Assembly: GCF_014646655.1 (NCBI RefSeq)
Contig: NZ_BMNR01000005.1
Location: 186,001 to 250,000 of the forward strand
DNA length: 64,000 bases
Source: Yeosuana aromativorans
Lineage (GTDB): Bacteria; Bacteroidota; Bacteroidia; Flavobacteriales; Flavobacteriaceae
Direction: 5' to 3'
Positions within the stretch are counted from its first letter, which is position 1; each line of letters begins with the position of its first letter. A model generated the notes under the pieces. That model made no database searches. It saw only the letters and a list, made by a program, of their open reading frames with translations, and was not told the origin of the DNA. Shown here in pieces: positions 1 to 64,000 of this stretch. The position numbers were made by a program, and so were the translations under genes.

Positions 1-120
1 TTTTGTTTTAACAAAAGAAATATTGGTAATAAATTTAAAATCAATAGCTGGTCTTCCATTGTTAAAATACTTTAACCAAATCGAAGCAAACGTATTAGAG
101 ATGAATGGATTATCTTTCAT
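1..120 (-). CDS. BioF2/FemAB-like acyltransferase, N-terminal fragment (cut by window edge)
   Basis: An open frame starts at the ATG at 118-120 and runs off the left edge, giving 40 residues. They begin MKDNPFISNTFASIWLKYFN and align without gaps to the N-terminus of the next gene (MENNPFLSKTYVSTWLRHFN). This makes it a third member of the tandem family at 128-1381 and 1426-2604. Only 7 bp separate it from the stop of that gene, so it is probably the next gene of the same transcript. The catalytic region is outside the window, so function rests on the paralogy alone. Confidence 0.75.
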   Translation of the reverse strand, partial: MKDNPFISNTFASIWLKYFNNGRPAIDFKFITNISFVKTK

Positions 121-127
121 AATTATA

Positions 128-1381
128 TTATTCAATATTTTTTGAAACAATTTTTCCCTTTCGGTGTTTTCCAATAATTAAAAAAGTTTCTTTTAAATTA
201 TCATTTACAGACAATACTTTAATATCATTGATCGACTCTGAAGAAGTGTATAAAAAATCATAAATTGTGCCTTTTAAAAAAGAATATCTAGGATTTCTAA
301 AATCAATTTCATTCAATTTTAAATTGTTATCAACTTCATTTAATGCTGTTATTTTATAGGTCTCAGTTTTGTTAATATGATTATTATGCCCTTTTAAAAA
401 GTATATGGTTTTATGAAATAATGTATGAATATTTATGTCTCTTAAAAACTGAATTATGCGAAATTTAAAAATAACAATGCTGGCAGTAATTAAACTTACT
501 ATTGATTTTGAGTTATAAATAATATGGTATTCAAAATTATATATTGTATTTCCCCACCTTATTTTATAATCATGATCACCCTTTGAAAAATCACATAAAT
601 TAATTTTTTCTTTAATGCAGAATTGAAAACGCATTATAATATCAATTAGGCCCACATGAAATTTTGAATAGTCCGAATCAAAAGTCATTAAGGAGTTTGA
701 AAAGATATTTTTTCCAACGTAAGATAGTGTGATAGAAATGGGCACATTATCATCATAAATCACTATTAAAGCTGCTTTTTTTTTAAGTATCATTGGAAAT
801 ATTAGTTCATACAAGTACTCCCAATTTTTAGGAAACAATGCTTGGTTAATAATTTGTTTGTCGTCTTCCTGTTTTTTCAGTAGCTCCTTAAAACGCTGAA
901 AAATATGTTCATATTCATATTTTGTTATATTTTCTCCAAAATATGTTTCATATTTAATATTAAAACAACACTCTAATTTTTTTTTATATTTTAGAATTCT
1001 ACTCCTGCTTTTTGAACTAAAATTTCTCCCAATATAAGCTTCATAATTACTGAATCCCTTCAGGTTAGCAAGGTACCCTTTATATTGTCTTACTTTTTTT
1101 AATTTTAAAGATGTATTGATTATTGGGGATGTTTCTATATAGTCAGGAACATCCATAATTAACAAAACCTTATTATTAAAATTAGCAGCCTCCAAAATAT
1201 TTAAAGAATATGAAAGCCCGTTTGTTTGGTTTTTACCTGTGTTGAAATAGATTGGAAATTTTTTATCTTTAATAAAAGTAATGTTTTTTATAAAATCAAA
1301 AGATATGGAAGGATTAGAATCATTGAAATGCCTCAACCAAGTTGACACATACGTTTTTGACAAAAAGGGATTATTTTCCAT
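128..1381 (-). CDS. BioF2/FemAB-like GNAT-fold acyltransferase
   Basis: This 417-residue soluble protein has the layout of the BioF2-like/Acetyltransf_6 branch of the GNAT/FemAB superfamily. A basic segment KSRSRILKYKKKLE lies at 124-137, the core strand pair AALIVIYDDNVPISITLSY at 203-221, and a C-terminal DFSKGDHDYKIRWGN at 264-278, matching the family pattern of an aromatic-acidic-Gly loop followed by YK..W. Such proteins transfer acyl or aminoacyl groups, often onto an amino sugar or peptide. In a polysaccharide locus the likely job is N-acylation of an amino sugar, which is an inference. About 100 residues after the core have no recognised match. The DNA is visibly more AT-rich than the housekeeping genes to the right. 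Confidence 0.72.
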   Translation of the reverse strand: MENNPFLSKTYVSTWLRHFNDSNPSISFDFIKNITFIKDKKFPIYFNTGKNQTNGLSYSLNILEAANFNNKVLLIMDVPDYIETSPIINTSLKLKKVRQYKGYLANLKGFSNYEAYIGRNFSSKSRSRILKYKKKLECCFNIKYETYFGENITKYEYEHIFQRFKELLKKQEDDKQIINQALFPKNWEYLYELIFPMILKKKAALIVIYDDNVPISITLSYVGKNIFSNSLMTFDSDYSKFHVGLIDIIMRFQFCIKEKINLCDFSKGDHDYKIRWGNTIYNFEYHIIYNSKSIVSLITASIVIFKFRIIQFLRDINIHTLFHKTIYFLKGHNNHINKTETYKITALNEVDNNLKLNEIDFRNPRYSFLKGTIYDFLYTSSESINDIKVLSVNDNLKETFLIIGKHRKGKIVSKNIE

Positions 1382-1425
1382 AAATTTACTACTCGTTAAT
1401 ATTTATATATTCTGTTAGAAGCTTG

Positions 1426-2604
1426 TTAATTTCTAAAAATTATTTTTTCACAACTAGCTTGTCCGTTAATTATAAATGCGTTTTTTTCATTATTAATTTT
1501 AAAAACCTTTAGGTTTTCCGAAGACTCAAAATTAAGATATTGAAAATCATAAGCAGGTTTTCTTAAATACGAATACGCTTCTAAATTTAGATTGAGTTTG
1601 GTTAAATTCTCTTTGTCAGGAATTTCAGTTAATGTCTCATTTGTATACAAAATATTCTCATTTTTAGTTTTATTCTTAATGAAGTATTTAAGATTATCAA
1701 AGAATTTCAGACTATCTTTTCTTTTAAAAAAATCTTTTATACTATATAATTTTAAGATAATAATAACTAAAAGTTTACTTGTTAATGACTTTTTATTATA
1801 TGTTATGTGATGCTCATATTTTATTTTCTTATTGCACCAGCGATTTTTATATTCTAGTTCACCCCACATTAAATCAAAGATTTTGAAATTATTTGAAAAG
1901 CAAAACTCTATTTGTTTAAACATATCAATTTGTCCCAACCAAAATTTGGAATAATCAATATCGTATGATCGAATTAAATGAAGCATGATATTTTGATAAT
2001 GATAGCTTAAACAAATATCGATAGGTTTCCCATCTGCATAAATAACAAATAAAGACGCTTTTTTTTCCAAAATCTTTTTATATGAAATGGTTTTAATAAT
2101 ATCCCATTTATCTTTAAACGAAAAATCTTGATCTCTTTGATTGAATCTTCTTTTAATAAATAATTCAAATGTAGCATATAGCGATTCATATTCTTGTTTG
2201 GAAATGTTGCCATAATAAAATTTATATTCAATATTAAAACATGTTTCTAATCTATGTAATCTTCTTCGCCATTGTGACCTGCTTTTAGGTCCCAATCTAT
2301 CTTTCATGTAGTCTTCGGCGGTTTTATAACCAACTAGGTTTATTAGAAAATTATCAACCCTATAATATTTTTTTGTAATGTACTTAGGATCTAAATCGGC
2401 GGACTTTAGGTCAAAATATGAAGGAATGAATCTAATTTCATGTATGCCAGAACCCATGTTTTTTTCAGTATTGTAACTGGTATTGATTTCATCAGATCCG
2501 TCAAGGTTGTTTTTCAGTTGTTTGTAGCAAAGGGGGATTTTATGAAACAGAAAAAAATTCCATAAAAAATGCAATCTGTTTATTGCCAAAAAATGGATTT
2601 TCAT
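1426..2604 (-). CDS. BioF2/FemAB-like GNAT-fold acyltransferase (paralogue)
   Basis: This 392-residue protein is a diverged paralogue of the gene at 128-1381. It has PKSRSQWRRRLHRLE at 106-120, ASLFVIYADGKPIDICLSY near 183-201 and FDLMWGELEYKNRW at 243-256, in the same order and spacing. Its C-terminus also resembles the paralogue (SYLRKPAYDF against SFLKGTIYDF). The N-terminal 30 residues are more hydrophobic and do not match. It lies 44 bp upstream of its paralogue and 33 bp downstream of the PLP-fold gene, so all are likely co-transcribed. The substrate cannot be read from the sequence; amino-sugar acylation is inferred from context. Confidence 0.72.
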   Translation of the reverse strand: MKIHFLAINRLHFLWNFFLFHKIPLCYKQLKNNLDGSDEINTSYNTEKNMGSGIHEIRFIPSYFDLKSADLDPKYITKKYYRVDNFLINLVGYKTAEDYMKDRLGPKSRSQWRRRLHRLETCFNIEYKFYYGNISKQEYESLYATFELFIKRRFNQRDQDFSFKDKWDIIKTISYKKILEKKASLFVIYADGKPIDICLSYHYQNIMLHLIRSYDIDYSKFWLGQIDMFKQIEFCFSNNFKIFDLMWGELEYKNRWCNKKIKYEHHITYNKKSLTSKLLVIIILKLYSIKDFFKRKDSLKFFDNLKYFIKNKTKNENILYTNETLTEIPDKENLTKLNLNLEAYSYLRKPAYDFQYLNFESSENLKVFKINNEKNAFIINGQASCEKIIFRN

Positions 2605-2637
2605 AAATAATGTGGATTATTGGTTTTTAGTTTTTAA

Positions 2638-3693
2638 TTATGTTTCTTCCTCCAACCAGTTTTGTATGGTTAGCATGATATGTTTCATGTCGTCCATGTT
2701 ATACCTAAAATCAACATGAATATTCAAAAAATAGCGCCATTGAAACGCCACTTGATTATCGGGCCATAATGTAGAAGGATAAATATCCTGTGACACTAGG
2801 TATTGCTTTAACGAATTAAAGATTTCCTCTTCTTTAAACAATAAAAGAAGGCCAAATGCCGTCTTGTTATTTTTTTTGACAATCTTAAAATATTGGTTGT
2901 CTTTAATGTTTTCATATAAATAGCCCAGATGTTCCTCTTTATAGCTTAGGGTGTTTGCATTTATGAATGATTCTATAATTGTTTTATGTTCATTAAGCAT
3001 TTTGGCAAAATCAAAGTAACTGTTCAAGGCTTCTTCAACTTTATAAAACACTGGTAAATAGTTATAATCCTTGTTTGGGCTAGTCCCTTTGATATATTGG
3101 GTTTTTAATTGCATGCCCCGTAACATATCGTTCCATATACCATACATGGTTTGATCCTCTATAACAAGCTCTTGTTTGCTAGAAGTCTCCAGGTGGGGCT
3201 GCCATGCCACACCTCCTAATGGGATTGGCAAGGATTTTCTCAGGGACACAAAACAATAATCGGCATGACTGTTTAAGCAGGCCTCACTGAGCCAGCCATG
3301 GGAATGATCTTCAATAACAACCACGTTTTGGGGCTTATTTTTAATTGACATAGAGCTTAACCCCCAATAATTATTGACCAATACTACGTCTTTGTTGTCC
3401 GCAAAACTCCCTATATCAATGGTATCATTCGAAAACTCAAAAGGGTTGATTTCATAGGTTTTTATACCAGAACAACTTTTTTTAATCCAGGCCAAAGTGT
3501 GTTGGCAATAATAATTGGGAAACCAAATGGTGTTTATTTTTGTTGTTTTAGCAATGCTGTTAAGAATGCTCAATAAGGCATGTCTTCCTGTATAGTACAA
3601 GTTATAATTCAACCGCAAGGGAGCGGCCAGTGACCTCATTTTTTTTGGGTCCTCGTCATGAAAATAGGATCCTATACCTTCTTTTCTAGTCAT
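2638..3693 (-). CDS. PLP-dependent fold-type I (DegT/DnrJ-like) protein
   Basis: This 351-residue protein carries the landmarks of DegT/DnrJ/EryC1-type PLP enzymes in divergent form: a phosphate-loop-like YTGRHALL near 34-41, FPNYYCQ at 58-64, VVVIEDHSHGW at 124-134 with D129 placed to contact the pyridine nitrogen, and SLRKSLPIPLGG at 150-161 where K153 is the probable Schiff-base lysine. Overall similarity to classic sugar aminotransferases looks low, so aminotransferase, dehydratase and aminoacyl-type chemistry remain possible. It starts 2 bp after the stop of the sugar transferase gene. The acyltransferase genes downstream could modify an amine it makes, which is an inference. Confidence 0.65.
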   Translation of the reverse strand: MTRKEGIGSYFHDEDPKKMRSLAAPLRLNYNLYYTGRHALLSILNSIAKTTKINTIWFPNYYCQHTLAWIKKSCSGIKTYEINPFEFSNDTIDIGSFADNKDVVLVNNYWGLSSMSIKNKPQNVVVIEDHSHGWLSEACLNSHADYCFVSLRKSLPIPLGGVAWQPHLETSSKQELVIEDQTMYGIWNDMLRGMQLKTQYIKGTSPNKDYNYLPVFYKVEEALNSYFDFAKMLNEHKTIIESFINANTLSYKEEHLGYLYENIKDNQYFKIVKKNNKTAFGLLLLFKEEEIFNSLKQYLVSQDIYPSTLWPDNQVAFQWRYFLNIHVDFRYNMDDMKHIMLTIQNWLEEET

Positions 3694-3695
3694 TT

Positions 3696-4307
3696 TTATT
3701 CGTTTTCACCACCTGTAAACGTAGTCATATTCAAACTTTCAGAGTTATTGACACCCTCTTTAATCAATACCTTTTTTATGGTCAACAATAATATTTTTAA
3801 ATCGAGCATAAACGATACATGGTCAACATACCAAACATCATACTCAAATTTTTTTACCCATAAAATAGTGTTTCTGCCATTTACCTGTGCCCAACCTGTG
3901 ATACCCGGTTTGACCTCGTGGCGTCTTTTTTGGGTCTCGTTATAAAGTGGGAGATATTGAACCAACAAGGGACGAGGTCCTATCAAGCTCATGTCTCCTT
4001 TTAAGACATTAATTAATTGCAGGATTTCATCCAAGGAATATTTTCTAATGATTGCACCAACTTTGGTCACACGTTGGTCAAAAGGCAAAAACTCACCCTG
4101 TTCATCTTTTTTGTCATTCATGGTCTTGAACTTGATCAAATTAAAGATCTTTTCATTTTTACCGGGCCTTTGGTGAATGAAAAACGGTTTTCCCTTGTTG
4201 GCAATGGCCAGCCATATAATGGTTATTATGATGATAGGCGATAACATGATTAATCCTACTAAGGCAGCCATAAAATCAATAAGTCGTTTAAAAACACGTG
4301 CATACAT
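3696..4307 (-). CDS. Initiating sugar-phosphate transferase (PglC/WcaJ C-terminal type)
   Basis: This is a bacterial sugar transferase of the monotopic phosphoglycosyl transferase family. It moves a sugar-1-phosphate from a UDP-sugar to undecaprenyl phosphate at the inner membrane and starts the repeat unit. One hydrophobic segment near the N-terminus (VGLIMLSPIIIITIIWLAIA) is followed by FNLIKFKTM, the catalytic SLDEILQLINVLKGDMSLIG and PRP, then VKPGITGWAQVNGRN. The frame is open up to an ATG at 4376, inside the upstream glycosyltransferase. I chose the ATG at 4307 because MYARVFKRLIDF matches the usual family start, gives about 203 residues, and sits just after that gene's stop codon. Confidence 0.9.
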   Translation of the reverse strand: MYARVFKRLIDFMAALVGLIMLSPIIIITIIWLAIANKGKPFFIHQRPGKNEKIFNLIKFKTMNDKKDEQGEFLPFDQRVTKVGAIIRKYSLDEILQLINVLKGDMSLIGPRPLLVQYLPLYNETQKRRHEVKPGITGWAQVNGRNTILWVKKFEYDVWYVDHVSFMLDLKILLLTIKKVLIKEGVNNSESLNMTTFTGGENE

Positions 4308-4320
4308 TCTTGATAGATAT

Positions 4321-5517
4321 TTAGATAGTCGTTTTAAAATTGGGTTCAAGTTTGTTTTCAATTTGTTGGTATTCATTTAACAAGCAATCCCAAACGAATT
4401 TACGTTCAAATTTAGAAATAATCATTTCCCTGGATTTTTCTCCCATTATGTGAAGATCTTCTGGGTTCATAGCATATAAACGCTCCATATGGATTATCAA
4501 GGACTCGGTATTCTTGACCGGGATGATAAATCCGTTCACGTTGTCTGAAATAATTTCATTGCAACCATTGATGTTAGAGACAATACAAGGCAATTTCATG
4601 GCACCGGCCTGCAGCACCACATTGGGAAATCCTTCTCTATAACTTGGAAATACCAAAGCATGTGAAATGGCAAAATACGGTCTCACATCATCTTGCCATC
4701 CAACGGGCACAATGTTTTTGTGAGTTTTAATGGTCTCCATCGAGTAGGCACTAATGGGATCCAAAACGGTTTCATACCCCCCAACCAATAACAATTTTGT
4801 ATGAGGATGCCTTTTGTTTATTTCAACAAAAGCCTTAATGAGCTCATTAATACCCTTATCGGTCACCAACCTGCCAATAAAGACAAAAACAAAATCCTTG
4901 TTGGTCAAGCCTAAGTGTTGTTTTAAGGCATTCTTTTCTTGAGAGCTTATTAAATCACTCTCAAAAAAAGAGGTGTCAATTCCATTGGAACTGCCGTTAC
5001 CTATCACTTTTATTTTGTTTGTATTGGTGAACTTTTCCTCTAAGATAATGTCCTTAAGGCCAAAAGAGTTTGGATAGATTTTGGTAGCACAAGCGTAGGT
5101 TATCTTTTCAACTTGATTCAATAAAATTCTTTTAAGGCCCTTGGCCTCCAATAGCGGCAATCCAGCAATGGTGTGAAGTCTATGAGGCACACCAGCCAGT
5201 TTTGCGGCCAACATGCTCAAGGTGCCCGCTTTGGGTGTATGTGAGTGAACGATAAATGGTTTTTCGCTTCTAAATATTTTATACAATCTTATAAGGGCCA
5301 GAAAGTCTTTTAAGGGCGTAATTTTTCTGGTCATTTCAACAGGGATAACTTCAATTTCTTCGGCATCTGTGAATTTCTTTAAAAAATCATATTCGTTGGG
5401 TGAGGTAATTCCAATAACCTCATAGTAACGTTTCATGAAGGTTAATTGCCCTGATAGTAGCCCTATAAGTGAGCTAGGAACCGTTGTGACGCGAATGAGT
5501 TTCTTTTTGGATGTCAT
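4321..5517 (-). CDS. Glycosyltransferase family 4
   Basis: This 398-residue GT-B fold transferase has an N-terminal acceptor domain with HSHTPKAG at 91-98, a motif of GT4 enzymes in Bacteroidota capsule loci. The C-terminal nucleotide-sugar domain shows GRLVTDKG at 215-222 and the EX7E-type site starting in SYREGFPNVVLQAGA at 292-306. It should add a sugar to the lipid-linked repeat unit on the cytoplasmic face. It is the first gene of the 5517-1 block, directly upstream of the initiating transferase, which suggests it adds the second sugar (inference). Confidence 0.87.
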   Translation of the reverse strand: MTSKKKLIRVTTVPSSLIGLLSGQLTFMKRYYEVIGITSPNEYDFLKKFTDAEEIEVIPVEMTRKITPLKDFLALIRLYKIFRSEKPFIVHSHTPKAGTLSMLAAKLAGVPHRLHTIAGLPLLEAKGLKRILLNQVEKITYACATKIYPNSFGLKDIILEEKFTNTNKIKVIGNGSSNGIDTSFFESDLISSQEKNALKQHLGLTNKDFVFVFIGRLVTDKGINELIKAFVEINKRHPHTKLLLVGGYETVLDPISAYSMETIKTHKNIVPVGWQDDVRPYFAISHALVFPSYREGFPNVVLQAGAMKLPCIVSNINGCNEIISDNVNGFIIPVKNTESLIIHMERLYAMNPEDLHIMGEKSREMIISKFERKFVWDCLLNEYQQIENKLEPNFKTTI

Positions 5518-5665
5518 TTGAGATTTGGTTAGTAAGCATTTTTAGACAAATATAGAAAAGGAAATGATTAGCCAATTATAAAGTCTTCTTAATACCTTTT
5601 TTTTGGATGAATGGTGGCTGGCTGTTAGCTATTGGGTTTTCGCCGTTGGTTGTTGGTGGTTTTAA

Positions 5666-5693
5666 AGATTGCTTCGCTTTGCTAGCAATGACG
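5666..5693 (+). repeat. Palindromic repeat family B
   Basis: Sequence starts AGATTGCTTCGCTTTGCT and ends GCAATGACG. ATTGC and GCAAT pair as the outer stem. This copy reads GCTAGCAATG where the others read GCTCGCAATG. Confidence 0.75.
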
Positions 5694-5745
5694 GTAGATG
5701 GATGGTTAGGTATGAAAGGTTATACTTTAAAGGTCGCCAGATTCT

Positions 5746-5773
5746 AGATTGCTTCGCTTTGCTCGCAATGACG
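5746..5773 (+). repeat. Palindromic repeat family B
   Basis: Identical to the copies at 7475-7502 and 8296-8323 over the whole 28 bp. It also shares upstream flank (CCAGATTCT) with the 8296 copy, so a longer unit was duplicated. Confidence 0.8.
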
Positions 5774-5803
5774 AGTGGATGGATTGTTTGACAGTTAGAT
5801 CCG

Positions 5804-5851
5804 TTAGACTATTAGATTTTTAGACTATTAGATTGTCAGATTGTTAGATTA
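5804..5851 (+). repeat. 8-bp tandem repeat, six units
   Basis: Six consecutive octamers: TTAGACTA, TTAGATTT, TTAGACTA, TTAGATTG, TCAGATTG, TTAGATTA. Consensus is TTAGAYTN with period exactly 8. A second array of this type is at 8090-8130. Confidence 0.85.
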
Positions 5852-5920
5852 TTTTTAATATTTGGAATTTATAAATGCCCTGCATAAGCTTTCCCTAGAT
5901 TCAATTTCAAAATAATTGTT

Positions 5921-5975
5921 TAAAAAAGCAAAGCCCTAACCTAATTGCTTACGTGTTGCTTGGTTAAGGCCTTTG
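5921..5975 (-). terminator. Intrinsic terminator of the 5996-6745 gene
   Basis: Read on the minus strand, CAAAGGCCTTAACC (5975-5962) pairs with GGTTAGGGCTTTG (5941-5929) across a 20-nt loop. A CTTTTTT tract follows. It lies 20 bp past the gene's stop codon. Confidence 0.7.
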
Positions 5976-5995
5976 TGATCTACTCAGGCTATTGA

Positions 5996-6745
5996 TCAAA
6001 GAATTTCCACGATATGCAGTACGTTAAATGTGCCATTGTTTAACATGTACTGTACCCCATTGATTTCCTGATAGAAGGTCATTTTCATAATAAACAGGTT
6101 TTGACCTGTTCCAGTTGGCAGGGCAGGGGGTGTCATTGTTACATCTACCAGGCTCCCATTTATTGGTAGATTGACCTCAGGGCTTATCTGTACGTCTTTT
6201 TCACCTGTAACAAAATCGAGATTTAAAATCCCAGAACTGAAGCTTACATGGGTAGCTCCACCAGGAGCATTCATTTGTTGCATGGGGTTAAAATCAGTAA
6301 TGGTCACCTCACCTGTTGTAGTGTTCAATTGGTAATCGGCCAAAAGCACGCCTTTTAACTTGGCGTTGCTGTTAAAATCAAATTCTTTTAAAATGGATTT
6401 GCCCTCAGGTGTTGTTAAGCCAATTCCAACCTGCCTGCTTCCCCTTACAGAGGTACTGTCGGTATTTTTAATTTGTGACAGGATTTTCATCATGCGTGCC
6501 GTCAGGGTTCGGTCTTTTACATCCGCTAGCATGGGTGTAAGGGCTTGCCTGAACACTTTTCCGCTTTTGGCTATGTGTCCAAACTCTGAGCCATTTTCAC
6601 GGGTCCGGATGAATGCTGGGTCATTTTCAATGCGGTTTTTTGATACACCTCCTTTGGTACGTACCAAATAACCGTCTTTTCCTTTGTAGAAGGTCATTCC
6701 ATCCAGGGTTCCTTCAATTTTGATAAGGCTTTTTAACTTTGCCAT
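5996..6745 (-). CDS. Hypothetical protein, DUF6266-like architecture
   Basis: This 249-residue protein is not assigned a function. The N-terminus is basic and glycine-rich (EGTLDGMTFYKGKDGYLVRT, KGGVSKNRIENDPAF), followed by a helical stretch around 55-95. The second half looks all-beta with Pro/Gly turns and repeated threonines. The opening short strands, then a basic ENDPAFIRTRENGSEFG stretch, then a beta C-terminal domain recall the DUF6266 proteins common in Bacteroidota; this is a weak structural impression. No signal peptide. It is a single-gene unit with its own terminator, flanked on both sides by repeat-rich spacer and unrelated in style to the polysaccharide genes. A GAGTCTT/AAGACTC hairpin (6762-6787) sits just upstream of the start. 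Confidence 0.65.
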   Translation of the reverse strand: MAKLKSLIKIEGTLDGMTFYKGKDGYLVRTKGGVSKNRIENDPAFIRTRENGSEFGHIAKSGKVFRQALTPMLADVKDRTLTARMMKILSQIKNTDSTSVRGSRQVGIGLTTPEGKSILKEFDFNSNAKLKGVLLADYQLNTTTGEVTITDFNPMQQMNAPGGATHVSFSSGILNLDFVTGEKDVQISPEVNLPINGSLVDVTMTPPALPTGTGQNLFIMKMTFYQEINGVQYMLNNGTFNVLHIVEIL

Positions 6746-7390
6746 GGTTTGTTGTTTTTATGAGTCTTTACTATTTTTTTAAGACTCGGTTACTATTAAT
6801 CGTTTTTGTAAACAGGATGGTTTAAATTCTAAATGAGCTCCTTTAGATTTTACCTATCACTGAATGACCTTTCAAAAGTATATAAGGGTTAAAACTGTTG
6901 GTGTTTGTTTTTCTGCTTTTAGTATTAACTAGCTGTTTTAGTTTAAAATGATTGGATTTTTAGTACTATCTATTTTATTAACAGTATTGTAGTTTTTGCA
7001 GTTTTTTATACTATCTATACTATTTTATAGATTGTATAGGTTCTGTATATTTAACAGTCCCATACTTTATCCATACAGTATCTATGGAGTATCTATGAAG
7101 CATCTATGCTGTTGGATAAGGAATTGTACCTTCCTGAAATAGCCTTCCAGTCATTTTAGGGTGATTATTACTTGATCGCTTTGACACTCATTGTCACTTT
7201 GAGTGGCTCTCAATGCGAAATTCGTTTCAAGGATTTTATTCGAGATGACAAGTTGTGAAAAGTGAGTCGTGAATGGTGGATGGCTGTTAGCTGTTGGCTG
7301 CTAGCCTTTGGCGGTTTTAAAGATTGCCTTGCTGAACTAGCATTATGTTGTTTTTCGTTTATGCGTTTATGCGTTGATGTGTTTATGACT

Positions 7391-7431
7391 GTTCTCGATA
7401 CTATTTTCTTCGTAAATCACTCGAACTGACA
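7391..7431 (+). repeat. Palindromic repeat family A
   Basis: Begins GTTCTCGATAC and ends CACTCGAACTGACA. The inner arms are partly degraded here. It is followed by CGTGGTGAA, as is the copy at 8029-8070. Confidence 0.8.
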
Positions 7432-7474
7432 CGTGGTGAAAGGTGAAAAGTGGATAGTGAGCTGAAGTTTGACG

Positions 7475-7502
7475 AGATTGCTTCGCTTTGCTCGCAATGA
7501 CG
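7475..7502 (+). repeat. Palindromic repeat family B
   Basis: Same 28-bp sequence as 5746-5773 and 8296-8323, lying between two family A copies. Confidence 0.8.
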
Positions 7503-7531
7503 AGTGGGTGGGCAGGTGTGATAGGTGAATG

Positions 7532-7573
7532 GTTCTCGATACAATTTTCTGTCGAAAATCACTCGAACTGACA
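7532..7573 (+). repeat. Palindromic repeat family A
   Basis: Well-preserved copy from GTTCTCGATACAATTTTC to CACTCGAACTGACA. The inner arms ATTTTC and GAAAAT pair around a 4-nt loop. Confidence 0.85.
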
Positions 7574-7606
7574 TTTTTCTTGTTTTACGTTTATTCGGTT
7601 ATAAAT

Positions 7607-7649
7607 GTTCTTGATACAATTTTCCTGCTTTGAATGACTCGAACTGACA
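7607..7649 (+). repeat. Palindromic repeat family A, degraded
   Basis: Starts GTTCTTGATACAATTTTC and ends GACTCGAACTGACA. The inner right arm no longer pairs well. Confidence 0.7.
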
Positions 7650-7660
7650 AAGATGCACTG

Positions 7661-7715
7661 ATTGTCACTTCGAGTGGATTTGTGAAGCGTTAGCGAACAA
7701 ATTTGTATCGAGAAG
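7661..7715 (-). repeat. Palindromic repeat family A, inverted copy before the GIY-YIG gene
   Basis: On the plus strand this reads TTGTCACTTCGAGTG ... TTTGTATCGAGAAG, the reverse complement of the family ends. The inner arms are ATTTGT and ACAAAT, different from the ATTTTC/GAAAAT arms of other copies but again complementary. It ends 17 bp before the start codon of the nuclease gene. Confidence 0.8.
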
Positions 7716-7732
7716 TATTTTATATTTAATGT

Positions 7733-8026
7733 ATGAAAACATATTACGTTTATATCTTAAAATGTTCAGATAACACCTATTACACAGGAATCACCTCAAA
7801 TCTCGATAAAAGAGTCATTGAACATAACTCTGGCAAACACAAAGATAGCTATACCCATTCAAGAAGACCGGTTTCATTGGTTTTTTATGCTGAATTTACG
7901 GAGCCAACAAAAGCAATTGAAACAGAAAAGCAAATTAAGAAATGGTCAAAGGCAAAAATAGAGGCCCTGATTAATAATGAGTTTGAAATGCTAGCAAATC
8001 TTTCAAAGAAAAAATTTAAACCGTAA
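7733..8026 (+). CDS. Small GIY-YIG nuclease-domain protein
   Basis: This 97-residue single-domain protein belongs to the GIY-YIG superfamily (UPF0213/YhbQ-like). YVYILKCSDNTYYTGIT gives the two signature strands: YVY at 5-7 stands for GIY, and YTG at 17-19 for YIG. R27 sits where the catalytic arginine is expected, and AIETEKQIKKW at 61-71 supplies the conserved glutamate (E65) and basic helix. Members cut DNA using one metal ion; targets of the small versions are generally unknown. It has no DNA-binding extension. It is bracketed by inverted copies of palindrome family A, one ending 17 bp before the ATG and one starting 3 bp after the stop. It stands alone among gene-free repeats. Confidence 0.9.
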   Translation: MKTYYVYILKCSDNTYYTGITSNLDKRVIEHNSGKHKDSYTHSRRPVSLVFYAEFTEPTKAIETEKQIKKWSKAKIEALINNEFEMLANLSKKKFKP

Positions 8027-8028
8027 TT

Positions 8029-8070
8029 GTTCTCGATACATTTTTCTATCGAAAATCACTCGAACTGACA
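8029..8070 (+). repeat. Palindromic repeat family A, copy after the GIY-YIG gene
   Basis: Begins GTTCTCGATACATTTTTC and ends CACTCGAACTGACA. It starts 3 bp after the stop codon and is inverted relative to the copy at 7661-7715. TCGATA and TATCGA can also pair inside this copy. Confidence 0.85.
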
Positions 8071-8089
8071 CGTGGTGAATGGTGAAAAG

Positions 8090-8130
8090 TTAGACTTTTT
8101 AGATTGTTAGATGATTAGATTTTTAGACCA
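8090..8130 (+). repeat. 8-bp tandem repeat, about five units
   Basis: TTAGACTT, (T)TTAGATTG, TTAGATGA, TTAGATTT, TTAGACCA: the same octamer type as 5804-5851, with one 9-bp unit. Confidence 0.75.
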
Positions 8131-8159
8131 TGGATTAGTTCACGTAATTTTAAGGTATT

Positions 8160-8250
8160 CGTCACTGCGAGACGCCTGCGGAGTGGCAGTCTGTTTGTTT
8201 GGAGGCTTCTCTACAGAGATTACTTCAGTCGTTTCTCCTTCGTAATGACG
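8160..8250. repeat. Long imperfect inverted repeat related to family B
   Basis: The left end CGTCACTGCGAG and the right end CTTCGTAATGACG form imperfect inverted termini. Inner segments GTGGCAGTCTGTTT and AGAGATTACTTC correspond to the GCAATCT/AGATTGC words of family B. It reads as a two-armed, full-length relative of the short family B copies. Confidence 0.6.
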
Positions 8251-8295
8251 GGGGTTGTGAGGAGTGAGTGGTTATGCTTTAGGTCACCAGATTCT

Positions 8296-8323
8296 AGATT
8301 GCTTCGCTTTGCTCGCAATGACG
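8296..8323 (+). repeat. Palindromic repeat family B
   Basis: Same 28-bp sequence as 5746-5773. The preceding GGTCACCAGATTCT matches GGTCGCCAGATTCT there, so the duplicated unit is about 50 bp. Confidence 0.8.
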
Positions 8324-8330
8324 GTAGGTG

Positions 8331-8707
8331 GGTGGTGTAGATGGTGAATAGCTAGTTGTGAGAGGTTAGATTTTATTTTTTTAGATTATATAGTTTGGCT
8401 TGATAAAATCAAGGTGGAGCCTCAAATAGCTCTTGTTTTGATAAAAATACTATTATAACTGTGTGAATATGCCTTTTTTTTTACTTTATAACAAATTGAT
8501 AGACAGAATTTTTAATGATTCTATTTTATTTGTTTGCCTAACTAAACACCAAAATTGTTAACAACATTTTTAATAACTCATTTGGCTTCTTTTCATAGCA
8601 TTTTAATAGTTGCTTATTTTTGATTTATCAACTAATTATAACTTTATGAAAGGCGATTTTAAAACTATAAGAACCGTGTTTAAAAAACACCAATTGTATT
8701 TTAATTT
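8331..8707. other. AT-rich spacer upstream of the 8708 gene
   Basis: I see no gene in it. It carries the presumed promoter of the small downstream gene, which I cannot place. A hairpin GTGTTT/AAACAC at 8676-8690 lies about 18 bp before that gene's start. Confidence 0.4.
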
Positions 8708-8920
8708 ATGTATCGATATTGTATTTACCCGAAAGAAATCGCCATCATTTTAGGCAAAAGTTATACCCATTCCTGTCAGTTAGTCAGAACCATCAAGGAC
8801 GCTCATGGTAAATCTTCACACCAGCCCATTACCATCAAAGAATTTTGCGATTATATGGATTTGCCTTATGAAGATATCTTTAATATGATAAATGGTCACC
8901 ATAATCGTCATGCCTCCTAA
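8708..8920 (+). CDS. Small helix-turn-helix-like conserved protein, function unknown
   Basis: This 70-residue protein begins MYRYCIYPKEIAIILGKSYT and has two helical segments. The first, around 8-32 (PKEIAIILGKSYTHSCQLVR), looks like a helix-turn-helix with a small-residue turn. The second contains ITIKEFCDYMDLPYEDIFNM at 42-61. I recognise the general pattern as a short protein recurring in Flavobacteriaceae, but know no established function. DNA binding is inferred from the predicted helices only. It sits at the right end of the repeat island, 22 bp before the end of the converging glycosyltransferase gene. Confidence 0.6.
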   Translation: MYRYCIYPKEIAIILGKSYTHSCQLVRTIKDAHGKSSHQPITIKEFCDYMDLPYEDIFNMINGHHNRHAS

Positions 8921-8942
8921 GATTATTAACATATATAACATG

Positions 8943-9950
8943 TTATTTATTAAAGCACTTATGCTTAATTCTTAATATCAACATAAAAAGAATCAATGCT
9001 ATTTTTTTGTTGATAATAAAGGTCAGAACCCTGTACCTTATACCATTATAATCATCCCCAATAAAGTTTTTCAACGGATATACTTGAAGCGCTTTCGCTT
9101 TTTTTACAAAACCATTTAATTGCGTAAATGACACATTGGATTTTGGAAATCTCATCAATAAAAAGAAAAGGTAGCTTTCTTGTCTAGACTTCAACCTCTT
9201 TAAGCAATCTTTATCCGTAATCCCATTTGTTAAGTCTGACAATTTTTCAATAGCAAAAAACATATCGTTTATGTGTTTTGATATGTGTTTCCTTGATTGG
9301 TTTTTAGTGATTGAATTGTTGTGTTTTCTGTATCGGTGCGCATCAATAGGCAGGTACAAAAAGCTGTTTGATTTAAGCAGCAATGTTGTTGTTACATAAG
9401 AATCTTGCACAAACTTTCTGTCATAAAATTTTATACCGCTGTCTTTAAAAAATGATTTTTTTACAAAATACCACCAAACTTCGGCTTTATAGTTGCTTTC
9501 CTTTATGAACTGGATGCCTTTAATGGGTTGGTGACCTTTTGGATTTAGTGTAATTGGTTTGGCTGTATCAAAATCTGAATTAGTCACCACTTGAGAGTCA
9601 AAGCCCAACATATCCAGATCATATAACTCTAAGACTTCCAGTAAATTATTCAAAATATTTTTTGATAGATAGTCATCAGAATCAATAAAATACAAGTAGT
9701 CCCCTTTAGCAGATGCCACACCAGTGTTGCGAGCAGCTCCATTTCCCATATTATCCTGGTTAATCAAAGTAATATTCTTGTATGCTTCACAAAATGAGCG
9801 CACAATTTTCTCACTACCATCGGTAGAGCCATCATTAACGACAATTAGTTCGTAATTATCATAAGGTGTATTTTGGTTCAAAAGACTTTCTATACACTTT
9901 GAAATAAATTTTTCAGAATTGTACAGTGGAATAATAATGCTCAGTTTCAT
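8943..9950 (-). CDS. Glycosyltransferase family 2
   Basis: This 335-residue GT-A transferase starts MKLSIIIPLYNSEKFISKCI. It carries VVNDGSTDGS near residue 40 and the metal-binding DxD in YFIDSDDYL near 90, with GNGAARNTG between them. A basic C-terminal tail with a hydrophobic stretch (IALILFMLILRI) may touch the membrane. The frame is open to a TTG at 9965, but the ATG at 9950 puts the GT-A first strand at the N-terminus as usual. It stands alone in this orientation between a plus-strand small gene and a plus-strand lipoprotein gene, so it is split off from the main glycosyltransferase run. Confidence 0.88.
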   Translation of the reverse strand: MKLSIIIPLYNSEKFISKCIESLLNQNTPYDNYELIVVNDGSTDGSEKIVRSFCEAYKNITLINQDNMGNGAARNTGVASAKGDYLYFIDSDDYLSKNILNNLLEVLELYDLDMLGFDSQVVTNSDFDTAKPITLNPKGHQPIKGIQFIKESNYKAEVWWYFVKKSFFKDSGIKFYDRKFVQDSYVTTTLLLKSNSFLYLPIDAHRYRKHNNSITKNQSRKHISKHINDMFFAIEKLSDLTNGITDKDCLKRLKSRQESYLFFLLMRFPKSNVSFTQLNGFVKKAKALQVYPLKNFIGDDYNGIRYRVLTFIINKKIALILFMLILRIKHKCFNK

Positions 9951-10402
9951 GTTAATTTGCGTCAAAATAGCTAATTTAAATTTATTTATATGAATGGAAC
10001 AAAAAAATAGTCAAATTGATTATTATTAAGTTTATTTACTAGTCATACGATCATCTTTATAGTTTTTAATTATTAAAATCCAATCAACTATTATACTTTG
10101 TGTCAGTCTATTATTATTTTTTTTTGAGTTATTACAAGTTATTAACAATTTGATTGTAAGTTGATTATTCCTTTTATTTTTGCATTTCAAAATTAAAACA
10201 TCCAAGAGTCTCATTTTGGCGTATATAACCATAATTATTAAATTAAAAACACTTTTATCGATACAAAATTACTTTTAAACGATTTTTTTTGGATATTCAA
10301 ATTGTATTTCATCGAAAAAACAAATCACTTTAGCGATAATTTTAAATTAATTTTTTAACATTGTACCCAATATCAATAACCCCTCCCCAAATTGAGAACT
10401 TT
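9951..10402. other. Divergent promoter region, no gene
   Basis: This 450-bp, very AT-rich spacer separates the minus-strand glycosyltransferase from the plus-strand lipoprotein, so it must hold both promoters. I could not place a full TAnnTTTG element with confidence. A minus-strand 66-codon frame at 10032-10232 looks like chance. Confidence 0.5.
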
Positions 10403-12394
10403 ATGAAGACTGTTTTTAAACCTATGCTGATTGTCTTAGCCTTAGTAGCTACATTTTTATCCTGTAACAAAGAAGAAGTTTTTGTGGATCCAGCGGTTAA
10501 TACCCCAGTGGATACGACCACCCCAACTGATTCTACAAACACTGATGGTACTACGCCACCAGAAGATACTGTTGACCCCGTTGTGGATGCTTCAACTCCT
10601 TGCGATTTCACGCTGGATGGGGTGCAATCCGGCGACACTGTTGTGATTGACTGCGTATTGGATTTACAAGGCCAAACCGTTAATCTGCCTCCTAATGTGA
10701 CTATTGTATATGAAGGAGGCGATATTATCAATGGTACTCTTAATTTTGCGGACAACTCAGTGATTTCTGGTGAATTATTAAACGCCAGCGTATCACTTAG
10801 CGGTTCCACACCGCAACTTAAGGATCCTACGTTTGAATTTGACCCACAGCGCTGGGGCATTGTGGAAGGCGTTACCACCTCGGAGATAGCACTTAACAAC
10901 CGTAACATTTTGGAATCTATGATGTTGCAAGCAAAAGACTTAGGAGTCAATACCTTTAAAATTGATAAACTGGATGCTTATTTTGAAGTTTCAAAAGTAA
11001 CCAGTACCACCTCAAACCAAAATTATTATCCCAGTGTAGAAGCTATCAATGTGCCGTCTGATTTTAACTTAATTATGACCGACAATACATTTTTAAGAGT
11101 ACAACCCAATGCTCAAAATGATTATGTGTTGTTGGCCATTAGAAATGCCTCTAATGTTAGGGTAGAAGGTGGTAACTTATTTGGAGATCGCGATAAACAC
11201 GATGATAGCCAAACAACCGGTAACTCGGGCCATGTCATCATGATTCACGGAGGAGATAACGTTGATATTGATGGTGTCACAATGAAGAATGGAACTGGAG
11301 ATGGAATTGATATCAATAGTTTAAATTTTACGTTTCAATCAAATTATATACCTTCTAATAACATACGAATTACCAATTGTGTGTTTGATAATAACCGACG
11401 CAACAATATGTCCATCACCGATGGGTTTAATATTTTGGTGGATGGCAACACCTTTTTAAATGCGGGTGCTGATAATCCAAACTCTTTAGGTGTAAGACCT
11501 GGTTGGGCTATTGATGTGGAAGCTGTTAGAGGAAAAGAAAACGGTCAGTATATTTATTACGAAAAAGCCTATGACATCACCATTAGTAACAATATAGAAA
11601 AAGGCAGTAAATATGGTGCCTTTATTGTGGCCATTGGTGAAAAAACGACTATAAGTAATAACACTACCGAAAAAGGAATCGCCATAGGGGATGCTTCAGA
11701 CGTAAAAATTATAGGAAACACCATTTCTAGACCAACTAGTACTAGCGGAACTGGTATTGTGACTGGACACCCAGATTCATTAACCACGTTTAACAATGTG
11801 GTTTCAGGAAATACCATTTCTGGTTACAATACGGGTATTGCCGTGTACCAACGTGATACTGAAATATTTGACAATGTCATTAGTGATTTTGCCATTGGTA
11901 TTTTACCCAAAACCAGTAAAAACATCAATATTTACGGAAATAAATTAAGTAGTAACAGATCTGGAAGTTACGGTATTTTTGCCAATGTAACTTCTCTGGA
12001 TAATTATAACATCTATGATAATGACATTACCGATGTAGATAGAGAGTCTATCAATTTCGTGATGGTTAATACTGGTGCTGACAGTGCCAATTACGTCATA
12101 AACGTTAAAAATAATTTACTGCATAACAATAAAGTGACATTTGAACGATCAAATGGTATTAATTTTACAGGAAATGATTCAGAATATGTGTCATTGGTAA
12201 GCGTTGATAGGGTTTCTGTATCTAATAATGTCATTCATTCAAGCAGTAATCATGGTGTTGAAATACAAAGCGGTTGCAGTAATCTAACCGTTGCAAATAA
12301 CAACATATCAGTTCCTGCTACTAGGCAATGTGTGTACCAAAGCTCAACAGATGGCGTTAATATTAATATATCAGGTAACACCTGTAACAATTAG
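10403..12394 (+). CDS. Right-handed parallel beta-helix lipoprotein
   Basis: The 663-residue product begins with a lipoprotein signal, MKTVFKPMLIVLALVATFLS then C, with the modified cysteine at position 21. The frame is open to a TTG at 10361, but the ATG at 10403 places the signal correctly. A Thr/Pro/Asp-rich linker (about 28-62) follows, then a region with GQTVNLPPNVTIVYEGG. Many short N-rich turns (NVRVEGGNLFG, NIRITNCVFDNN, DITISNN, DVKIIGNTIS, NLTVANNNIS) are the rungs of a pectate-lyase-type beta-helix. No T9SS C-terminal domain is evident. It could cleave, epimerise or bind the polysaccharide at the cell surface; the sequence does not decide. It is a lone gene with its own terminator. 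Confidence 0.85.
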   Translation: MKTVFKPMLIVLALVATFLSCNKEEVFVDPAVNTPVDTTTPTDSTNTDGTTPPEDTVDPVVDASTPCDFTLDGVQSGDTVVIDCVLDLQGQTVNLPPNVTIVYEGGDIINGTLNFADNSVISGELLNASVSLSGSTPQLKDPTFEFDPQRWGIVEGVTTSEIALNNRNILESMMLQAKDLGVNTFKIDKLDAYFEVSKVTSTTSNQNYYPSVEAINVPSDFNLIMTDNTFLRVQPNAQNDYVLLAIRNASNVRVEGGNLFGDRDKHDDSQTTGNSGHVIMIHGGDNVDIDGVTMKNGTGDGIDINSLNFTFQSNYIPSNNIRITNCVFDNNRRNNMSITDGFNILVDGNTFLNAGADNPNSLGVRPGWAIDVEAVRGKENGQYIYYEKAYDITISNNIEKGSKYGAFIVAIGEKTTISNNTTEKGIAIGDASDVKIIGNTISRPTSTSGTGIVTGHPDSLTTFNNVVSGNTISGYNTGIAVYQRDTEIFDNVISDFAIGILPKTSKNINIYGNKLSSNRSGSYGIFANVTSLDNYNIYDNDITDVDRESINFVMVNTGADSANYVINVKNNLLHNNKVTFERSNGINFTGNDSEYVSLVSVDRVSVSNNVIHSSSNHGVEIQSGCSNLTVANNNISVPATRQCVYQSSTDGVNINISGNTCNN

Positions 12395-12435
12395 TTTTTA
12401 GTTGGCAATAATATAATTGTCAGAAAATTACAATT

Positions 12436-12470
12436 AAAAGCTCGATTATTTTGTGTAATCGAGCTTTTTT
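12436..12470 (+). terminator. Intrinsic terminator after the beta-helix lipoprotein
   Basis: AAAAGCTCGATTA pairs perfectly with TAATCGAGCTTTT around TTTTGTG and runs into a T6 tract, 42 bp after the stop codon. Confidence 0.92.
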
Positions 12471-12653
12471 GATATATTTGAGTTCCCTTCCTAATTAGGT
12501 AAAATGAGTTTTCAATAAAGACCATTTTATTTGGTTATTTTCCCTGATTTATCTAATAGCACATCACTTTTACAATTGCTTTTTTATTGTTAGGTATCTT
12601 ATAATTAAAAGGCGTGTATTTGAATACGGAATATTAAATAAATCTTTTAGAAA

Positions 12654-13505
12654 ATGAAATCTTTTTTATGGTACAGTGCCAAAGTTGCTTTAGCAACAAT
12701 CAATCCTGAAATTTATGTTAAAAACCGCTTTAAGGCCAACTTAGGCTATACGCCAAATTTTAAAAACCCAAAAACACATAATGAGCGCATGGCCAAAAGA
12801 CGGTTTGATTATACTGAGAAAATGACCCGTTTCTCTGATAAGATAGCAGTTAGAAAACATGTTTCTGATATAATTGGTGAAGACTATTTGGTGCCCCTGT
12901 TATTTAAAATGGAATCGCTTACCAAAGCTATTTATGACCAACTGCCCAACCGTTTTGTTATCAAGGCTAATCATGGTAGTGGCTTTAACTTAATAGTAAA
13001 AGACAAATCGGAATATAGTTTTGAGACGTTAAAACAAATTACCGATAAATGGCTAAATACAAAATATCACTTAATTGGTATGGAGCTACATTATAAAAAC
13101 ATCAAAGCCAGACTTTTAGTTGAAGAATTACTTTTAGACCAACAAGGCAAGGTACCTAAAGACTATAAGTTTTATTGTTTTAAAAATAAAATTTATTTAG
13201 GGGTATTTGTAGATAGATTTGTTGATTTAAAAGCGGCATATTTTGATGAAAAATGGCAGAATATCGAATATCCATTTTCATCTAACATGATTGCTGATAG
13301 TTCTAAAATTAAAAAACCAAAAAATTTTAATGAGATGATTGAGGTAGTAAAAAAATTATCACAACCCTTTGATTTTGTTCGAATGGATCTATATTCGGTA
13401 AACAACAACATTTATTTTGGAGAATATACCTTTACGCCAAGTGGTGGTTATTTCGTATTTAAAGATTATGCTAAAGATTTGGAGTGGGGCACGTACTGGG
13501 AATAA
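12654..13505 (+). CDS. TupA-like ATP-grasp protein
   Basis: This 283-residue protein matches the TupA-like ATP-grasp family, named for teichuronopeptide synthesis and frequent in polysaccharide loci. Visible landmarks are the basic N-terminal FKNPKTHNERMAKRRF, an ATP-binding FVIKANHGSGFN near 100, DYKFYCFKNKIYLG near 172 and the metal-binding FVRMDLYSVNNNIYFGEYTF near 245-264 followed by TPSGG. These enzymes are thought to ligate an amino acid or amine to a carboxyl group via an acyl phosphate. UDP-GalNAcA is made by this same locus, so amidation or aminoacylation of a uronic acid is a reasonable guess. It converges with the next gene, 4 bp apart. Confidence 0.85.
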   Translation: MKSFLWYSAKVALATINPEIYVKNRFKANLGYTPNFKNPKTHNERMAKRRFDYTEKMTRFSDKIAVRKHVSDIIGEDYLVPLLFKMESLTKAIYDQLPNRFVIKANHGSGFNLIVKDKSEYSFETLKQITDKWLNTKYHLIGMELHYKNIKARLLVEELLLDQQGKVPKDYKFYCFKNKIYLGVFVDRFVDLKAAYFDEKWQNIEYPFSSNMIADSSKIKKPKNFNEMIEVVKKLSQPFDFVRMDLYSVNNNIYFGEYTFTPSGGYFVFKDYAKDLEWGTYWE

Positions 13506-13509
13506 AATA

Positions 13510-14235
13510 TTATCTAAACAATTTTCTAAACTTAAAATAGGCAAAAGACAATAGCTTATCAAACCATGTTTTAGGTTTAACCTGTTTTAAATTTAATTCG
13601 TTAAACGAAGTAAACTTTGTATGGTTTTTTGATAGGAATCTGTCTAAATGTTCAAAATCTTCATCACACATTGTGTTGGGATGGTAACAAAAGGTAAAGA
13701 GTCCAGGTAACCATATACTTCTCACGGCACCTATTTGTTGTGGAATAAAGGTAAAACCGTGTTTTTTATAAGGAAATAGGGCCATGGTATCTGAAATGAT
13801 TCTAATGTTGCTTTTACTTTTTAAAGCCTCCAAGGTGTTTAGGTCAAAGGTATGGCTGGGAGCCACAAATATGCTGGGGTGAAACCCTTTAGCAGCCATT
13901 TTTAAAATACCATTTTTAATTTTTTCTTGCTGATCCTTTAGCGGAAGGCCTGCAAACTCAGACCGTTTTTGAATGGGGTTAATGCCACCATCTTTGGTAA
14001 CATACACATGGTTGTAACCGTGCAATCCTATATTCCAACCTTTTTGTTCCAGTTGCTTGACCCAATCCCAAAACTTTTCATTGTATGGGTCTATTAACTG
14101 ACCAGAATCCTCATTGTTTGGAATGACAGCAACAAGCGGTTTTACATGATAAGCATCAAAAATTGCTTCAATCTTTAACCAGTTTTTTAAATTCATGGTC
14201 TCACAGGCATCATCTAAGCGGATCAGGTATTTCAT
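13510..14235 (-). CDS. DUF2334-type polysaccharide deacetylase-like protein
   Basis: This 241-residue protein starts directly with the first strand of a carbohydrate esterase 4-like NodB barrel: MKYLIRLDDAC with the metal/base aspartates D8-D9, IGLHGYNH at 69-76 with the zinc-binding histidines, and FVAPSHTFD near 123-131. This is the DUF2334 layout. It has no signal peptide, which would mean a cytoplasmic deacetylase acting on a nucleotide sugar or lipid-linked intermediate; that is an inference. It is the last gene of the minus-strand run from 28131, about 95 bp past the preceding glycosyltransferase. Confidence 0.82.
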   Translation of the reverse strand: MKYLIRLDDACETMNLKNWLKIEAIFDAYHVKPLVAVIPNNEDSGQLIDPYNEKFWDWVKQLEQKGWNIGLHGYNHVYVTKDGGINPIQKRSEFAGLPLKDQQEKIKNGILKMAAKGFHPSIFVAPSHTFDLNTLEALKSKSNIRIISDTMALFPYKKHGFTFIPQQIGAVRSIWLPGLFTFCYHPNTMCDEDFEHLDRFLSKNHTKFTSFNELNLKQVKPKTWFDKLLSFAYFKFRKLFR

Positions 14236-14330
14236 CTGTTAATTTTTATTGTTTTTCATTGGTCAAATGCAATATTCAAAATAATGATTTTTGGTAGTTT
14301 TAAAATTTCACTAATGGATATTTCATGGTT

Positions 14331-15416
14331 CTATAGGGTTTTATATACTTTTATTAACTTATCTATAGTGCTATCAATACTGTATGCTTCTGCTTTTTTT
14401 AAACAATTGTAAACAGTTGTATCGTAATATGATTTGTCTGTTAATAATTTATTTATTTGGGTTGCCAGTTCTACATCATCTTGTATGGGAAACAAAATGC
14501 CAGCATGCCTGACCAGTTCTCCCAATCCAGGTGCGTCTGAAGCCATAAACGGTCTTCCGGATGCCATGCCTTCAATAGACGACAGTGAAAGCCCCTCATG
14601 CCGTGATGACAGCACAACTATATCAGCCGTTTTTAACAAGGCTGTTACATCCATTCTAATGCCCAAAAAGGCCACTCGGTTTGAGAGTCCCAATGATTTT
14701 GCATACGCTTCACACTCGGCTCGCAATGGCCCGTCACCAACAAGTAATAAGGTGATTGTGTCATCTAAGTGTGTTAGGGATTTGATAAGTGTTTTTTGAT
14801 CTTTGGGATATCTAAAGGAAGCCACTTGTATCAAGATATTTAAATGGCCCTTTAAATGGGGGAAAAAAATCTCTTTTGAGAGGGGTTTGACCTGTTTAAT
14901 AAGTTCTAAATTGATACCGTTTTGTATGAGTTCAAACTGATTAGTATCAAAATCCAAATGCTTTTTAATATTAAAATCCACTTCTGGTGAAATGGTAATA
15001 ATTTTTGAGTAATTTGAATACATGATCCGGTCAATCATTTTATAAAACAAATTATGTCTTCTATGGTTTGATGTACTGTGTTCCGTATAAACCAATTTAA
15101 TATTTGAAAGGCTAATCATTTTTGCAAGGGCTACCCAATACAATGCCGGGAAGATATGAACGTGGATCACATCATATTGTTTAAAGAACCTGATAATTTT
15201 AAAAATCAACAAGGGATTATACAAACTTCCCTTTCCTAAGGAAATAATAGTGCAACAATTCTGTTTTTTTAATGCTAACAAAAAAGGATGATCTGTTCCG
15301 TTCAAGACGGCCAAATCGGTTTTAATACCTTTTTCATTTAATAACGGTACCGTGTCAAGAACCAATTTTTCAGCGCCGCCAGTAGCTAAACTATTTATTA
15401 ATTGAAGTACCTTCAT
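14331..15416 (-). CDS. Glycosyltransferase family 4
   Basis: A 361-residue GT-B enzyme. MKVLQLINSLATGGAEKLVL opens the acceptor domain (GGAEK at 13-17) and YTEHST lies near 110-115. The donor domain has VASFRYPKDQKTL, LLLVGDGPLRAECE and the EX7E site in SSRHEGLSLSSIEGMASG at 270-287. Its start overlaps the stop of the upstream GT2 gene by 4 bp (ATGA type), showing tight co-translation. Confidence 0.9.
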   Translation of the reverse strand: MKVLQLINSLATGGAEKLVLDTVPLLNEKGIKTDLAVLNGTDHPFLLALKKQNCCTIISLGKGSLYNPLLIFKIIRFFKQYDVIHVHIFPALYWVALAKMISLSNIKLVYTEHSTSNHRRHNLFYKMIDRIMYSNYSKIITISPEVDFNIKKHLDFDTNQFELIQNGINLELIKQVKPLSKEIFFPHLKGHLNILIQVASFRYPKDQKTLIKSLTHLDDTITLLLVGDGPLRAECEAYAKSLGLSNRVAFLGIRMDVTALLKTADIVVLSSRHEGLSLSSIEGMASGRPFMASDAPGLGELVRHAGILFPIQDDVELATQINKLLTDKSYYDTTVYNCLKKAEAYSIDSTIDKLIKVYKTL

Positions 15417-16294
15417 TTTCTTATTTTATATAGGATATAGCAGTGAAGCCCAACACCAAAGGGCAATGCCAATAGGGTGATTCCTTTTTTAGGGTTTCCT
15501 GAATTAAAAAACCATTTTTTCAAAAACATACAGGATGAAATATAATGCATGGCCCGAGTAAATGTATAATAAAAACTTTTTGAATAGGTCATTTCAACAA
15601 CTCTAGAGTATAAAAACCCATTGGGACTTTTTTTGTATTGTTTTAAAATGTTGTTGGATGAGCCATCCTCTAAATATTCAATGATACAAAACACTTGATT
15701 GGAGCAGATATACTTATATTTTTGGTCTATCATCAAATAAAGCGTTCCCAATGGCACCAAACGTTCATTTTTATAAATAGGATAGGGTGGGAACTCCTTG
15801 ACCACCTCGGTACGCAACACCACTTTTTTATCTCCTTTTATTTGGTTTTCAATTTCCAGTTCTGATAAGGTGGCATATTTAAATTTATCTGGAATTCTTT
15901 CCACAATATGCCCGTCTTTGAAAGCATCTAAACCAATAATGCCTGCTAAATTTTCATTGGGATCCCTGTCTGCCCATATCTTTAAAATATTAGCGACGGC
16001 ATCATCGGGCATAAAGTCGTCGGAGTCTATACACACATTCAATTCGGTTTCAATCAATGCATACGCCGTATTGTGAGCACCATGCATGCCTTGGTTTTTT
16101 TGATACTGGTATTGAATCTCTATGCGCCCCTCTGAAATCCAGGAATCCACAAGATCTTTGGTGCCATCGGTGGAACCATCATCAATAATGAGCCATTTAA
16201 AACCTGTATTGGTTTGATTGACCAAACTGTTGTATAATGTTGGCAAGCAAAAGGCCCTATTGAATGTTGGAGTAAATACGGTTAATTTTTTCAT
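15413..16294 (-). CDS. Glycosyltransferase family 2
   Basis: The 293-residue product has the GT-A core: TVFTPTFNRAFCLPTLYNSL at the N-terminus, LIIDDGSTDGTKDLVD near 35-50 and the DxD in NVCIDSDDFMPDDA near 90. The ATG at 16294 is preferred over an in-frame TTG one codon earlier. It lies between the EpsG-type polymerase gene and the next GT4 gene, with which it overlaps. Confidence 0.9.
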   Translation of the reverse strand: MKKLTVFTPTFNRAFCLPTLYNSLVNQTNTGFKWLIIDDGSTDGTKDLVDSWISEGRIEIQYQYQKNQGMHGAHNTAYALIETELNVCIDSDDFMPDDAVANILKIWADRDPNENLAGIIGLDAFKDGHIVERIPDKFKYATLSELEIENQIKGDKKVVLRTEVVKEFPPYPIYKNERLVPLGTLYLMIDQKYKYICSNQVFCIIEYLEDGSSNNILKQYKKSPNGFLYSRVVEMTYSKSFYYTFTRAMHYISSCMFLKKWFFNSGNPKKGITLLALPFGVGLHCYILYKIRK

Positions 16295-16303
16295 CAAAAA
16301 GGG

Positions 16304-17401
16304 TTATTTGTAGTAATAAACATAAAACATGGCGTATGTGAAACCAAAATACAATAAGATAACTCTACCTATCAGGATGTGCTGATTTTTAAAGAATTGC
16401 TGTTTTAGCATGGGGTATATGATGACAATGGCCATCATAAACCAGGACAAGTAGGCAAACCGATTTGAAAAACTGGCACGGATGACCAAAATCCAAAACC
16501 CATTACAAATTAAATAAGTATTCAGCAGTTGATTATAAAACGTATCATTGAACTTCTTTTTAAAAATAAAATACCAACCCGCAAAAACAGGAAAGGCACT
16601 GTAAAATAAAAAATCCCAACGGAATCCGGTACTGGAGAATGTGTCGGCACTTGCTTCACCTGTTAAGTATCCCGTAAGCCGATCATCGCCAAAGCCTAAA
16701 CTTGTAAAGAGTGTAATCCAGACTGAACCCATAATCAAGGATAGTGGGATACAAGCCAGCCAGCCTTTAAAATACACTTTTGGATTGTTATAAAAAAGCG
16801 TAGCAAGATAGGCTAGTATGGGTAATAATGCTGATTTGTGAAATAAGGTTGCCACCAAGAAAAACAGGCCCATGATAATTTTTTTGTCCCGATAGCAAAG
16901 CCCCCAAAGAAACAAGGATAAGGCGGCACCATTGCGTACACCATTGACCGCGTAGGTGTAAAACGAAAAGGACACCACAAACATCATAAAGGCATAATAC
17001 CAATATTTATTGAACACTGTTTTTGAAAGGCGATACATTGGATAGATGTACAAAAACGTACAAATAGTAAAAAACACATGGATGGTAACTAAATGAGACA
17101 TGATTTTCATAAACACATGCCAATAATAATCGGATTCATTACCAATTTTTCCTCCTAATTGGTATTTTTTAAAAGCATAATTGTAATTAACTGTATCACC
17201 AAACACTCCACTTATGGGACGCATGCCTAAATAAAAAATCAAACTAACCAACAGAATATACCCAGCCACTTTAATAAACTTGATGTTCTTTGTATCCTCT
17301 AGTCTTAAGGCATAGGTATGTAATATGGTAAATAACACCATAAACAGACAAAAGTTTATGTAGATGTCAAAATAATTTTTTACTGGAATAAAATCAAACA
17401 T
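16304..17401 (-). CDS. EpsG-family polysaccharide polymerase (Wzy role)
   Basis: This 365-residue integral membrane protein has about nine hydrophobic helices. It shows the EpsG signature features: GMRPISGVFGDTVNYNYAF near 72-90, a run of helices, then YAVNGVRNGAALSLFLWG and ATLFHKSALLPI. EpsG proteins are the Wzy-like polymerases of many secreted polysaccharides and join repeat units on the outer face of the inner membrane. It is the only polymerase candidate in the locus, which supports the role. Neighbours are 4-10 bp away. Confidence 0.85.
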   Translation of the reverse strand: MFDFIPVKNYFDIYINFCLFMVLFTILHTYALRLEDTKNIKFIKVAGYILLVSLIFYLGMRPISGVFGDTVNYNYAFKKYQLGGKIGNESDYYWHVFMKIMSHLVTIHVFFTICTFLYIYPMYRLSKTVFNKYWYYAFMMFVVSFSFYTYAVNGVRNGAALSLFLWGLCYRDKKIIMGLFFLVATLFHKSALLPILAYLATLFYNNPKVYFKGWLACIPLSLIMGSVWITLFTSLGFGDDRLTGYLTGEASADTFSSTGFRWDFLFYSAFPVFAGWYFIFKKKFNDTFYNQLLNTYLICNGFWILVIRASFSNRFAYLSWFMMAIVIIYPMLKQQFFKNQHILIGRVILLYFGFTYAMFYVYYYK

Positions 17402-17405
17402 TTGC

Positions 17406-17990
17406 TTACATATTAGCTTTAATTCGTTTTCCGTTTTGTTTTATGATTCTTGCAGGGTTGCCAACCACCACACAATTATCTGGAATGCTTTTGGTGACTA
17501 CGGATCCTGCACCAATTTGGCAATTATTACCTATTGTGATATCACCAATGATGATTGCTCCGGTATATACCGATACATTATCTCCTATGGTAGGCTTTTT
17601 ACCTTCAATTTCCCCTATTGTCACCAAATGGTTCACATAAAAATTTTTGCCTATACTTATGGCATTTAAAACCGTACAATAAGGATGACCAGTGACTATG
17701 CCTCCGCCTAATTTAGTGTTCATGTCAATTGTAAAATTATTTTCTTTTCTACAATATATATTTAATACATGCTTAAGAGGAGAGTTTATCCTAAAATAAA
17801 AAACAGTTCTAAAATCTTTTGAATGCGTTAAAAAGTGAAGTAGTAACCCAATGTTGCTTTTTTTTATTTTTTTTTCTTCAGACCAACGATTTAAATCCTC
17901 ATTGATGGTATTTTTATTCTTACTAACCCAATAAAGAATAAGATGTGGCATTAAAAATAATTTATAAAGCCCGAATAGCAATTGTTTCAT
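17406..17990 (-). CDS. Serine acetyltransferase-like hexapeptide O-acetyltransferase
   Basis: The 194-residue protein has a helical N-terminal domain and a left-handed beta-helix with hexapeptide repeats from about 85 (NFTIDMNTKLGGGIVTGHPY, VNHLVTIGE, PTIGDNVSVYTGAIIIGDIT). The end VVVGNPARIIK is typical. The layout is that of CysE-related proteins in polysaccharide loci. GKKPTIGD stands where serine acetyltransferases have KRHPTIGD, so one catalytic-site histidine is replaced. Acetylation of a sugar hydroxyl is more likely than cysteine synthesis. It is packed between two glycosyltransferase-related genes with 4-5 bp gaps. Confidence 0.82.
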   Translation of the reverse strand: MKQLLFGLYKLFLMPHLILYWVSKNKNTINEDLNRWSEEKKIKKSNIGLLLHFLTHSKDFRTVFYFRINSPLKHVLNIYCRKENNFTIDMNTKLGGGIVTGHPYCTVLNAISIGKNFYVNHLVTIGEIEGKKPTIGDNVSVYTGAIIIGDITIGNNCQIGAGSVVTKSIPDNCVVVGNPARIIKQNGKRIKANM

Positions 17991-17995
17991 CTTAA

Positions 17996-19114
17996 TTAAT
18001 GATTTAATTCTTTAAAAAGTTGTATCCATAGTTCCATGATTGACTCTACTTTAAACTCTTGTGCATGTCTCCTTGCATTACTACCATATTTATTAAGCTC
18101 ATCAGGATTAGATATCATGTTTAAAATAGATTCAGAAAAACCAATAACATCTTGCATCATAATCAATTTTCCGGCATCTGCTTTTATTATGTTTCTTGGC
18201 CCATTTGGACAGTCAAAAGAAATAATTGGTAAGCCACAAGCTTGTGCTTCCAGCAATACCAAAGGAAAGCATTCATTATCAGAAGTCATTACAAAAAGCG
18301 ATGAATGTAACATTTTATTCTGTATATCGCTTGTAGCACCTTTAAGAAAGACATGATCAGACAATTTTTTTTCTTTTATTTTAGATTGAAGAAATTCTAT
18401 ATAATCTGGTTCACCATTGCCATAAATATGTAGCTGCCATTGTTGGTTTTTTTTATAAACTAACTCCCAAATATCTATCAAGGTATCAAAGCGCTTTACG
18501 GGTGCTATCCTTCCGGCCGAAATAACTTTAGGATTTTGCAATGGAGAAACATTCTCTGGATAAAAAGTAAGAGGATTTGGTATTATTTTTATATTATTAG
18601 ATTTATAATAGTGCGCTTCATCTCTATTTAAAATCACTAATTTATCATATTTGGATTCCACGAAATCAGCAAACTTAAAAAACAGTTTTTTAAAGAAACT
18701 GGTTTGGTTTGTTCTTTTATCCACTTCTATAAATTTAGAATAGTGGAATTCCTTGATTTTTGGAATCTTTTTTCTAATAAAAGGTAAAAAATACGTATCA
18801 ACACTATGACTACAAACCACCACTGTATTGGGGTTAATCGTTTTTAAGGCAGCGTTTATTTTTAGTATATGACTAGGGACTTTAATTAAATTTTTTGGAT
18901 GAAAATATGATTTGTTTCTGTGATAGTTTATGTTTAAGTCTTTGAATTTAATTAAATCATTAAAGGAATAACAAGATTCATTGTTCTTTTGTTCTGTTGT
19001 AATAATATGAATGTCAAAGTTTTTTAATTTAGATAAATAGTTTGCTTTAATGGAAAGCACTCTTTCAATGCCACCATGCCTATAAACCTGATCTATGATA
19101 AAAACTATTTTCAC
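17996..19114 (-). CDS. Glycosyltransferase family 4 (tandem paralogue 1)
   Basis: A 372-residue GT-B enzyme. The N-terminus MKIVFIIDQVYRHGGIERVL continues with SIKANYLSKLKNFDIHIITT. The donor domain shows ISAGRIAPVKRFDTLIDIW and the EX7E region SDNECFPLVLLEAQACGLP. It is clearly related to the gene at 19119-20231 along its length, including SFDCPNGPRNII against SFDCPYGPSDII. The pair therefore arose by tandem duplication. Confidence 0.88.
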   Translation of the reverse strand: MKIVFIIDQVYRHGGIERVLSIKANYLSKLKNFDIHIITTEQKNNESCYSFNDLIKFKDLNINYHRNKSYFHPKNLIKVPSHILKINAALKTINPNTVVVCSHSVDTYFLPFIRKKIPKIKEFHYSKFIEVDKRTNQTSFFKKLFFKFADFVESKYDKLVILNRDEAHYYKSNNIKIIPNPLTFYPENVSPLQNPKVISAGRIAPVKRFDTLIDIWELVYKKNQQWQLHIYGNGEPDYIEFLQSKIKEKKLSDHVFLKGATSDIQNKMLHSSLFVMTSDNECFPLVLLEAQACGLPIISFDCPNGPRNIIKADAGKLIMMQDVIGFSESILNMISNPDELNKYGSNARRHAQEFKVESIMELWIQLFKELNH

Positions 19115-19118
19115 AACG

Positions 19119-20231
19119 CTAACAAATTAGTTTTTTAAATAAAATATCCCACTGCAAAACTATAGCTTCATGTGAAAATCTCATTACATTCTTTTTGGCT
19201 TTTGTTCCCATGTTTTGACGCAAAGCTATATCGTCTATAAGTTCCATTACTCTCTGACTTAGGGTGTTAATATCGCCATTTGGCACGAGATAACCATCTA
19301 TTCCATTTGAAATAATATCGGATGGGCCATAGGGACAATCAAAAGACACACAGGGGACTCCATAAGACATGGCTTCTGTTAAAACCATTCCGAAACCTTC
19401 ATATCTGGATGACATGATGTAAATAGAAGCGTCTTTGTATTTTTCTCCAATATTTTTTACAGGAGGGAAAAAATGGACGTTTTTATCTATGTTAAGTGAC
19501 TTGGCCAACTCAGATAATCCTTCCAATTTGTCAATAGTTCCATAAATTTCCAAATCCCAATCAGGAAATTTGCTTAAGACCAATTTCCAACTTTGTAATA
19601 ACCTGTCAAATCCTTTTTGTCTACAATGTTTTCCAACCGCAATGGCTTTTTTGTTCTTTAACTCAGCGGACTCATTAGGGTAGAAGGAAAGTGGATTTGA
19701 AATGACCTGAATGTTCTCTAATGGCCATTCGTTTAGGTTTCCTTTGGTGAGCACCACAAAAGTATCATATGACTTTGCGCCAAAATTCATTAGTGCAAAT
19801 GTGATTTTTAACTTTATTTTTTGAAGTAATGATATTTCATCAGATTTCACCTCTATGTTTTTTGAAACATGGCGTTCATAAACCATTGGGCAAGGCTTTC
19901 CAATGATAACTGGTAGGAGTAAGCCTTTTAAGCCATCATCACATACAGAAATAATATCAGGTTTTACGTTATTGATTATTTTTTTTAATCCTTTTCTATA
20001 AGTTAAAAAGTAATTGAGTTTAGAACCTTTTACCGTAAGATCATGATATATTAATTGATTACTAAAGTCGTAAAATAAAGGTGTATCCCCTTGGTTTAGG
20101 GTAATGATGTGAATCTGATAATTTAGTTTTTCAGCTAAATAGCTTGCTTTAACAGACAATACACGTTCTAAACCCCCAGAGCCACAAATTTGATTGGTAA
20201 TATATAATAATTTAATTTTTCTTGACATCAT
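19119..20231 (-). CDS. Glycosyltransferase family 4 (tandem paralogue 2)
   Basis: A 370-residue GT-B enzyme with CGSGGLERVLSVKASYLAEK near 15-34, AVGKHCRQKGFDRLLQSWKL in the donor domain and SSRYEGFGMVLTEAMSYGVP as the EX7E site. It starts with two consecutive ATGs (20231 and 20228); either could serve. It lies 4 bp upstream of its paralogue and probably makes a related linkage or uses a related sugar. Confidence 0.88.
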   Translation of the reverse strand: MMSRKIKLLYITNQICGSGGLERVLSVKASYLAEKLNYQIHIITLNQGDTPLFYDFSNQLIYHDLTVKGSKLNYFLTYRKGLKKIINNVKPDIISVCDDGLKGLLLPVIIGKPCPMVYERHVSKNIEVKSDEISLLQKIKLKITFALMNFGAKSYDTFVVLTKGNLNEWPLENIQVISNPLSFYPNESAELKNKKAIAVGKHCRQKGFDRLLQSWKLVLSKFPDWDLEIYGTIDKLEGLSELAKSLNIDKNVHFFPPVKNIGEKYKDASIYIMSSRYEGFGMVLTEAMSYGVPCVSFDCPYGPSDIISNGIDGYLVPNGDINTLSQRVMELIDDIALRQNMGTKAKKNVMRFSHEAIVLQWDILFKKLIC

Positions 20232-20279
20232 GATTAGAATCTATTTTACTCAAAATGAAATTTTTTATTAAACTTAGAT

Positions 20280-21764
20280 TTATTCTTTTACCAAAAAATC
20301 CATGACGCAAAGATCTTCATGACTGTTGATGGTATGAGCACCAACAGCACCCTTAACAGGAAATAATTCTTTAATTTTTTCTTCAATATAATCTTCTGTG
20401 TTCAATACTTTAACCTCATTCATCACAACATTTTTGCCATAGCCATTAAAACAATTTTGAGATGGTCTAATTAGCTTGCCATTGTTTAAAATAAAATTAC
20501 CTGCATTTCTTGCTAGGGAGGCATCAGTTACAATAGGGTTTTTAATATGAGATTTCCATTTATTTGAAAATAAGTCATCAGAATAATACAGATATAATTT
20601 TTCATTATTGTCGTATTCAAAATCCTCAATTTTATTAGCAAAAATCCAATATAGACCATCATGGTGAATCCATGTGGCGTCCAATAATTTGATGTTTTCC
20701 ATTAAATTCAACTTAAACTCCCATTGAAATGGTAATTTAGTACATTTATATAGTTGCAAGGTGCTGTTTTGACTACTTTCTGGAATCATATAATAGTTAC
20801 CATCTATTAAAAAGACGTTAGGAAAAGATAAATGATAATTGGTATTAATAATATCCTGTTTGTCTACTATTTCAAATTTGGAATTTATTTCAACACAAGA
20901 TATTTTTCCTAAACTGTCATTTTTTAATTCTTCAAAATAAACAAATGAATTACCATTTTCTCCTATAACAATAAATGGATCTGCCCAAAATGAATTTTTA
21001 GGTTGTTCTAGAAATTTTATTACACCATTTTTTTTTATGCCAATTTTCCAATTTAATTGTTGCTTTTTTAACTTCCTTAAAAAAATTTTTAGCATTAAAT
21101 TGAAGTAATAGAACAAAAACTTAAATTTATTGAAAATGCGTGATTTAAAAGTTAATTTAAAACTTGATGTTTTATAAACTCTCTTTTTTGAAAAGCTATT
21201 GGAATTTTTTAAAAATTTTACAAGAAATATTGAATAATTAAGTAATATTTTATTGATATTGTTATTTATTCCTATTTCGCATTTTAAATTCACTTTGAAA
21301 ACCTCTTTACAATTTTTAGATATTTGGTCGAGTTTAACAATACTCAACATCATTAATTTTTCATTAAGCGTATTATGCTTTAATAGGTTGTAATTTAAAT
21401 CTAAAAGCAAAAAACCATTTTTAGCAAAGTCATTAAACTTATTTTTAAATGGTTTATTTTCTAAGATTATCCATTCACTTTTTTCTAAGTCATCAAGTTT
21501 ATCAGTTATACAAATGTTTTTTAATTTTTCAGCTTTTAAATTTAAATCTACCAACTCAAAAGGATTGGCTTTTAAGTTACTGAATTTACTGTCTATTTTT
21601 TTTATAAAAGAGTTTAAAAAAAATTCTTTTGGTAAGCTTCTTGCATCTTTGTCAATATAAATCATTATGGAACAATTTTCAAACGCATCATGGACCTGCT
21701 CAATACATTTCCAGAAATATAAATGAGCAATTTTAGAATTTGTATAGAAAATGATTTTGTCCAT
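20280..21764 (-). CDS. Formyltransferase-like / GINT1-type beta-propeller fusion protein
   Basis: A 494-residue two-part protein. The N-terminal half (to about 200) resembles the degenerate formyltransferase-like folds of some polysaccharide genes: MDKIIFYTNSKIAHLYFWKC, then IILENKPFKNKFNDFAKNGF and LLDLNYNLLKHNTLNEK. The C-terminal half resembles the five-bladed propeller of glucosamine inositolphosphorylceramide transferase 1-type proteins: SFWADPFIV, FVYFEEL, SFPNVFLIDGNYYMIPES, DATWIHHDGLYWIF, ARNAGNFILNNGKLIRPSQN. Each blade shows the WADPF/F.E/R..G pattern shared with GH43-like propellers. The role in bacteria is not established to my knowledge. Its DNA is strikingly AT-rich. It sits between a pyruvyl transferase gene and the GT4 pair. 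Confidence 0.65.
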   Translation of the reverse strand: MDKIIFYTNSKIAHLYFWKCIEQVHDAFENCSIMIYIDKDARSLPKEFFLNSFIKKIDSKFSNLKANPFELVDLNLKAEKLKNICITDKLDDLEKSEWIILENKPFKNKFNDFAKNGFLLLDLNYNLLKHNTLNEKLMMLSIVKLDQISKNCKEVFKVNLKCEIGINNNINKILLNYSIFLVKFLKNSNSFSKKRVYKTSSFKLTFKSRIFNKFKFLFYYFNLMLKIFLRKLKKQQLNWKIGIKKNGVIKFLEQPKNSFWADPFIVIGENGNSFVYFEELKNDSLGKISCVEINSKFEIVDKQDIINTNYHLSFPNVFLIDGNYYMIPESSQNSTLQLYKCTKLPFQWEFKLNLMENIKLLDATWIHHDGLYWIFANKIEDFEYDNNEKLYLYYSDDLFSNKWKSHIKNPIVTDASLARNAGNFILNNGKLIRPSQNCFNGYGKNVVMNEVKVLNTEDYIEEKIKELFPVKGAVGAHTINSHEDLCVMDFLVKE

Positions 21765-21807
21765 TTTTTTCGATTTATTTAATTTTTTATAACAATATTA
21801 GAATTAA

Positions 21808-22776
21808 TCATTCAGCTATAAATTTTTTACATCTTTCTTTTAGTGGTTCTGCCAATTTGTGATGCAATCCAAGGTTTTCAACCATTGTGTTGGCGTCAAT
21901 TTTTCCCTCCAAAGGAAAGTTTGCGTTATATGCCCCAGTCTGGCTGTTAATATCTATACGGTTGAACAATTCTAAAATTCCATCAAAACGACATGAATCC
22001 ACAAAACTATCAAACCCGTTTATGTAAATAACAGGTGTTCCCATGGCCAAACAGGGTAGGGCACAGTGAATCCTGGAAGTGATGACCAGTTTAGCGCGGG
22101 CATAGCTTTTTAATAGGTCTTCTGCCATCTTAAATTTTTCTTGGTCTGTTATATTATTTAATGGCTCTTGGTCTATATATTTTGCTGTTTCTAATATATC
22201 CTTGCTAATAATTTTTTCTAGATGTTTTTGCTTTTTTCTAAGCTGAAGGGCTTTTCCATTCAATAAATTTTTGATTGTAACTTTAGAATTGTAAAATAGC
22301 CTTTGTTTGCTAGGGTAGTTATAAAGTGGATCGACAATGTAGACATCTTCTCCTCTTTCAGAATCATCTACTTTATAAGAATCCAGTGTCAAGGTTAAAC
22401 AGCCTGTGAAATACGCTTCTATGCCTTTTTCATTTAAAATTTTTACGGTAAACTCATCCCTGCAGCCAATGGGTTCATATTTTTTTAAATAAGCAATCCC
22501 TTTATCACTTAACATGGATGGAGCCGCAGTATTGTTCATGTGAAATGATACAAATAAAGGTATTATTTTATCAGATGGCACCCAATTGGTTGTATTGTGA
22601 ATAAACCAACCATTCATAATCAATTTGACTTGATCTCCATCATAAGAAGCTAAAGATTCTCTATCAATATATTTATCTACTTTAGGTAAAAACTGCTTAG
22701 CCGCTAAGCTTTGGATGTTATCACCAACATTAAAATATTTTTGGTTTTCAATATAATTAAGTAAGCCGTATTTCAT
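21808..22776 (-). CDS. Polysaccharide pyruvyl transferase family protein
   Basis: The 322-residue protein fits the pyruvyl transferase family (CsaB-like): KYFNVGDNIQSLAAKQFLP near the N-terminus, IMNGWFIHNTTNWVP, YEPIGCRDEFTVKILNEKGI with YFTGCLTLTL, and the C-terminal VITSRIHCALPCLAMGTP followed by VIYINGF. These enzymes put a pyruvate ketal on a sugar from phosphoenolpyruvate, giving the polymer acidic groups. It is 6 bp downstream of the PP-loop gene, which suggests the two act together (inference). Confidence 0.85.
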   Translation of the reverse strand: MKYGLLNYIENQKYFNVGDNIQSLAAKQFLPKVDKYIDRESLASYDGDQVKLIMNGWFIHNTTNWVPSDKIIPLFVSFHMNNTAAPSMLSDKGIAYLKKYEPIGCRDEFTVKILNEKGIEAYFTGCLTLTLDSYKVDDSERGEDVYIVDPLYNYPSKQRLFYNSKVTIKNLLNGKALQLRKKQKHLEKIISKDILETAKYIDQEPLNNITDQEKFKMAEDLLKSYARAKLVITSRIHCALPCLAMGTPVIYINGFDSFVDSCRFDGILELFNRIDINSQTGAYNANFPLEGKIDANTMVENLGLHHKLAEPLKERCKKFIAE

Positions 22777-22782
22777 GATTGT

Positions 22783-24066
22783 TTATTTATATCTTATTTG
22801 TTTGTAAAAATTGTATAATCCAGAGAATTTATGTTGCAATATAAATTTCAATCGATGGATTCTATCTATGTTATCTGTATTTGTTTTAATTGTTTTTTGT
22901 AAATCCAAGTCAATAAATTTCTGAATGAAAGCGCGCTCTTTATCCAAATTGGCTATCACAAAAAATGGCTTGTTTTCTTTTGCTTTTTCCTGCAAACACC
23001 ACCATTCGTATTTTAGACCGGTACTCATTTGCGTTTTTTTATTAAAATTGGACAATACTAATTCATAAAAATCATTTGGAATTTTAAAGCCGTATTTTTC
23101 AGGATTATCATTTGCTAAAATAATACCAAACATGGTTCGTTGGCATTTAGCACATCTGTTGCAATTGGCACCATTTCGCAGTTCAGAATAACAAACCCTT
23201 AAATTGATATTTTGATGGTGTTGTTTAGCAAAGTCTACAACATTGGCTACTTTTTCTGGTCTTCGAAACTGGTAACCATCATGTTTTACATGTATATTGG
23301 CCCATTTCATATTTTCATCAACCTCAGGCCTTGACCCCCAGCTAAAATCCACTTCACTTGTGTTTGATGACGCTATAAATATTTGGGTTGCCTGCAATAG
23401 GGCAGACAGTGGTGCCAACACCCCTAATAGTGCCATACCGTGCTGAATTTCTCCCCACCAACCAATATTCTTTATTAGTAAATCAACTTTATACGTATAG
23501 AAATCCCTTAGATTTGATTCAATATAGGTTAATTTTGATTTATCTATTATAGGTTCTTTTTCATTGAATTCTTTAAACTGATGCCATCTTTTTTGATCAC
23601 TAATTTGAACATCTGCTCCATGTATGGAAACCAAATAGGGATCTTTGTCATAATTACGGGTCAATGATTCAAATGAATCCAAACCACCACTGAACAGTAA
23701 CATGGAATGATTCCCCTCAAATTTGTTGTCAACTAACTTCTTGTATATCAGTTTACCTTTGTTTTTTATTTTGGGATGGTGTTTCTCAAACTGCTGTTTC
23801 AGTATTTTTAAAGCATTAAAAAATGTTTTATCCAGCTCATCAACACATACATCAAACCCAGCAAACCAGGCAATAGGCATTACATTTGCTAAAAAGGGTA
23901 CGACAGCTATACTTAGTGGTGTGCTACTAACATCTTTATCATATTTTGCATAAAATTTATTTTCAATATTAAAATATTTAGAGAAAGACGTACTTATTTC
24001 ATAATCAAATGAAATTTTATGCCCATTTTCTAAAAACTCTATTGAATTTAAAACACATCCTTTCAT
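22783..24066 (-). CDS. PP-loop ATP-pyrophosphatase-like protein, function unknown
   Basis: The 427-residue protein has a PP-loop motif, MLLFSGGLDSFESL near 121-134, as in enzymes that adenylate a carbonyl or carboxyl oxygen (asparagine synthetase, QueC, tRNA thiolases). A four-Cys cluster follows near 295-310 in VCYSELRNGANCNRCAKCQR, of the kind that binds zinc or an Fe-S centre. HGADVQISDQKRWHQF and IASSNTSEVDFSWGSRPEVD are further conserved-looking segments. It is not QueC, TilS or NadE by length or pattern. Given a pyruvyl transferase next door, amidation or activation of a sugar acid is possible, but I do not assign a reaction. Confidence 0.75.
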   Translation of the reverse strand: MKGCVLNSIEFLENGHKISFDYEISTSFSKYFNIENKFYAKYDKDVSSTPLSIAVVPFLANVMPIAWFAGFDVCVDELDKTFFNALKILKQQFEKHHPKIKNKGKLIYKKLVDNKFEGNHSMLLFSGGLDSFESLTRNYDKDPYLVSIHGADVQISDQKRWHQFKEFNEKEPIIDKSKLTYIESNLRDFYTYKVDLLIKNIGWWGEIQHGMALLGVLAPLSALLQATQIFIASSNTSEVDFSWGSRPEVDENMKWANIHVKHDGYQFRRPEKVANVVDFAKQHHQNINLRVCYSELRNGANCNRCAKCQRTMFGIILANDNPEKYGFKIPNDFYELVLSNFNKKTQMSTGLKYEWWCLQEKAKENKPFFVIANLDKERAFIQKFIDLDLQKTIKTNTDNIDRIHRLKFILQHKFSGLYNFYKQIRYK

Positions 24067-24069
24067 GAT

Positions 24070-25599
24070 TTAATTTTTGCCTAATTTAACGATTAATGAT
24101 TGTATTGGCTTTGTGAACAATTCCTTTTCATAATCTATCATTCCTAATACATACATGGCGGGAAAATAGATGATACTGTATAAGCCCGCTTTAAAAACAA
24201 AATTAAACCAACCATCCCCTGGAAGCAGGTTTATCAAATAACCAACTCCTACCAAGAGCAAGACCGTCAAGAATGTTTTATGGAAAATTTCCTTAAAAAA
24301 CCTTAAGATATTGAGGCCTATGACGTTATTATAATAAAAATTCATCACGTTTTGTACAATCAGCCAGCCCGTTACCGTTCCTGATATCATTCCTAAGGCT
24401 CCATAGGATCTGGCCAAAAAGGCTCCTAAAATAACGCCTAAAAACAAAAACGAGATGTATAGGATGGCTTTGAAGGCTAATTTGTTTTTGGCTTCAAGAA
24501 TGGAATTGCCAAAGCCTTGCAATAGTGGTAAGGTATATGCTAACATAATTAAAAATGCTATTAGCCAAATTTTATGGCTGCCCTCAACCCCTAACTCTTT
24601 GCCAACCCATAAATACACAAATTGATTGCCGTAAGACGCAAAGGCTACTAGTATGTACATTAATACAATAAATGAAATACGTCCAATTTTAATCATCATG
24701 GATGTTAGTTCTTCACCAGATGCATTACCAACGGTCATTTTTGTGGCTCTAGGCAAGAACACCTCAGAAATAGCCGTTGAAAACGTGCCATAATAGGTCC
24801 CTAAAACAATGCCAATGCCATAAATAGTCAATACTTCTGGCGTGGCTATTCTACCCAATACCCAATGTCCCGCTTTCCATTGAAACATACTGACTATTGA
24901 AAATACAAAAATCCAAAGCGAGTAACTAAAAATTTGCTTTACATATTTTAATTTAAACTCATGGAGTTTAAAACGAACTTTTAATATAAAAAAAACATAA
25001 TAGGACTCTATGGCTATAAACAAAATATTAAATACAGTATCAATAATAACCAATGCTATAGCTTTGCCGCCCATTATCAACACAGCAACTACTACTAAGG
25101 TTCTTAAAACATATCGAATGATATTAACCGTTTTAGGAAAGACAAAAACTTCATACCCATAGCTTATACCCCTAAAACTACCCCCTGGTAATCCTATAGC
25201 TAAATTAAATATCAACAAAATAAAAATCGTTTTTGCTATCTCAATTTCATCTGGAGTCATTTTTGTAAAATAGGTATCTATATAACCATAAAATATCAAT
25301 CCTACTACAATAATAGTAAATGAAATTATACTGTAAAGAATCATGGTGGTTGCCAAAAAATTTTCTTCACCTCGTCTATCTCCTTCAGCCCTGTATTTTG
25401 CCACAAACCTGACAATAGAACTATTAAGACCCAAATCAAGTACCGAAATAGTGCCTATCAAAGCACCAATAGCTGTATAGATACCATATTGTGCACTCCC
25501 AATATGATTTAATATGAATGGCGTAATGAAAAGCCCAACCACATTTGTTAGGAAAATGATAACGTAATTTAATACAGCACCTTTTTTTAGTTGACTCAC
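24070..25599 (-). CDS. wzx: Wzx-type polysaccharide flippase
   Basis: This 509-residue membrane protein has about 12-14 hydrophobic helices and the N-terminal features of MOP-superfamily oligosaccharide flippases: KKGAVLNYVIIFLTNVVGLF, then ITPFILNHIGSAQYGIYTAI and SVLDLGLNSSIVRFVAKYRA. It moves the lipid-linked repeat unit across the inner membrane for the EpsG-type polymerase. It is 3 bp upstream of the PP-loop gene and 28 bp downstream of the dehydrogenase gene. Confidence 0.92.
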   Translation of the reverse strand: MSQLKKGAVLNYVIIFLTNVVGLFITPFILNHIGSAQYGIYTAIGALIGTISVLDLGLNSSIVRFVAKYRAEGDRRGEENFLATTMILYSIISFTIIVVGLIFYGYIDTYFTKMTPDEIEIAKTIFILLIFNLAIGLPGGSFRGISYGYEVFVFPKTVNIIRYVLRTLVVVAVLIMGGKAIALVIIDTVFNILFIAIESYYVFFILKVRFKLHEFKLKYVKQIFSYSLWIFVFSIVSMFQWKAGHWVLGRIATPEVLTIYGIGIVLGTYYGTFSTAISEVFLPRATKMTVGNASGEELTSMMIKIGRISFIVLMYILVAFASYGNQFVYLWVGKELGVEGSHKIWLIAFLIMLAYTLPLLQGFGNSILEAKNKLAFKAILYISFLFLGVILGAFLARSYGALGMISGTVTGWLIVQNVMNFYYNNVIGLNILRFFKEIFHKTFLTVLLLVGVGYLINLLPGDGWFNFVFKAGLYSIIYFPAMYVLGMIDYEKELFTKPIQSLIVKLGKN

Positions 25600-25627
25600 A
25601 ATGATTGATTTTTAGGTTTTGAAATGT

Positions 25628-26914
25628 TTATAAACATCCATCAACATGCTCCTTAAGGATTCCTTTGACATCATATAATACACCTTTTGGATTTAATAAG
25701 GGGGCAAGTGGTTCTTTTAAAAACTCTTGATGTGCCACGGCCAGCACGATGGCATCAAAGCCTTTGACTGTTTTAGGATATTGGTTGGTGGTGGTCAATC
25801 CGTATTCATGCATAACCTCCTCTGGGTTGGCCCAAGGATCATAAATGGTCACTTGCGTGCCATAACTTTGCAGTTGCCTGATGACATCCACCACTTTGGT
25901 GTTGCGGACATCCGGACAGTTTTCCTTAAAGGTAATGCCCAACACCAAAATGTTGGCATCCTTGATGCGAAGGTCGTGCTGTACCATGAGTTTAATCACT
26001 TCTGACGCCACATATTGGCCCATGCCATCATTGACCCTACGGCCTGCTAGAATAATTTCTGGATGGTAGCCAACCTCTTGCGCTTTTTGTGCCAAGTAAT
26101 AGGGATCTACCCCAATACAATGTCCACCTACCAAGCCCGGTTTGAATGGTAAGAAGTTCCATTTGGTGCCAGCAGCTTCCAAAACCGCATGGGTATCGAT
26201 ATCCATTAAGTTAAATATTTTAGCCAACTCATTCACAAAGGCAATGTTGATATCGCGTTGTGAATTTTCAATCACCTTAGCCGCTTCGGCCACCTTGATG
26301 GTAGGCGCGAGGTGTGTTCCTGCTGTAATGACACTGGCATATAGGTCGTTGACTTGTTTACCAATCTCAGGCGTGGAGCCTGCGGTTACCTTTAAAATTT
26401 TATCGACTGTATGCAGTTTATCGCCCGGGTTGATGCGTTCTGGTGAATAGCCTGCAAAGAAGTCTTTATTGAATGTTAGTCCACTCATTTTTTCCAACAC
26501 CGGCACACACTCATCTTCTGTAACCCCCGGATAGACCGTGGATTCGTAAATTACGATATCGCCTTTTTTCAAGACTTTTCCAACGGTTTCACTGGATTTA
26601 TAAAGCGGTGTTAAATCAGGACGGTTATTTTTGTCAATAGGTGTGGGAACTGTTACAATGTAATACGTGCAGTCCTTAATATCATCCAGTTGCGACGAAC
26701 ACCAGAGACCGTTACCGACTACTTTTTTTGATTTTAATACTGTTTTCAATACCGTATCATCCACCTCCAAAGTCACATCGGTACCTTGGCGTAATTGATG
26801 CACGCGTTTTTGATTGATGTCAAAACCTACCACATCATATTTGGTGGCAAACAGGCGGGCTAGGGGCAATCCAACGTAGCCTAGACCAATGACCGCAATT
26901 TTTATATCTTTCAT
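25628..26914 (-). CDS. tviB: UDP-N-acetylglucosamine 6-dehydrogenase (TviB/WbpA type)
   Basis: This 428-residue nucleotide-sugar dehydrogenase oxidises C6 of UDP-GlcNAc to the uronic acid with two NAD+. The Rossmann motif VIGLGYVGLPLARLF is at 8-22, TVPTPID near 88-94, YESTVYPGVTED near 123-134 and GYSPERINPGD near 155-165. The catalytic cysteine C266 lies in LVGGHCIGVDPYYL. The sequence style is TviB/WbpA rather than UDP-glucose dehydrogenase. With the epimerase gene upstream it would give UDP-GalNAcA. About 220 bp of repeat-bearing spacer separates it from that gene. Confidence 0.92.
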   Translation of the reverse strand: MKDIKIAVIGLGYVGLPLARLFATKYDVVGFDINQKRVHQLRQGTDVTLEVDDTVLKTVLKSKKVVGNGLWCSSQLDDIKDCTYYIVTVPTPIDKNNRPDLTPLYKSSETVGKVLKKGDIVIYESTVYPGVTEDECVPVLEKMSGLTFNKDFFAGYSPERINPGDKLHTVDKILKVTAGSTPEIGKQVNDLYASVITAGTHLAPTIKVAEAAKVIENSQRDINIAFVNELAKIFNLMDIDTHAVLEAAGTKWNFLPFKPGLVGGHCIGVDPYYLAQKAQEVGYHPEIILAGRRVNDGMGQYVASEVIKLMVQHDLRIKDANILVLGITFKENCPDVRNTKVVDVIRQLQSYGTQVTIYDPWANPEEVMHEYGLTTTNQYPKTVKGFDAIVLAVAHQEFLKEPLAPLLNPKGVLYDVKGILKEHVDGCL

Positions 26915-26968
26915 GTGTGTATTTTTGTTGATGTGTTTATTCGTTTATGTGTTGATTTGGTTTGTTTG

Positions 26969-27009
26969 GTTCTCGATACATTTTTCTGCGAAAATCACTC
27001 GAACTGACA
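26969..27009 (+). repeat. Palindromic repeat family A
   Basis: Begins GTTCTCGATACATTTTTC and ends CACTCGAACTGACA, about 19 kb from the island at 7-8 kb. TTTTC and GAAAA pair around a 3-nt loop. It lies in the spacer between the two UDP-GalNAcA genes, preceded by TTTATTCGTTTATGTG as at 28.45 kb. Confidence 0.85.
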
Positions 27010-27082
27010 TTTTTATTGTTTTGCGTTTATTCGTTGTTGATTTATTACTTCACACACCTTGATTTCTATTTTTTTAAATAGT

Positions 27083-27128
27083 AGATTGCTTCGTCGTCCT
27101 GATTCTATCAGGACTTCTCGCAATGACG
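27083..27128 (+). repeat. Palindromic repeat family B with perfect inner hairpin
   Basis: The ends AGATTGCTTCG and CTCGCAATGACG match the short family B copies. The middle is instead an 8-bp perfect hairpin, GTCCTGAT-TCT-ATCAGGAC. It ends 4 bp before the stop codon of the converging-side epimerase gene end at 27133. Confidence 0.8.
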
Positions 27129-27132
27129 CATA

Positions 27133-28131
27133 TTATTTTAAATGTTCCCAATACCATGTTACGGCTTCTCTAATACCGTTGGCAATATCATATTTTGGTT
27201 GGTAATTTAATAATTGTTTGGCTTTGTCAATGGAGGCCAAAGAATGGGGGATATCCCCTAATCGGTTGTCACGGTGTTTGATTTCAATAGCTTTGATAGC
27301 TGGATCAAAAGTTGCCAGGTTGGTTTTCAATATATTTGTGAGTTCCAATAGGGTAGTGCGTTCGCCATAGGCTACATTATAAACCGTATTCAAAGCGTTT
27401 TGATTGCTTGTTGTCATGGCCAGCACATTCATTTGTACCACATTATCAATATAGGTGAAGTCCCTTGAATAACTACCATCTCCGTTAATAACGGGGGGTT
27501 CATGTTCCATTAATTGCATCACGAATTTTGGAATGACCGCTGCATAAGCACCATTAGGATCTTGTCGCCTTCCAAAGACATTGAAATAACGTAAGCCCAC
27601 CGTATCCAATTGATAGGTTTTATGAAATATATCGGCATACAATTCATTGACATATTTAGTAATGGCATAGGGTGATAGCGGTTTGCCAATGACCTCCTCA
27701 ACTTTGGGCAGGGCCTCGTGGTCTCCATAGGTTGACGAACTGGCTGCATAAACAAATCGCTTTACCTTAGCATCCCGTACTGCCACCAACATATTTAAAA
27801 ATCCGGAGATATTCACCTCATTGGTGGTAATAGGGTCTTTAATAGAGCGAGGTACCGAGCCCAAAGCTGCCTGGTGCAAAACATAATCCACACCTTGACA
27901 GGCCGTTTGGCAATCGGTTAGATTTCTTATGTCACCTTCAATTAGTGTAAACAGGGAATTTGATAGAAACGGCTGTATGTTTTCGCGCTTTCCAGTTGCA
28001 AAATTATCCAAACAGACTACATTAATACCGTGTTCTAAAAGTGTTTCGCACAGATTGGATCCTATAAAGCCTGCACCGCCTGTAACCAGGACTTTGGCAC
28101 CGTGAATCTCTTTCAATTCTTGATACTGCAT
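27133..28131 (-). CDS. tviC: UDP-GlcNAc/GlcNAcA C4-epimerase (WbpP/TviC type)
   Basis: This short-chain dehydrogenase has [20 protein letters not shown] at the NAD+ site, the WbpP-type marker [12 protein letters not shown], and the catalytic YAITK with upstream ASSSTYG. It should interconvert UDP-GlcNAc(A) and UDP-GalNAc(A), pairing with the dehydrogenase downstream as TviB-TviC/WbpA-WbpP pairs do. The frame is open to a GTG at 28158, but the ATG at 28131 gives [15 protein letters not shown], the usual short helix before the first strand, and 332 residues. It is the first gene of the minus-strand run. Confidence 0.9.
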
Positions 28132-28271
28132 TTGATTTGGGTTTATTAATAGCGCCACAAATATGTAAAAAAATACCTAAACTTTCGTTTTATTTATATT
28201 AAGTCCTTGTTTTTACGATAAACGTACAGTGTAACTGATAAAGATACTGTTTTTATCGATAAGTAGATATG

Positions 28272-28292
28272 GTGAATGGTGAATGGTGAGTT
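28272..28292 (+). repeat. 7-bp tandem repeat GTGAATG
   Basis: Three consecutive heptamers GTGAATG, GTGAATG, GTGAGTT. Confidence 0.65.
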
Positions 28293-28423
28293 GATATTAA
28301 GAAAATAGAATAGAGAAAAGAGAGTAGAGAGGAGAGAAAATATATTTTGAAATTATTCATGAATGTGATGCATTTGTTTTGCGTTGCTCGCAGTGATGGG
28401 TGGTGAGTAGTGAGATGTAAATG

Positions 28424-28444
28424 GTTCTCGATACGATTTTCTTG
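28424..28444 (+). repeat. Palindromic repeat family A, left half only
   Basis: GTTCTCGATACGATTTTCTT without the GAACTGACA half. A complete copy follows 32 bp later. Confidence 0.65.
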
Positions 28445-28475
28445 TTTTGCGTTTATTCGTTTATGTGTTTATATG

Positions 28476-28516
28476 GTTCTCGATACAATTTTCTGCGAAA
28501 AATACTCGAACTGACA
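28476..28516 (+). repeat. Palindromic repeat family A
   Basis: Begins GTTCTCGATACAATTTTC and ends ACTCGAACTGACA. ATTTTC and GAAAAAT pair around TGC. It is followed within 20 bp by a 7-bp tandem array. Confidence 0.85.
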
Positions 28517-28534
28517 AGCGGGGAGATGTGAGTG

Positions 28535-28560
28535 GTGAATAGTGAATGGTGAATAGTGAA
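28535..28560 (+). repeat. 7-bp tandem repeat GTGAATR
   Basis: GTGAATA, GTGAATG, GTGAATA, GTGAA: period exactly 7. Shorter GTGAA-rich tracts follow other family A copies (after 7431 and 8070). Confidence 0.75.
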
Positions 28561-28663
28561 ATTAACTATAAATTTTTGTTATTTAAATAATGTGATTTTC
28601 CAGTTCAATCGAAATGATTCTTTTTTTTAAAATAAAATAATTCACAATAAGCAGGATTCCTTA

Positions 28664-28694
28664 CGTCAACCTGAACTAGTTTCAGGTTCTCATC
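28664..28694 (+). repeat. Palindromic repeat family C, half element
   Basis: CGTCAACCTGAACTAGTTTC continues AGGTTCTCATC. CCTGAA and TTCAGG pair around CTAGT. It resembles the left arm of the element at 62099-62168. Confidence 0.6.
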
Positions 28695-29203
28695 ATATGC
28701 TTTTTATGTGATTTAGCTTCGCTGATTTAAAAGTTCTCACTGCATTTGAAATGACTTGAAGATACTAGATTTAGTATAGTTCTTTGCTCAGGGCAGCTAC
28801 TGAATCGATAAATGTGTTGAAGTATTGGATGAAATTACTCCTATTATGCTGTTAACCGATTTTTACAATGGTTTTAGCGAATTAACCATTTCATTGTCTT
28901 GTTGCATTGAAACAATTACTAAATTTACACCGTAAAACTCAAGATTGAATTGATTAATAGCAAACGAATTAATTTGAAATCTATGTGTATTATCTATTAC
29001 AAATTATCTGTTCTAGTAAAATCTATGCATAGCTGATTTAAATTAATGATTAATTAAGTTGATTTTGTTTTTTATGAATAGGGGAATTCACAAAACACAC
29101 ATTTGAAGTATCATGAACAGGCAATCATTATAGTTGTCCTGATATATTATGCGCTAAATTGATGTTTCTTACACTCCTCTTAATTAGGGATTAGATGTTG
29201 ACC

Positions 29204-30325
29204 ATGACCAAACTATATTTATCATCACCACACATGTGTGGGTTGGAACAAACGTATGTGCAAGATGCCTTTGACACCAACTGGATTGCGCCTTTAGGGC
29301 CTCATGTTGATGGTTTTGAACAAGCCATAGAATCTTATTTGGGGCACAGCACTCATGTAGCAGTGTTGAGTTCTGGCACCGCTTCCATCCATTTGGCGCT
29401 TCAGCTATTGGGTGTAGGTCAAGGTGATGAAGTACTCTGCCAAAGTTTTACCTTTTCGGCTTCTGCTAATCCAATTATCTACCAAGGAGCGACTCCTGTA
29501 TTTATTGATAGCGAAACCGAAACCTGGAACATGAGCCCAGAATTATTGGAACAAGCCATTCAAGATCGTATAAAAAACTATAAAAAACCAAAGGCTATTA
29601 TTGCGGTACACTTATATGGTATGCCCTATAAAGCCAAGGAAATCCATGCGATAGCCAAGGCTTACAACATCCCTGTGATTGAGGACAGTGCTGAAGCTTT
29701 GGGAAGCACCTATTTTGAGCAACCTTGTGGCACATTAGCTGATTTAGGTATTTTATCCTTTAATGGTAATAAGATTATCACTACTTCTGGTGGTGGTGCG
29801 TTGGTTACCAAATCTACAGCACAAAAAAACAAAGCAGTCTTCCTAGCTACACAAGCCCGTGATCACGCGTCCCATTATGAACATTCCTCTATTGGTTATA
29901 ACTACCGTATGAGCAATGTGTTGGCTGGAATAGGACGAGGCCAAATGACCGTTCTGGATGAGCGGGTTCAAGCCAGACGTGCCAATTATGATTTTTATAA
30001 AACCCATTTGTCGGGTTTTGAGTCCATCCAATTTTTGGATGAGCCCAAGGGCTTTTATTCAAACCGATGGTTAAGTTGTATCGTTACAGCATCTTATGAA
30101 CAACGTGAGCGTATTCGGTTGGCCTTATTGGAAGATGACATTGAGTCTAGACCTTTATGGAAACCCATGCATTTACAACCCGTATTTAAGGATGCTATTT
30201 CATTTAGCAATGGTGTTTCGGAACATTTATTTAATCAAGGGCTTTGTTTGCCCAGTGGATCAAACTTAACACAGCACGATTTAGAACGTGTGCTCCAAAT
30301 AATTACAAATACCCTCTCATTATGA
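29204..30325 (+). CDS. DegT/DnrJ/EryC1/StrS-family sugar aminotransferase (PglE-like)
   Basis: This 373-residue PLP enzyme starts MTKLYLSSPHMCGLEQTYVQ; an in-frame ATG three codons earlier (29195) is an alternative. Family landmarks: DTNWIAPLGPHVDGFE, VLSSGTASIHLAL, CQSFTFSASANPI, IEDSAEALGS with the pyridine-nitrogen aspartate, and SFNGNKIITTSGGG with the Schiff-base lysine near 190. Together with the dehydratase that overlaps it by 4 bp, it should convert UDP-GlcNAc through a 4-keto-6-deoxy intermediate to a UDP-4-amino-4,6-dideoxy sugar, as PglF and PglE do in bacillosamine synthesis. Confidence 0.9.
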   Translation: MTKLYLSSPHMCGLEQTYVQDAFDTNWIAPLGPHVDGFEQAIESYLGHSTHVAVLSSGTASIHLALQLLGVGQGDEVLCQSFTFSASANPIIYQGATPVFIDSETETWNMSPELLEQAIQDRIKNYKKPKAIIAVHLYGMPYKAKEIHAIAKAYNIPVIEDSAEALGSTYFEQPCGTLADLGILSFNGNKIITTSGGGALVTKSTAQKNKAVFLATQARDHASHYEHSSIGYNYRMSNVLAGIGRGQMTVLDERVQARRANYDFYKTHLSGFESIQFLDEPKGFYSNRWLSCIVTASYEQRERIRLALLEDDIESRPLWKPMHLQPVFKDAISFSNGVSEHLFNQGLCLPSGSNLTQHDLERVLQIITNTLSL

Positions 30326-32274
30326 TTAAACATTACTTTGCTTATTATTCTCAAAAATATGCCTCTAAATGGCTCGTATTAGGGATTGACTTATCCATTG
30401 TATTGGTTAGTTTTTTTATTGCTTATGTTATTCGCTTTAATTTTACCCTCGATTTTGATATTGCCCAATTTTTAGTACAGTTGCCTATCTTGTTTGTAAT
30501 AGCTGCCTGTAGTTTTTTGATTGTTGGGTCTTTTAAAAGTGTTATTAGACATACGGGTTTTACCGATGTGATCAATTTATTTAAATCGGTATCACTCATG
30601 GTATTTATGACTGCTTTCCTTGTGGTTTTTAATCGTATTACTAATTTGATACCTGGGTTTACCATTCCTTTATCTATTCTTGTTATTCATGCACTTATCA
30701 GTTTTATGTCGCTCAGTGCCAGCAGATTGCTGTTTAAAGTGTTATATCGCTATGCTAAATGTAGACTTATGGCTTCAAAAAAAGTCATGATTTATGGCGC
30801 TGGTGATTCAGGGCTGGTTACCTATAATGCCTTGGTGAACAATGTGAAAACCAGATTTGAGGTCTGTGCCTTTATTGATGATAGCATCAAAAAATCCGGC
30901 AAGCTTATAAATGGGGTGCCTATTGTATCCTATAATACCGTTACTCCTAACTATGTTAGAGCCCATCACATTGATGAAATTGTTGTGGCTACCCAAAACA
31001 TAGATACCAATCACTTGATGCATTTGATTGATTCTTTGATAGATACCAACGTTAAGGTTACCAAGGTGCCACCTATTGAACAATGGATCAATGGTGAGTT
31101 GAGCACCAACCAAATCAAAAAAGTACAGATTGAAGATTTATTGGGTCGAGCCCCCATACAGATTGATAATCCTAATTTATTAAACGAATTTAATGGTGAA
31201 ACGGTTGTCGTTACTGGAGCTGCCGGCTCCATAGGCAGTGAGTTGGTAAAGCAATTATCCAATTTTGCGGTCAAGCATTTGATTTTGATTGACCAAGCAG
31301 AGTCACCATTATATGACTTGCAGCAAGACCTAAAACAACAGGGTAAATACAATTTCACCGCTATTGTTGCTGATATCCGAGATGGATTGCGTATAGACGG
31401 TATTTTTCAAGAGCATAAGCCTACCATGGTTTTTCATGCAGCAGCCTATAAACACGTACCATTAATGGAAGCATCGCCTTATGAGGCCATCAAAATAAAC
31501 GTGAACGGCACTAAAATATTAGCTGATATATCTTCTCGTTATAACGTTAAAAAGTTTGTGTTTATATCTACGGATAAAGCGGTCAACCCAACCAGTGTGA
31601 TGGGTGCTACCAAGCGTATGGCCGAAATGTACATTAGTTGTTTACAAAAAGAAAGTAAAACGAAATTCATTACCACGCGTTTTGGAAACGTACTGGGATC
31701 TAACGGTTCTGTAATTCCATTATTTAAAAAGCAAATTGAAAACGGTGGTCCTTTAACCTTGACACATAAAGATATCACTCGATATTTTATGACCATTCCT
31801 GAGGCTTCTCAATTGGTTCTTGAAGCTGGCACAATGGGTAAAGGTGGTGAAATATTTATTTTTGACATGGGTGAATCGGTCAAGATTTATTATCTTGCCT
31901 TGAACATGATTAAATTGTCAGGACTACGTTTTCCTGAGGACATTGATATTAAAATCACTGGATTACGACCTGGAGAAAAACTCTATGAGGAATTATTGGC
32001 CAATGGAGAAAACACCTTGTCAACTTACAATAAAAAAATCATGATCAGTAAGACCCGCGAACTGGATTATGAAAAAGTGAAAGCTGATATTGAAGCCTTG
32101 TGCATCACCAATCGTTTTCAACACAATAATATTGTGTTGAAAATGAAACAATTGATTCCAGAGTATAAATCGAATAACTCCGATTACGAGAAATTTGATA
32201 AACGGGTGCGTGTTTACGAACAAGCCAAAGGAATATTATCCAATACCGTAGATAAAACTTTTATTAATTTATAG
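30322..32274 (+). CDS. Membrane UDP-sugar 4,6-dehydratase (FlaA1/CapD/PglF type)
   Basis: The 650-residue protein has four N-terminal membrane helices (about 18-140), a CoA-binding-like Rossmann domain starting VMIYGAGDSG near 155, and a C-terminal SDR dehydratase with VVTGAAGSIGSEL near 296-308, AAYKHVPLME and STDKAVNPTSVMGATK near 416-431. The position of the usual catalytic Tyr is Met, as in PglF-type enzymes. The long frame is open from 30244, but the ATG at 30322 overlaps the previous stop by 4 bp and starts MIKHYFAYYSQKYASKWLVL. It makes the 4-keto-6-deoxy intermediate for the aminotransferase. Confidence 0.92.
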   Translation: MIKHYFAYYSQKYASKWLVLGIDLSIVLVSFFIAYVIRFNFTLDFDIAQFLVQLPILFVIAACSFLIVGSFKSVIRHTGFTDVINLFKSVSLMVFMTAFLVVFNRITNLIPGFTIPLSILVIHALISFMSLSASRLLFKVLYRYAKCRLMASKKVMIYGAGDSGLVTYNALVNNVKTRFEVCAFIDDSIKKSGKLINGVPIVSYNTVTPNYVRAHHIDEIVVATQNIDTNHLMHLIDSLIDTNVKVTKVPPIEQWINGELSTNQIKKVQIEDLLGRAPIQIDNPNLLNEFNGETVVVTGAAGSIGSELVKQLSNFAVKHLILIDQAESPLYDLQQDLKQQGKYNFTAIVADIRDGLRIDGIFQEHKPTMVFHAAAYKHVPLMEASPYEAIKINVNGTKILADISSRYNVKKFVFISTDKAVNPTSVMGATKRMAEMYISCLQKESKTKFITTRFGNVLGSNGSVIPLFKKQIENGGPLTLTHKDITRYFMTIPEASQLVLEAGTMGKGGEIFIFDMGESVKIYYLALNMIKLSGLRFPEDIDIKITGLRPGEKLYEELLANGENTLSTYNKKIMISKTRELDYEKVKADIEALCITNRFQHNNIVLKMKQLIPEYKSNNSDYEKFDKRVRVYEQAKGILSNTVDKTFINL

Positions 32275-32313
32275 CAATTGAAATACATTGATTTTTCCCC
32301 AAATAACTAAACG

Positions 32314-33090
32314 ATGACAATATCCACTTTATCAGGTATCCGGCTAAATATATTTATGATGTTTTGCATGGTGTTATTAGTAACATCATGTGCTACCAAG
32401 CATGACATTGTATATTTTCAAAATGCCAAAAATTTTGAAACTATGGTAGATACCGATACTTTTACACCTAAATTGAAAGTTAATGACATTGTTAGTATCT
32501 ATGTGTCTACTTATGATGTGGAGGCCAGCAAACCGTTTAATTTGATTAAGAGTACCGGTAACACTGGTCAACTAATTGATTATTTAATTGATATTGATGG
32601 TAATATTGATTTTCCAGTCTTAGGAAAAATCAAGCTTTTGGGATTGACCGTAGAAGAAGCCAAAGAGCTGATCAAGAAGAAATTATCGGATGGCTATTTA
32701 AAAGACCCAATTGTTAACATTAGAATTCAAAATTTTAGAATTTCTGTTTTAGGTGCCGTAAACAGCCCTGGCACAAAGGTGATTTCTGGGGAACGCGTTA
32801 CTTTAATAGAGGCCTTAGCTTTGGCTGGTGATTTGAATATTAAAGGACGAAGAGACAATATATTGGTCATCAGGGATTTTAATGGCACTAAAACCTATAC
32901 ACGAGTTGATTTAACCAATAAAGAGGTCTTTAATTCGCCTGTTTATTATTTAACCCAAAATGATGTGGTCTATGTAGAGCCTAATAATTCTGCTATCAGT
33001 GGAGCTTCGGGCGATTCTCGTATTGGAACTATTATCAGCATTACCTCTTTTATATTGACAACAGCCCTTATATTTGTAACTAGAAGATAA
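32314..33090 (+). CDS. wza: Polysaccharide export outer-membrane lipoprotein (Wza-like)
   Basis: A 258-residue lipoprotein with signal FMMFCMVLLVTSCATKHDIV and lipid cysteine at position 26. The poly-export domain (LKVNDIVSIYVSTYDVEA, IDGNIDFPVLGKIKLLGLTV) is followed by an SLBB-type segment (FRISVLGAVNSPGTKVISGE, TLIEALALAGDL). A final hydrophobic helix (IISITSFILTTALIFV) before RR is typical of the Bacteroidota version, which is shorter than E. coli Wza. It forms the outer-membrane exit channel. wzc starts 9 bp downstream. Confidence 0.93.
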   Translation: MTISTLSGIRLNIFMMFCMVLLVTSCATKHDIVYFQNAKNFETMVDTDTFTPKLKVNDIVSIYVSTYDVEASKPFNLIKSTGNTGQLIDYLIDIDGNIDFPVLGKIKLLGLTVEEAKELIKKKLSDGYLKDPIVNIRIQNFRISVLGAVNSPGTKVISGERVTLIEALALAGDLNIKGRRDNILVIRDFNGTKTYTRVDLTNKEVFNSPVYYLTQNDVVYVEPNNSAISGASGDSRIGTIISITSFILTTALIFVTRR

Positions 33091-33099
33091 GATGTATTT

Positions 33100-35493
33100 A
33101 TGATTTCAGATAACAACACAAATATGCTGGATGTACAACAATCCAATGAACCTTTTAATCTCAAAAAAACCATTTCATTATATACAAAAAAATGGGCTTG
33201 GTTCTTGCTTTGTATTGCTCTTTTTTTAGGATTAGCCCATTTGTACCTACGCTATCAAATTCCTAAATATGAAGCTGTCGCCAATATTATGTTGATTAGT
33301 GACACAGATGCCTCAGATCCCAGTGCGGTTTTTAAGGATATTTCTTTGTTTTCAGAAAAGGAAGATGCCCAGGTTGAAGATGAAATCTTGGTATTGAGTT
33401 CTCGTGGTGTGATTAATGAGGTCGCAGATAAACTGGATTTAAACATTCGATATTTTACACAGGGTAGGGTAATTGAGACCGAATTATATAAAAACATTCC
33501 CATAGCCATAAATTTTATCGCTTCTGATTCTATTATCAACAATACGCGTTTTAATTTTTTTATAGACATTAACTCTGATCTTGGCTTTAATTATCGTATC
33601 AATGAGGAGGATACACCTAAAAAAGTAGTGTTTGGGGAAACTATACCAACACCTTTTGGTGGGATGGTGATTACCCCCAAATCAGAATCTAAAGCATCTT
33701 TGATAGGTAGCAATATCAGAGTTCAATTAACACCATTACAAGACGTTACTGAACGTTTAAGAAATTCAATAGGTATTTATCAGTCAGGAAAATCATCCAA
33801 AGTGATTTCTATTAATTTAGTAGATGCCGTTCCTGAGCGCGCCAAAGACATCATCAATACCCTTATTAGTGAATATGACGCCTATACATCCTATGTGAAA
33901 AATATTCGTTCTAAAAATACGGCTGAATTTATTGACAAACGTATTGATTTAATTGCGTCTGATTTAGTAAATGTAGACGATAGTATTGTTCGGTTTAAAA
34001 CTGGCAATAAAATTACGGATGTGTCCTCTGAAGCTGGACAGTTTTTAAGTTCAAATGCCCAAAACCAACAGGTTTTAGATGAAAGTAAAACGCAATTACG
34101 TGTCCTTAACTACATGGAAGAGTCTCTTGGTGACGATAATGCATCTTTTGAACCTATTCCTGCTAATTTAGGCTCTGGCGATCCGGCTATTAGTGCGCTT
34201 GCTTCCCGCTACAGTGAATTATTGGCCAATAGAGAACGACTTTTACGAAGTGCCGGTGAAAAAAATTTAGTGGTTGTTGAATTAGACCAGTCATTGAATA
34301 GTATCCGACAAAGTTTACGTCAAAATATAGAAAATTCAAAAAAAGGATTGCAGATTAGAATAGCGAGTCTTGAAAACCAGTCTGATCGTATTAACTCCAA
34401 AATATATTCCGTACCGGGCCAAGAGCGCAAGTTGAGATCCATTGAGCGTAAGCAAGGTATCAAGGAATCCTTGTACTTATATTTGCTACAAAAAAGGGAA
34501 GAAGCAGCCATTACGTTAACATCAACGTCTCCAAACTTAAAAATTATTGATAGTGCCTATGGATATGATAGCCCGGTATCGCCTAATAAAAGAATGATTT
34601 ATATTGGCGCGTTTTTCTTAGCGCTCTTTTTACCATTTTCAGTTATTTATGTCAAAGATTTACTGGATACCAAAATCCATAATAAAGAAGATTTAGAACA
34701 GGTTATCACCAATATGACTATTTTGGGTGAGATTCCTAAGATAAAAAGCAAGCATACACCTTTGGTGCAACGAAACGACAGGTCTTTATTATCAGAGTCT
34801 TTCAGAATTATCCGAACCAATTTTGATTACGTTAGGCGCGGCAGACATGTAAAAGATTATGATAACGTAATATTTGTAACCTCTACCATTAATGGTGAAG
34901 GTAAATCATTTTTCAGTATGAACTTAGCCCTTACCTTTGCCAATACAGATAAACGTGTGCTATTGATAGGAGCCGATATCAGAAATCCAAAAATTGATTT
35001 AGAGCCCTTAAAAAAGAAAAAAGATAAAATAGCTAAAATTGGTCTTACTGAATATTTGGCTGATGATTCTGTTCTTGTAGGTGAAGCGATCAACTCGTAT
35101 GAAGTTGGTAAGAACCATATTGATGTTATGCTATCAGGAAAAGTGCCACCAAATCCAGCAGAATTATTGATGAGTGACCGCATGAAACCTTTGTTTGATA
35201 AAGTATCTGAACAATATGATTATGTGATTGTTGATACCGCTCCAGCTATGTTAGTGACTGACACCTTGTTGTTTAGTCATTTTGCAGGACATACCGTTTA
35301 CATGACACGTGCTGAATACACAGAAAAACCCATTTTGAAATTTGCTAAAGAATTGCATGCCAATAACAAATTAAAAGGTATGATGCTGGTTGTAAACGAT
35401 GTGGATCAAGCTAATTTTGGGTATGGTGCTAAATATGGTTATTACGGCGCTCCTAAACGCAAATCATTTTTTAAACGGTTTTCAAGACACTAA
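33100..35493 (+). CDS. wzc: Polysaccharide co-polymerase / BY-type tyrosine kinase (Wzc-like)
   Basis: The 797-residue inner-membrane protein has TM1 near 31-49, a Wzz-type periplasmic region with long coiled coils (about 270-460), TM2 near 500-522 and a cytoplasmic BY-kinase. The Walker A motif is TINGEGKSFFSMNLA (GEGKS at 599-603), Walker A' is LLIGADIRNPKI near 623 and Walker B is YDYVIVDTAPAM near 706. The C-terminal tail has only a small tyrosine group (FGYGAKYGYYGAPKR), the likely autophosphorylation site. It controls chain length and export with Wza, and the PHP phosphatase gene opposite would reverse its phosphorylation. Confidence 0.93.
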   Translation: MISDNNTNMLDVQQSNEPFNLKKTISLYTKKWAWFLLCIALFLGLAHLYLRYQIPKYEAVANIMLISDTDASDPSAVFKDISLFSEKEDAQVEDEILVLSSRGVINEVADKLDLNIRYFTQGRVIETELYKNIPIAINFIASDSIINNTRFNFFIDINSDLGFNYRINEEDTPKKVVFGETIPTPFGGMVITPKSESKASLIGSNIRVQLTPLQDVTERLRNSIGIYQSGKSSKVISINLVDAVPERAKDIINTLISEYDAYTSYVKNIRSKNTAEFIDKRIDLIASDLVNVDDSIVRFKTGNKITDVSSEAGQFLSSNAQNQQVLDESKTQLRVLNYMEESLGDDNASFEPIPANLGSGDPAISALASRYSELLANRERLLRSAGEKNLVVVELDQSLNSIRQSLRQNIENSKKGLQIRIASLENQSDRINSKIYSVPGQERKLRSIERKQGIKESLYLYLLQKREEAAITLTSTSPNLKIIDSAYGYDSPVSPNKRMIYIGAFFLALFLPFSVIYVKDLLDTKIHNKEDLEQVITNMTILGEIPKIKSKHTPLVQRNDRSLLSESFRIIRTNFDYVRRGRHVKDYDNVIFVTSTINGEGKSFFSMNLALTFANTDKRVLLIGADIRNPKIDLEPLKKKKDKIAKIGLTEYLADDSVLVGEAINSYEVGKNHIDVMLSGKVPPNPAELLMSDRMKPLFDKVSEQYDYVIVDTAPAMLVTDTLLFSHFAGHTVYMTRAEYTEKPILKFAKELHANNKLKGMMLVVNDVDQANFGYGAKYGYYGAPKRKSFFKRFSRH

Positions 35494-36228
35494 AAAATCA
35501 GTCTTTGTTTGTTCAATACTTTGAACTACCCATTTTTTTTGGGATTTAGTGAGTACCAAATTACTTAATTTATGAATGTGGTTATCATTATGAACATCAC
35601 TGCCCACAAAATCTATCAGGTTTTCCTCCAATAAATACAAAGCCATTTTTTGAATACTTTTGCCATAATGTTCACTTAATGATAATAAATTGAGTTGGAA
35701 CAAACATCCTAATTGTTTGAGTATTTTATAGTACTCTTTTTTGTTATGGTAAAAAGGATAGCGCTCAGGATGCGCCAGTACCGGTATGTACCCCTTCAAA
35801 ATTATATTATGTATGATAGCCTCTAAATTAATAGGTGGTTGCAAATAAGACATTTCAACCAGTACATAATTTTCTTTTAAAGGAAATAGATTCTTGTTAT
35901 CCAATAATTTTTCAAAATGGCTGTCCATCATGTATTCTGCAGATGGATTGATCACCACATCATTACTTTTTGTTTTGGCTAAGGCTGCAATCAAGTTTTG
36001 ATAGGCATTACCAATGGATTGGTCATCATTGGGATAGAAGTCTTGCATGATATGAGGCGTTGCTATAAACTGTTGCACACCTAAATCCTGCATTTTTTTT
36101 ATGAGCTGTATACTCTGCGAAACTGATTTTGCACCATCATCAATTTCCGGTAAGATATGGCAGTGGATATCAACAAAGCCCTCCAGTAAATCCGTAAGAA
36201 ACAGTTTTTTTGAAAATATTGTGACCAT
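35482..36228 (-). CDS. PHP-family tyrosine-protein phosphatase (CpsB/YwqE-like)
   Basis: The 248-residue protein has the metal-binding signature VDIHCHILPEIDDGAK near 19-34, FIATPHIMQDFYPN near 54-67, VLVEMSY, IPVLAHPERYPFY and FVGSDVHN near the C-terminus. This is the CpsB/CapC/YwqE pattern of manganese-dependent phosphatases that dephosphorylate BY-kinases. Its 3' end overlaps the 3' end of wzc by 12 bp tail to tail, so the two transcripts share complementary ends. It marks the right limit of the main polysaccharide locus. Confidence 0.92.
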   Translation of the reverse strand: MVTIFSKKLFLTDLLEGFVDIHCHILPEIDDGAKSVSQSIQLIKKMQDLGVQQFIATPHIMQDFYPNDDQSIGNAYQNLIAALAKTKSNDVVINPSAEYMMDSHFEKLLDNKNLFPLKENYVLVEMSYLQPPINLEAIIHNIILKGYIPVLAHPERYPFYHNKKEYYKILKQLGCLFQLNLLSLSEHYGKSIQKMALYLLEENLIDFVGSDVHNDNHIHKLSNLVLTKSQKKWVVQSIEQTKTDFLVS

Positions 36229-36339
36229 AATATTTGGCAGTAGGTTATAAGAATAGTGCTTTTTTGACGGCTATTGACTATTATGGGCAAATATAGATTA
36301 AAAGTTAAACAATTGTACTAATCCTAGACGTCTTATGAA

Positions 36340-36651
36340 CTACTCTTCTTCATCACTAAATACATTTGGCTCTATAATATTGTCCAAATCAGGATCAACC
36401 ACTACATTGCCAAGCTCGTCCACTTCAAAGTCATCACTATCAAAATTGGTCATGGTATAGTGCAGTTTACTACTAACCTTTACCAAATAGATGGTGTCGT
36501 CTGTTGTTATTTGAACGGCTTCAACGGTCTCGTTACGATGGTTATCAAAGGTAATAATGTCTTTATCACTATAGCCATCAGGGAATTTCTCAGTCAAGAG
36601 TTTGAGCAATTCTGGAGTTAACTTTTTGTAATCAACAATAATTCGTTTCAT
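36340..36651 (-). CDS. Conserved acidic hypothetical protein
   Basis: A 103-residue soluble protein starting MKRIIVDYKKLTPELLKLLT. The first half looks like a small alpha/beta domain (FPDGYSDKDIITFDNHRNET, VEAVQITTDDTIYLVKV). The second half is very acidic (FDSDDFEVDELGNVVVDPDL and a DEEE end). I recognise the type from other flavobacterial genomes near aroB but know no function. No signal peptide or membrane segment. Confidence 0.75.
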   Translation of the reverse strand: MKRIIVDYKKLTPELLKLLTEKFPDGYSDKDIITFDNHRNETVEAVQITTDDTIYLVKVSSKLHYTMTNFDSDDFEVDELGNVVVDPDLDNIIEPNVFSDEEE

Positions 36652-36916
36652 ATGCTAGTATTTATTCTTTTAGAGGTCATGTGTAATACCCCATTAAATC
36701 ATAATCATATGTGAAGTTATTTCTCTTACAGGTGTTTCATCTGTAGATCATTTAATTATTATTTTTTACTGTGCTATCATACTTAATGATCACTTTGGGA
36801 ATGATTCCTAAGGCGGTATGATCTATCCTAATAAAAAACTTATTGGCAATAAACACAAGGTTTATTTCAATACAAACGCTAATATTATAAAGTTACAATT
36901 TTTTTTTAATCTAAAA

Positions 36917-37984
36917 TCAGGAAGCGTAAAATTTAAAAGCCTCAAGAATGATGGCATCTTCAACCAAACAATCTATTTTGGGCTTTCCTATGGCCTCTAG
37001 AAGCACAAAATTTATATTGCCGTGGTTGTTTTTTTTATCGTACTTGAGCAATTCAAAAATGGGCTTCAAATCGGATTCCTCAAAATCTATTATACCATAA
37101 TAATTATTGAACACCGCTTTTATTTCAGTAGTTGTTTCCATAGGTAAGCCAACCAATCTGGTTGAAATGTAACTTGCCAATACAATACCAACGGCGATGG
37201 CTTCACCGTGCAATAAATCTGTTTTGTTGGGATTGCTTAAAAAATACGATTCAATAGCATGTCCCAGTGTGTGTCCATAGTTAAGTGTTTTACGAAGATT
37301 GTTTTCAAATGGGTCCACATCTACGACGTGCTTTTTAATGAGTATGGACTCATAAATCAATTCATCCAAATCATCCAGCGTTAATTTTGAAAGGTCTTTA
37401 AACTTATTCCAATAAGCTTCACTGCTTATCAGACCATGTTTAAGCATTTCTGCCATGCCTGATCGCATTTGGTTTTGTGGCAAGGTATTTAGATATTGTG
37501 TATCAATAAGTACTAAATCTGGTGAACTAATGACGCCTATTTGATTTTTTAAGGTCCCCAAATCAACACCTGTTTTGCCACCAACCGATGCGTCAACCAT
37601 TGAAAGGAGTGTTGTAGGGATATTAACATAGGCAATACCTCGCTTAAAAGTAGAAGCTACAAAACCACCTAAATCGGTTACCACGCCGCCACCTACATTG
37701 ATGAGCAAGCTTTTTCTGTCACCGTCAAAATCAGACAAAGTATTCCAAACACCAACACAGGTTTCAATGGTTTTATGGGTTTCTCCAGCTTCAATTTCTA
37801 TAATTTCAATGTTGCTAGTTGTTTCTAATTGTTCCAATAGGATTGGCAAGCAACATGCATGTGTATTTTCATCTACAAGAATAAAAATCTTGGAAAAATT
37901 ATTTGTCTTAATATGCTGATTTAAAGACTGATAACAATTCTCATTGAAATGTATAATAGCGTTGTTTGCTGTGATGGAATCCAT
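36917..37984 (-). CDS. aroB: 3-dehydroquinate synthase
   Basis: The 355-residue enzyme cyclises DAHP to 3-dehydroquinate, step 2 of the shikimate pathway. Landmarks are DENTHACC, IEAGETHKTIETCVGVWNTL, NVGGGVVTDLGGFVASTFKR, YVNIPTTLLSMVDASVGGKT and the zinc-ligand region LNYGHTLGHAIES with GEAIAVGIVLASY. Length is normal. It is read alone, divergent from proline dehydrogenase. Confidence 0.96.
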   Translation of the reverse strand: MDSITANNAIIHFNENCYQSLNQHIKTNNFSKIFILVDENTHACCLPILLEQLETTSNIEIIEIEAGETHKTIETCVGVWNTLSDFDGDRKSLLINVGGGVVTDLGGFVASTFKRGIAYVNIPTTLLSMVDASVGGKTGVDLGTLKNQIGVISSPDLVLIDTQYLNTLPQNQMRSGMAEMLKHGLISSEAYWNKFKDLSKLTLDDLDELIYESILIKKHVVDVDPFENNLRKTLNYGHTLGHAIESYFLSNPNKTDLLHGEAIAVGIVLASYISTRLVGLPMETTTEIKAVFNNYYGIIDFEESDLKPIFELLKYDKKNNHGNINFVLLEAIGKPKIDCLVEDAIILEAFKFYAS

Positions 37985-38052
37985 ATGTAAAAAAAGTTAT
38001 TTAGGGCGTGAAAATAAGGAGATTTTGTATAATATGGTAGTGTAACAATAAT

Positions 38053-38060
38053 TATATTTG
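38053..38060 (+). promoter_or_regulatory. Putative -7 element of proline dehydrogenase promoter
   Basis: TATATTTG matches the Bacteroidota TAnnTTTG consensus and lies 16 bp before the ATG at 38077. The -33 element is not clear. Confidence 0.55.
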
Positions 38061-38076
38061 CATTAATTTTTATAAC

Positions 38077-39252
38077 ATGGAAAACGATCCAATTTTTGAT
38101 AATACTGAAATTGCTTTTGCACTTAAAAGTGATTCAGAACTTGAACGGGCTTATTACTTGTTTAAAATGATTTCTATTGAGCCATTGGTTAAAATTGGTG
38201 CAGTAGCCACCAATCTTGCCATCAAGGCGCATTTACCCATAGAAGGATTGATTCGATCGACGGTTTTTGACCACTTTTGTGGTGGTGTTAATGAAACGGA
38301 TTGCTTACCGGTAATTGATAGGATGTATGAAAAGGGGGTAAGTTCAGTTTTGGATTTTTCAGTTGAAGGAAAAGCTAATGATAAGGAGTTTGATGCTGCT
38401 ATGAATACCACCTTAAAAATCATGGACTTTGCCAAAGAGAAAGAGGCTATGCCCATTGCTGTTTTTAAGCCCACTGGGTTTGGTAGGTTAAAACTTTTTG
38501 AAAAAGTGGGCAAGGGAGCAGCCTTGACACAAAAGGAACAGGAAGAATGGCAAAGAGTAGTAAACCGATATGACACGGTTTGTAAACGCGGTAAGGAAAA
38601 TGATATAGCGGTACTGATTGATGCCGAAGAGACTTGGATGCAAGACGCCTCAGATGCCTTGGTAACCCAAATGATGGAAAAATACAACACTGAAAAGCCT
38701 ATTGTGTTTAATACGTTGCAAATGTACCGTAAAGACCGTTTGGACTTTATGAAAGAAGAACATAAACGTGCCAAGGAAAAAGGCTATTATATTGGTTATA
38801 AGTTAGTGCGAGGTGCTTATCTGGAAAAAGAGAATGAACGCGCCAAAGATAAAGGTTATGAGTCACCCATGTGCACTAGTAAAGAAGCCACCGATATTAA
38901 TTTTAATTTGGCCGTTGCCTATATGTTGGATCATATAGAAGACATGTCATTGTTTTCTGGGTCACATAATGAACAGAGTTCATATATCATGATGCGGTTA
39001 ATGGCAGAAAAAGGCTTAAAAAACAATGATGAGCGTATTTGGTTTGGACAACTTTATGGTATGAGTGATCACATTAGTTTTAATTTGGCACACAGAGGTT
39101 ATAACGTTGCAAAATATATTCCCTTTGGACCTGTAAGAGATGTGATGCCATACTTGATTAGACGTGCCGAAGAAAACACTTCAGTAGCTGGTCAAACGGG
39201 ACGTGAGCTTGCACTTATAACCAAAGAAAAAAAACGTAGAAATCTTAAGTGA
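38077..39252 (+). CDS. Proline dehydrogenase
   Basis: The 391-residue stand-alone FAD enzyme oxidises proline to pyrroline-5-carboxylate. The beta/alpha barrel motifs are visible: VLDFSVEGK, AVFKPTGFGRL, VLIDAEETWMQDASD, NTLQMYRKDRL, YYIGYKLVRGAYLEKE, SGSHNEQSS and the C-terminal FGPVRDVMPYLIRRAEENTS. There is no fused P5C dehydrogenase or DNA-binding domain, as usual for this phylum. A monocistronic unit. Confidence 0.94.
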   Translation: MENDPIFDNTEIAFALKSDSELERAYYLFKMISIEPLVKIGAVATNLAIKAHLPIEGLIRSTVFDHFCGGVNETDCLPVIDRMYEKGVSSVLDFSVEGKANDKEFDAAMNTTLKIMDFAKEKEAMPIAVFKPTGFGRLKLFEKVGKGAALTQKEQEEWQRVVNRYDTVCKRGKENDIAVLIDAEETWMQDASDALVTQMMEKYNTEKPIVFNTLQMYRKDRLDFMKEEHKRAKEKGYYIGYKLVRGAYLEKENERAKDKGYESPMCTSKEATDINFNLAVAYMLDHIEDMSLFSGSHNEQSSYIMMRLMAEKGLKNNDERIWFGQLYGMSDHISFNLAHRGYNVAKYIPFGPVRDVMPYLIRRAEENTSVAGQTGRELALITKEKKRRNLK

Positions 39253-39268
39253 TATTTACAAAGCACTC

Positions 39269-40348
39269 TTAAAGGTTTTCCTGGCAAAATTTAGATATTA
39301 TGTGTTTTATATCTGAAACTGTCTGGAAAGCCTTTATATTTTGTAGAGGTTTTAGATTGAAGACTGGTTGTTCTTTTTTTTGTTTTGGTATAATGTACCA
39401 AATATCACTGTATTCGGTCGGGCATAATTTTTCATAATCAGAAATCATGTCCTCATGCAGCTTTTCACCAGGCCGTAATCCTATAAAATTGATTTTTACG
39501 TCACTAGCTGGTTTTATATTTTGCAACTGAATAAATACATTGGCCAAATCAATGATTTTGATCGGTTTGCCCATATCAAATGTGAATACATATGATTTCC
39601 AATGGTCAAGACTTGCTATTTTTAAAATTAGCTGGCACGCCCTGTTTTTGTTTATAACATATCTAGTTACTGCTTTATGGGTAATGGTAATGGCATTTTG
39701 CTCTTGGATTTGTTTTTTAAATAAGGGTATTAAGGATCCGTTTGAACCCAATACATTTCCAAATCGTGTTATTAAAAATGTTGTTTTATTAAGGGTATTC
39801 AATCCATCTAAATGGGTTTCAGCTATCCATTTTGTCATACCCATCACGCTTATGGGGTTTGCCGCCTTATCAGTCGATATGAACACAAACTTCTTGGTAC
39901 GGTGTTTTAATGCCAGGTCTGCCAGTATTTTAGTCCCTAAAACATTCAGTTTAATGGCTTCATAAGGATTTGATTCCATTAACGGCACATGTTTATAGGC
40001 CGCTGTATGAAAAACCAGTGATGGCTTCCAGGTTTTAAACAGCTCTTTCATGGCATGTTCATCACGAATATCAGACACTATAAAATGAAGCTTGTTTAGT
40101 TGAAGCAATTCCAGTTCCTTTTGCAAAAAATAAAGAGGGGTTTCCGCATTATCCAGTAACACAAGCTGTTTAAAAGAACACTTGATGAGTTGTTTGGCAA
40201 TGCCGCTACCAATGGTACCAGCTGCTCCCGTAATCAAAATGGTTTCATTGGAGAAATCAAAATCTGCAATTGCTTCCTGCTTGGCTTGTGACAGCAAACC
40301 AGAATCGTCCAATAATTTTTTAATTCGGTTAAAATTGGTTTGGTTCAT
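39269..40348 (-). CDS. Short UDP-sugar 4,6-dehydratase-like SDR (CapD family)
   Basis: The 359-residue soluble protein matches only the catalytic C-terminal part of the membrane dehydratase at 30322: ILITGAAGTIGSGIAKQL, VLLDNAETPLYFLQKEL, AAYKHVPLMESNPYEAIKLN, STDKAANPISVMGMTKWIAE, FITRFGNVLGSNGSLIPLFKK with one N-terminal residue changed to LITRF, and IGLRPGEKLHEDM. It lacks the membrane and CoA-binding-like domains. It may serve a second glycan (for example O-antigen or protein glycan) together with the sugar transferase gene downstream at 40455. Confidence 0.87.
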   Translation of the reverse strand: MNQTNFNRIKKLLDDSGLLSQAKQEAIADFDFSNETILITGAAGTIGSGIAKQLIKCSFKQLVLLDNAETPLYFLQKELELLQLNKLHFIVSDIRDEHAMKELFKTWKPSLVFHTAAYKHVPLMESNPYEAIKLNVLGTKILADLALKHRTKKFVFISTDKAANPISVMGMTKWIAETHLDGLNTLNKTTFLITRFGNVLGSNGSLIPLFKKQIQEQNAITITHKAVTRYVINKNRACQLILKIASLDHWKSYVFTFDMGKPIKIIDLANVFIQLQNIKPASDVKINFIGLRPGEKLHEDMISDYEKLCPTEYSDIWYIIPKQKKEQPVFNLKPLQNIKAFQTVSDIKHIISKFCQENL

Positions 40349-40454
40349 AGAGCCTGTCGTTTAAAAACAGATATCATGGTTAAAAGGCTTATGCAAAATA
40401 TAAAAAATAACGCGTTAACCCTAAACAATTTCATTGCTATGAAAGATAATCCCT

Positions 40455-41048
40455 TTATTTGGTTAAAACCCTGACCACGGTTATGGCTATCAGCTTTAAA
40501 TCAAAGAAAAAATCTCTCTTTTTGATATAGGCTTTGTTGAGTTTTAATTTTTCTGGAATGATGGAATGGATAAAATACTGCTCTGGATCTTCAGCGTTTT
40601 TTAGTAGTTCCACTTCGTTTCTAAATGCAATGGATGCCAACCCCGTAATACCTGGCCTTACTGAAAACACAACCATATCATCTTCGTGGTAATAGTTTAC
40701 ATACTGTCTCAATTCAGGTCTGGGCCCTACAAAGCTCATGTTTCCTATTAAAATATTAATGAGTTGCGGAAATTCATCAATTTTATAACGCCGCAAAAAA
40801 TAGCCAATGCGAGTGATTCTTGAATCATTGTTTCCTATGGTCAACAACCCTTTTTTGTCAGATTCTACAACCATGGTTCTAAATTTAAAGATGTTGAAAT
40901 CTTTATTGTGCAACCCCACACGAGGTTGAATGAACAGTACGGGACCTTTGGAATCCAATTTGATAAGAATGGCAATAAGTAACAGAATAGGAGTGAGGAT
41001 AATAAGACCTAACAGCGATACAACAACATCAAAAAGGCGTTTTACCAT
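40455..41048 (-). CDS. Second initiating sugar-phosphate transferase
   Basis: This 197-residue monotopic phosphoglycosyl transferase starts MVKRLFDVVVSLLGLIILTP. It has FNIFKFRTMVVESDKKGLLT, YKIDEFPQLINILIGNMSFV followed by GPRPELR, and RPGITGLASIAFRNE. It differs from the 3696-4307 transferase in the RTM and GLASIAFR motifs and so belongs to a different subgroup. It ends the minus-strand run that begins at alanine dehydrogenase, and likely initiates a different glycan from the main locus. Confidence 0.9.
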   Translation of the reverse strand: MVKRLFDVVVSLLGLIILTPILLLIAILIKLDSKGPVLFIQPRVGLHNKDFNIFKFRTMVVESDKKGLLTIGNNDSRITRIGYFLRRYKIDEFPQLINILIGNMSFVGPRPELRQYVNYYHEDDMVVFSVRPGITGLASIAFRNEVELLKNAEDPEQYFIHSIIPEKLKLNKAYIKKRDFFFDLKLIAITVVRVLTK

Positions 41049-41051
41049 GAG

Positions 41052-41423
41052 CTATTTGATGTGAATGTTGGTAATGGTCGCTAGAGTATCACAATTTTCA
41101 ACGGTTAAAACAATTGGGTTTTTCTCATCCTTATTTTCAATGGCATAAATTCCACAGGGTTTGTGCCTGGCTTGGCTATCTGAAAAATTTATGGAGCCGC
41201 CTTTTAAAATTTGATTGATAGTGGTTGAATCTATTTTATTTTCTTGTAAAGCCGTTTGAACAACTGGGCTGAATATAATCCGTTTAGAACCAATGTCTTT
41301 TAAAACCCTGGCTTCTGGACCATAACTACAGGACACATGCTTACCATTTAAAACTACTGCCAGAATAACTAGTCCCATAGAAAAGCCGCCAAGATAATAT
41401 CCAACACGCTGTATTAATTTCAT
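41052..41423 (-). CDS. DUF4258-like membrane-anchored protein
   Basis: The 123-residue protein has one N-terminal membrane helix (VGYYLGGFSMGLVILAVVL), then a short domain with CSYGPEARVLKDIGSKRIIF, INQILKGGSINFSDS and PCGIYAIE/VENCDTLATITNI. This fits the DUF4258 pattern as seen downstream of alanine dehydrogenase in Flavobacteriaceae. Function unknown. It is 38 bp from ald and 3 bp from the sugar transferase gene, suggesting one transcript. Confidence 0.72.
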   Translation of the reverse strand: MKLIQRVGYYLGGFSMGLVILAVVLNGKHVSCSYGPEARVLKDIGSKRIIFSPVVQTALQENKIDSTTINQILKGGSINFSDSQARHKPCGIYAIENKDEKNPIVLTVENCDTLATITNIHIK

Positions 41424-41461
41424 TTTTAATTATTATGTTTTGTTGGATGTAAATTTGAAAA

Positions 41462-42661
41462 CTAAAATATGAGCAGATTAATGTCACTGTATTTTAAATC
41501 AAACCATTCTCCAACCGATTTATTGGTTAAAATACCGTGGTAAAAATACAATCCATTTTTTAAACCCTTGTCAAATCTCAAAGAATTTTCTATACCGCCA
41601 TCATCGGCTATCTTTAATAAATAAGGTGTAAATATGTTACTTATTGATACTGATGCCGTTCTGGAATATCTGGCTGGAATATTGGGTACACAATAATGAA
41701 TGACATCATGCTTGACAAAGGTTGGATTTCTATGCGTGGTCACTTCACTGGTTTCAAAACAACCTCCCATGTCAATGCTCACATCAATGATTATTGCTCC
41801 TTTTTTCATGCATTCCACCATGGCTTCAGTCACAACAATAGGCGCTCTGTTAGTTCCCCTAACCGCGCCGATAACCACATCGCATCGTTTTAAGGCTTTA
41901 GTAAGGTTCTTAGGTTGAAGTGTTGATGTGAAGAGCGTCCTTCCTAAATTGGTTTGAATACGTCTTAACTTAGACAATGAATTATCAAATATCTTGACAT
42001 TGGCCCCTAGACCAATAGAACTTCTTGCGGCAAATTCACCAACGGTGCCGGCACCTATTATCACAACCTCTACTGGTGGTACACCACTTATGTTTCCAAA
42101 CATAAGTCCGTTACCTTCGGTGCTATTGGATAGTAGTTCAGAAGCTATCAATACACAGGCCGTACCAGCTATTTCGCTCAATGACCTTACAGCTGGATAA
42201 ATGCCGTCGTTATCCCTAATAAATTCAAATGCCAAAGCAGTAATCCGTTTAGACGCTAATGCTTCAAAGTATTTCTTGCTTTGCGTTTTCAATTGCAATG
42301 CCGAAATCAAAATCGTCTGCGGATTCAAGAGTTTAATTTGCTCTAGACTGGGCGGCTCTACTTTTAAAATCATGGGGCAGGCATATACCTTGGCCGTGTC
42401 TTTAGTGATTTCGGCACCCGCTTCACTATAATCCTTGTCACTAAAACTAGCACCATTACCGGCACCCGCTTCCAAAAGTACTTTATGGCCGTTATTAACC
42501 AGTGCAGAAACGGCGTCTGGCGTTAAACAAACCCGCTTTTCCTGAAATGCTGTTTCCTTAGGAATACCTATAAACAATTCACCTTTGCGTTTAAAAATTT
42601 CCAACGTTTCCTCTTGTGGCAAAAGTTGTTGCTTAGTGAACGGGGATAGTGATTTTGACAT
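41462..42661 (-). CDS. ald: Alanine dehydrogenase
   Basis: The 399-residue NAD-dependent enzyme of the alanine dehydrogenase/transhydrogenase family makes alanine from pyruvate and ammonia reversibly. The N-terminal domain has FIGIPKETAFQEKRVCLTPD and VLLEAGAGNGASFSDKDYSE. The nucleotide domain has VVIIGAGTVGEFAARSSIGL followed by GANVKIFD, then CDVVIGAVRGTNRAPIVVTE and HYCVPNIPARYSRTASVSIS. It carries an extra N-terminal extension typical of flavobacterial members. Confidence 0.93.
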   Translation of the reverse strand: MSKSLSPFTKQQLLPQEETLEIFKRKGELFIGIPKETAFQEKRVCLTPDAVSALVNNGHKVLLEAGAGNGASFSDKDYSEAGAEITKDTAKVYACPMILKVEPPSLEQIKLLNPQTILISALQLKTQSKKYFEALASKRITALAFEFIRDNDGIYPAVRSLSEIAGTACVLIASELLSNSTEGNGLMFGNISGVPPVEVVIIGAGTVGEFAARSSIGLGANVKIFDNSLSKLRRIQTNLGRTLFTSTLQPKNLTKALKRCDVVIGAVRGTNRAPIVVTEAMVECMKKGAIIIDVSIDMGGCFETSEVTTHRNPTFVKHDVIHYCVPNIPARYSRTASVSISNIFTPYLLKIADDGGIENSLRFDKGLKNGLYFYHGILTNKSVGEWFDLKYSDINLLIF

Positions 42662-42831
42662 GGTCAGTAACGTATTTAATAAAAATCAAATTACGAATAA
42701 ATATTTGAATGCATAAACGTAATTTTAAAATAAATTATGCATTTCATCGGATTTGGGTTTACAAAAGATATTAAATTTTCATTTTTTTTACTATTACATA
42801 ATATACCCCAAGGATTTTAATTTAATTATTT

Positions 42832-42839
42832 TAAGTTTG
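42832..42839 (+). promoter_or_regulatory. Putative -7 element of the outer-membrane receptor promoter
   Basis: TAAGTTTG fits TAnnTTTG and lies 15 bp before the ATG at 42855. Confidence 0.5.
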
Positions 42840-42854
42840 TAAATAATTTTTTAT

Positions 42855-45287
42855 ATGGCTATAAGAATATCATCTCTTATTTTCTTATTATATTCTTTTA
42901 CGTGTATTGCTCAAGAATACACTTTGAAAGGTGTTGTTAACGATGAAAACAATGCGCCTGTTGCTTTTTCTAATATTACTTTACAGTCTGTTTCAGAAAC
43001 TACTTTCATCAAAGGAACGACAAGTGATGACCATGGCTTTTTTAAGTTTGAAGGCTTAAAAGCCGATGATTACATTTTAAAAGTGAGTTTTTTAGGCTTT
43101 GAAACGTATACTGATACGGTATCATTACATGGAACCATCAATTATAAACCAATTGTACTTAAGGAACAAACAGAAAATTTAGATAACGTTACTGTTATAG
43201 CTAAGCGTCCAACAGTAAAACGCATGGTTGACCGATTGGTCTTTAACGTTGAAAACAGCACACTCTCCAACGGAAACGTGTTTGATATTTTAAAACATAC
43301 GCCTGGCGTTTTGGTTTTTAATGATGCCATTAGCACATCAAACGGCGCACCAACTATTTACATTAATGATAGGAAAGTACATTTATCTTCAAATGAGGTC
43401 GTGCAATTATTGGAAGGCACCTCGGCCAATACGATCAAATCCGTTGAAGTTATAGACAGTCCACCTGCAAAATATGAAGCAGAAGGCGGGTCAGTTATTA
43501 ACATCATAACCAGTAAAAATATTATAGCAGGTTACAATGGCAGTATTTTTGGCACCTATAAGCAAGGCTCAGAATATCCAAAATACGCTTTGGGTACCAA
43601 CCATTTTTTTAAAACTGATAAAATTGATGCTTTTTTGAGTTACAATATTAGCCCAAGAAAAGATTTTAGGCACAATACTGAATCTGTCAATTTTATTGAA
43701 AACAATCAGGTGATATCCAGCTGGGAAACCGATTTTAAAAGAACCCGGGAAACAGCTACACAAAACATCAATGCCAATATAGATTATGAACTGAATGCCA
43801 AAAACAGCATTGGTTTTTCTTCAAATATTTTAGTGTCGCCAAGAGAACACACCAAAACGTTTGTCAATTCATTAACCGAGGTCTTTGATTCAAATAGTGT
43901 TTTGGACTCTATGTTCAACACATCCAATCGATTGGTTGATGAAACCTATAATCTGGCCTTTACTCTGGATTATATCCATAAATTCAAAAAGGCAGGGGAA
44001 ACGCTTTCAGCAAATGCACATCATACCAATTATGATTTTTCAAGTTACCAAAATGTTGATACCGGTTACTTTTTGCCCAACGAAACCGATGCCTTCAGAA
44101 ACAATAGATTTCAAACATTCTCTAGCCAAAAAATCAAATTATATACGGGACAGATAGATTACGTGCTTCCAATTACCGATTCTGAGAGTTTTGAAACAGG
44201 GGGTAAGCTATCCAGTATTAATTCACAAAGCGTATTAAGGCAATATATTTTTGAAAACAATCAAAAAATAGAAGATATACAAAACTCCGATACGTTTTTA
44301 TATGATGAGATGAACTATGCTGGTTATACCAGTTATTCTAAAGATTGGAAAACGTGGAGCTTTAAATCGGGACTACGTGTTGAATATACCGATATTACAG
44401 GGAATTCTTTATCCACAGGGCAAGTCAATAAGAGCAGCTATGCTAAGTTTTTTCCATCGTTTCATGTGTTGCATACCTTTAATGAGCACCATGAGTTGTA
44501 TTTTAATTACAACAAACGCATTTACAGGCCTAGATATAGTGAGTTAAATCCGTTTAAATATTATTTAAATGACAATGCCTATGTAACTGGAAACCCAAGA
44601 TTAAAACCTGAAATTGATGATGTGTTTATTTTGGGTTACACTATCAATAAAACCTATACATTTGAAGCGTATTATCGTTATGAAAATAACCCGACCCTTG
44701 AAATCACTTTTCAAGACAATGACAATAATATTTTAAAATACATCAATACCAACATTGACAAAAATATTTCGTACGGACTGGATTTTACAACCTATACAAA
44801 ACTTAACTCCTTCTGGAACATATACGTGTTATCGTCGTTGTTCTACTATGAAGGTCAATTTTACGCCCAGGAAAGCAATAATGAGTTGATTACAAATGAT
44901 AAATGGTCTTTTTACTCTCAAATCATTAATTATTTCTCATTTTTAAAGGATAGGAGCCTAACAGCCGAAGTATCCTATTTATATATTTCACCAATTGTTG
45001 AAGGATCTTCTGTTTATAGTAGCAGACATGGGTTGGATATTAATTTCAGAAAAACACTTTGGAACAATAAAGCTTCATTAAGCATTGGTGTTTCTGACTT
45101 ATTTAACACCCAAAACTTTACACAAACCAATAAGTATTTAAATCAAGATCTGTTTACAAACTCGAGAATGGAAAATAGATTACTAACAATAGGGTTTAAC
45201 TACAAATTTGGAAACACCCATTTAAAAACCAATCAAAAGCCCATTGAGCTGGATGAACGTGATCGGCTGAACTCTAAATCTAATTAA
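42855..45287 (+). CDS. TonB-dependent-receptor-like outer-membrane beta-barrel protein
   Basis: The 810-residue protein has a signal peptide (MAIRISSLIFLLYSFTCIAQ) and a CarboxypepD-regulatory-like domain (YTLKGVVNDENNAPVAFSNI, LKVSFLGFETYTDTV). A plug-like segment follows (LDNVTVIAKRPTVKRMVDRL, DILKHTPGVLVFND, VEVIDSPPAKYEAEGGSVIN), then a long beta-barrel with alternating aromatic strands. This is the outer-membrane beta-barrel family 3 layout. The usual C-terminal aromatic is followed by about 30 extra residues (KFGNTHLKTNQKPIELDERD). There is no SusD partner, so the substrate is unknown. Monocistronic. Confidence 0.88.
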   Translation: MAIRISSLIFLLYSFTCIAQEYTLKGVVNDENNAPVAFSNITLQSVSETTFIKGTTSDDHGFFKFEGLKADDYILKVSFLGFETYTDTVSLHGTINYKPIVLKEQTENLDNVTVIAKRPTVKRMVDRLVFNVENSTLSNGNVFDILKHTPGVLVFNDAISTSNGAPTIYINDRKVHLSSNEVVQLLEGTSANTIKSVEVIDSPPAKYEAEGGSVINIITSKNIIAGYNGSIFGTYKQGSEYPKYALGTNHFFKTDKIDAFLSYNISPRKDFRHNTESVNFIENNQVISSWETDFKRTRETATQNINANIDYELNAKNSIGFSSNILVSPREHTKTFVNSLTEVFDSNSVLDSMFNTSNRLVDETYNLAFTLDYIHKFKKAGETLSANAHHTNYDFSSYQNVDTGYFLPNETDAFRNNRFQTFSSQKIKLYTGQIDYVLPITDSESFETGGKLSSINSQSVLRQYIFENNQKIEDIQNSDTFLYDEMNYAGYTSYSKDWKTWSFKSGLRVEYTDITGNSLSTGQVNKSSYAKFFPSFHVLHTFNEHHELYFNYNKRIYRPRYSELNPFKYYLNDNAYVTGNPRLKPEIDDVFILGYTINKTYTFEAYYRYENNPTLEITFQDNDNNILKYINTNIDKNISYGLDFTTYTKLNSFWNIYVLSSLFYYEGQFYAQESNNELITNDKWSFYSQIINYFSFLKDRSLTAEVSYLYISPIVEGSSVYSSRHGLDINFRKTLWNNKASLSIGVSDLFNTQNFTQTNKYLNQDLFTNSRMENRLLTIGFNYKFGNTHLKTNQKPIELDERDRLNSKSN

Positions 45288-45303
45288 TTATCTATTTTTT
45301 CTT

Positions 45304-45846
45304 TTAAAAATATTGCTTAATCTTATCCCAAAAGGATTTAGGTGACACTTTAAATTCATCCTCTAGTTCCTGCAAGGATTTGTTTGCTGTATTGACTTTA
45401 TTGAAAATCTGTGCTCTTATTAAATAAATAGAAGGCACAATCACAGCCATAATGGGTATTAAGTATATCAATTGATTTGAGTCAACATAATGTAAGTCAT
45501 CATTTAAAGTAATAAATATTTGATAAGCATACATAGCTATGGGCACCAATAAGGCATGGTACCACCAATGGCGACAGGTAAAAAACCAAATAAATAATAA
45601 ATATAAAGGTATTAGTTTACCTGTTAACGTCCAAGCAACGGTTAAAACACTGCCATAATATTTACTGTCATACGTAAATAAAAAAGTGTTCCAAACACGG
45701 ATGTTTGGAACACTTTCATATAAGTAAAACAGATAAGGAGTAATTGCTATTAATGTAGCAATTATACTCCCTATAATCATACTTTTTTTATCCAGCCGAA
45801 GGAATTCGGATTGCGCTTCTTTCGATTTTAGCTGTTTGTTGCTCAT
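45304..45846 (-). CDS. Conserved four-helix membrane protein, function unknown
   Basis: The 180-residue protein has about four membrane helices (MIIGSIIATLIAITPYLFYL, LIPLYLLFIWFF, ALLVPIAMYAYQIFI, LIYLIPIMAVIVPSIYLI) and a charged cytoplasmic tail. I do not recognise a named family. The ATG at 45846 lies inside the upstream small-peptide gene and overlaps it by 59 bp. An ATG at 45780, 8 bp after that gene's stop codon, would start exactly at the first helix and may be the true start. Confidence 0.75.
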   Translation of the reverse strand: MSNKQLKSKEAQSEFLRLDKKSMIIGSIIATLIAITPYLFYLYESVPNIRVWNTFLFTYDSKYYGSVLTVAWTLTGKLIPLYLLFIWFFTCRHWWYHALLVPIAMYAYQIFITLNDDLHYVDSNQLIYLIPIMAVIVPSIYLIRAQIFNKVNTANKSLQELEDEFKVSPKSFWDKIKQYF

Positions 45847-45931
45847 TTTGGTTCATTGTGTTAGCAGCATAAGCTGTAAACAACATACCTCCGAAAATTG
45901 CTAATGCAATTACATACTTTTTAGTTTTCAT
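45788..45931 (-). CDS. 47-residue secreted or membrane small protein
   Basis: A short frame starts at the ATG at 45929-45931 and stops at TAA 45790-45788. The product begins MKTKKYVIALAIFGGMLFTA followed by YAANTMNQNEQ, a clear signal-peptide-like N-terminus (basic, hydrophobic, AYA then AN), and ends ERSAIRIPSAG. AGGGATTAATTAA-type sequence just upstream of the start (minus-strand CCTTAAAATT) suggests no strong ribosome site. Its 3' part overlaps the longer reading of the next gene. Codon use (AAA/AAG-rich start, GCT/GCA alanines) is like that of the neighbours. Function unknown. Confidence 0.65.
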   Translation of the reverse strand: MKTKKYVIALAIFGGMLFTAYAANTMNQNEQQTAKIERSAIRIPSAG

Positions 45932-46101
45932 AATTTTAAGGGATTAATTAATTAATACCTCAAAAGTATATAAAAGTATCCTGAAGATTTAGGTGAAATG
46001 TTAAAATTATGTTAAAAACAATGTATTTTAAAAAAACGTGTTGCGGTTTTACCGTAAACCTTCAAAAACCAGAGTTGATATATGTTATTTATTCATAAAG
46101 C

Positions 46102-46530
46102 TTAGCATACTTGTTTATCTAAATTAGACTCAAAATTTAATTTTAAAAATCTGGAATGATCTGGGTTTAATTCCAAATCCAATCTATCTACCTCCTTTGG
46201 AAGCAGACTCTCAATTAGTTCTGGCCACTCTATAATGACCCAATTGTTAGAATATAAATACTCTTCAATTCCAAAACTGTAGGCTTCTTCCAAATCTTTT
46301 ATTCTGTACAAATCAAAATGATATATCTTATCATTTTGGGTTTCATACTCATTTACTATTGAAAATGTAGGGCTGCTCACTTCGTCATCACTACCTAACG
46401 CTTTGACCAAGGCTTTTGTCAAGGTTGTTTTGCCTACACCCATATTACCGTACAACAAAATTGTTTTTGAAGTTAAGCAACTAATAATTTGTGATGCCAC
46501 TTCATCAATTGCGTTTAGGGTATACTTCAT
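46102..46530 (-). CDS. tsaE: tRNA threonylcarbamoyladenosine biosynthesis ATPase TsaE
   Basis: The 142-residue P-loop ATPase works with TsaB and TsaD to make t6A37 in ANN-decoding tRNAs. The Walker A motif ILLYGNMGVGKTTLTKAL is near 27-44, followed by VSSPTFSIVNEYE, YHFDLYRI, and VIIEWPELIESLLP carrying the conserved EWPE. The ATG at 46530 (MKYTLNAIDEV) is preferred over an in-frame GTG three codons upstream. It follows porX by about 96 bp. Confidence 0.94.
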   Translation of the reverse strand: MKYTLNAIDEVASQIISCLTSKTILLYGNMGVGKTTLTKALVKALGSDDEVSSPTFSIVNEYETQNDKIYHFDLYRIKDLEEAYSFGIEEYLYSNNWVIIEWPELIESLLPKEVDRLDLELNPDHSRFLKLNFESNLDKQVC

Positions 46531-46626
46531 TTTCAACACATTATAATTTACTGCAATGATACCAAATATATTTTAAAAAACCTAATATTTTATGTATTTC
46601 ATCGATGTTTTTGGTATTACATGGAG

Positions 46627-48180
46627 TTATTTTGGATTAAAAACTACAAACGGAATAATCATTTCCTCTAAGGAAACGCCACCATGTTGATAGCTATTCC
46701 TATAATAACTCACATAGTGATTGTAGTTATTTGGATAGGCAAAAAACAGGTCACCTTTTGCAAAAATAAAGGAACTGCTCATGGTTATGGATGGCAAATG
46801 AATTGTTTTAGGGTCTTTGGCAACCAAAACATCTTTGTTTTCATAGGTTAAGCTTCTTCCTGTTTTATATCTTAAATTCAAACTGGTATCTCGGTCACCT
46901 ACAACTTTTGATGGATTTTTAACATTAATAGTGCCATGATCTGTGGTCAAAATAAGTTTAAATCCTAACGACTGTGCATGTTGGATCATTTCTAATAGCG
47001 GTGAGTTTTTAAACCAACTCAATGCTAAGGATCGGTACGCTTTGTCATTTGATGCCAATTCTTTAACCACTTCCATTTCTGTTTTGGCATGTGATAGCAT
47101 ATCAACAAAATTATAGACAACAACAGTTAAATCGTTGTTTTTTAAAGAATTGAAGTTTTCAACTAGTTTTTTACCTGATTTTAAACTGGTTATTTTATGA
47201 TATTCATAATTCAAGTGATTGAGACCTAAACGTTTCATTTGGGTTTGCAAAAATTCGGCTTCAAAAAGGTTTTTGCCACCTTCATCGGTGTCATTTTTCC
47301 AATACTGCGGAAATAATTTTTCCATTTCGCTTGGCATTAGGCCTGAGAAAATAGCATTTCGTGCGTATTGTGTGGCTGTTGGCAAAATGCTATAATAAGC
47401 TGATTCGCTATCTTTTTTATAATAGGTATTGATAATGGGTTCAAAAACCTTCCATTGATCATATCGCAAATTATCAATAACCACCATTAAAGTGGGTTGT
47501 TCTTTACTTAGTAGTGGCACTACTTTTTCTTTAAAAAGCGTATGTGACATTACTGGTGATTCTGATTTGTTGTCAAACCAAGACGGATAATTTTTCTCAA
47601 CAAATTTTGCAAATTGAGCGTTTGCTTCAACTTTTTGTGACTCCAATATTTCAAACATACCGATATCTTCAATATCTTCCAGTTGAATTTCCCAATAGAT
47701 CAGTTTTTGATATAAAGCGGCCCATTCTTCAAAACTATTGACCATAGACAATTCCATGGCAATTTTCCTGAATTCTTGTTGATAGTTTGATGTGGTTTTT
47801 TCTGAAACCAACCGAGAGAGGTCTAGGTTTTTCTTTAGACTGAGCAAAATTTGATTCGGGTTTACAGGTTTTATCAAATAATCAGCTATTTTATTGCCAA
47901 TAGCTTCTTCCATAATATATTCCTCTTCACTCTTGGTAATCATCACCACGGGAAGGTTATCCTTCTTTTCCTTGATTTCATTCAAGGTTTCAAGCCCAGT
48001 CAATCCAGGCATGTTTTCATCAAGAAAAACAATATCAAAATTACTGTCTTCTAAAACATCAATGGCTTCAGAACCACTTTTACAGGTTGTTACCTTATAG
48101 TTTCTTTGCTCAAGAAACAAGATGTGTGGCTTTAACAAATCAATTTCATCATCAATCCAGAGTATATGTATTGTATTCAT
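46627..48180 (-). CDS. porX: PorX: response regulator fused to PglZ-type phosphatase domain
   Basis: The 517-residue protein has an N-terminal receiver domain (HILWIDDEIDLLKPH with D10/D11, phospho-acceptor D54 in DIVFLDENMPGL, switch MITKSEE, YLIKP). A helical linker follows, then a PglZ/alkaline-phosphatase-fold domain from about 220 (TLMVVIDNLRYDQWKVFEPI, LPTATQYARNAIFSGLMPSE, ILTTDHGTINVKNP). This is the PorX architecture. PorX acts with the histidine kinase PorY and sigma factor SigP to control type IX secretion. The kinase is not in this window. tsaE follows on the same strand. Confidence 0.93.
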   Translation of the reverse strand: MNTIHILWIDDEIDLLKPHILFLEQRNYKVTTCKSGSEAIDVLEDSNFDIVFLDENMPGLTGLETLNEIKEKKDNLPVVMITKSEEEYIMEEAIGNKIADYLIKPVNPNQILLSLKKNLDLSRLVSEKTTSNYQQEFRKIAMELSMVNSFEEWAALYQKLIYWEIQLEDIEDIGMFEILESQKVEANAQFAKFVEKNYPSWFDNKSESPVMSHTLFKEKVVPLLSKEQPTLMVVIDNLRYDQWKVFEPIINTYYKKDSESAYYSILPTATQYARNAIFSGLMPSEMEKLFPQYWKNDTDEGGKNLFEAEFLQTQMKRLGLNHLNYEYHKITSLKSGKKLVENFNSLKNNDLTVVVYNFVDMLSHAKTEMEVVKELASNDKAYRSLALSWFKNSPLLEMIQHAQSLGFKLILTTDHGTINVKNPSKVVGDRDTSLNLRYKTGRSLTYENKDVLVAKDPKTIHLPSITMSSSFIFAKGDLFFAYPNNYNHYVSYYRNSYQHGGVSLEEMIIPFVVFNPK

Positions 48181-48267
48181 GTAAATAACTGATATTTGGT
48201 GTAAATTTATATTTTTTTAAGCTGTGATTTTTATTGTAAGATGACTATTATGCATGTCATATATAAT

Positions 48268-48275
48268 TATATTTG
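48268..48275 (+). promoter_or_regulatory. Putative -7 element of the HD-domain gene promoter
   Basis: TATATTTG fits TAnnTTTG and lies 27 bp before the TTG start at 48303. Confidence 0.5.
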
Positions 48276-48302
48276 TATCAATTTAACATTAAAATTTGAA
48301 GT

Positions 48303-49523
48303 TTGAACAAACTTAAAATCTTTAACGACCCAATTTACGGTTTTATTACCATCCCCAATGCGCTTATTTTCGACTTAATACAACACAAGTATTTTCAACG
48401 CTTGCGCAGAATTACCCAAATGGGCATGTCATATCTAGTTTATCCTGGGGCGCACCATACCCGTTTTCATCATGCCATTGGTTGTGTACATTTAATGAAA
48501 CAAGCTGTGAATGTGCTTCGTTTTAAGGGAGTTAGCATTTCACAAGAAGAAGAAAATGCTCTTTATGCAGCTATTTTGTTGCATGATATTGGGCATGGCC
48601 CGTTCTCTCACGCCATGGAGCATAGCATAGTGAATACTGTGTCTCATGAACAAATTTCGCTTTTGTTTATGGAGCAATTGAACAGAGAATTTAACTCAAG
48701 TTTAACGCTTGCCATTCAAATATTCAAAGGCGAGTATCATAGAAAGTTCATGTGCCAATTGGTATCGGGGCAATTGGATATGGATAGAGCCGATTATTTA
48801 AAGCGTGATAGCTTTTATACCGGCGTTACGGAAGGGAATATTGGTAGTGAGCGACTCATTAGTATGCTCAATGTGGTTAATGATATATTGGTTGTTGAAG
48901 AAAAAGGTATTTATAGCGTAGAAAAATTCATTAATGCAAGGCGCTTTATGTATTGGCAGGTGTATTTGCACAAAACGGGCATTGTTGCCGAGCAATTATT
49001 GATTCGTGTTTTAAAACGGGCCAAGGAATTAAAGGGTTCGGGCGTTCAATTAGAATCCAGTTATGCGCTTAATTATTTTTTGGACCATGATATTACATTG
49101 GCCAATTTTAATGAAGATGTCATCAAAGTGTTTTCAGAACTGGATGACTTTGATATTATTTCGGCCATGAAAGGTTGGCAGCACCATTCCGATTTTGTTT
49201 TGAGTAATTTGTGCAACATGATTATCAACAGGACATTACTCAAAATTAAAGTGAAGTCTGAAAAAATCCCAAAGAAAAGCTTGGCTAAACGTTTAGAAAA
49301 GGTCATGGAACAGCATCATTTAACAGAAGCTGAGGCTAGCTATTTTGTTTTTACTGGCCAGATGTCCAATCAAGCGTACATGCTAAAAACACAGGGTATT
49401 AATATTTTGCATAAGTCTGGAAAAATTGAGGATATTATTGAAGCTTCCGATCAATTTAATTTAAAAGCGTTATCAAAACCGGTCACAAAATACTATATAT
49501 GCTATCCTAAAGAAAAACTTTAG
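48303..49523 (+). CDS. HD-domain phosphohydrolase (dGTPase-like)
   Basis: The 406-residue protein begins with the conserved NKLKIFNDPIYGFITIP and has HHTRFHHAIG at 51-60, the HD motif LLHDIGHGPFSHAMEH at 92-107 and GQLDMDRADYLKRDSF near 155. These are the metal ligands of the SamHD1/dGTPase-like branch. An in-frame TGA lies at 48297-48299 and the first codon that keeps the conserved N-terminus is TTG at 48303, so a TTG start is very likely. The substrate (dNTP or another nucleotide) is not decided by the sequence. lpxD follows after 52 bp. Confidence 0.88.
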   Translation: MNKLKIFNDPIYGFITIPNALIFDLIQHKYFQRLRRITQMGMSYLVYPGAHHTRFHHAIGCVHLMKQAVNVLRFKGVSISQEEENALYAAILLHDIGHGPFSHAMEHSIVNTVSHEQISLLFMEQLNREFNSSLTLAIQIFKGEYHRKFMCQLVSGQLDMDRADYLKRDSFYTGVTEGNIGSERLISMLNVVNDILVVEEKGIYSVEKFINARRFMYWQVYLHKTGIVAEQLLIRVLKRAKELKGSGVQLESSYALNYFLDHDITLANFNEDVIKVFSELDDFDIISAMKGWQHHSDFVLSNLCNMIINRTLLKIKVKSEKIPKKSLAKRLEKVMEQHHLTEAEASYFVFTGQMSNQAYMLKTQGINILHKSGKIEDIIEASDQFNLKALSKPVTKYYICYPKEKL

Positions 49524-49534
49524 TACATTTTTCA

Positions 49535-49542
49535 TATTTTTG
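49535..49542 (+). promoter_or_regulatory. Putative -7 element for the lpxD-lpxC-lpxA run
   Basis: TATTTTTG fits TAnnTTTG and lies 33 bp before the GTG start of lpxD. Confidence 0.5.
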
Positions 49543-49575
49543 CGACAAATAAACCAAAACAACAAACCTTAGCGT

Positions 49576-50604
49576 GTGAAATTTACAGCTCAACAAATAG
49601 CAGATATTTTAGAGGGTGATATTGTAGGAAGTTCGGATGTTGAAGTATCAAAACTATCTAAAATAGAAGAAGGCATTGAAGGTTCGCTAACGTTTTTAGC
49701 CAATCCAAAGTACACACCATATATATATTCCACCAAGGCATCAATAACCATAGTAAACAAAACTTTTAAGCCAGAAAACGATTTAAAGACGACTCTTATC
49801 AAGGTTGATGACGCGTATAAATCCTTTTCAAAATTATTGGAGTATTACAATGTTATCAAGCTTAATAAAACCGGTATAGAAGAACCATCGCACATTTCAA
49901 AAACCACAACGTATGGTGACAATATTTATGTGGGAGCCTTCTCATATATTGGTGAGTTTGTTACCATTGGGAACAATGTAAAAGTCTTTCCTGGCGCTTA
50001 TATAGGTGACAATGTGGTAATAGGTGACAACACCGTTATATTTTCTGGTGCTAAAATTTATTCAGAAACCGTCATTGGAAAATTTTGTGTGATTAATTCT
50101 GGCGTTATTATAGGTGCAGACGGATTTGGTTTTGCGCCCGGAGAAAATGGTGAATATAGTAAAGTACCACAAATAGGAAACGTTATTATAGAAGATTTTG
50201 TAGACATAGGAGCTGCAACAACCATAGATAGGGCCACATTGGGCTCAACCATTATTAGGCATGGTGTGAAACTTGACAATCAAATTCAAATTGCCCATAA
50301 TGTTGAAATTGGCAAAAACACGGTGATTGCTGCACAGACAGGCATAGCAGGCTCAACAAAAATAGGGGAGAACTGTCAGATAGGAGGCCAAGTAGGTATT
50401 GTTGGCCACTTAATCATTGGGAACAATGTAAAAATACAAGCACAGTCAGGCATTGGCAGAAATGTAAAAGATAATGAAGTGCTACAAGGTTCCCCTGCCA
50501 TTGCTTACGGAGACTTCAACAAGTCATACGTTCACTTTAAAAATCTACCCAAAATTGTTAAGGATATTAATGAAATAGAAAAAAAAATACATGGCAATAG
50601 TTAA
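49576..50604 (+). CDS. lpxD: UDP-3-O-(3-hydroxyacyl)glucosamine N-acyltransferase
   Basis: The 342-residue hexapeptide-repeat enzyme adds the second acyl chain in lipid A synthesis. The N-terminal uridine-binding domain ([12 protein letters not shown] form, [19 protein letters not shown]) is followed by the left-handed helix ([75 protein letters not shown]). It starts at GTG (49576). Its end overlaps the start of lpxC-fabZ by 14 bp. Confidence 0.95.
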
Positions 50605-51997
50605 TACAGAAACAAAACAAAAGACAATCAAGCAGGATGTATCCTTGTCAGGTGTTGGTTTGCATACCGGTAAGAACGTGACGTTAACGTTTAAACCTGC
50701 AGTTGCCAACTTTGGCTTGGCCTTTAAACGAGTAGATTTAGAGGGAAATCCAGTTATAGAAGCCGATGCTAGTTATGTAACCAACACACAACGCGGAACG
50801 TGTTTAGAAAAAAACGGTGTTATTATACAAACCTCCGAACATGTGCTTGCTGCGCTTGTTGGGATGGATATTGACAATGTCATTATTGAATTGAACGCAT
50901 CAGAACCACCTATTATGGATGGGTCCTCAAAATTCTTTGTTGAGGCTTTGGAAAAAGCTGGCATTGTGGAACTGGATGCTTTTAGGGAAGAGTACGTTGT
51001 TACCGATGTTATTTCCTATGCTGATGAAGAAAGTGGCAGTGAACTCTTGGTCATGCCTTCAAAGGAATACCAAGTAACCACTATGGTAGATTTTGGAACC
51101 AAAGTGTTAGGCACCCAAAACGCAACCTTAAATACCATTTCAGATTTTAAAACAGATATTTCAAATTCAAGAACCTTTAGTTTTTTGCACGAAATTGAAA
51201 TGTTATTGGAAAATGGTCTGATTAAGGGAGGCGATCTAAACAACGCCATTGTTTATGTTGACAAAGAATTATCACCAAAAACCATGGAGAAGCTTAAAGT
51301 GGCCTTTAAAAAAGACACTATTGCGGTTAAACCCAATGGTATTTTGGATAACTTAACCCTACATCATCCCAATGAGGCTGCCAGACATAAGTTATTGGAT
51401 GTCCTTGGAGATTTAGCACTTATTGGCACCCACATTAGAGGAAAAGTCATAGCCAATAAGCCCGGGCATTTTGTGAACACACAGTTTGCAAAAAAAATGT
51501 CAAAAATCATCAAAAATGAAAAGCGCAACAATGTGCCTAATATTGATTTGAACCAAACACCACTAATGGATGTTAATCAAATCATGAATATGTTGCCGCA
51601 CAGACAACCGTTTTTGCTCATTGATAAGATATTTGAATTGAGTGATTCACATGTTGTTGGTATGAAGAATGTCACCATGAACGAGCAATTCTTTGCAGGT
51701 CATTTTCCAGGATCACCAGTTATGCCAGGGGTTTTAATTGTTGAAGCCATGGCACAGACAGGAGGGATTTTAGTTTTAAGTACGGTTCCAGATCCTGAAA
51801 ATTATTTGACACTTTTTATGAAAATAGATAATGTTAAATTCAAGCAAAAAGTTGTTCCTGGCGATACATTGATTTTTAAATGTACGCTAATAACTCCTAT
51901 TCGTCGCGGAATTTGCCACATGCAAGGTTATGCTTATGCCAACGGTAAACTTTGTGCTGAAGCAGAGCTTATGGCACAAATAGTAAAAGTAAAATAA
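50591..51997 (+). CDS. lpxC/fabZ: Bifunctional LpxC deacetylase / FabZ dehydratase
   Basis: This 468-residue fusion is characteristic of Bacteroidota. Residues 1 to about 310 are LpxC, the zinc enzyme of the committed lipid A step: [31 protein letters not shown] and [19 protein letters not shown]. Residues from about 330 are Fab[35 protein letters not shown] carrying the catalytic His, then [13 protein letters not shown] in the form [12 protein letters not shown]. The fusion couples fatty-acid elongation to lipid A flux. Start ATG lies inside the end of lpxD. Confidence 0.96.
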
Positions 51998-52009
51998 TAA
52001 AAAAAATAC

Positions 52010-52795
52010 ATGAACCAGCCATTAGCTTATGTGCACCCTGGTGCTAAAATTGCAAAAAACGTAGTCATTGAACCCTTTACTACCATCCATAATAACGTCA
52101 TTATTGGCGAGGGCACTTGGATAGGCAGTAATGTGACCATCATGGAAGGTGCACGAATTGGAAAAAACTGCAATATTTTTCCAGGTTCTGTTATTTCTGC
52201 GATTCCCCAGGATTTAAAATATAATGATGAGGATACTACCGTAGAAATTGGTGACAATGTCACCATTAGGGAATGTGTAACCATCAACAGAGGAACCGCC
52301 GATAAAATGAAAACGGTGGTTGGCAATAATTGTTTAATTATGGCCTATTGTCATATAGCCCATGACTGTGTGGTAGGCAACAACTGTATATTTTCCAATA
52401 ACAGTACGCTGGCAGGTCACATATCAATAGGAGACTACGTAGTTTTGGCTGGTATGACTGCTGTACATCAATTTGTGTCTATTGGAAATCACGCTTTTGT
52501 AACAGGTGGGTCTTTGGTACGAAAAGATGTGCCTCCGTATGTTAAGGCTGCCAGAGAGCCATTGTCTTATGTTGGAATCAATTCCGTAGGACTTAGAAGA
52601 CGTGGTTATTCTTCTGATAAAATCAAGGAAATCCAAGACATTTACAGGATTCTTTATCAAAAAAACTATAACAATACCCAAGCCTCAGAAATCATTGAAG
52701 CCGAAATGGAAGCTACTCCCGAGCGTGATGAGATTCTTCAATTTATCAAGAACTCTCATAGAGGTATAATGAAAGGGTATTTCAAATCAAACTAA
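52010..52795 (+). CDS. lpxA: Acyl-ACP--UDP-N-acetylglucosamine O-acyltransferase
   Basis: The 261-residue LpxA catalyses the first step of lipid A synthesis. It has a left-handed beta-helix (YVHPGAKIAKNVVIEPFTTI, TWIGSNVTIMEGARIGKNC, FPGSVISAIPQDLKYNDEDT, IRECVTINRGTADKMKTVVG). The catalytic-region GMTAVHQFVSIGNHAFVTGG is followed by the helical C-terminal domain (YVGINSVGLRRRGYSSDKIK). Normal length, 12 bp after lpxC-fabZ. Confidence 0.96.
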   Translation: MNQPLAYVHPGAKIAKNVVIEPFTTIHNNVIIGEGTWIGSNVTIMEGARIGKNCNIFPGSVISAIPQDLKYNDEDTTVEIGDNVTIRECVTINRGTADKMKTVVGNNCLIMAYCHIAHDCVVGNNCIFSNNSTLAGHISIGDYVVLAGMTAVHQFVSIGNHAFVTGGSLVRKDVPPYVKAAREPLSYVGINSVGLRRRGYSSDKIKEIQDIYRILYQKNYNNTQASEIIEAEMEATPERDEILQFIKNSHRGIMKGYFKSN

Positions 52796-52826
52796 AATTT
52801 AAATTAAGATTATACAATAAATCAAT

Positions 52827-53393
52827 ATGGCAAGTACATCAGATATCAGAAATGGATTGTGCATAAGGTACAACAACGATATTTATAAAATTATAGAGTT
52901 TTTACACGTAAAACCTGGAAAAGGGCCTGCTTTTGTAAGAACCAAAATGAAAAGTGTTACCACTGGAAAAGTGTTGGATAACACCTTTTCTGCAGGACAT
53001 AAAATTGAGGATGTTAGGGTTGAGACCCATAAGTTTCAATTTTTGTACAATGATGGTGAATTTTACCATTTTATGAACACCGAAGATTACACACAAATTC
53101 AGTTACGAGAAAGTGCGTTGGACAGACCGGAATTGATGAAAGAAGGTGAAGTTGTAACCGTATTGATCAACACAGAAGATAACATGCCGCTTTCAGTTGA
53201 GATGCCAGCCAGTGTTATTTTGGAAGTTGTGGCGACCGAGCCGGGCGTTAAAGGAAACACCGCTACAAACGCAACAAAACCTGCTACTGTTGAGACTGGA
53301 GCCGAAGTTAATGTACCATTGTTCATCAATGAAGGCGATAAGATTAAAATAGAAACCGAAAAAGGAACTTACAAAGAACGTATTAAAGACTGA
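52827..53393 (+). CDS. efp: Elongation factor P
   Basis: The 188-residue EF-P rescues ribosomes stalled at polyproline. It has an N-terminal KOW-like domain with the tip lysine in [17 protein letters not shown], then OB domains ([34 protein letters not shown] in the form [10 protein letters not shown], and the signature [20 protein letters not shown]). Same strand as the lipid A genes, 31 bp after lpxA and 5 bp before the LpxD-like gene. Confidence 0.97.
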
Positions 53394-53398
53394 TTTTT

Positions 53399-54337
53399 GT
53401 GAAGTTTCCAAGAACATATTCCTTAGAGGAAATAGCAACACTTATTGATTGTGACTATATAGGGGAAAGTGATTTCCCTGTATTAGGAATGAATGAAATC
53501 CATGTGGTTACGCAAGGCGATATTGTGTTTGTTGACCATCCAAAGTATTATGACAAGGCTTTAAATTCAAAAGCAACCATTATTTTAATCAACAAAAAAG
53601 TGGATTGCCCTATTGGAAAAGCATTGCTTATTAGTGATGATCCTTTTAGGGATTTCAACAAGTTAACGGACTATTTTAAACCGTTTATTTCTTCTGAAGC
53701 TTCCATTTCAGAATCTGCCAGAATTGGTAAAAACACAGTTATACAGCCTAATTGTTTTATTGGACATAATGTGGTAATTGGTGATAACTGTGTGATTCAT
53801 TCCAACGTGAGCATCTATGATGACACGGTTATTGGTAATCATGTTACCATACACGCCGGAACCGTTCTGGGTGCCAATGCCTTTTATTATAAAAACCGTC
53901 CAGAAGGCTTTGATCGTTTAAAATCGGGGGGACGTGTAGTAATTGAGAACCATGTTGACATTGGTGCTCTTTGCACTATTGACAGAGGTGTTTCTGGAGA
54001 TACCATTATTGGAGAAGGCTCAAAATTGGACAATCAAATACAAATTGGCCATGATACTGTTGTAGGCAAAAAGTGTTTAATGGCATCGCAAGTAGGAATT
54101 GCTGGTTGCGTAGTCATTGAGGATGAAGTCACTATTTGGGGGCAGGTTGGATGTACTAGCGGCGTAACCATTGGCAAAAAGGCAGTAGTTCATGCACAGT
54201 CGGGAATCAGTAAATCACTTGACGGACATAAGACCTATTGGGGAACGCCGGCTCAAGAAGCCAGGATTGTCCTTAAAGAAATGGCATCCATAAAACAAAT
54301 CCCAGAAATTTTATCTGAACTTAAAAAAATAAAGTGA
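53399..54337 (+). CDS. LpxD-like UDP-3-O-acylglucosamine N-acyltransferase paralogue
   Basis: The 312-residue hexapeptide-repeat protein resembles LpxD in domain order: an N-terminal domain with [20 protein letters not shown], then the helix with [60 protein letters not shown] and [20 protein letters not shown]. It diverges from lpxD at 49576 at many positions: the [13 protein letters not shown] segment becomes [16 protein letters not shown] start at 53399, 5 bp after efp. It may acylate a different UDP-sugar; this position is conserved in related genomes as far as I know. Confidence 0.87.
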
Positions 54338-54366
54338 TTTAACCCTAAAAACTGAACTCAAAAAAG

Positions 54367-54374
54367 TACTTTTG
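54367..54374 (+). promoter_or_regulatory. Putative -7 element of the sucD promoter
   Basis: TACTTTTG fits TAnnTTTG and lies 32 bp before the ATG at 54407. No clear -33 element. Confidence 0.5.
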
Positions 54375-54406
54375 TAGAGCTTTTAGTTAAATAAAAAAAT
54401 ATAAAA

Positions 54407-55285
54407 ATGAGTGTTTTAGTAAACAAAGATTCAAAAATAATAGTACAAGGTTTTACCGGTAGTGAAGGCACATTTCATGCTAGCCAAATGATAGAATATG
54501 GAACCAACGTGGTAGGAGGCGTAACTCCTGGAAAAGGAGGTCAGACACATTTGGATAAACCAGTTTTTAACACGGTTCTTGAAGCTGTTGAAAAAGCGGG
54601 GGCCGATACCAGTATTATTTTTGTACCACCAGCTTTTGCCGCTGATGCCATTATGGAAGCAGCTGACGCTGGAATTAAAGTCATTATTACTATTACTGAA
54701 GGTATTCCTGTTGCAGATATGATCAAGGTTGCCGAATATATCAAACACAAACCCTGTCGTCTTATAGGGCCTAACTGTCCAGGTGTGATTACTCCTGAAG
54801 AGGCTAAAGTTGGTATCATGCCAGGATTTGTATTTAAGAAAGGTAAAGTGGGAATTGTTTCAAAATCTGGAACGCTTACTTACGAAGCGGCCGATCAGGT
54901 TGTCAAACAAGGTTTGGGAATTACGACTGCCATAGGAATTGGTGGTGACCCAATCATTGGAACAACAACAAAACAAGCTGTTGAGTTATTAATTAACGAT
55001 CCAGAAACTGAAGCCGTTGTTATGATTGGTGAAATTGGAGGACAATTAGAAGCTGATGCCGCTACATGGTACAAAAACAGTGGAAGTAAAAAACCTATCA
55101 TAGGATTTATCGCTGGTGAAACAGCGCCAGCTGGACGAACCATGGGTCATGCAGGAGCTATTGTAGGTGGTAGTGATGATACGGCACAGGCTAAAAAGAA
55201 AATTATGAGAAATTCGGGTATTCACGTCGTTGACTCACCTGCTGAAATCGGTAAAAAAGTTGCTGAAGTATTAGCATCACTATAA
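54407..55285 (+). CDS. sucD: Succinyl-CoA ligase alpha subunit
   Basis: The 292-residue alpha subunit of the TCA-cycle ligase has the CoA-binding N-terminal domain (IIVQGFTGSEGTFHASQMIE, VVGGVTPGKGGQTHLDKPVF) and the ligase domain (RLIGPNCPGVITPEEAKVGI, GIGIGGDPIIGTTTKQAVEL in the form AIGIGGDPIIG). The phosphorylated histidine is H248 in RTMGHAGAIVGG. The beta subunit gene is not in this window. An intrinsic terminator follows. Confidence 0.97.
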   Translation: MSVLVNKDSKIIVQGFTGSEGTFHASQMIEYGTNVVGGVTPGKGGQTHLDKPVFNTVLEAVEKAGADTSIIFVPPAFAADAIMEAADAGIKVIITITEGIPVADMIKVAEYIKHKPCRLIGPNCPGVITPEEAKVGIMPGFVFKKGKVGIVSKSGTLTYEAADQVVKQGLGITTAIGIGGDPIIGTTTKQAVELLINDPETEAVVMIGEIGGQLEADAATWYKNSGSKKPIIGFIAGETAPAGRTMGHAGAIVGGSDDTAQAKKKIMRNSGIHVVDSPAEIGKKVAEVLASL

Positions 55286-55304
55286 AATAATAATCTATTT
55301 ATTT

Positions 55305-55338
55305 AAAACCTTACATGAAATCTTGTAAGGTTTTTTTA
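55305..55338 (+). terminator. Intrinsic terminator after sucD
   Basis: AAAACCTTACA pairs with TGTAAGGTTTT around TGAAATCT and runs into a T tract, 20 bp after the sucD stop. Confidence 0.92.
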
Positions 55339-55367
55339 TTTGAAGCAATTAGTATTTGCTATCTTTG
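55339..55367 (+). promoter_or_regulatory. Putative fabG promoter (TTTG -33 / TATCTTTG -7)
   Basis: TTTG at 55339-55342 is separated by 17 bp from TATCTTTG at 55360-55367. This is the best two-part match to the Bacteroidota promoter consensus in the window. The untranslated leader would be about 75 nt. Confidence 0.65.
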
Positions 55368-55449
55368 AAAATCAACTAAACATATTGAAAACTTATGTAA
55401 CATTCCTTAAGAAAGGTGTTACATATGACCTTAAAACAATTAAAAACAC

Positions 55450-56196
55450 ATGAAATTACTTGAAGGAAAAACAGCTATAATAACAGGTGCCAGTAGAGGA
55501 ATAGGACGCGGTATTGCACAGGTTTTTGCACAACAAGGCGCTAATGTAGCGTTTACTTACAGTTCGTCTGTTGAAGCGGCCAAAGAATTGGAAAACGAAT
55601 TAAATGCATTAGGCGTTAAGGCCAAAGGGTATCAAAGCAACGCTGCAAATTTTAATGAAGCCCAAAAGTTGGCGGATGATGTTGTAGCTGAATTTGGCAG
55701 CATTGACATTTTAATCAATAATGCAGGAATCACAAAAGACAATTTATTGATGCGTATTAGTGAAGAGGATTTTGATTCTGTTATTGAAGTGAACCTAAAA
55801 TCGGTTTTCAATATGACCAAAGCCGTACAAAAAACCATGTTGAAGCAACGCAAAGGCTCTATTATCAATATGAGCTCAGTAGTTGGTGTAAAAGGCAACG
55901 CTGGCCAAACCAATTATGCAGCTTCAAAAGCGGGAATTATTGGGTTTTCAAAATCGGTAGCCTTAGAACTGGGTTCAAGAAATATCCGTAGTAATGTGAT
56001 TGCTCCCGGTTTTATTGAAACTGAAATGACCGCTAAATTAGACGAAGAGGTTGTAAAAGGCTGGCGGGCAGGCATTCCATTAAAACGCGGTGGCACACCA
56101 GAAGATGTTGCCAATGTGTGTGTTTTTTTAGCCAGTGACATGAGTGCTTATGTCACCGGACAAACAATCAATGTTGATGGTGGAATGCTAACATAA
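55450..56196 (+). CDS. fabG: 3-oxoacyl-[acyl-carrier-protein] reductase
   Basis: The 248-residue short-chain dehydrogenase has TAIITGASRGIGRGIAQVFA at the NADPH site, INNAGITKDNLLMRISEEDF, the catalytic Ser/Tyr/Lys in NMSSVVGVKGNAGQTNYAAS plus KAG, and PGFIETEMTAKL near the lid. NNAGITRDNLLMRM-type sequence and length place it in FabG rather than a general SDR. It follows the sucD terminator with its own promoter and is 3 bp upstream of the VWA-protein gene. Confidence 0.93.
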   Translation: MKLLEGKTAIITGASRGIGRGIAQVFAQQGANVAFTYSSSVEAAKELENELNALGVKAKGYQSNAANFNEAQKLADDVVAEFGSIDILINNAGITKDNLLMRISEEDFDSVIEVNLKSVFNMTKAVQKTMLKQRKGSIINMSSVVGVKGNAGQTNYAASKAGIIGFSKSVALELGSRNIRSNVIAPGFIETEMTAKLDEEVVKGWRAGIPLKRGGTPEDVANVCVFLASDMSAYVTGQTINVDGGMLT

Positions 56197-56199
56197 TAT

Positions 56200-58233
56200 A
56201 TGACAGCCCTAACTATACTATATATTGTCATTGCAGGAATTATAGCGCTATTTTTAGCGCTTTTTCTGTATAAATATAAAAGTAAAGCCACTGGGCCATT
56301 ATCCTTTTTATACGTTTTTTTAAGGTTTGTTGCCATCTTTTCCATATTACTACTGATAATCAACCCAAAATTTGAAAGCATTAGTTTTTATAAAGAAAAA
56401 CCTAATTTAATTTTAGCGATTGATAATTCCAGCTCTATTAAACATTTAAAGCAGGATACCAATGTTTTACGCTTTTTGGATTCCATCAAAAACAATAAAG
56501 CGTTGAATGATAAATTTAATATAGAGACCTATCAGTTTGGGAATACTTTAAAATCTACAGATACAATAGACTTTTCAGACTCAGAAACCAATATGGATGA
56601 TCTTTTTGGTGAATTGCCGCAGATTTATAACAATGACATTGCGCCAATGCTTCTTATTACTGATGGTAACCAAACCTTTGGAAATGATTATCAATATACT
56701 GCATTAAACTATAAGCATCCTATATATCCCATTATTTTAGGAGATACCGTAACATATACTGACGTTAGCATCAAACGACTCAATGTGAACAGATATGCCT
56801 TTTTAAAGAACAAATTTCCAGTAGAATGTTTTGTTGCTTATAATGGTAATGGCACTGTCAACAGTCGTTTTGAAGTATATTCAGGAAATAATGTAGTGTT
56901 TTCAAAACCTGTTAGACTGTCCAAAAACAACAATTCTGAAATCATCAATTTTACGTTACCGGCTGATTATGTTGGTGTGCATAGTTATAAAGCGTCCATT
57001 GTGCCGATTGCCAATGAAAAAAACATTGTTAATAACACCCGGTTTTTTGCTGTTGAAGTAATTGACCAAAAAACTAATGTTGCCATTGTAAGTGATTTTC
57101 CCCATCCTGATCTTGGTGCCTTAAAGAAAAGCATTGAAAGTAACGAGCAGCGTAGCGCTAGTATTTTAAATACAAAAGATTATTTAAGTCAAAAAAATGA
57201 TTTTCAATTAGTTATACTATATCAACCAAATGCTAAGTTTAAACAAGTATTTGAGTCTTTAAATAGTGAAAAGTCCAATTGGTTTATGGTTGTAGGAAAG
57301 GACACGGATTTAAATTTTTTGAATTCCAATGAGTCCTATTTTTCAGAAGAGATAACCAATCAAACAGAAGATGTTCAAGCTGAACTCAATACGGGTTACT
57401 CACCATTTATTGTTGACGATATAAACTTTGGGGCGTTTCCTCCTTTGAAATCAAATTTTGGAGACGTGACGTTTACAATTCCTTATGAAACGTTATTGTA
57501 TAAGCGATTGAGCTCAAATTCAACAACAAAACCTTTATTGGCGACTTTTGAGGTCAATAATAGGAGAGAAGCTGTGTTGTTTGGCGAAGGTATCTGGCAA
57601 TGGCGGGCACAGAGTTTTTTAAATACCCAGTCATTTTCAGGTTTTGATACTTTTTTAGGTAAACTCATTCAATATTTGTCTAACAACAAGCGCAAGAACA
57701 GATTGGATGTAGATTACAAGTCGTTTTATAATGGCAATAATGGCATTACCATACGGGCAGAATTCTTTGATAAGAATTATAATTTTGATGATAGGGAAGA
57801 GCTTACAATTACTGTAAAGGATTCAATTTCAGAAAAATCACAAACATTTCCTTTCATTTTAAAAAATAATAGTTATCAAGTGGATTTGAGCAGTTTACCA
57901 GCATCAGACTATAGTTTTGAGGTACGCGCTACCCATGAAAATATATCTCAATTTGGTAAGTTCAAAATTTTGGAGTACAATGTAGAACAGCAATTTTTAA
58001 ATGCCAATGTAACAAAATTGCAGCAAGTGGCTACTAATAGCAACGGAACTGCTTATTTTATAGGCAACACAAAATCATTAACGGACAATTTATTAAAGGA
58101 CAATAGATACATGGCCATTCAAAAAAAGAACAAAAGAACCATACCTTTAATAGATTGGAAATACTTACTGTTTATAATAGCTATTAGCTTATCTGCAGAA
58201 TGGTTTTTAAGAAAATATAACGGATTAATTTAA
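56200..58233 (+). CDS. VWA-domain membrane protein, function unknown
   Basis: The 677-residue protein starts with two membrane helices (TILYIVIAGIIALFLALFLY; FLYVFLRFVAIFSILLLII). A von Willebrand A-like domain has an intact metal site: LILAIDNSSSIKH (D75, S77, S79) and MLLITDGNQTFG near 150. Beta-rich Ig-like domains and a ThuA/glutamine-amidotransferase-like stretch (NVAIVSDFPHPDLGALKKSI) follow. It ends with a third helix (YLLFIIAISLSAEWFL) and RKYNG. The layout resembles BatA-like and other aerotolerance-type proteins of Bacteroidota, but no partner ATPase is present. Co-transcribed with fabG and probably with the prohibitin-like gene. Confidence 0.8.
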   Translation: MTALTILYIVIAGIIALFLALFLYKYKSKATGPLSFLYVFLRFVAIFSILLLIINPKFESISFYKEKPNLILAIDNSSSIKHLKQDTNVLRFLDSIKNNKALNDKFNIETYQFGNTLKSTDTIDFSDSETNMDDLFGELPQIYNNDIAPMLLITDGNQTFGNDYQYTALNYKHPIYPIILGDTVTYTDVSIKRLNVNRYAFLKNKFPVECFVAYNGNGTVNSRFEVYSGNNVVFSKPVRLSKNNNSEIINFTLPADYVGVHSYKASIVPIANEKNIVNNTRFFAVEVIDQKTNVAIVSDFPHPDLGALKKSIESNEQRSASILNTKDYLSQKNDFQLVILYQPNAKFKQVFESLNSEKSNWFMVVGKDTDLNFLNSNESYFSEEITNQTEDVQAELNTGYSPFIVDDINFGAFPPLKSNFGDVTFTIPYETLLYKRLSSNSTTKPLLATFEVNNRREAVLFGEGIWQWRAQSFLNTQSFSGFDTFLGKLIQYLSNNKRKNRLDVDYKSFYNGNNGITIRAEFFDKNYNFDDREELTITVKDSISEKSQTFPFILKNNSYQVDLSSLPASDYSFEVRATHENISQFGKFKILEYNVEQQFLNANVTKLQQVATNSNGTAYFIGNTKSLTDNLLKDNRYMAIQKKNKRTIPLIDWKYLLFIIAISLSAEWFLRKYNGLI

Positions 58234-58244
58234 ATAACTAAACA

Positions 58245-59063
58245 ATGGAAAAATTACCGAAAATTGGAATACCAATAATTATTATAGCCATCATACTGAT
58301 TATAGTACTGGCCAAATCAGCAGTAACGGTAGGCTCAGGCGAACGGGGCGTACTCTACGAAACTTTTGGGGGTGGCGTTGTGACAGATGAACCTCCACTA
58401 GGGGAAGGATTTCACATTATAGCGCCTTGGAACAAGGTTTTTGTTTACAATATTCGTCAGCAAGAATTATCTGAAAAAGGCATGTCTGTGCTGTCATCTA
58501 ACGGATTGGAGATTAAACTGGATGCCTCTATATTATACCAGGCAAAAGCCGAAACCGTAGCAAAATTGCACCAAACAAGAGGTGAGGAATATTTGCAAAG
58601 TGTTGTTGTGCCTGCTGTTCGCTCTGCAACTAGAAGTGTTGTTGGGCGTTATACCCCAGAACAATTGTATTCTACCAAGAGAGATGCCGTGCAACATGAA
58701 ATTTTTGAAGAAACAAAAAAAATAGTTGAACCCCAGTTTATTCAATTAAATGCTATTTTGGTTCGTGATGTTGCCTTGCCAGCAACAATCAAACAGGCCA
58801 TTGAACGAAAACTAAAACAAGAACAAGAATCATTGGAATATGAGTTTAGGTTGGTCACGGCACATAAAGAAGCTGAACGCCAAATTATTGAAGCCAAAGG
58901 TAAAGCCGATGCCAACAAAATATTAAGTGCTTCATTAACAGATAAGATTTTGCAGGACAAAGGCATTGAAGCCACCATAAAACTAGCAGAATCAACAAAC
59001 AGTAAAGTGGTTGTTATTGGCTCTGGTGATAGTGGCATGCCAATTATACTAGGAAATCAATAA
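58245..59063 (+). CDS. Prohibitin-like SPFH/Band 7 membrane protein
   Basis: The 272-residue protein has one N-terminal membrane helix (IGIPIIIIAIILIIVLA), the SPFH domain (SGERGVLYETFGGGVVTDEP, GFHIIAPWNKVFVYNIRQQE, VLSSNGLEIKLDASILYQ, SATRSVVGRYTPEQLYSTKR) and a charged coiled-coil region (EQESLEYEFRLVTAHKEAER). It probably forms large ring assemblies at the inner membrane that guard membrane proteases, as prohibitins do. It is 11 bp after the VWA gene and ends at a bidirectional terminator. Confidence 0.9.
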   Translation: MEKLPKIGIPIIIIAIILIIVLAKSAVTVGSGERGVLYETFGGGVVTDEPPLGEGFHIIAPWNKVFVYNIRQQELSEKGMSVLSSNGLEIKLDASILYQAKAETVAKLHQTRGEEYLQSVVVPAVRSATRSVVGRYTPEQLYSTKRDAVQHEIFEETKKIVEPQFIQLNAILVRDVALPATIKQAIERKLKQEQESLEYEFRLVTAHKEAERQIIEAKGKADANKILSASLTDKILQDKGIEATIKLAESTNSKVVVIGSGDSGMPIILGNQ

Positions 59064-59083
59064 AGATAATCACTACAAGAAAT

Positions 59084-59117
59084 AAAAAAGCAGAAGCATC
59101 CGTTTCTGTTTTTTTTA
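59084..59117. terminator. Bidirectional terminator between converging genes
   Basis: AAAAAAG-CAGAA / TTCTG with an A tract on one side and a T8 tract on the other serves both the prohibitin-like gene (plus) and the thioredoxin-like gene (minus). The stem is short (5-6 bp). Confidence 0.6.
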
Positions 59118-59633
59118 TTCCATAATAAATGTATTGGCAATTATTTGAAGTTCATCATCATTCATTGCTGACGTGTTTTTTAAAATATTAATGAATTGTG
59201 ATACTTCTTCTTTTGATGCTGGGCAACCTAGATTATTACCTTTTGAATCAAAAGAATCATCTACAAAAGCTCCATTTTTGTTAAAAATCAACCAAAAAGG
59301 AATTCCTGAATTGTCGCCTTTGTATTGTTTTAAAAGCTCATTAGCGCCGGGGTTTTCCAAATGTTTATTGTTTTCAGATTCTTTGACTACTAAATGATCA
59401 ATGACATAGTTGTTATCAAAAAATTCTTTGCAAGCAGGATCGTTCATCAGTTTATCCATTCGTTTGCACCAACCGCACCAAGATGCATGAAACATAATAA
59501 ACACATGCTTGTTTTCTTTTTTAGCCTGTTCTGTGGCTTTCAATAAAATATTCTCTGCAGATTCTTGTGAAATCACCTGTTGGGTGCCCAAAACAATGAG
59601 CATAATCAAAATTGGTAAAGATCTCCGTTTCAT
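59115..59633 (-). CDS. Secreted thioredoxin-fold protein
   Basis: The 172-residue product begins with a signal peptide (MKRRSLPILIMLIVLGTQQV, ISQES). It has FIMFHASWCGWCKRMDKLMN near 45-64, a CxxC of the WCGWC type found in periplasmic thiol reductases and DUF255/thioredoxin_7 proteins, and SGIPFWLIFNKNGAFVDDSF with the cis-proline region. The frame is open to 59684, but the ATG at 59633 gives the signal peptide. Likely a periplasmic disulfide reductase or sensor; the partner is unknown. Confidence 0.87.
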   Translation of the reverse strand: MKRRSLPILIMLIVLGTQQVISQESAENILLKATEQAKKENKHVFIMFHASWCGWCKRMDKLMNDPACKEFFDNNYVIDHLVVKESENNKHLENPGANELLKQYKGDNSGIPFWLIFNKNGAFVDDSFDSKGNNLGCPASKEEVSQFINILKNTSAMNDDELQIIANTFIME

Positions 59634-59780
59634 AATTTTTATTGAATGAAGTAAATTTTTGTGATTACGTAAATTTAAGTGCATATTACCTAAAAATATT
59701 CAATTCGAAAAAAAATAAAACTAAATATTTGGAAACATTGATTTAAATTTTAGATATTTGTTTCAAATAATTGAGAAAAC

Positions 59781-59837
59781 ATGAACTTTATTCAATTACA
59801 TCACCATCATTTTCAAATTTGCCCTCAAGCGAAGTGA
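59781..59837 (+). CDS. hisL: His operon leader peptide
   Basis: An 18-codon frame reads MNFIQLHHHHFQICPQAK and stops at TGA 59835-59837. Codons 7-10 (59799-59810) are four consecutive His codons (CAT CAC CAT CAT). It precedes an intrinsic terminator and hisG, which is the classic layout of ribosome-mediated attenuation: scarce charged tRNA-His stalls the ribosome here and lets an antiterminator form. Confidence 0.85.
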   Translation: MNFIQLHHHHFQICPQAK

Positions 59838-59900
59838 AAATGTATTGAATAAATTCAACATATATTTTAAACCCGTTTGAGACAATCAAGCGGGTTTTTT
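59825..59900 (+). promoter_or_regulatory. His attenuator: antiterminator and terminator
   Basis: ACCCGTTTGA (59871-59880) pairs with TCAAGCGGGT (59886-59895) around GACAA, followed by a T6 tract ending at 59900: an intrinsic terminator. The same CGTTTGA arm can pair instead with TCAAGCG at 59825-59831, inside the end of the leader peptide. The 7-mer TCAAGCG thus occurs twice, as competing partners of one arm. A ribosome stalled at the His codons (59799-59810) would leave the first copy free and favour read-through; one reaching the stop codon at 59837 would cover it and favour termination. Confidence 0.82.
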
Positions 59901-59941
59901 AATTCCTGACAAGATTGTTTCAAACTCATAAAAATTAATAA

Positions 59942-60799
59942 ATGAGTAAATTAAGAATCGCAGTGCAAAAAGCGGGTCGTTTACACGACGAATCCATGGA
60001 AATACTAAAAGATATTGGTATTTCTATAGATAATGGAAAAGATCAATTAAAGGCGTCTGCCAGAAACTTTCCGTTGGAAGTGTTTTATTTGAGAAATGGC
60101 GATATTCCGCAATATCTAAAAGATGGCGTGGTTGATGCGGCTATCATTGGAGAAAATATATTGGTAGAAAAGGGCAATGGCATTACCATCGCCGAAAAAC
60201 TAGGGTTTTCAACCTGTAAGGTATCAATAGCCATTCCTAAGTCTGTTAAATATACTGGTATTCAGGATTTAGAAGGCAAACGGATTGCCACATCATACCC
60301 CAACACGATACAGGGGTATTTGGACAAAAACGGCATTAAAGCCAATTTGCACATCATTAATGGGTCTGTTGAAATAGCGCCTAATATTGGTTTAGCTGAT
60401 GCCATTTGTGATATTGTTTCCAGTGGCAGCACCTTGTTTAAAAACAATTTAAAAGAGGTTGAAGTAATTATGAAATCGGAAGCGGTATTAGCGGTTTCAC
60501 CGGTTTTGAGTCAAGAGAAACAGGATATTTTAGATAAAATACAATTTAGGCTCCAATCGGTTTTAAAAGGGCGAAACTCTAAATATGTATTGTTGAATGC
60601 ACCTAATGACAAGTTGCAAGACATCATTAATGTCCTACCAGGTATGAAGAGTCCAACGGTTTTACCTTTGGCACAAGAAGGATGGAGCTCTGTACATTCC
60701 GTAATTAGTAAAAATCAATTTTGGGACATCATAGACGAATTAAAAAAGAAAGGGGCCCAAGGGATTTTAGTGTGCCCTATTGAAAAAATGGTCATATAA
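59942..60799 (+). CDS. hisG: ATP phosphoribosyltransferase, long form
   Basis: The 285-residue HisG commits ATP and PRPP to histidine synthesis. The catalytic part has KLRIAVQKAGRLHDESMEIL, GDIPQYLKDGVVDAAIIGEN and the PRPP loop region ADAICDIVSSGSTLFKNNLK. The C-terminal regulatory ACT-like domain from about 215 (VLPGMKSPTVLPLAQEGWSS) identifies the long, histidine-inhibited form that needs no HisZ. It lies 41 bp after the attenuator's T tract. Confidence 0.96.
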   Translation: MSKLRIAVQKAGRLHDESMEILKDIGISIDNGKDQLKASARNFPLEVFYLRNGDIPQYLKDGVVDAAIIGENILVEKGNGITIAEKLGFSTCKVSIAIPKSVKYTGIQDLEGKRIATSYPNTIQGYLDKNGIKANLHIINGSVEIAPNIGLADAICDIVSSGSTLFKNNLKEVEVIMKSEAVLAVSPVLSQEKQDILDKIQFRLQSVLKGRNSKYVLLNAPNDKLQDIINVLPGMKSPTVLPLAQEGWSSVHSVISKNQFWDIIDELKKKGAQGILVCPIEKMVI

Positions 60800-60810
60800 T
60801 CATAATTATC

Positions 60811-62094
60811 ATGCAAATACTTAATAATCCTAATAAAAGTGACTGGGCTGATATTTTAAAACGTCCAACCCAAACTGTTGATGATATTGAGGCGACGGTC
60901 AATCAAATTTTTGATGAAGTGAATCAAAAAGGCGATGCTGCCATTAAAAAGTACACCTCATATTTTGATGGTATTGAATTGGAAAACATGCTTGTAAGTG
61001 ATGCTGAAATAGAACGTGCCATCCAAAATGTATCACCTGAACTAAAAGAAGCTATCAAGATTGCAAAGCAAAACATTGAAACGTTTCACAGTGCACAAAA
61101 AACCTCTAAAGTTTCTATTGAAACAACTAAAGAGGTAACGTGTTGGCAAGAAAAAAGACCTATTGAGAAGGTTGGTTTGTATATTCCCGGTGGAACAGCT
61201 CCATTATTTTCAACGGTTTTAATGTTGGCCATACCGGCGCAAATTGCTGGTTGTAAAGAGATAGTATTGTGTTCACCACCTAACAAAGAGGGAACTATTG
61301 CTTCAGAAATACTCTATGCAGCACAACTCTGCAATGTAACCAAAATCATTAAAGTAGGTGGTATTCAAGCCATTGCAGGCTTGACATTTGGCACGGACAT
61401 TATTCCAAAAGTGTATAAAATATTTGGTCCAGGAAACCAGTTTGTAACTGTTGCTAAACAGTTAGCAACCAAGTACGGTGTTGCTATTGATATGCCAGCT
61501 GGTCCTAGTGAGTTATTGGTTGTTGCAGATGATTCCGCCAATGCATCCTATATAGCATCCGATTTATTGAGTCAAGCCGAACATGGTACAGACAGTCAAG
61601 TAATTTTGGTGTCAACATCAAATGATATCATACATGCTGTTTCTAAAGAAATATATTCACAAATAAAAGTGCTGCCCAGAAAAGCCATTGCTGAAAAAGC
61701 CATTGCCAATTCAAAATTGATATATGTTGAAAACGATAGTTTGGCTCTTGAATTAATTAACGAATATGGACCTGAACACTTTATTATATGTGCTAAAAAC
61801 GAAACATTCTATATTGATGGCGTTACAAATGCAGGATCGGTTTTTATTGGTGATTTCACGCCCGAAAGTGCGGGGGATTATGCATCAGGAACCAACCATA
61901 CCTTACCAACCAATGGGTTTTCAAAAGCCTATTCAGGTGTCAATTTAGATAGTTTTTTAAAAAGTATGACCTTTCAAAAAATTACCAAAGAGGGACTACT
62001 TAATATTGGCAATGCCATAGAGTTAATGGCTGAAGCAGAAGGCTTACAGGCACACAAAAACGCCGTAAGCATTCGATTAAAGAATTTAAAATAA
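60811..62094 (+). CDS. hisD: Histidinol dehydrogenase
   Basis: The 427-residue zinc enzyme makes the last two oxidations to histidine. Landmarks are EKVGLYIPGGTAPLFSTVLM, KIFGPGNQFVTVAKQLATKY, IDMPAGPSELLVVADDSANA, DLLSQAEHGTDSQVILVS with the general-base Glu-His, and SAGDYASGTNHTLPTNGFSK. Normal length. It follows hisG by 11 bp, and the gap to hisC is filled by a palindromic element. Confidence 0.96.
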   Translation: MQILNNPNKSDWADILKRPTQTVDDIEATVNQIFDEVNQKGDAAIKKYTSYFDGIELENMLVSDAEIERAIQNVSPELKEAIKIAKQNIETFHSAQKTSKVSIETTKEVTCWQEKRPIEKVGLYIPGGTAPLFSTVLMLAIPAQIAGCKEIVLCSPPNKEGTIASEILYAAQLCNVTKIIKVGGIQAIAGLTFGTDIIPKVYKIFGPGNQFVTVAKQLATKYGVAIDMPAGPSELLVVADDSANASYIASDLLSQAEHGTDSQVILVSTSNDIIHAVSKEIYSQIKVLPRKAIAEKAIANSKLIYVENDSLALELINEYGPEHFIICAKNETFYIDGVTNAGSVFIGDFTPESAGDYASGTNHTLPTNGFSKAYSGVNLDSFLKSMTFQKITKEGLLNIGNAIELMAEAEGLQAHKNAVSIRLKNLK

Positions 62095-62098
62095 TAAG

Positions 62099-62168
62099 CG
62101 TCATGCTGAACTTGTTTCAGCATCACACAAACAAATTAATGAGACACTGAAATACATTCAGTATGACG
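62099..62168. repeat. Palindromic repeat family C inserted between hisD and hisC
   Basis: The left arm CGTCATGCTGAACTTGTTTC-AG and the reverse complement of the right arm (CGTCATACTGAATGTATTTC-AG) match at 18 of 22 positions, with about 26 nt between. The element takes up nearly the entire hisD-hisC gap. Its right end supplies an ATG (62163) in frame with hisC. Confidence 0.82.
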
Positions 62169-62171
62169 AAC

Positions 62172-63215
62172 ATGAATATTCAACGTTTAATACGACCTAC
62201 AATCAAGGCATTAAAACCATATTCATCTGCAAGAGATGAGTTTCAAGGGGTGCCAGCTGATATGGTGTTTTTGGATGCCAATGAAAATCCGTTTGAAAAT
62301 GGTGTGAACCGCTATCCAGATCCGCACCAAAACAGATTGAAATCCATTTTATCTGATATTAAAGGTATTCCAACACAAAATATGTTGCTTGGTAATGGCA
62401 GTGATGAAGTCTTGGATCTCATTTTTAGAATGTTTTGTGAGCCTAATAAGGACAACGTTATTATATTGCCTCCAACGTATGGTATGTATGAGGTATTGGC
62501 CAATTTAAATGCCATTGAAACGATTAAGGTACCATTATCTGAAAGTTTTCAACCTAAAGTTGATGCGATTTTAAACGAAACAAATGTAAATAGCAAACTG
62601 TTATTTTTATGTTCGCCAAACAACCCAACAGGAAATAGTTTTTCCACGGATGATGTAGAACGTCTTCTTAAACAGTTTCAAGGGATTGTGGTTATTGATG
62701 AAGCTTATATTGATTTTTCAAGTCAACAAAGTTGGCTTAACAGATTAGAGGAATTCCCAAATCTTATCGTCACACAAACCCTATCAAAAGCCTATGGTAT
62801 GGCAGGTATTCGTTTGGGGATATGTTATGCGTCAACTGAAATTATTGAAGTACTTAACACCATCAAACCTCCTTATAACGTTAATGAACTGACACAGCAA
62901 AAAGCCATTGAAAATCTAAATAAAAAAGAGCTGGCTGCAAATCAAATCGCTGATATTTTAAAGGAACGTGATATCTTAATAACTGAATTAAAAACCATTA
63001 GCTTTGTTTTAAAAATTTATCCATCTGATGCTAATTTCTTTTTAATACAAGTTGACGATGCCAATAAACGTTACAATCAGCTAATCAATCAAGGGATTGT
63101 CATCAGAAACAGAACCACACAACCCGGATGCAAGGATTGTTTAAGAATTACGGTTGGTACTGCTTCCGAAAACAAAAAATTAATACGTGTATTACAAGAC
63201 ATTCAAAGTAAATAG
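62172..63215 (+). CDS. hisC: Histidinol-phosphate aminotransferase
   Basis: The 347-residue PLP enzyme has [75 protein letters not shown] and [20 protein letters not shown] with the Schiff-base lysine. I chose the ATG at 62172 ([12 protein letters not shown]), the usual family start. The in-frame ATG at 62163 lies inside the repeat's right arm and would add only MTN. Confidence 0.95.
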
Positions 63216-63217
63216 TT

Positions 63218-64000
63218 ATGAAAAAAGTATTGTTTATAGATCGTGACGGCACACTTATAAAAGAACCAGCGGACGAACAGATTGATTCCTTTGAAAAGTT
63301 ACAGTTTTACCCAAAGGTATTTCAGTATTTAAGTAAAATTGTCAAAGAGCTGGATTATGAATTGGTGATGGTAACTAATCAAGATGGGTTAGGAACCGAA
63401 ATTTATCCAGAAAACACCTTTTGGCCAGTCCATAACTTTATCATTAAATGCTTTGAAGATGAAGGTATTGTTTTTAGTGAACAATTGATAGACAGAACAT
63501 TTGCACGGGACAATGCCCCCACAAGAAAACCTAATACGGGGTTGCTAACAAACTATTTTTCTGATGAGTACGATTTGGAAAACTCGTTTGTAATAGGGGA
63601 TAGGTTGACCGATATTGAATTAGCTAAAAATTTAGGGGCAAAGGGAATTTACATCAATGATGAAACCCATTTAGGTGTTAATGAAATCACTGTTAAACGT
63701 GAGGAATTAAACGATTATATAGCTTTAGAAACCAATGATTGGCAAAAAATATATGCCTTTTTAAAAGCTGACGATAGAAGTGGCGGCATCATAAGAAACA
63801 CCAACGAAACCAAAATAGCCATTCAATTAAACCTTGATGGCACCGGAAAAAGTAAGATTAATACAGGCATTGCGTTCTTTGACCACATGCTGGACCAGAT
63901 TGCACGCCACGGACAATTGGATTTGACTATTAAGGTTGAAGGAGATCTAGAAGTTGATGAGCACCATACCATTGAAGATACAGCCATTGCCCTTGGGGAA
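63218..64000 (+). CDS. hisB: Bifunctional histidinol-phosphatase / imidazoleglycerol-phosphate dehydratase (3' end outside window)
   Basis: A frame from the ATG 2 bp after the hisC stop runs through the right edge for 261 codons. The N-terminal HAD phosphatase shows [20 protein letters not shown] (nucleophile D8, D10), [17 protein letters not shown] and [16 protein letters not shown]. From about 180 the dehydratase begins: [56 protein letters not shown] with the metal-binding histidines. The C-terminus lies beyond the window. Confidence 0.95.

Follow-up and report, generated by a model that had tools for sequence, protein, structure and literature searches.

Tagged hairpin repeats bracketing small GIY-YIG nuclease genes: a candidate enzyme partner for CGTC/TGTC-tagged REPs

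A bracketed nuclease gene in Yeosuana aromativorans

The window analysed here comprises 64,000 nt of Yeosuana aromativorans (GCF_014646655.1, contig NZ_BMNR01000005.1, positions 186,001-250,000 of the forward strand), from a genome of 3.76 Mb designated G000. It contains a gene for a 97-residue protein with a GIY-YIG domain (PF01541, E 3.8e-18), enclosed by inverted copies of a palindromic repeat. Residues Y7, Y17, R27 and E65 of the motif are invariant among the 16 homologues compared, and with its domain and these conserved Y, Y, R and E residues the protein qualifies as a member of the GIY-YIG nuclease superfamily. Nuclease activity, and hence DNA cleavage, is inferred from the domain. The features of the locus and the related copies elsewhere in the window are as follows.

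7733-8026, forward strand: GIY-YIG nuclease gene, 97 aa
7663-7714, forward strand: hairpin repeat next to the gene on its upstream side, with an outward-directed GTCAC tag; its stem covaries across the family
8030-8070, reverse strand: hairpin repeat next to the gene on its downstream side, with an outward-directed GTCAG tag
7608-7649, reverse strand: distal partner of the upstream repeat, the two forming an inverted pair with tags facing each other
7533-7573, reverse strand: same repeat family as the brackets, further upstream of the gene
7392-7431, reverse strand: same repeat family as the brackets, further upstream of the gene
26970-27009, reverse strand: lone copy of the bracketing family, without a nuclease gene
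28477-28516, reverse strand: lone copy of the bracketing family
28425-28441: half copy of the bracketing family, beside the lone copy at 28477-28516
7476-7501, reverse strand: second repeat type (CGTCATTGCGAG..GCAATC; GTCATTGCGAGCAAAGCGAAGCAATC), the type that brackets the other small GIY-YIG gene of this genome
5747-5772 and 8297-8322: further copies of the second repeat type (GTCATTGCGAGCAAAGCGAAGCAATC)

The upstream repeat ends at 7714, leaving 18 bp before the ATG at 7733, and the downstream repeat starts 3 bp past the stop codon. An initial annotation of the window had described a nuclease gene bracketed by inverted palindrome copies, with additional copies at 7391, 7532, 7607, 26969 and 28476. 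Both claims held, the bracket coordinates to within two bases and the additional copies at 7392, 7533, 7608, 26970 and 28477; the half copy at 28425 is new.

Eight tag matches are observed in the window, where 0.08 would be expected by chance. The whole genome contains 19 tag copies at no more than one mismatch, compared with none for a reversed control pattern, and five of the 19 lie within ~350 bp of the window nuclease gene. The interval 5600-8400 also holds other repeat types besides the tagged family that brackets the gene. The nuclease locus is shared with the congener G120.

The window-type repeat is an imperfect hairpin in which conserved boxes, [C/T]GTCA[N]TTCGAGTG and GTATCGAGAA, surround a stem of variable sequence; the position following TGTCA is C or G (TGTCA[CG]TTCGAGTG). 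Among 296 distinct inner sequences the perfect stem averages 7.0 bp at exactly one register, as against 1.7 bp when the halves are randomly re-paired and ~1 bp at neighbouring registers, and every stem position displays several Watson-Crick pair types. Because pairing is kept while the sequence changes, selection seems to act on the hairpin as such, whether at the level of DNA or of RNA. An Rfam search gave no match.

Tagged repeats occur singly, as inverted dimers and in arrays. Where both sides of a nuclease gene are tagged, tags pointing outward on both sides are the commonest layout (35 of 66 loci), but the layout relative to the gene varies, and in Neisseria the tags point inward. A lone dimer in G000 (C1:604474/604573) has the same outward layout, with a spacer where the gene would sit; no right flank that could be aligned was found for it in congeners.

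Two further features of the window were recorded. A third palindrome type (GTCATGCTGAACTTGTTTCAGCAT) is represented by one copy at 62100-62123, although G000 encodes no close relative of the GIY-YIG clade that goes with this type. Positions 31417-31736 and 39708-40027, ~8 kb apart, contain three colinear inverted-repeat blocks that are 75-77% complementary and are likely to be two paralogous genes in opposite orientation.

Bracketing and clade-specific pairing

The initial annotation had suggested that small GIY-YIG genes of Flavobacteriaceae be examined for flanking repeats, and such repeats are generally present. Among 79 loci of close homologues, tags are found within 400 bp on both sides in 70 and on at least one side in 78, and tag density is ~1.9 per 250 bp beside the nuclease gene versus ~0.03 at 3-6 kb. 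At a limit of 250 bp, 66 of the 79 nuclease genes are tagged on both sides, compared with 7 of 460 other genes from these loci that served as controls (p=6e-63). Expressed per kb, there are 7.5 tags beside the nuclease gene and 0.6 in distant intergenic DNA of the same loci.

A motif-free test was also applied, in which one flank was aligned with the other and the outcome compared with that at 60 positions drawn at random from the locus. The nuclease gene surpassed all 60 positions in 69 of 77 loci. Divergent homologues were bracketed by this test in 33 of 40 cases; these 40 genes, one per genome in list order, were picked before their flanks were seen. The nuclease genes sit within repeat arrays, several genomes carry the gene as near-tandem pairs, and several copies are broken by stop codons.

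The association is not limited to the repeat of the window; different clades carry different palindromes, in several phyla, a finding that goes beyond the initial annotation. The second small GIY-YIG gene of G000 (C1:601651) has a repeat of another type on both sides, CGTCATTGCGAG..GAAGCAATC, and nine small GIY-YIG genes of congeners display at least six palindrome types. For 85 proteins, similarity of the 200-bp flanks tracks protein identity (Mantel r 0.67, 0/2000 permutations). Pairs at 60-80% protein identity show a strong flank match near the gene in 84-95% of cases, versus 2-12% at 1 kb. When repeat types are placed on the nuclease tree, 20 changes are required versus 56.9 for shuffled labels (0/200); the typing relied on hand-written patterns, and 15 rows were left untyped.

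Co-occurrence was assessed in 120 genomes, one per genus, with p values that ignore phylogeny. At least three copies of the A repeat are present in 15 of 15 genomes with an A gene and in 18 of 105 others (p=2e-10), and any copy of the C repeat in 12 of 12 genomes with a C gene and in 23 of 108 others (p=8e-8). Cross combinations are weaker: the C gene with any copy of the A repeat gives p=3e-4, and significance is lost at 3 or 5 copies. Each nuclease clade carries a palindrome of its own, and gene and repeats appear to co-evolve.

According to the initial annotation, genomes full of the repeats but lacking any such gene would indicate a chance pairing. Overall co-occurrence is strong, but two of the 120 genomes are of this kind: no small GIY-YIG gene was found in G070 (21 tags) or in G093 (10 tags), and a search between the repeats of G093 found no GIY-YIG remnant. 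It is possible that these repeats are relics, or that they are evidence of another route of spreading.

Other phyla, CGTC-tagged REPs and empty sites

Evidence from outside the Bacteroidota comes from 21 loci of a plasmid collection, picked before their flanks were seen, though not at random; several are chromids or mislabelled chromosomes. The motif-free test was passed by 16 of the 21, which extends bracketing to alpha-, beta- and gammaproteobacteria and to one cyanobacterium. The nuclease-linked repeats are CGTCATCCCCGCGAAGGCGGGGATCCAG dimers in Azospirillum lipoferum, CGTCATCCTCGGGCTTGACCCGAGGATCCA in Shinella, a CCTCATCCCTGTG form in Sinorhizobium, CGTCATTCCCGC..GCGGGAATCC, of the dRS3 type, in Neisseria gonorrhoeae, and TGTCATTCTGAGT in Planktothrix. 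Loci of Legionella (L162), Photobacterium (L174) and Rhizobium (L178) fail the bracketing test, and homologues from E. coli, B. subtilis (YazA), Enterococcus and Cupriavidus have no bracketing repeats; thus bracketing is not common to all small GIY-YIG genes. Small GIY-YIG proteins of the UPF0213/YhbQ/YazA group with solved structures (1zg2, 1ywl) have equal size and the same domain, but the E. coli, B. subtilis and Enterococcus members tested are not bracketed.

As a separate observation, the bracketed gene of a Planktothrix agardhii plasmid (L168, 3001-3285) has a type IIL restriction-modification gene on one side and, on the other, drmA of a DISARM defence system.

The nuclease-linked palindromes fall within the known superfamily of CGTC/TGTC-tagged REPs, a placement that the initial annotation had not made. 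As surveyed in 2013 by Di Nocera et al. (PMC3733652), REPs are intergenic, and those tagged CGTC include neisserial dRS3 and rickettsial RPE-4/RPE-6; A. lipoferum is among the species named. The defining features, a CGTC (or TGTC/CCTC) tag at the end and a palindromic stem after it, are found here, with a covarying stem beside the tag. The Azospirillum, Sinorhizobium and Neisseria nuclease repeats share with the described elements their tag, the AT at the base of the stem, the tail and the arrangement of dimers, and the Azospirillum and Shinella copies fit the described consensus. A stem of 8-9 bp, a loop of 4-5 nt and a CCA-like tail are present in the proteobacterial nuclease repeats, whereas the flavobacterial A type differs in its variable stems, internal loop and lack of a CCA tail, and the flavobacterial type of the window has TGTC tags and longer, variable stems. 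The survey gives these REPs no dedicated enzyme: after transposase genes had been examined and none was found to be flanked by CGTC repeats, they were said to "apparently lack a dedicated transposase" (PMC3733652).

The initial annotation had also proposed that orthologous loci be compared for presence and absence, and such comparisons do show sites that are occupied in one lineage and empty in another. The A. lipoferum gene sits with its repeats between sufB and sufC, which are adjacent in A. ramasamyi, A. oryzae and Azospirillum sp. B510 (flanks 95-98% identical); Shinella PSBB067 carries a different, independent unit in the same junction. The second gene of G000 with its repeats (~750-800 bp) is missing from all six congeners, which have gaps of 3-91 bp. 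Gene plus repeats thus constitutes a presence/absence insertion in two lineages, from which movement is inferred. The second-gene insert ends ~25-30 bp beyond the outermost tags in G000, and neither a target duplication nor an exact insertion boundary could be read at the empty sites of Azospirillum or of the G000 congeners; the exact unit is therefore undefined.

Another flavobacterial repeat, GGGCGTTACCC..GGGTCGGGCTGTCCG..CATCCCTAACGC, was noticed at the junction where the second GIY-YIG unit is inserted (L022, 3362-3425), and it occupies the same junction in G120 (L259) and G123 (L254).

What may spread the repeats

The initial annotation had likened the locus to the REP/RAYT arrangement, with a GIY-YIG nuclease in place of the Y1 transposase. 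The likeness is supported by the bracketing, the presence/absence at orthologous sites and the clade specificity of the repeats. RAYTs are linked to GTAG REPs (PMC2817692, PMC3116915). In REPtrons the gene for the Y1/HUH enzyme (RAYT, or TnpA-REP) is likewise bracketed by inverted tagged hairpins, the repeats are likewise dispersed singly and as inverted dimers, and enzyme clade matches repeat type. The differences lie in the tag, GTAG in REPtrons and CGTC/TGTC in the nuclease-linked repeats, and in the enzyme, which here is a GIY-YIG nuclease of unrelated fold and chemistry. The nuclease-repeat system would resemble a REPtron in its workings but is not one, because the defining Y1 transposase was tested for and is absent. 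No Y1 (RAYT-type) transposase was found in eight of the ten repeat-bearing genomes tested (G000, G110, G101, G029, G068, G024, G070 and G093), and PF01797 has no match anywhere in G000; G006, an A-repeat genome, holds many Y1 genes. The GIY-YIG gene is the sole type-specific partner of the repeats that was found.

GIY-YIG catalysis serves mobile elements in homing endonucleases and in Penelope-like retroelements. The window nuclease differs from both in that its catalytic domain stands alone beside hairpin repeats, with no intron, no DNA-binding module and no reverse transcriptase.

We propose that, in these clades, each small GIY-YIG nuclease and its bracketing tagged hairpins form one selfish unit. 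The nuclease would recognise hairpins of its cognate type, defined by a [C/T]GTC tag and a paired stem, in DNA that is probably extruded or single-stranded, and would cut or nick there, allowing repeat dimers, and less often the gene-bearing unit, to be copied or moved to new intergenic sites. By analogy with the relation thought to hold between REPs/REPINs and RAYTs, lone repeats and dimers would be non-autonomous derivatives. Bracketing, clade-specific pairing, stem covariation, presence/absence of units at two sites and the lack of Y1 genes in most repeat-bearing genomes tested are shown by sequence. That the nuclease recognises or mobilises the palindromes, as the initial annotation had suggested, remains an inference; we lean modestly toward the view that it recognises and cuts its cognate hairpins and so drives the spread of repeat and gene. 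Against the proposal stand the two repeat-bearing genomes without a gene, a second-gene insert that ends outside the tags without a target duplication to be seen, and the variable tag layout, and neither cleavage nor movement has been observed.

The strongest rival, though an unlikely one, is homing: the nuclease would cut pre-existing lone repeats, repair would copy the repeat-flanked gene into the break, and the repeats would spread by other means. GIY-YIG homing endonucleases such as I-TevI and the Seg proteins are well established, and the nuclease genes do sit inside repeat arrays. By definition, homing genes insert into a fixed site that is cleaved when empty; here the units occupy many different contexts, and cleavage is again inferred. 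Against homing, the empty sites, in six congeners at the second-gene site and in three Azospirillum relatives, have no repeat of the relevant type, although the repeat could have arrived first in the same lineage. Homing also leaves the clade-specific spread of the repeats unexplained.

A host or regulatory role without mobility is likewise improbable. The hairpins might control nuclease expression, an alternative raised in the initial annotation that is less likely but not excluded, or the nuclease might process hairpins, such as extruded repeats, for the benefit of the host. The repeats lie within tens of bases of start and stop codons, and stem pairing is selected; however, lone copies of the repeats are found at other places in the genome, the distribution of gene and repeats is patchy, with insertions in different places, and several gene copies are broken.

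A passive neighbourhood effect, in which repeats gather in long intergenic stretches where small dispensable genes also lie, is very unlikely. REPs are intergenic (PMC3733652) and window positions 5600-8400 carry other repeat types, but the density contrast with distant intergenic DNA and the scarcity of bracketed control genes argue otherwise, type-specific pairing would not be expected, and the YhbQ/YazA-type genes tested are without brackets. Finally, movement of the repeats in trans by a RAYT or other Y1 transposase, with the nuclease gene as passenger, would accord with the RAYT-GTAG link (PMC2817692, PMC3116915) and the many Y1 genes of G006 but is made highly improbable by the lack of Y1 genes in eight of ten repeat-bearing genomes tested; Di Nocera et al. 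also found no transposase gene flanked by CGTC repeats (PMC3733652).

Of these readings we retain the selfish unit. On balance, we regard the small GIY-YIG nuclease as the best candidate for the enzyme, hitherto missing, by which CGTC/TGTC-tagged repeats spread, an assignment we favour modestly. A bolder reading, which we hold to be only slightly more likely right than wrong, is that the CGTC/TGTC-tagged REP superfamily has its dedicated mobilising enzymes in stand-alone GIY-YIG nucleases, which would define a class of minimal DNA mobile elements, in Bacteroidota, Pseudomonadota and Cyanobacteriota, with hairpin ends and GIY-YIG chemistry rather than an HUH transposase. Many bacterial genomes contain CGTC-type REPs, and with a specific partner in hand the question of how these arose and spread is open to direct tests. 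The association would also assign a function to small GIY-YIG genes, a large and poorly understood family, and, if true, would add an enzyme class to bacterial transposition and supply natural matched nuclease-hairpin pairs usable as reagents. The initial annotation knew of no described system of this kind, and we found no published account in the open-access literature searched (preprints excluded); its existence elsewhere is not ruled out.

A separate, unbracketed GIY-YIG clade adjoins tRNA genes (L220, 2929-3328; L202, 2927-3406; L217; L222). Two of these loci, L220 and L202, show a duplicate of the 5' part of the tRNA, then the nuclease gene and then an intact tRNA-Arg or tRNA-Asp, as if a second kind of mobile GIY-YIG element inserts into tRNA genes.
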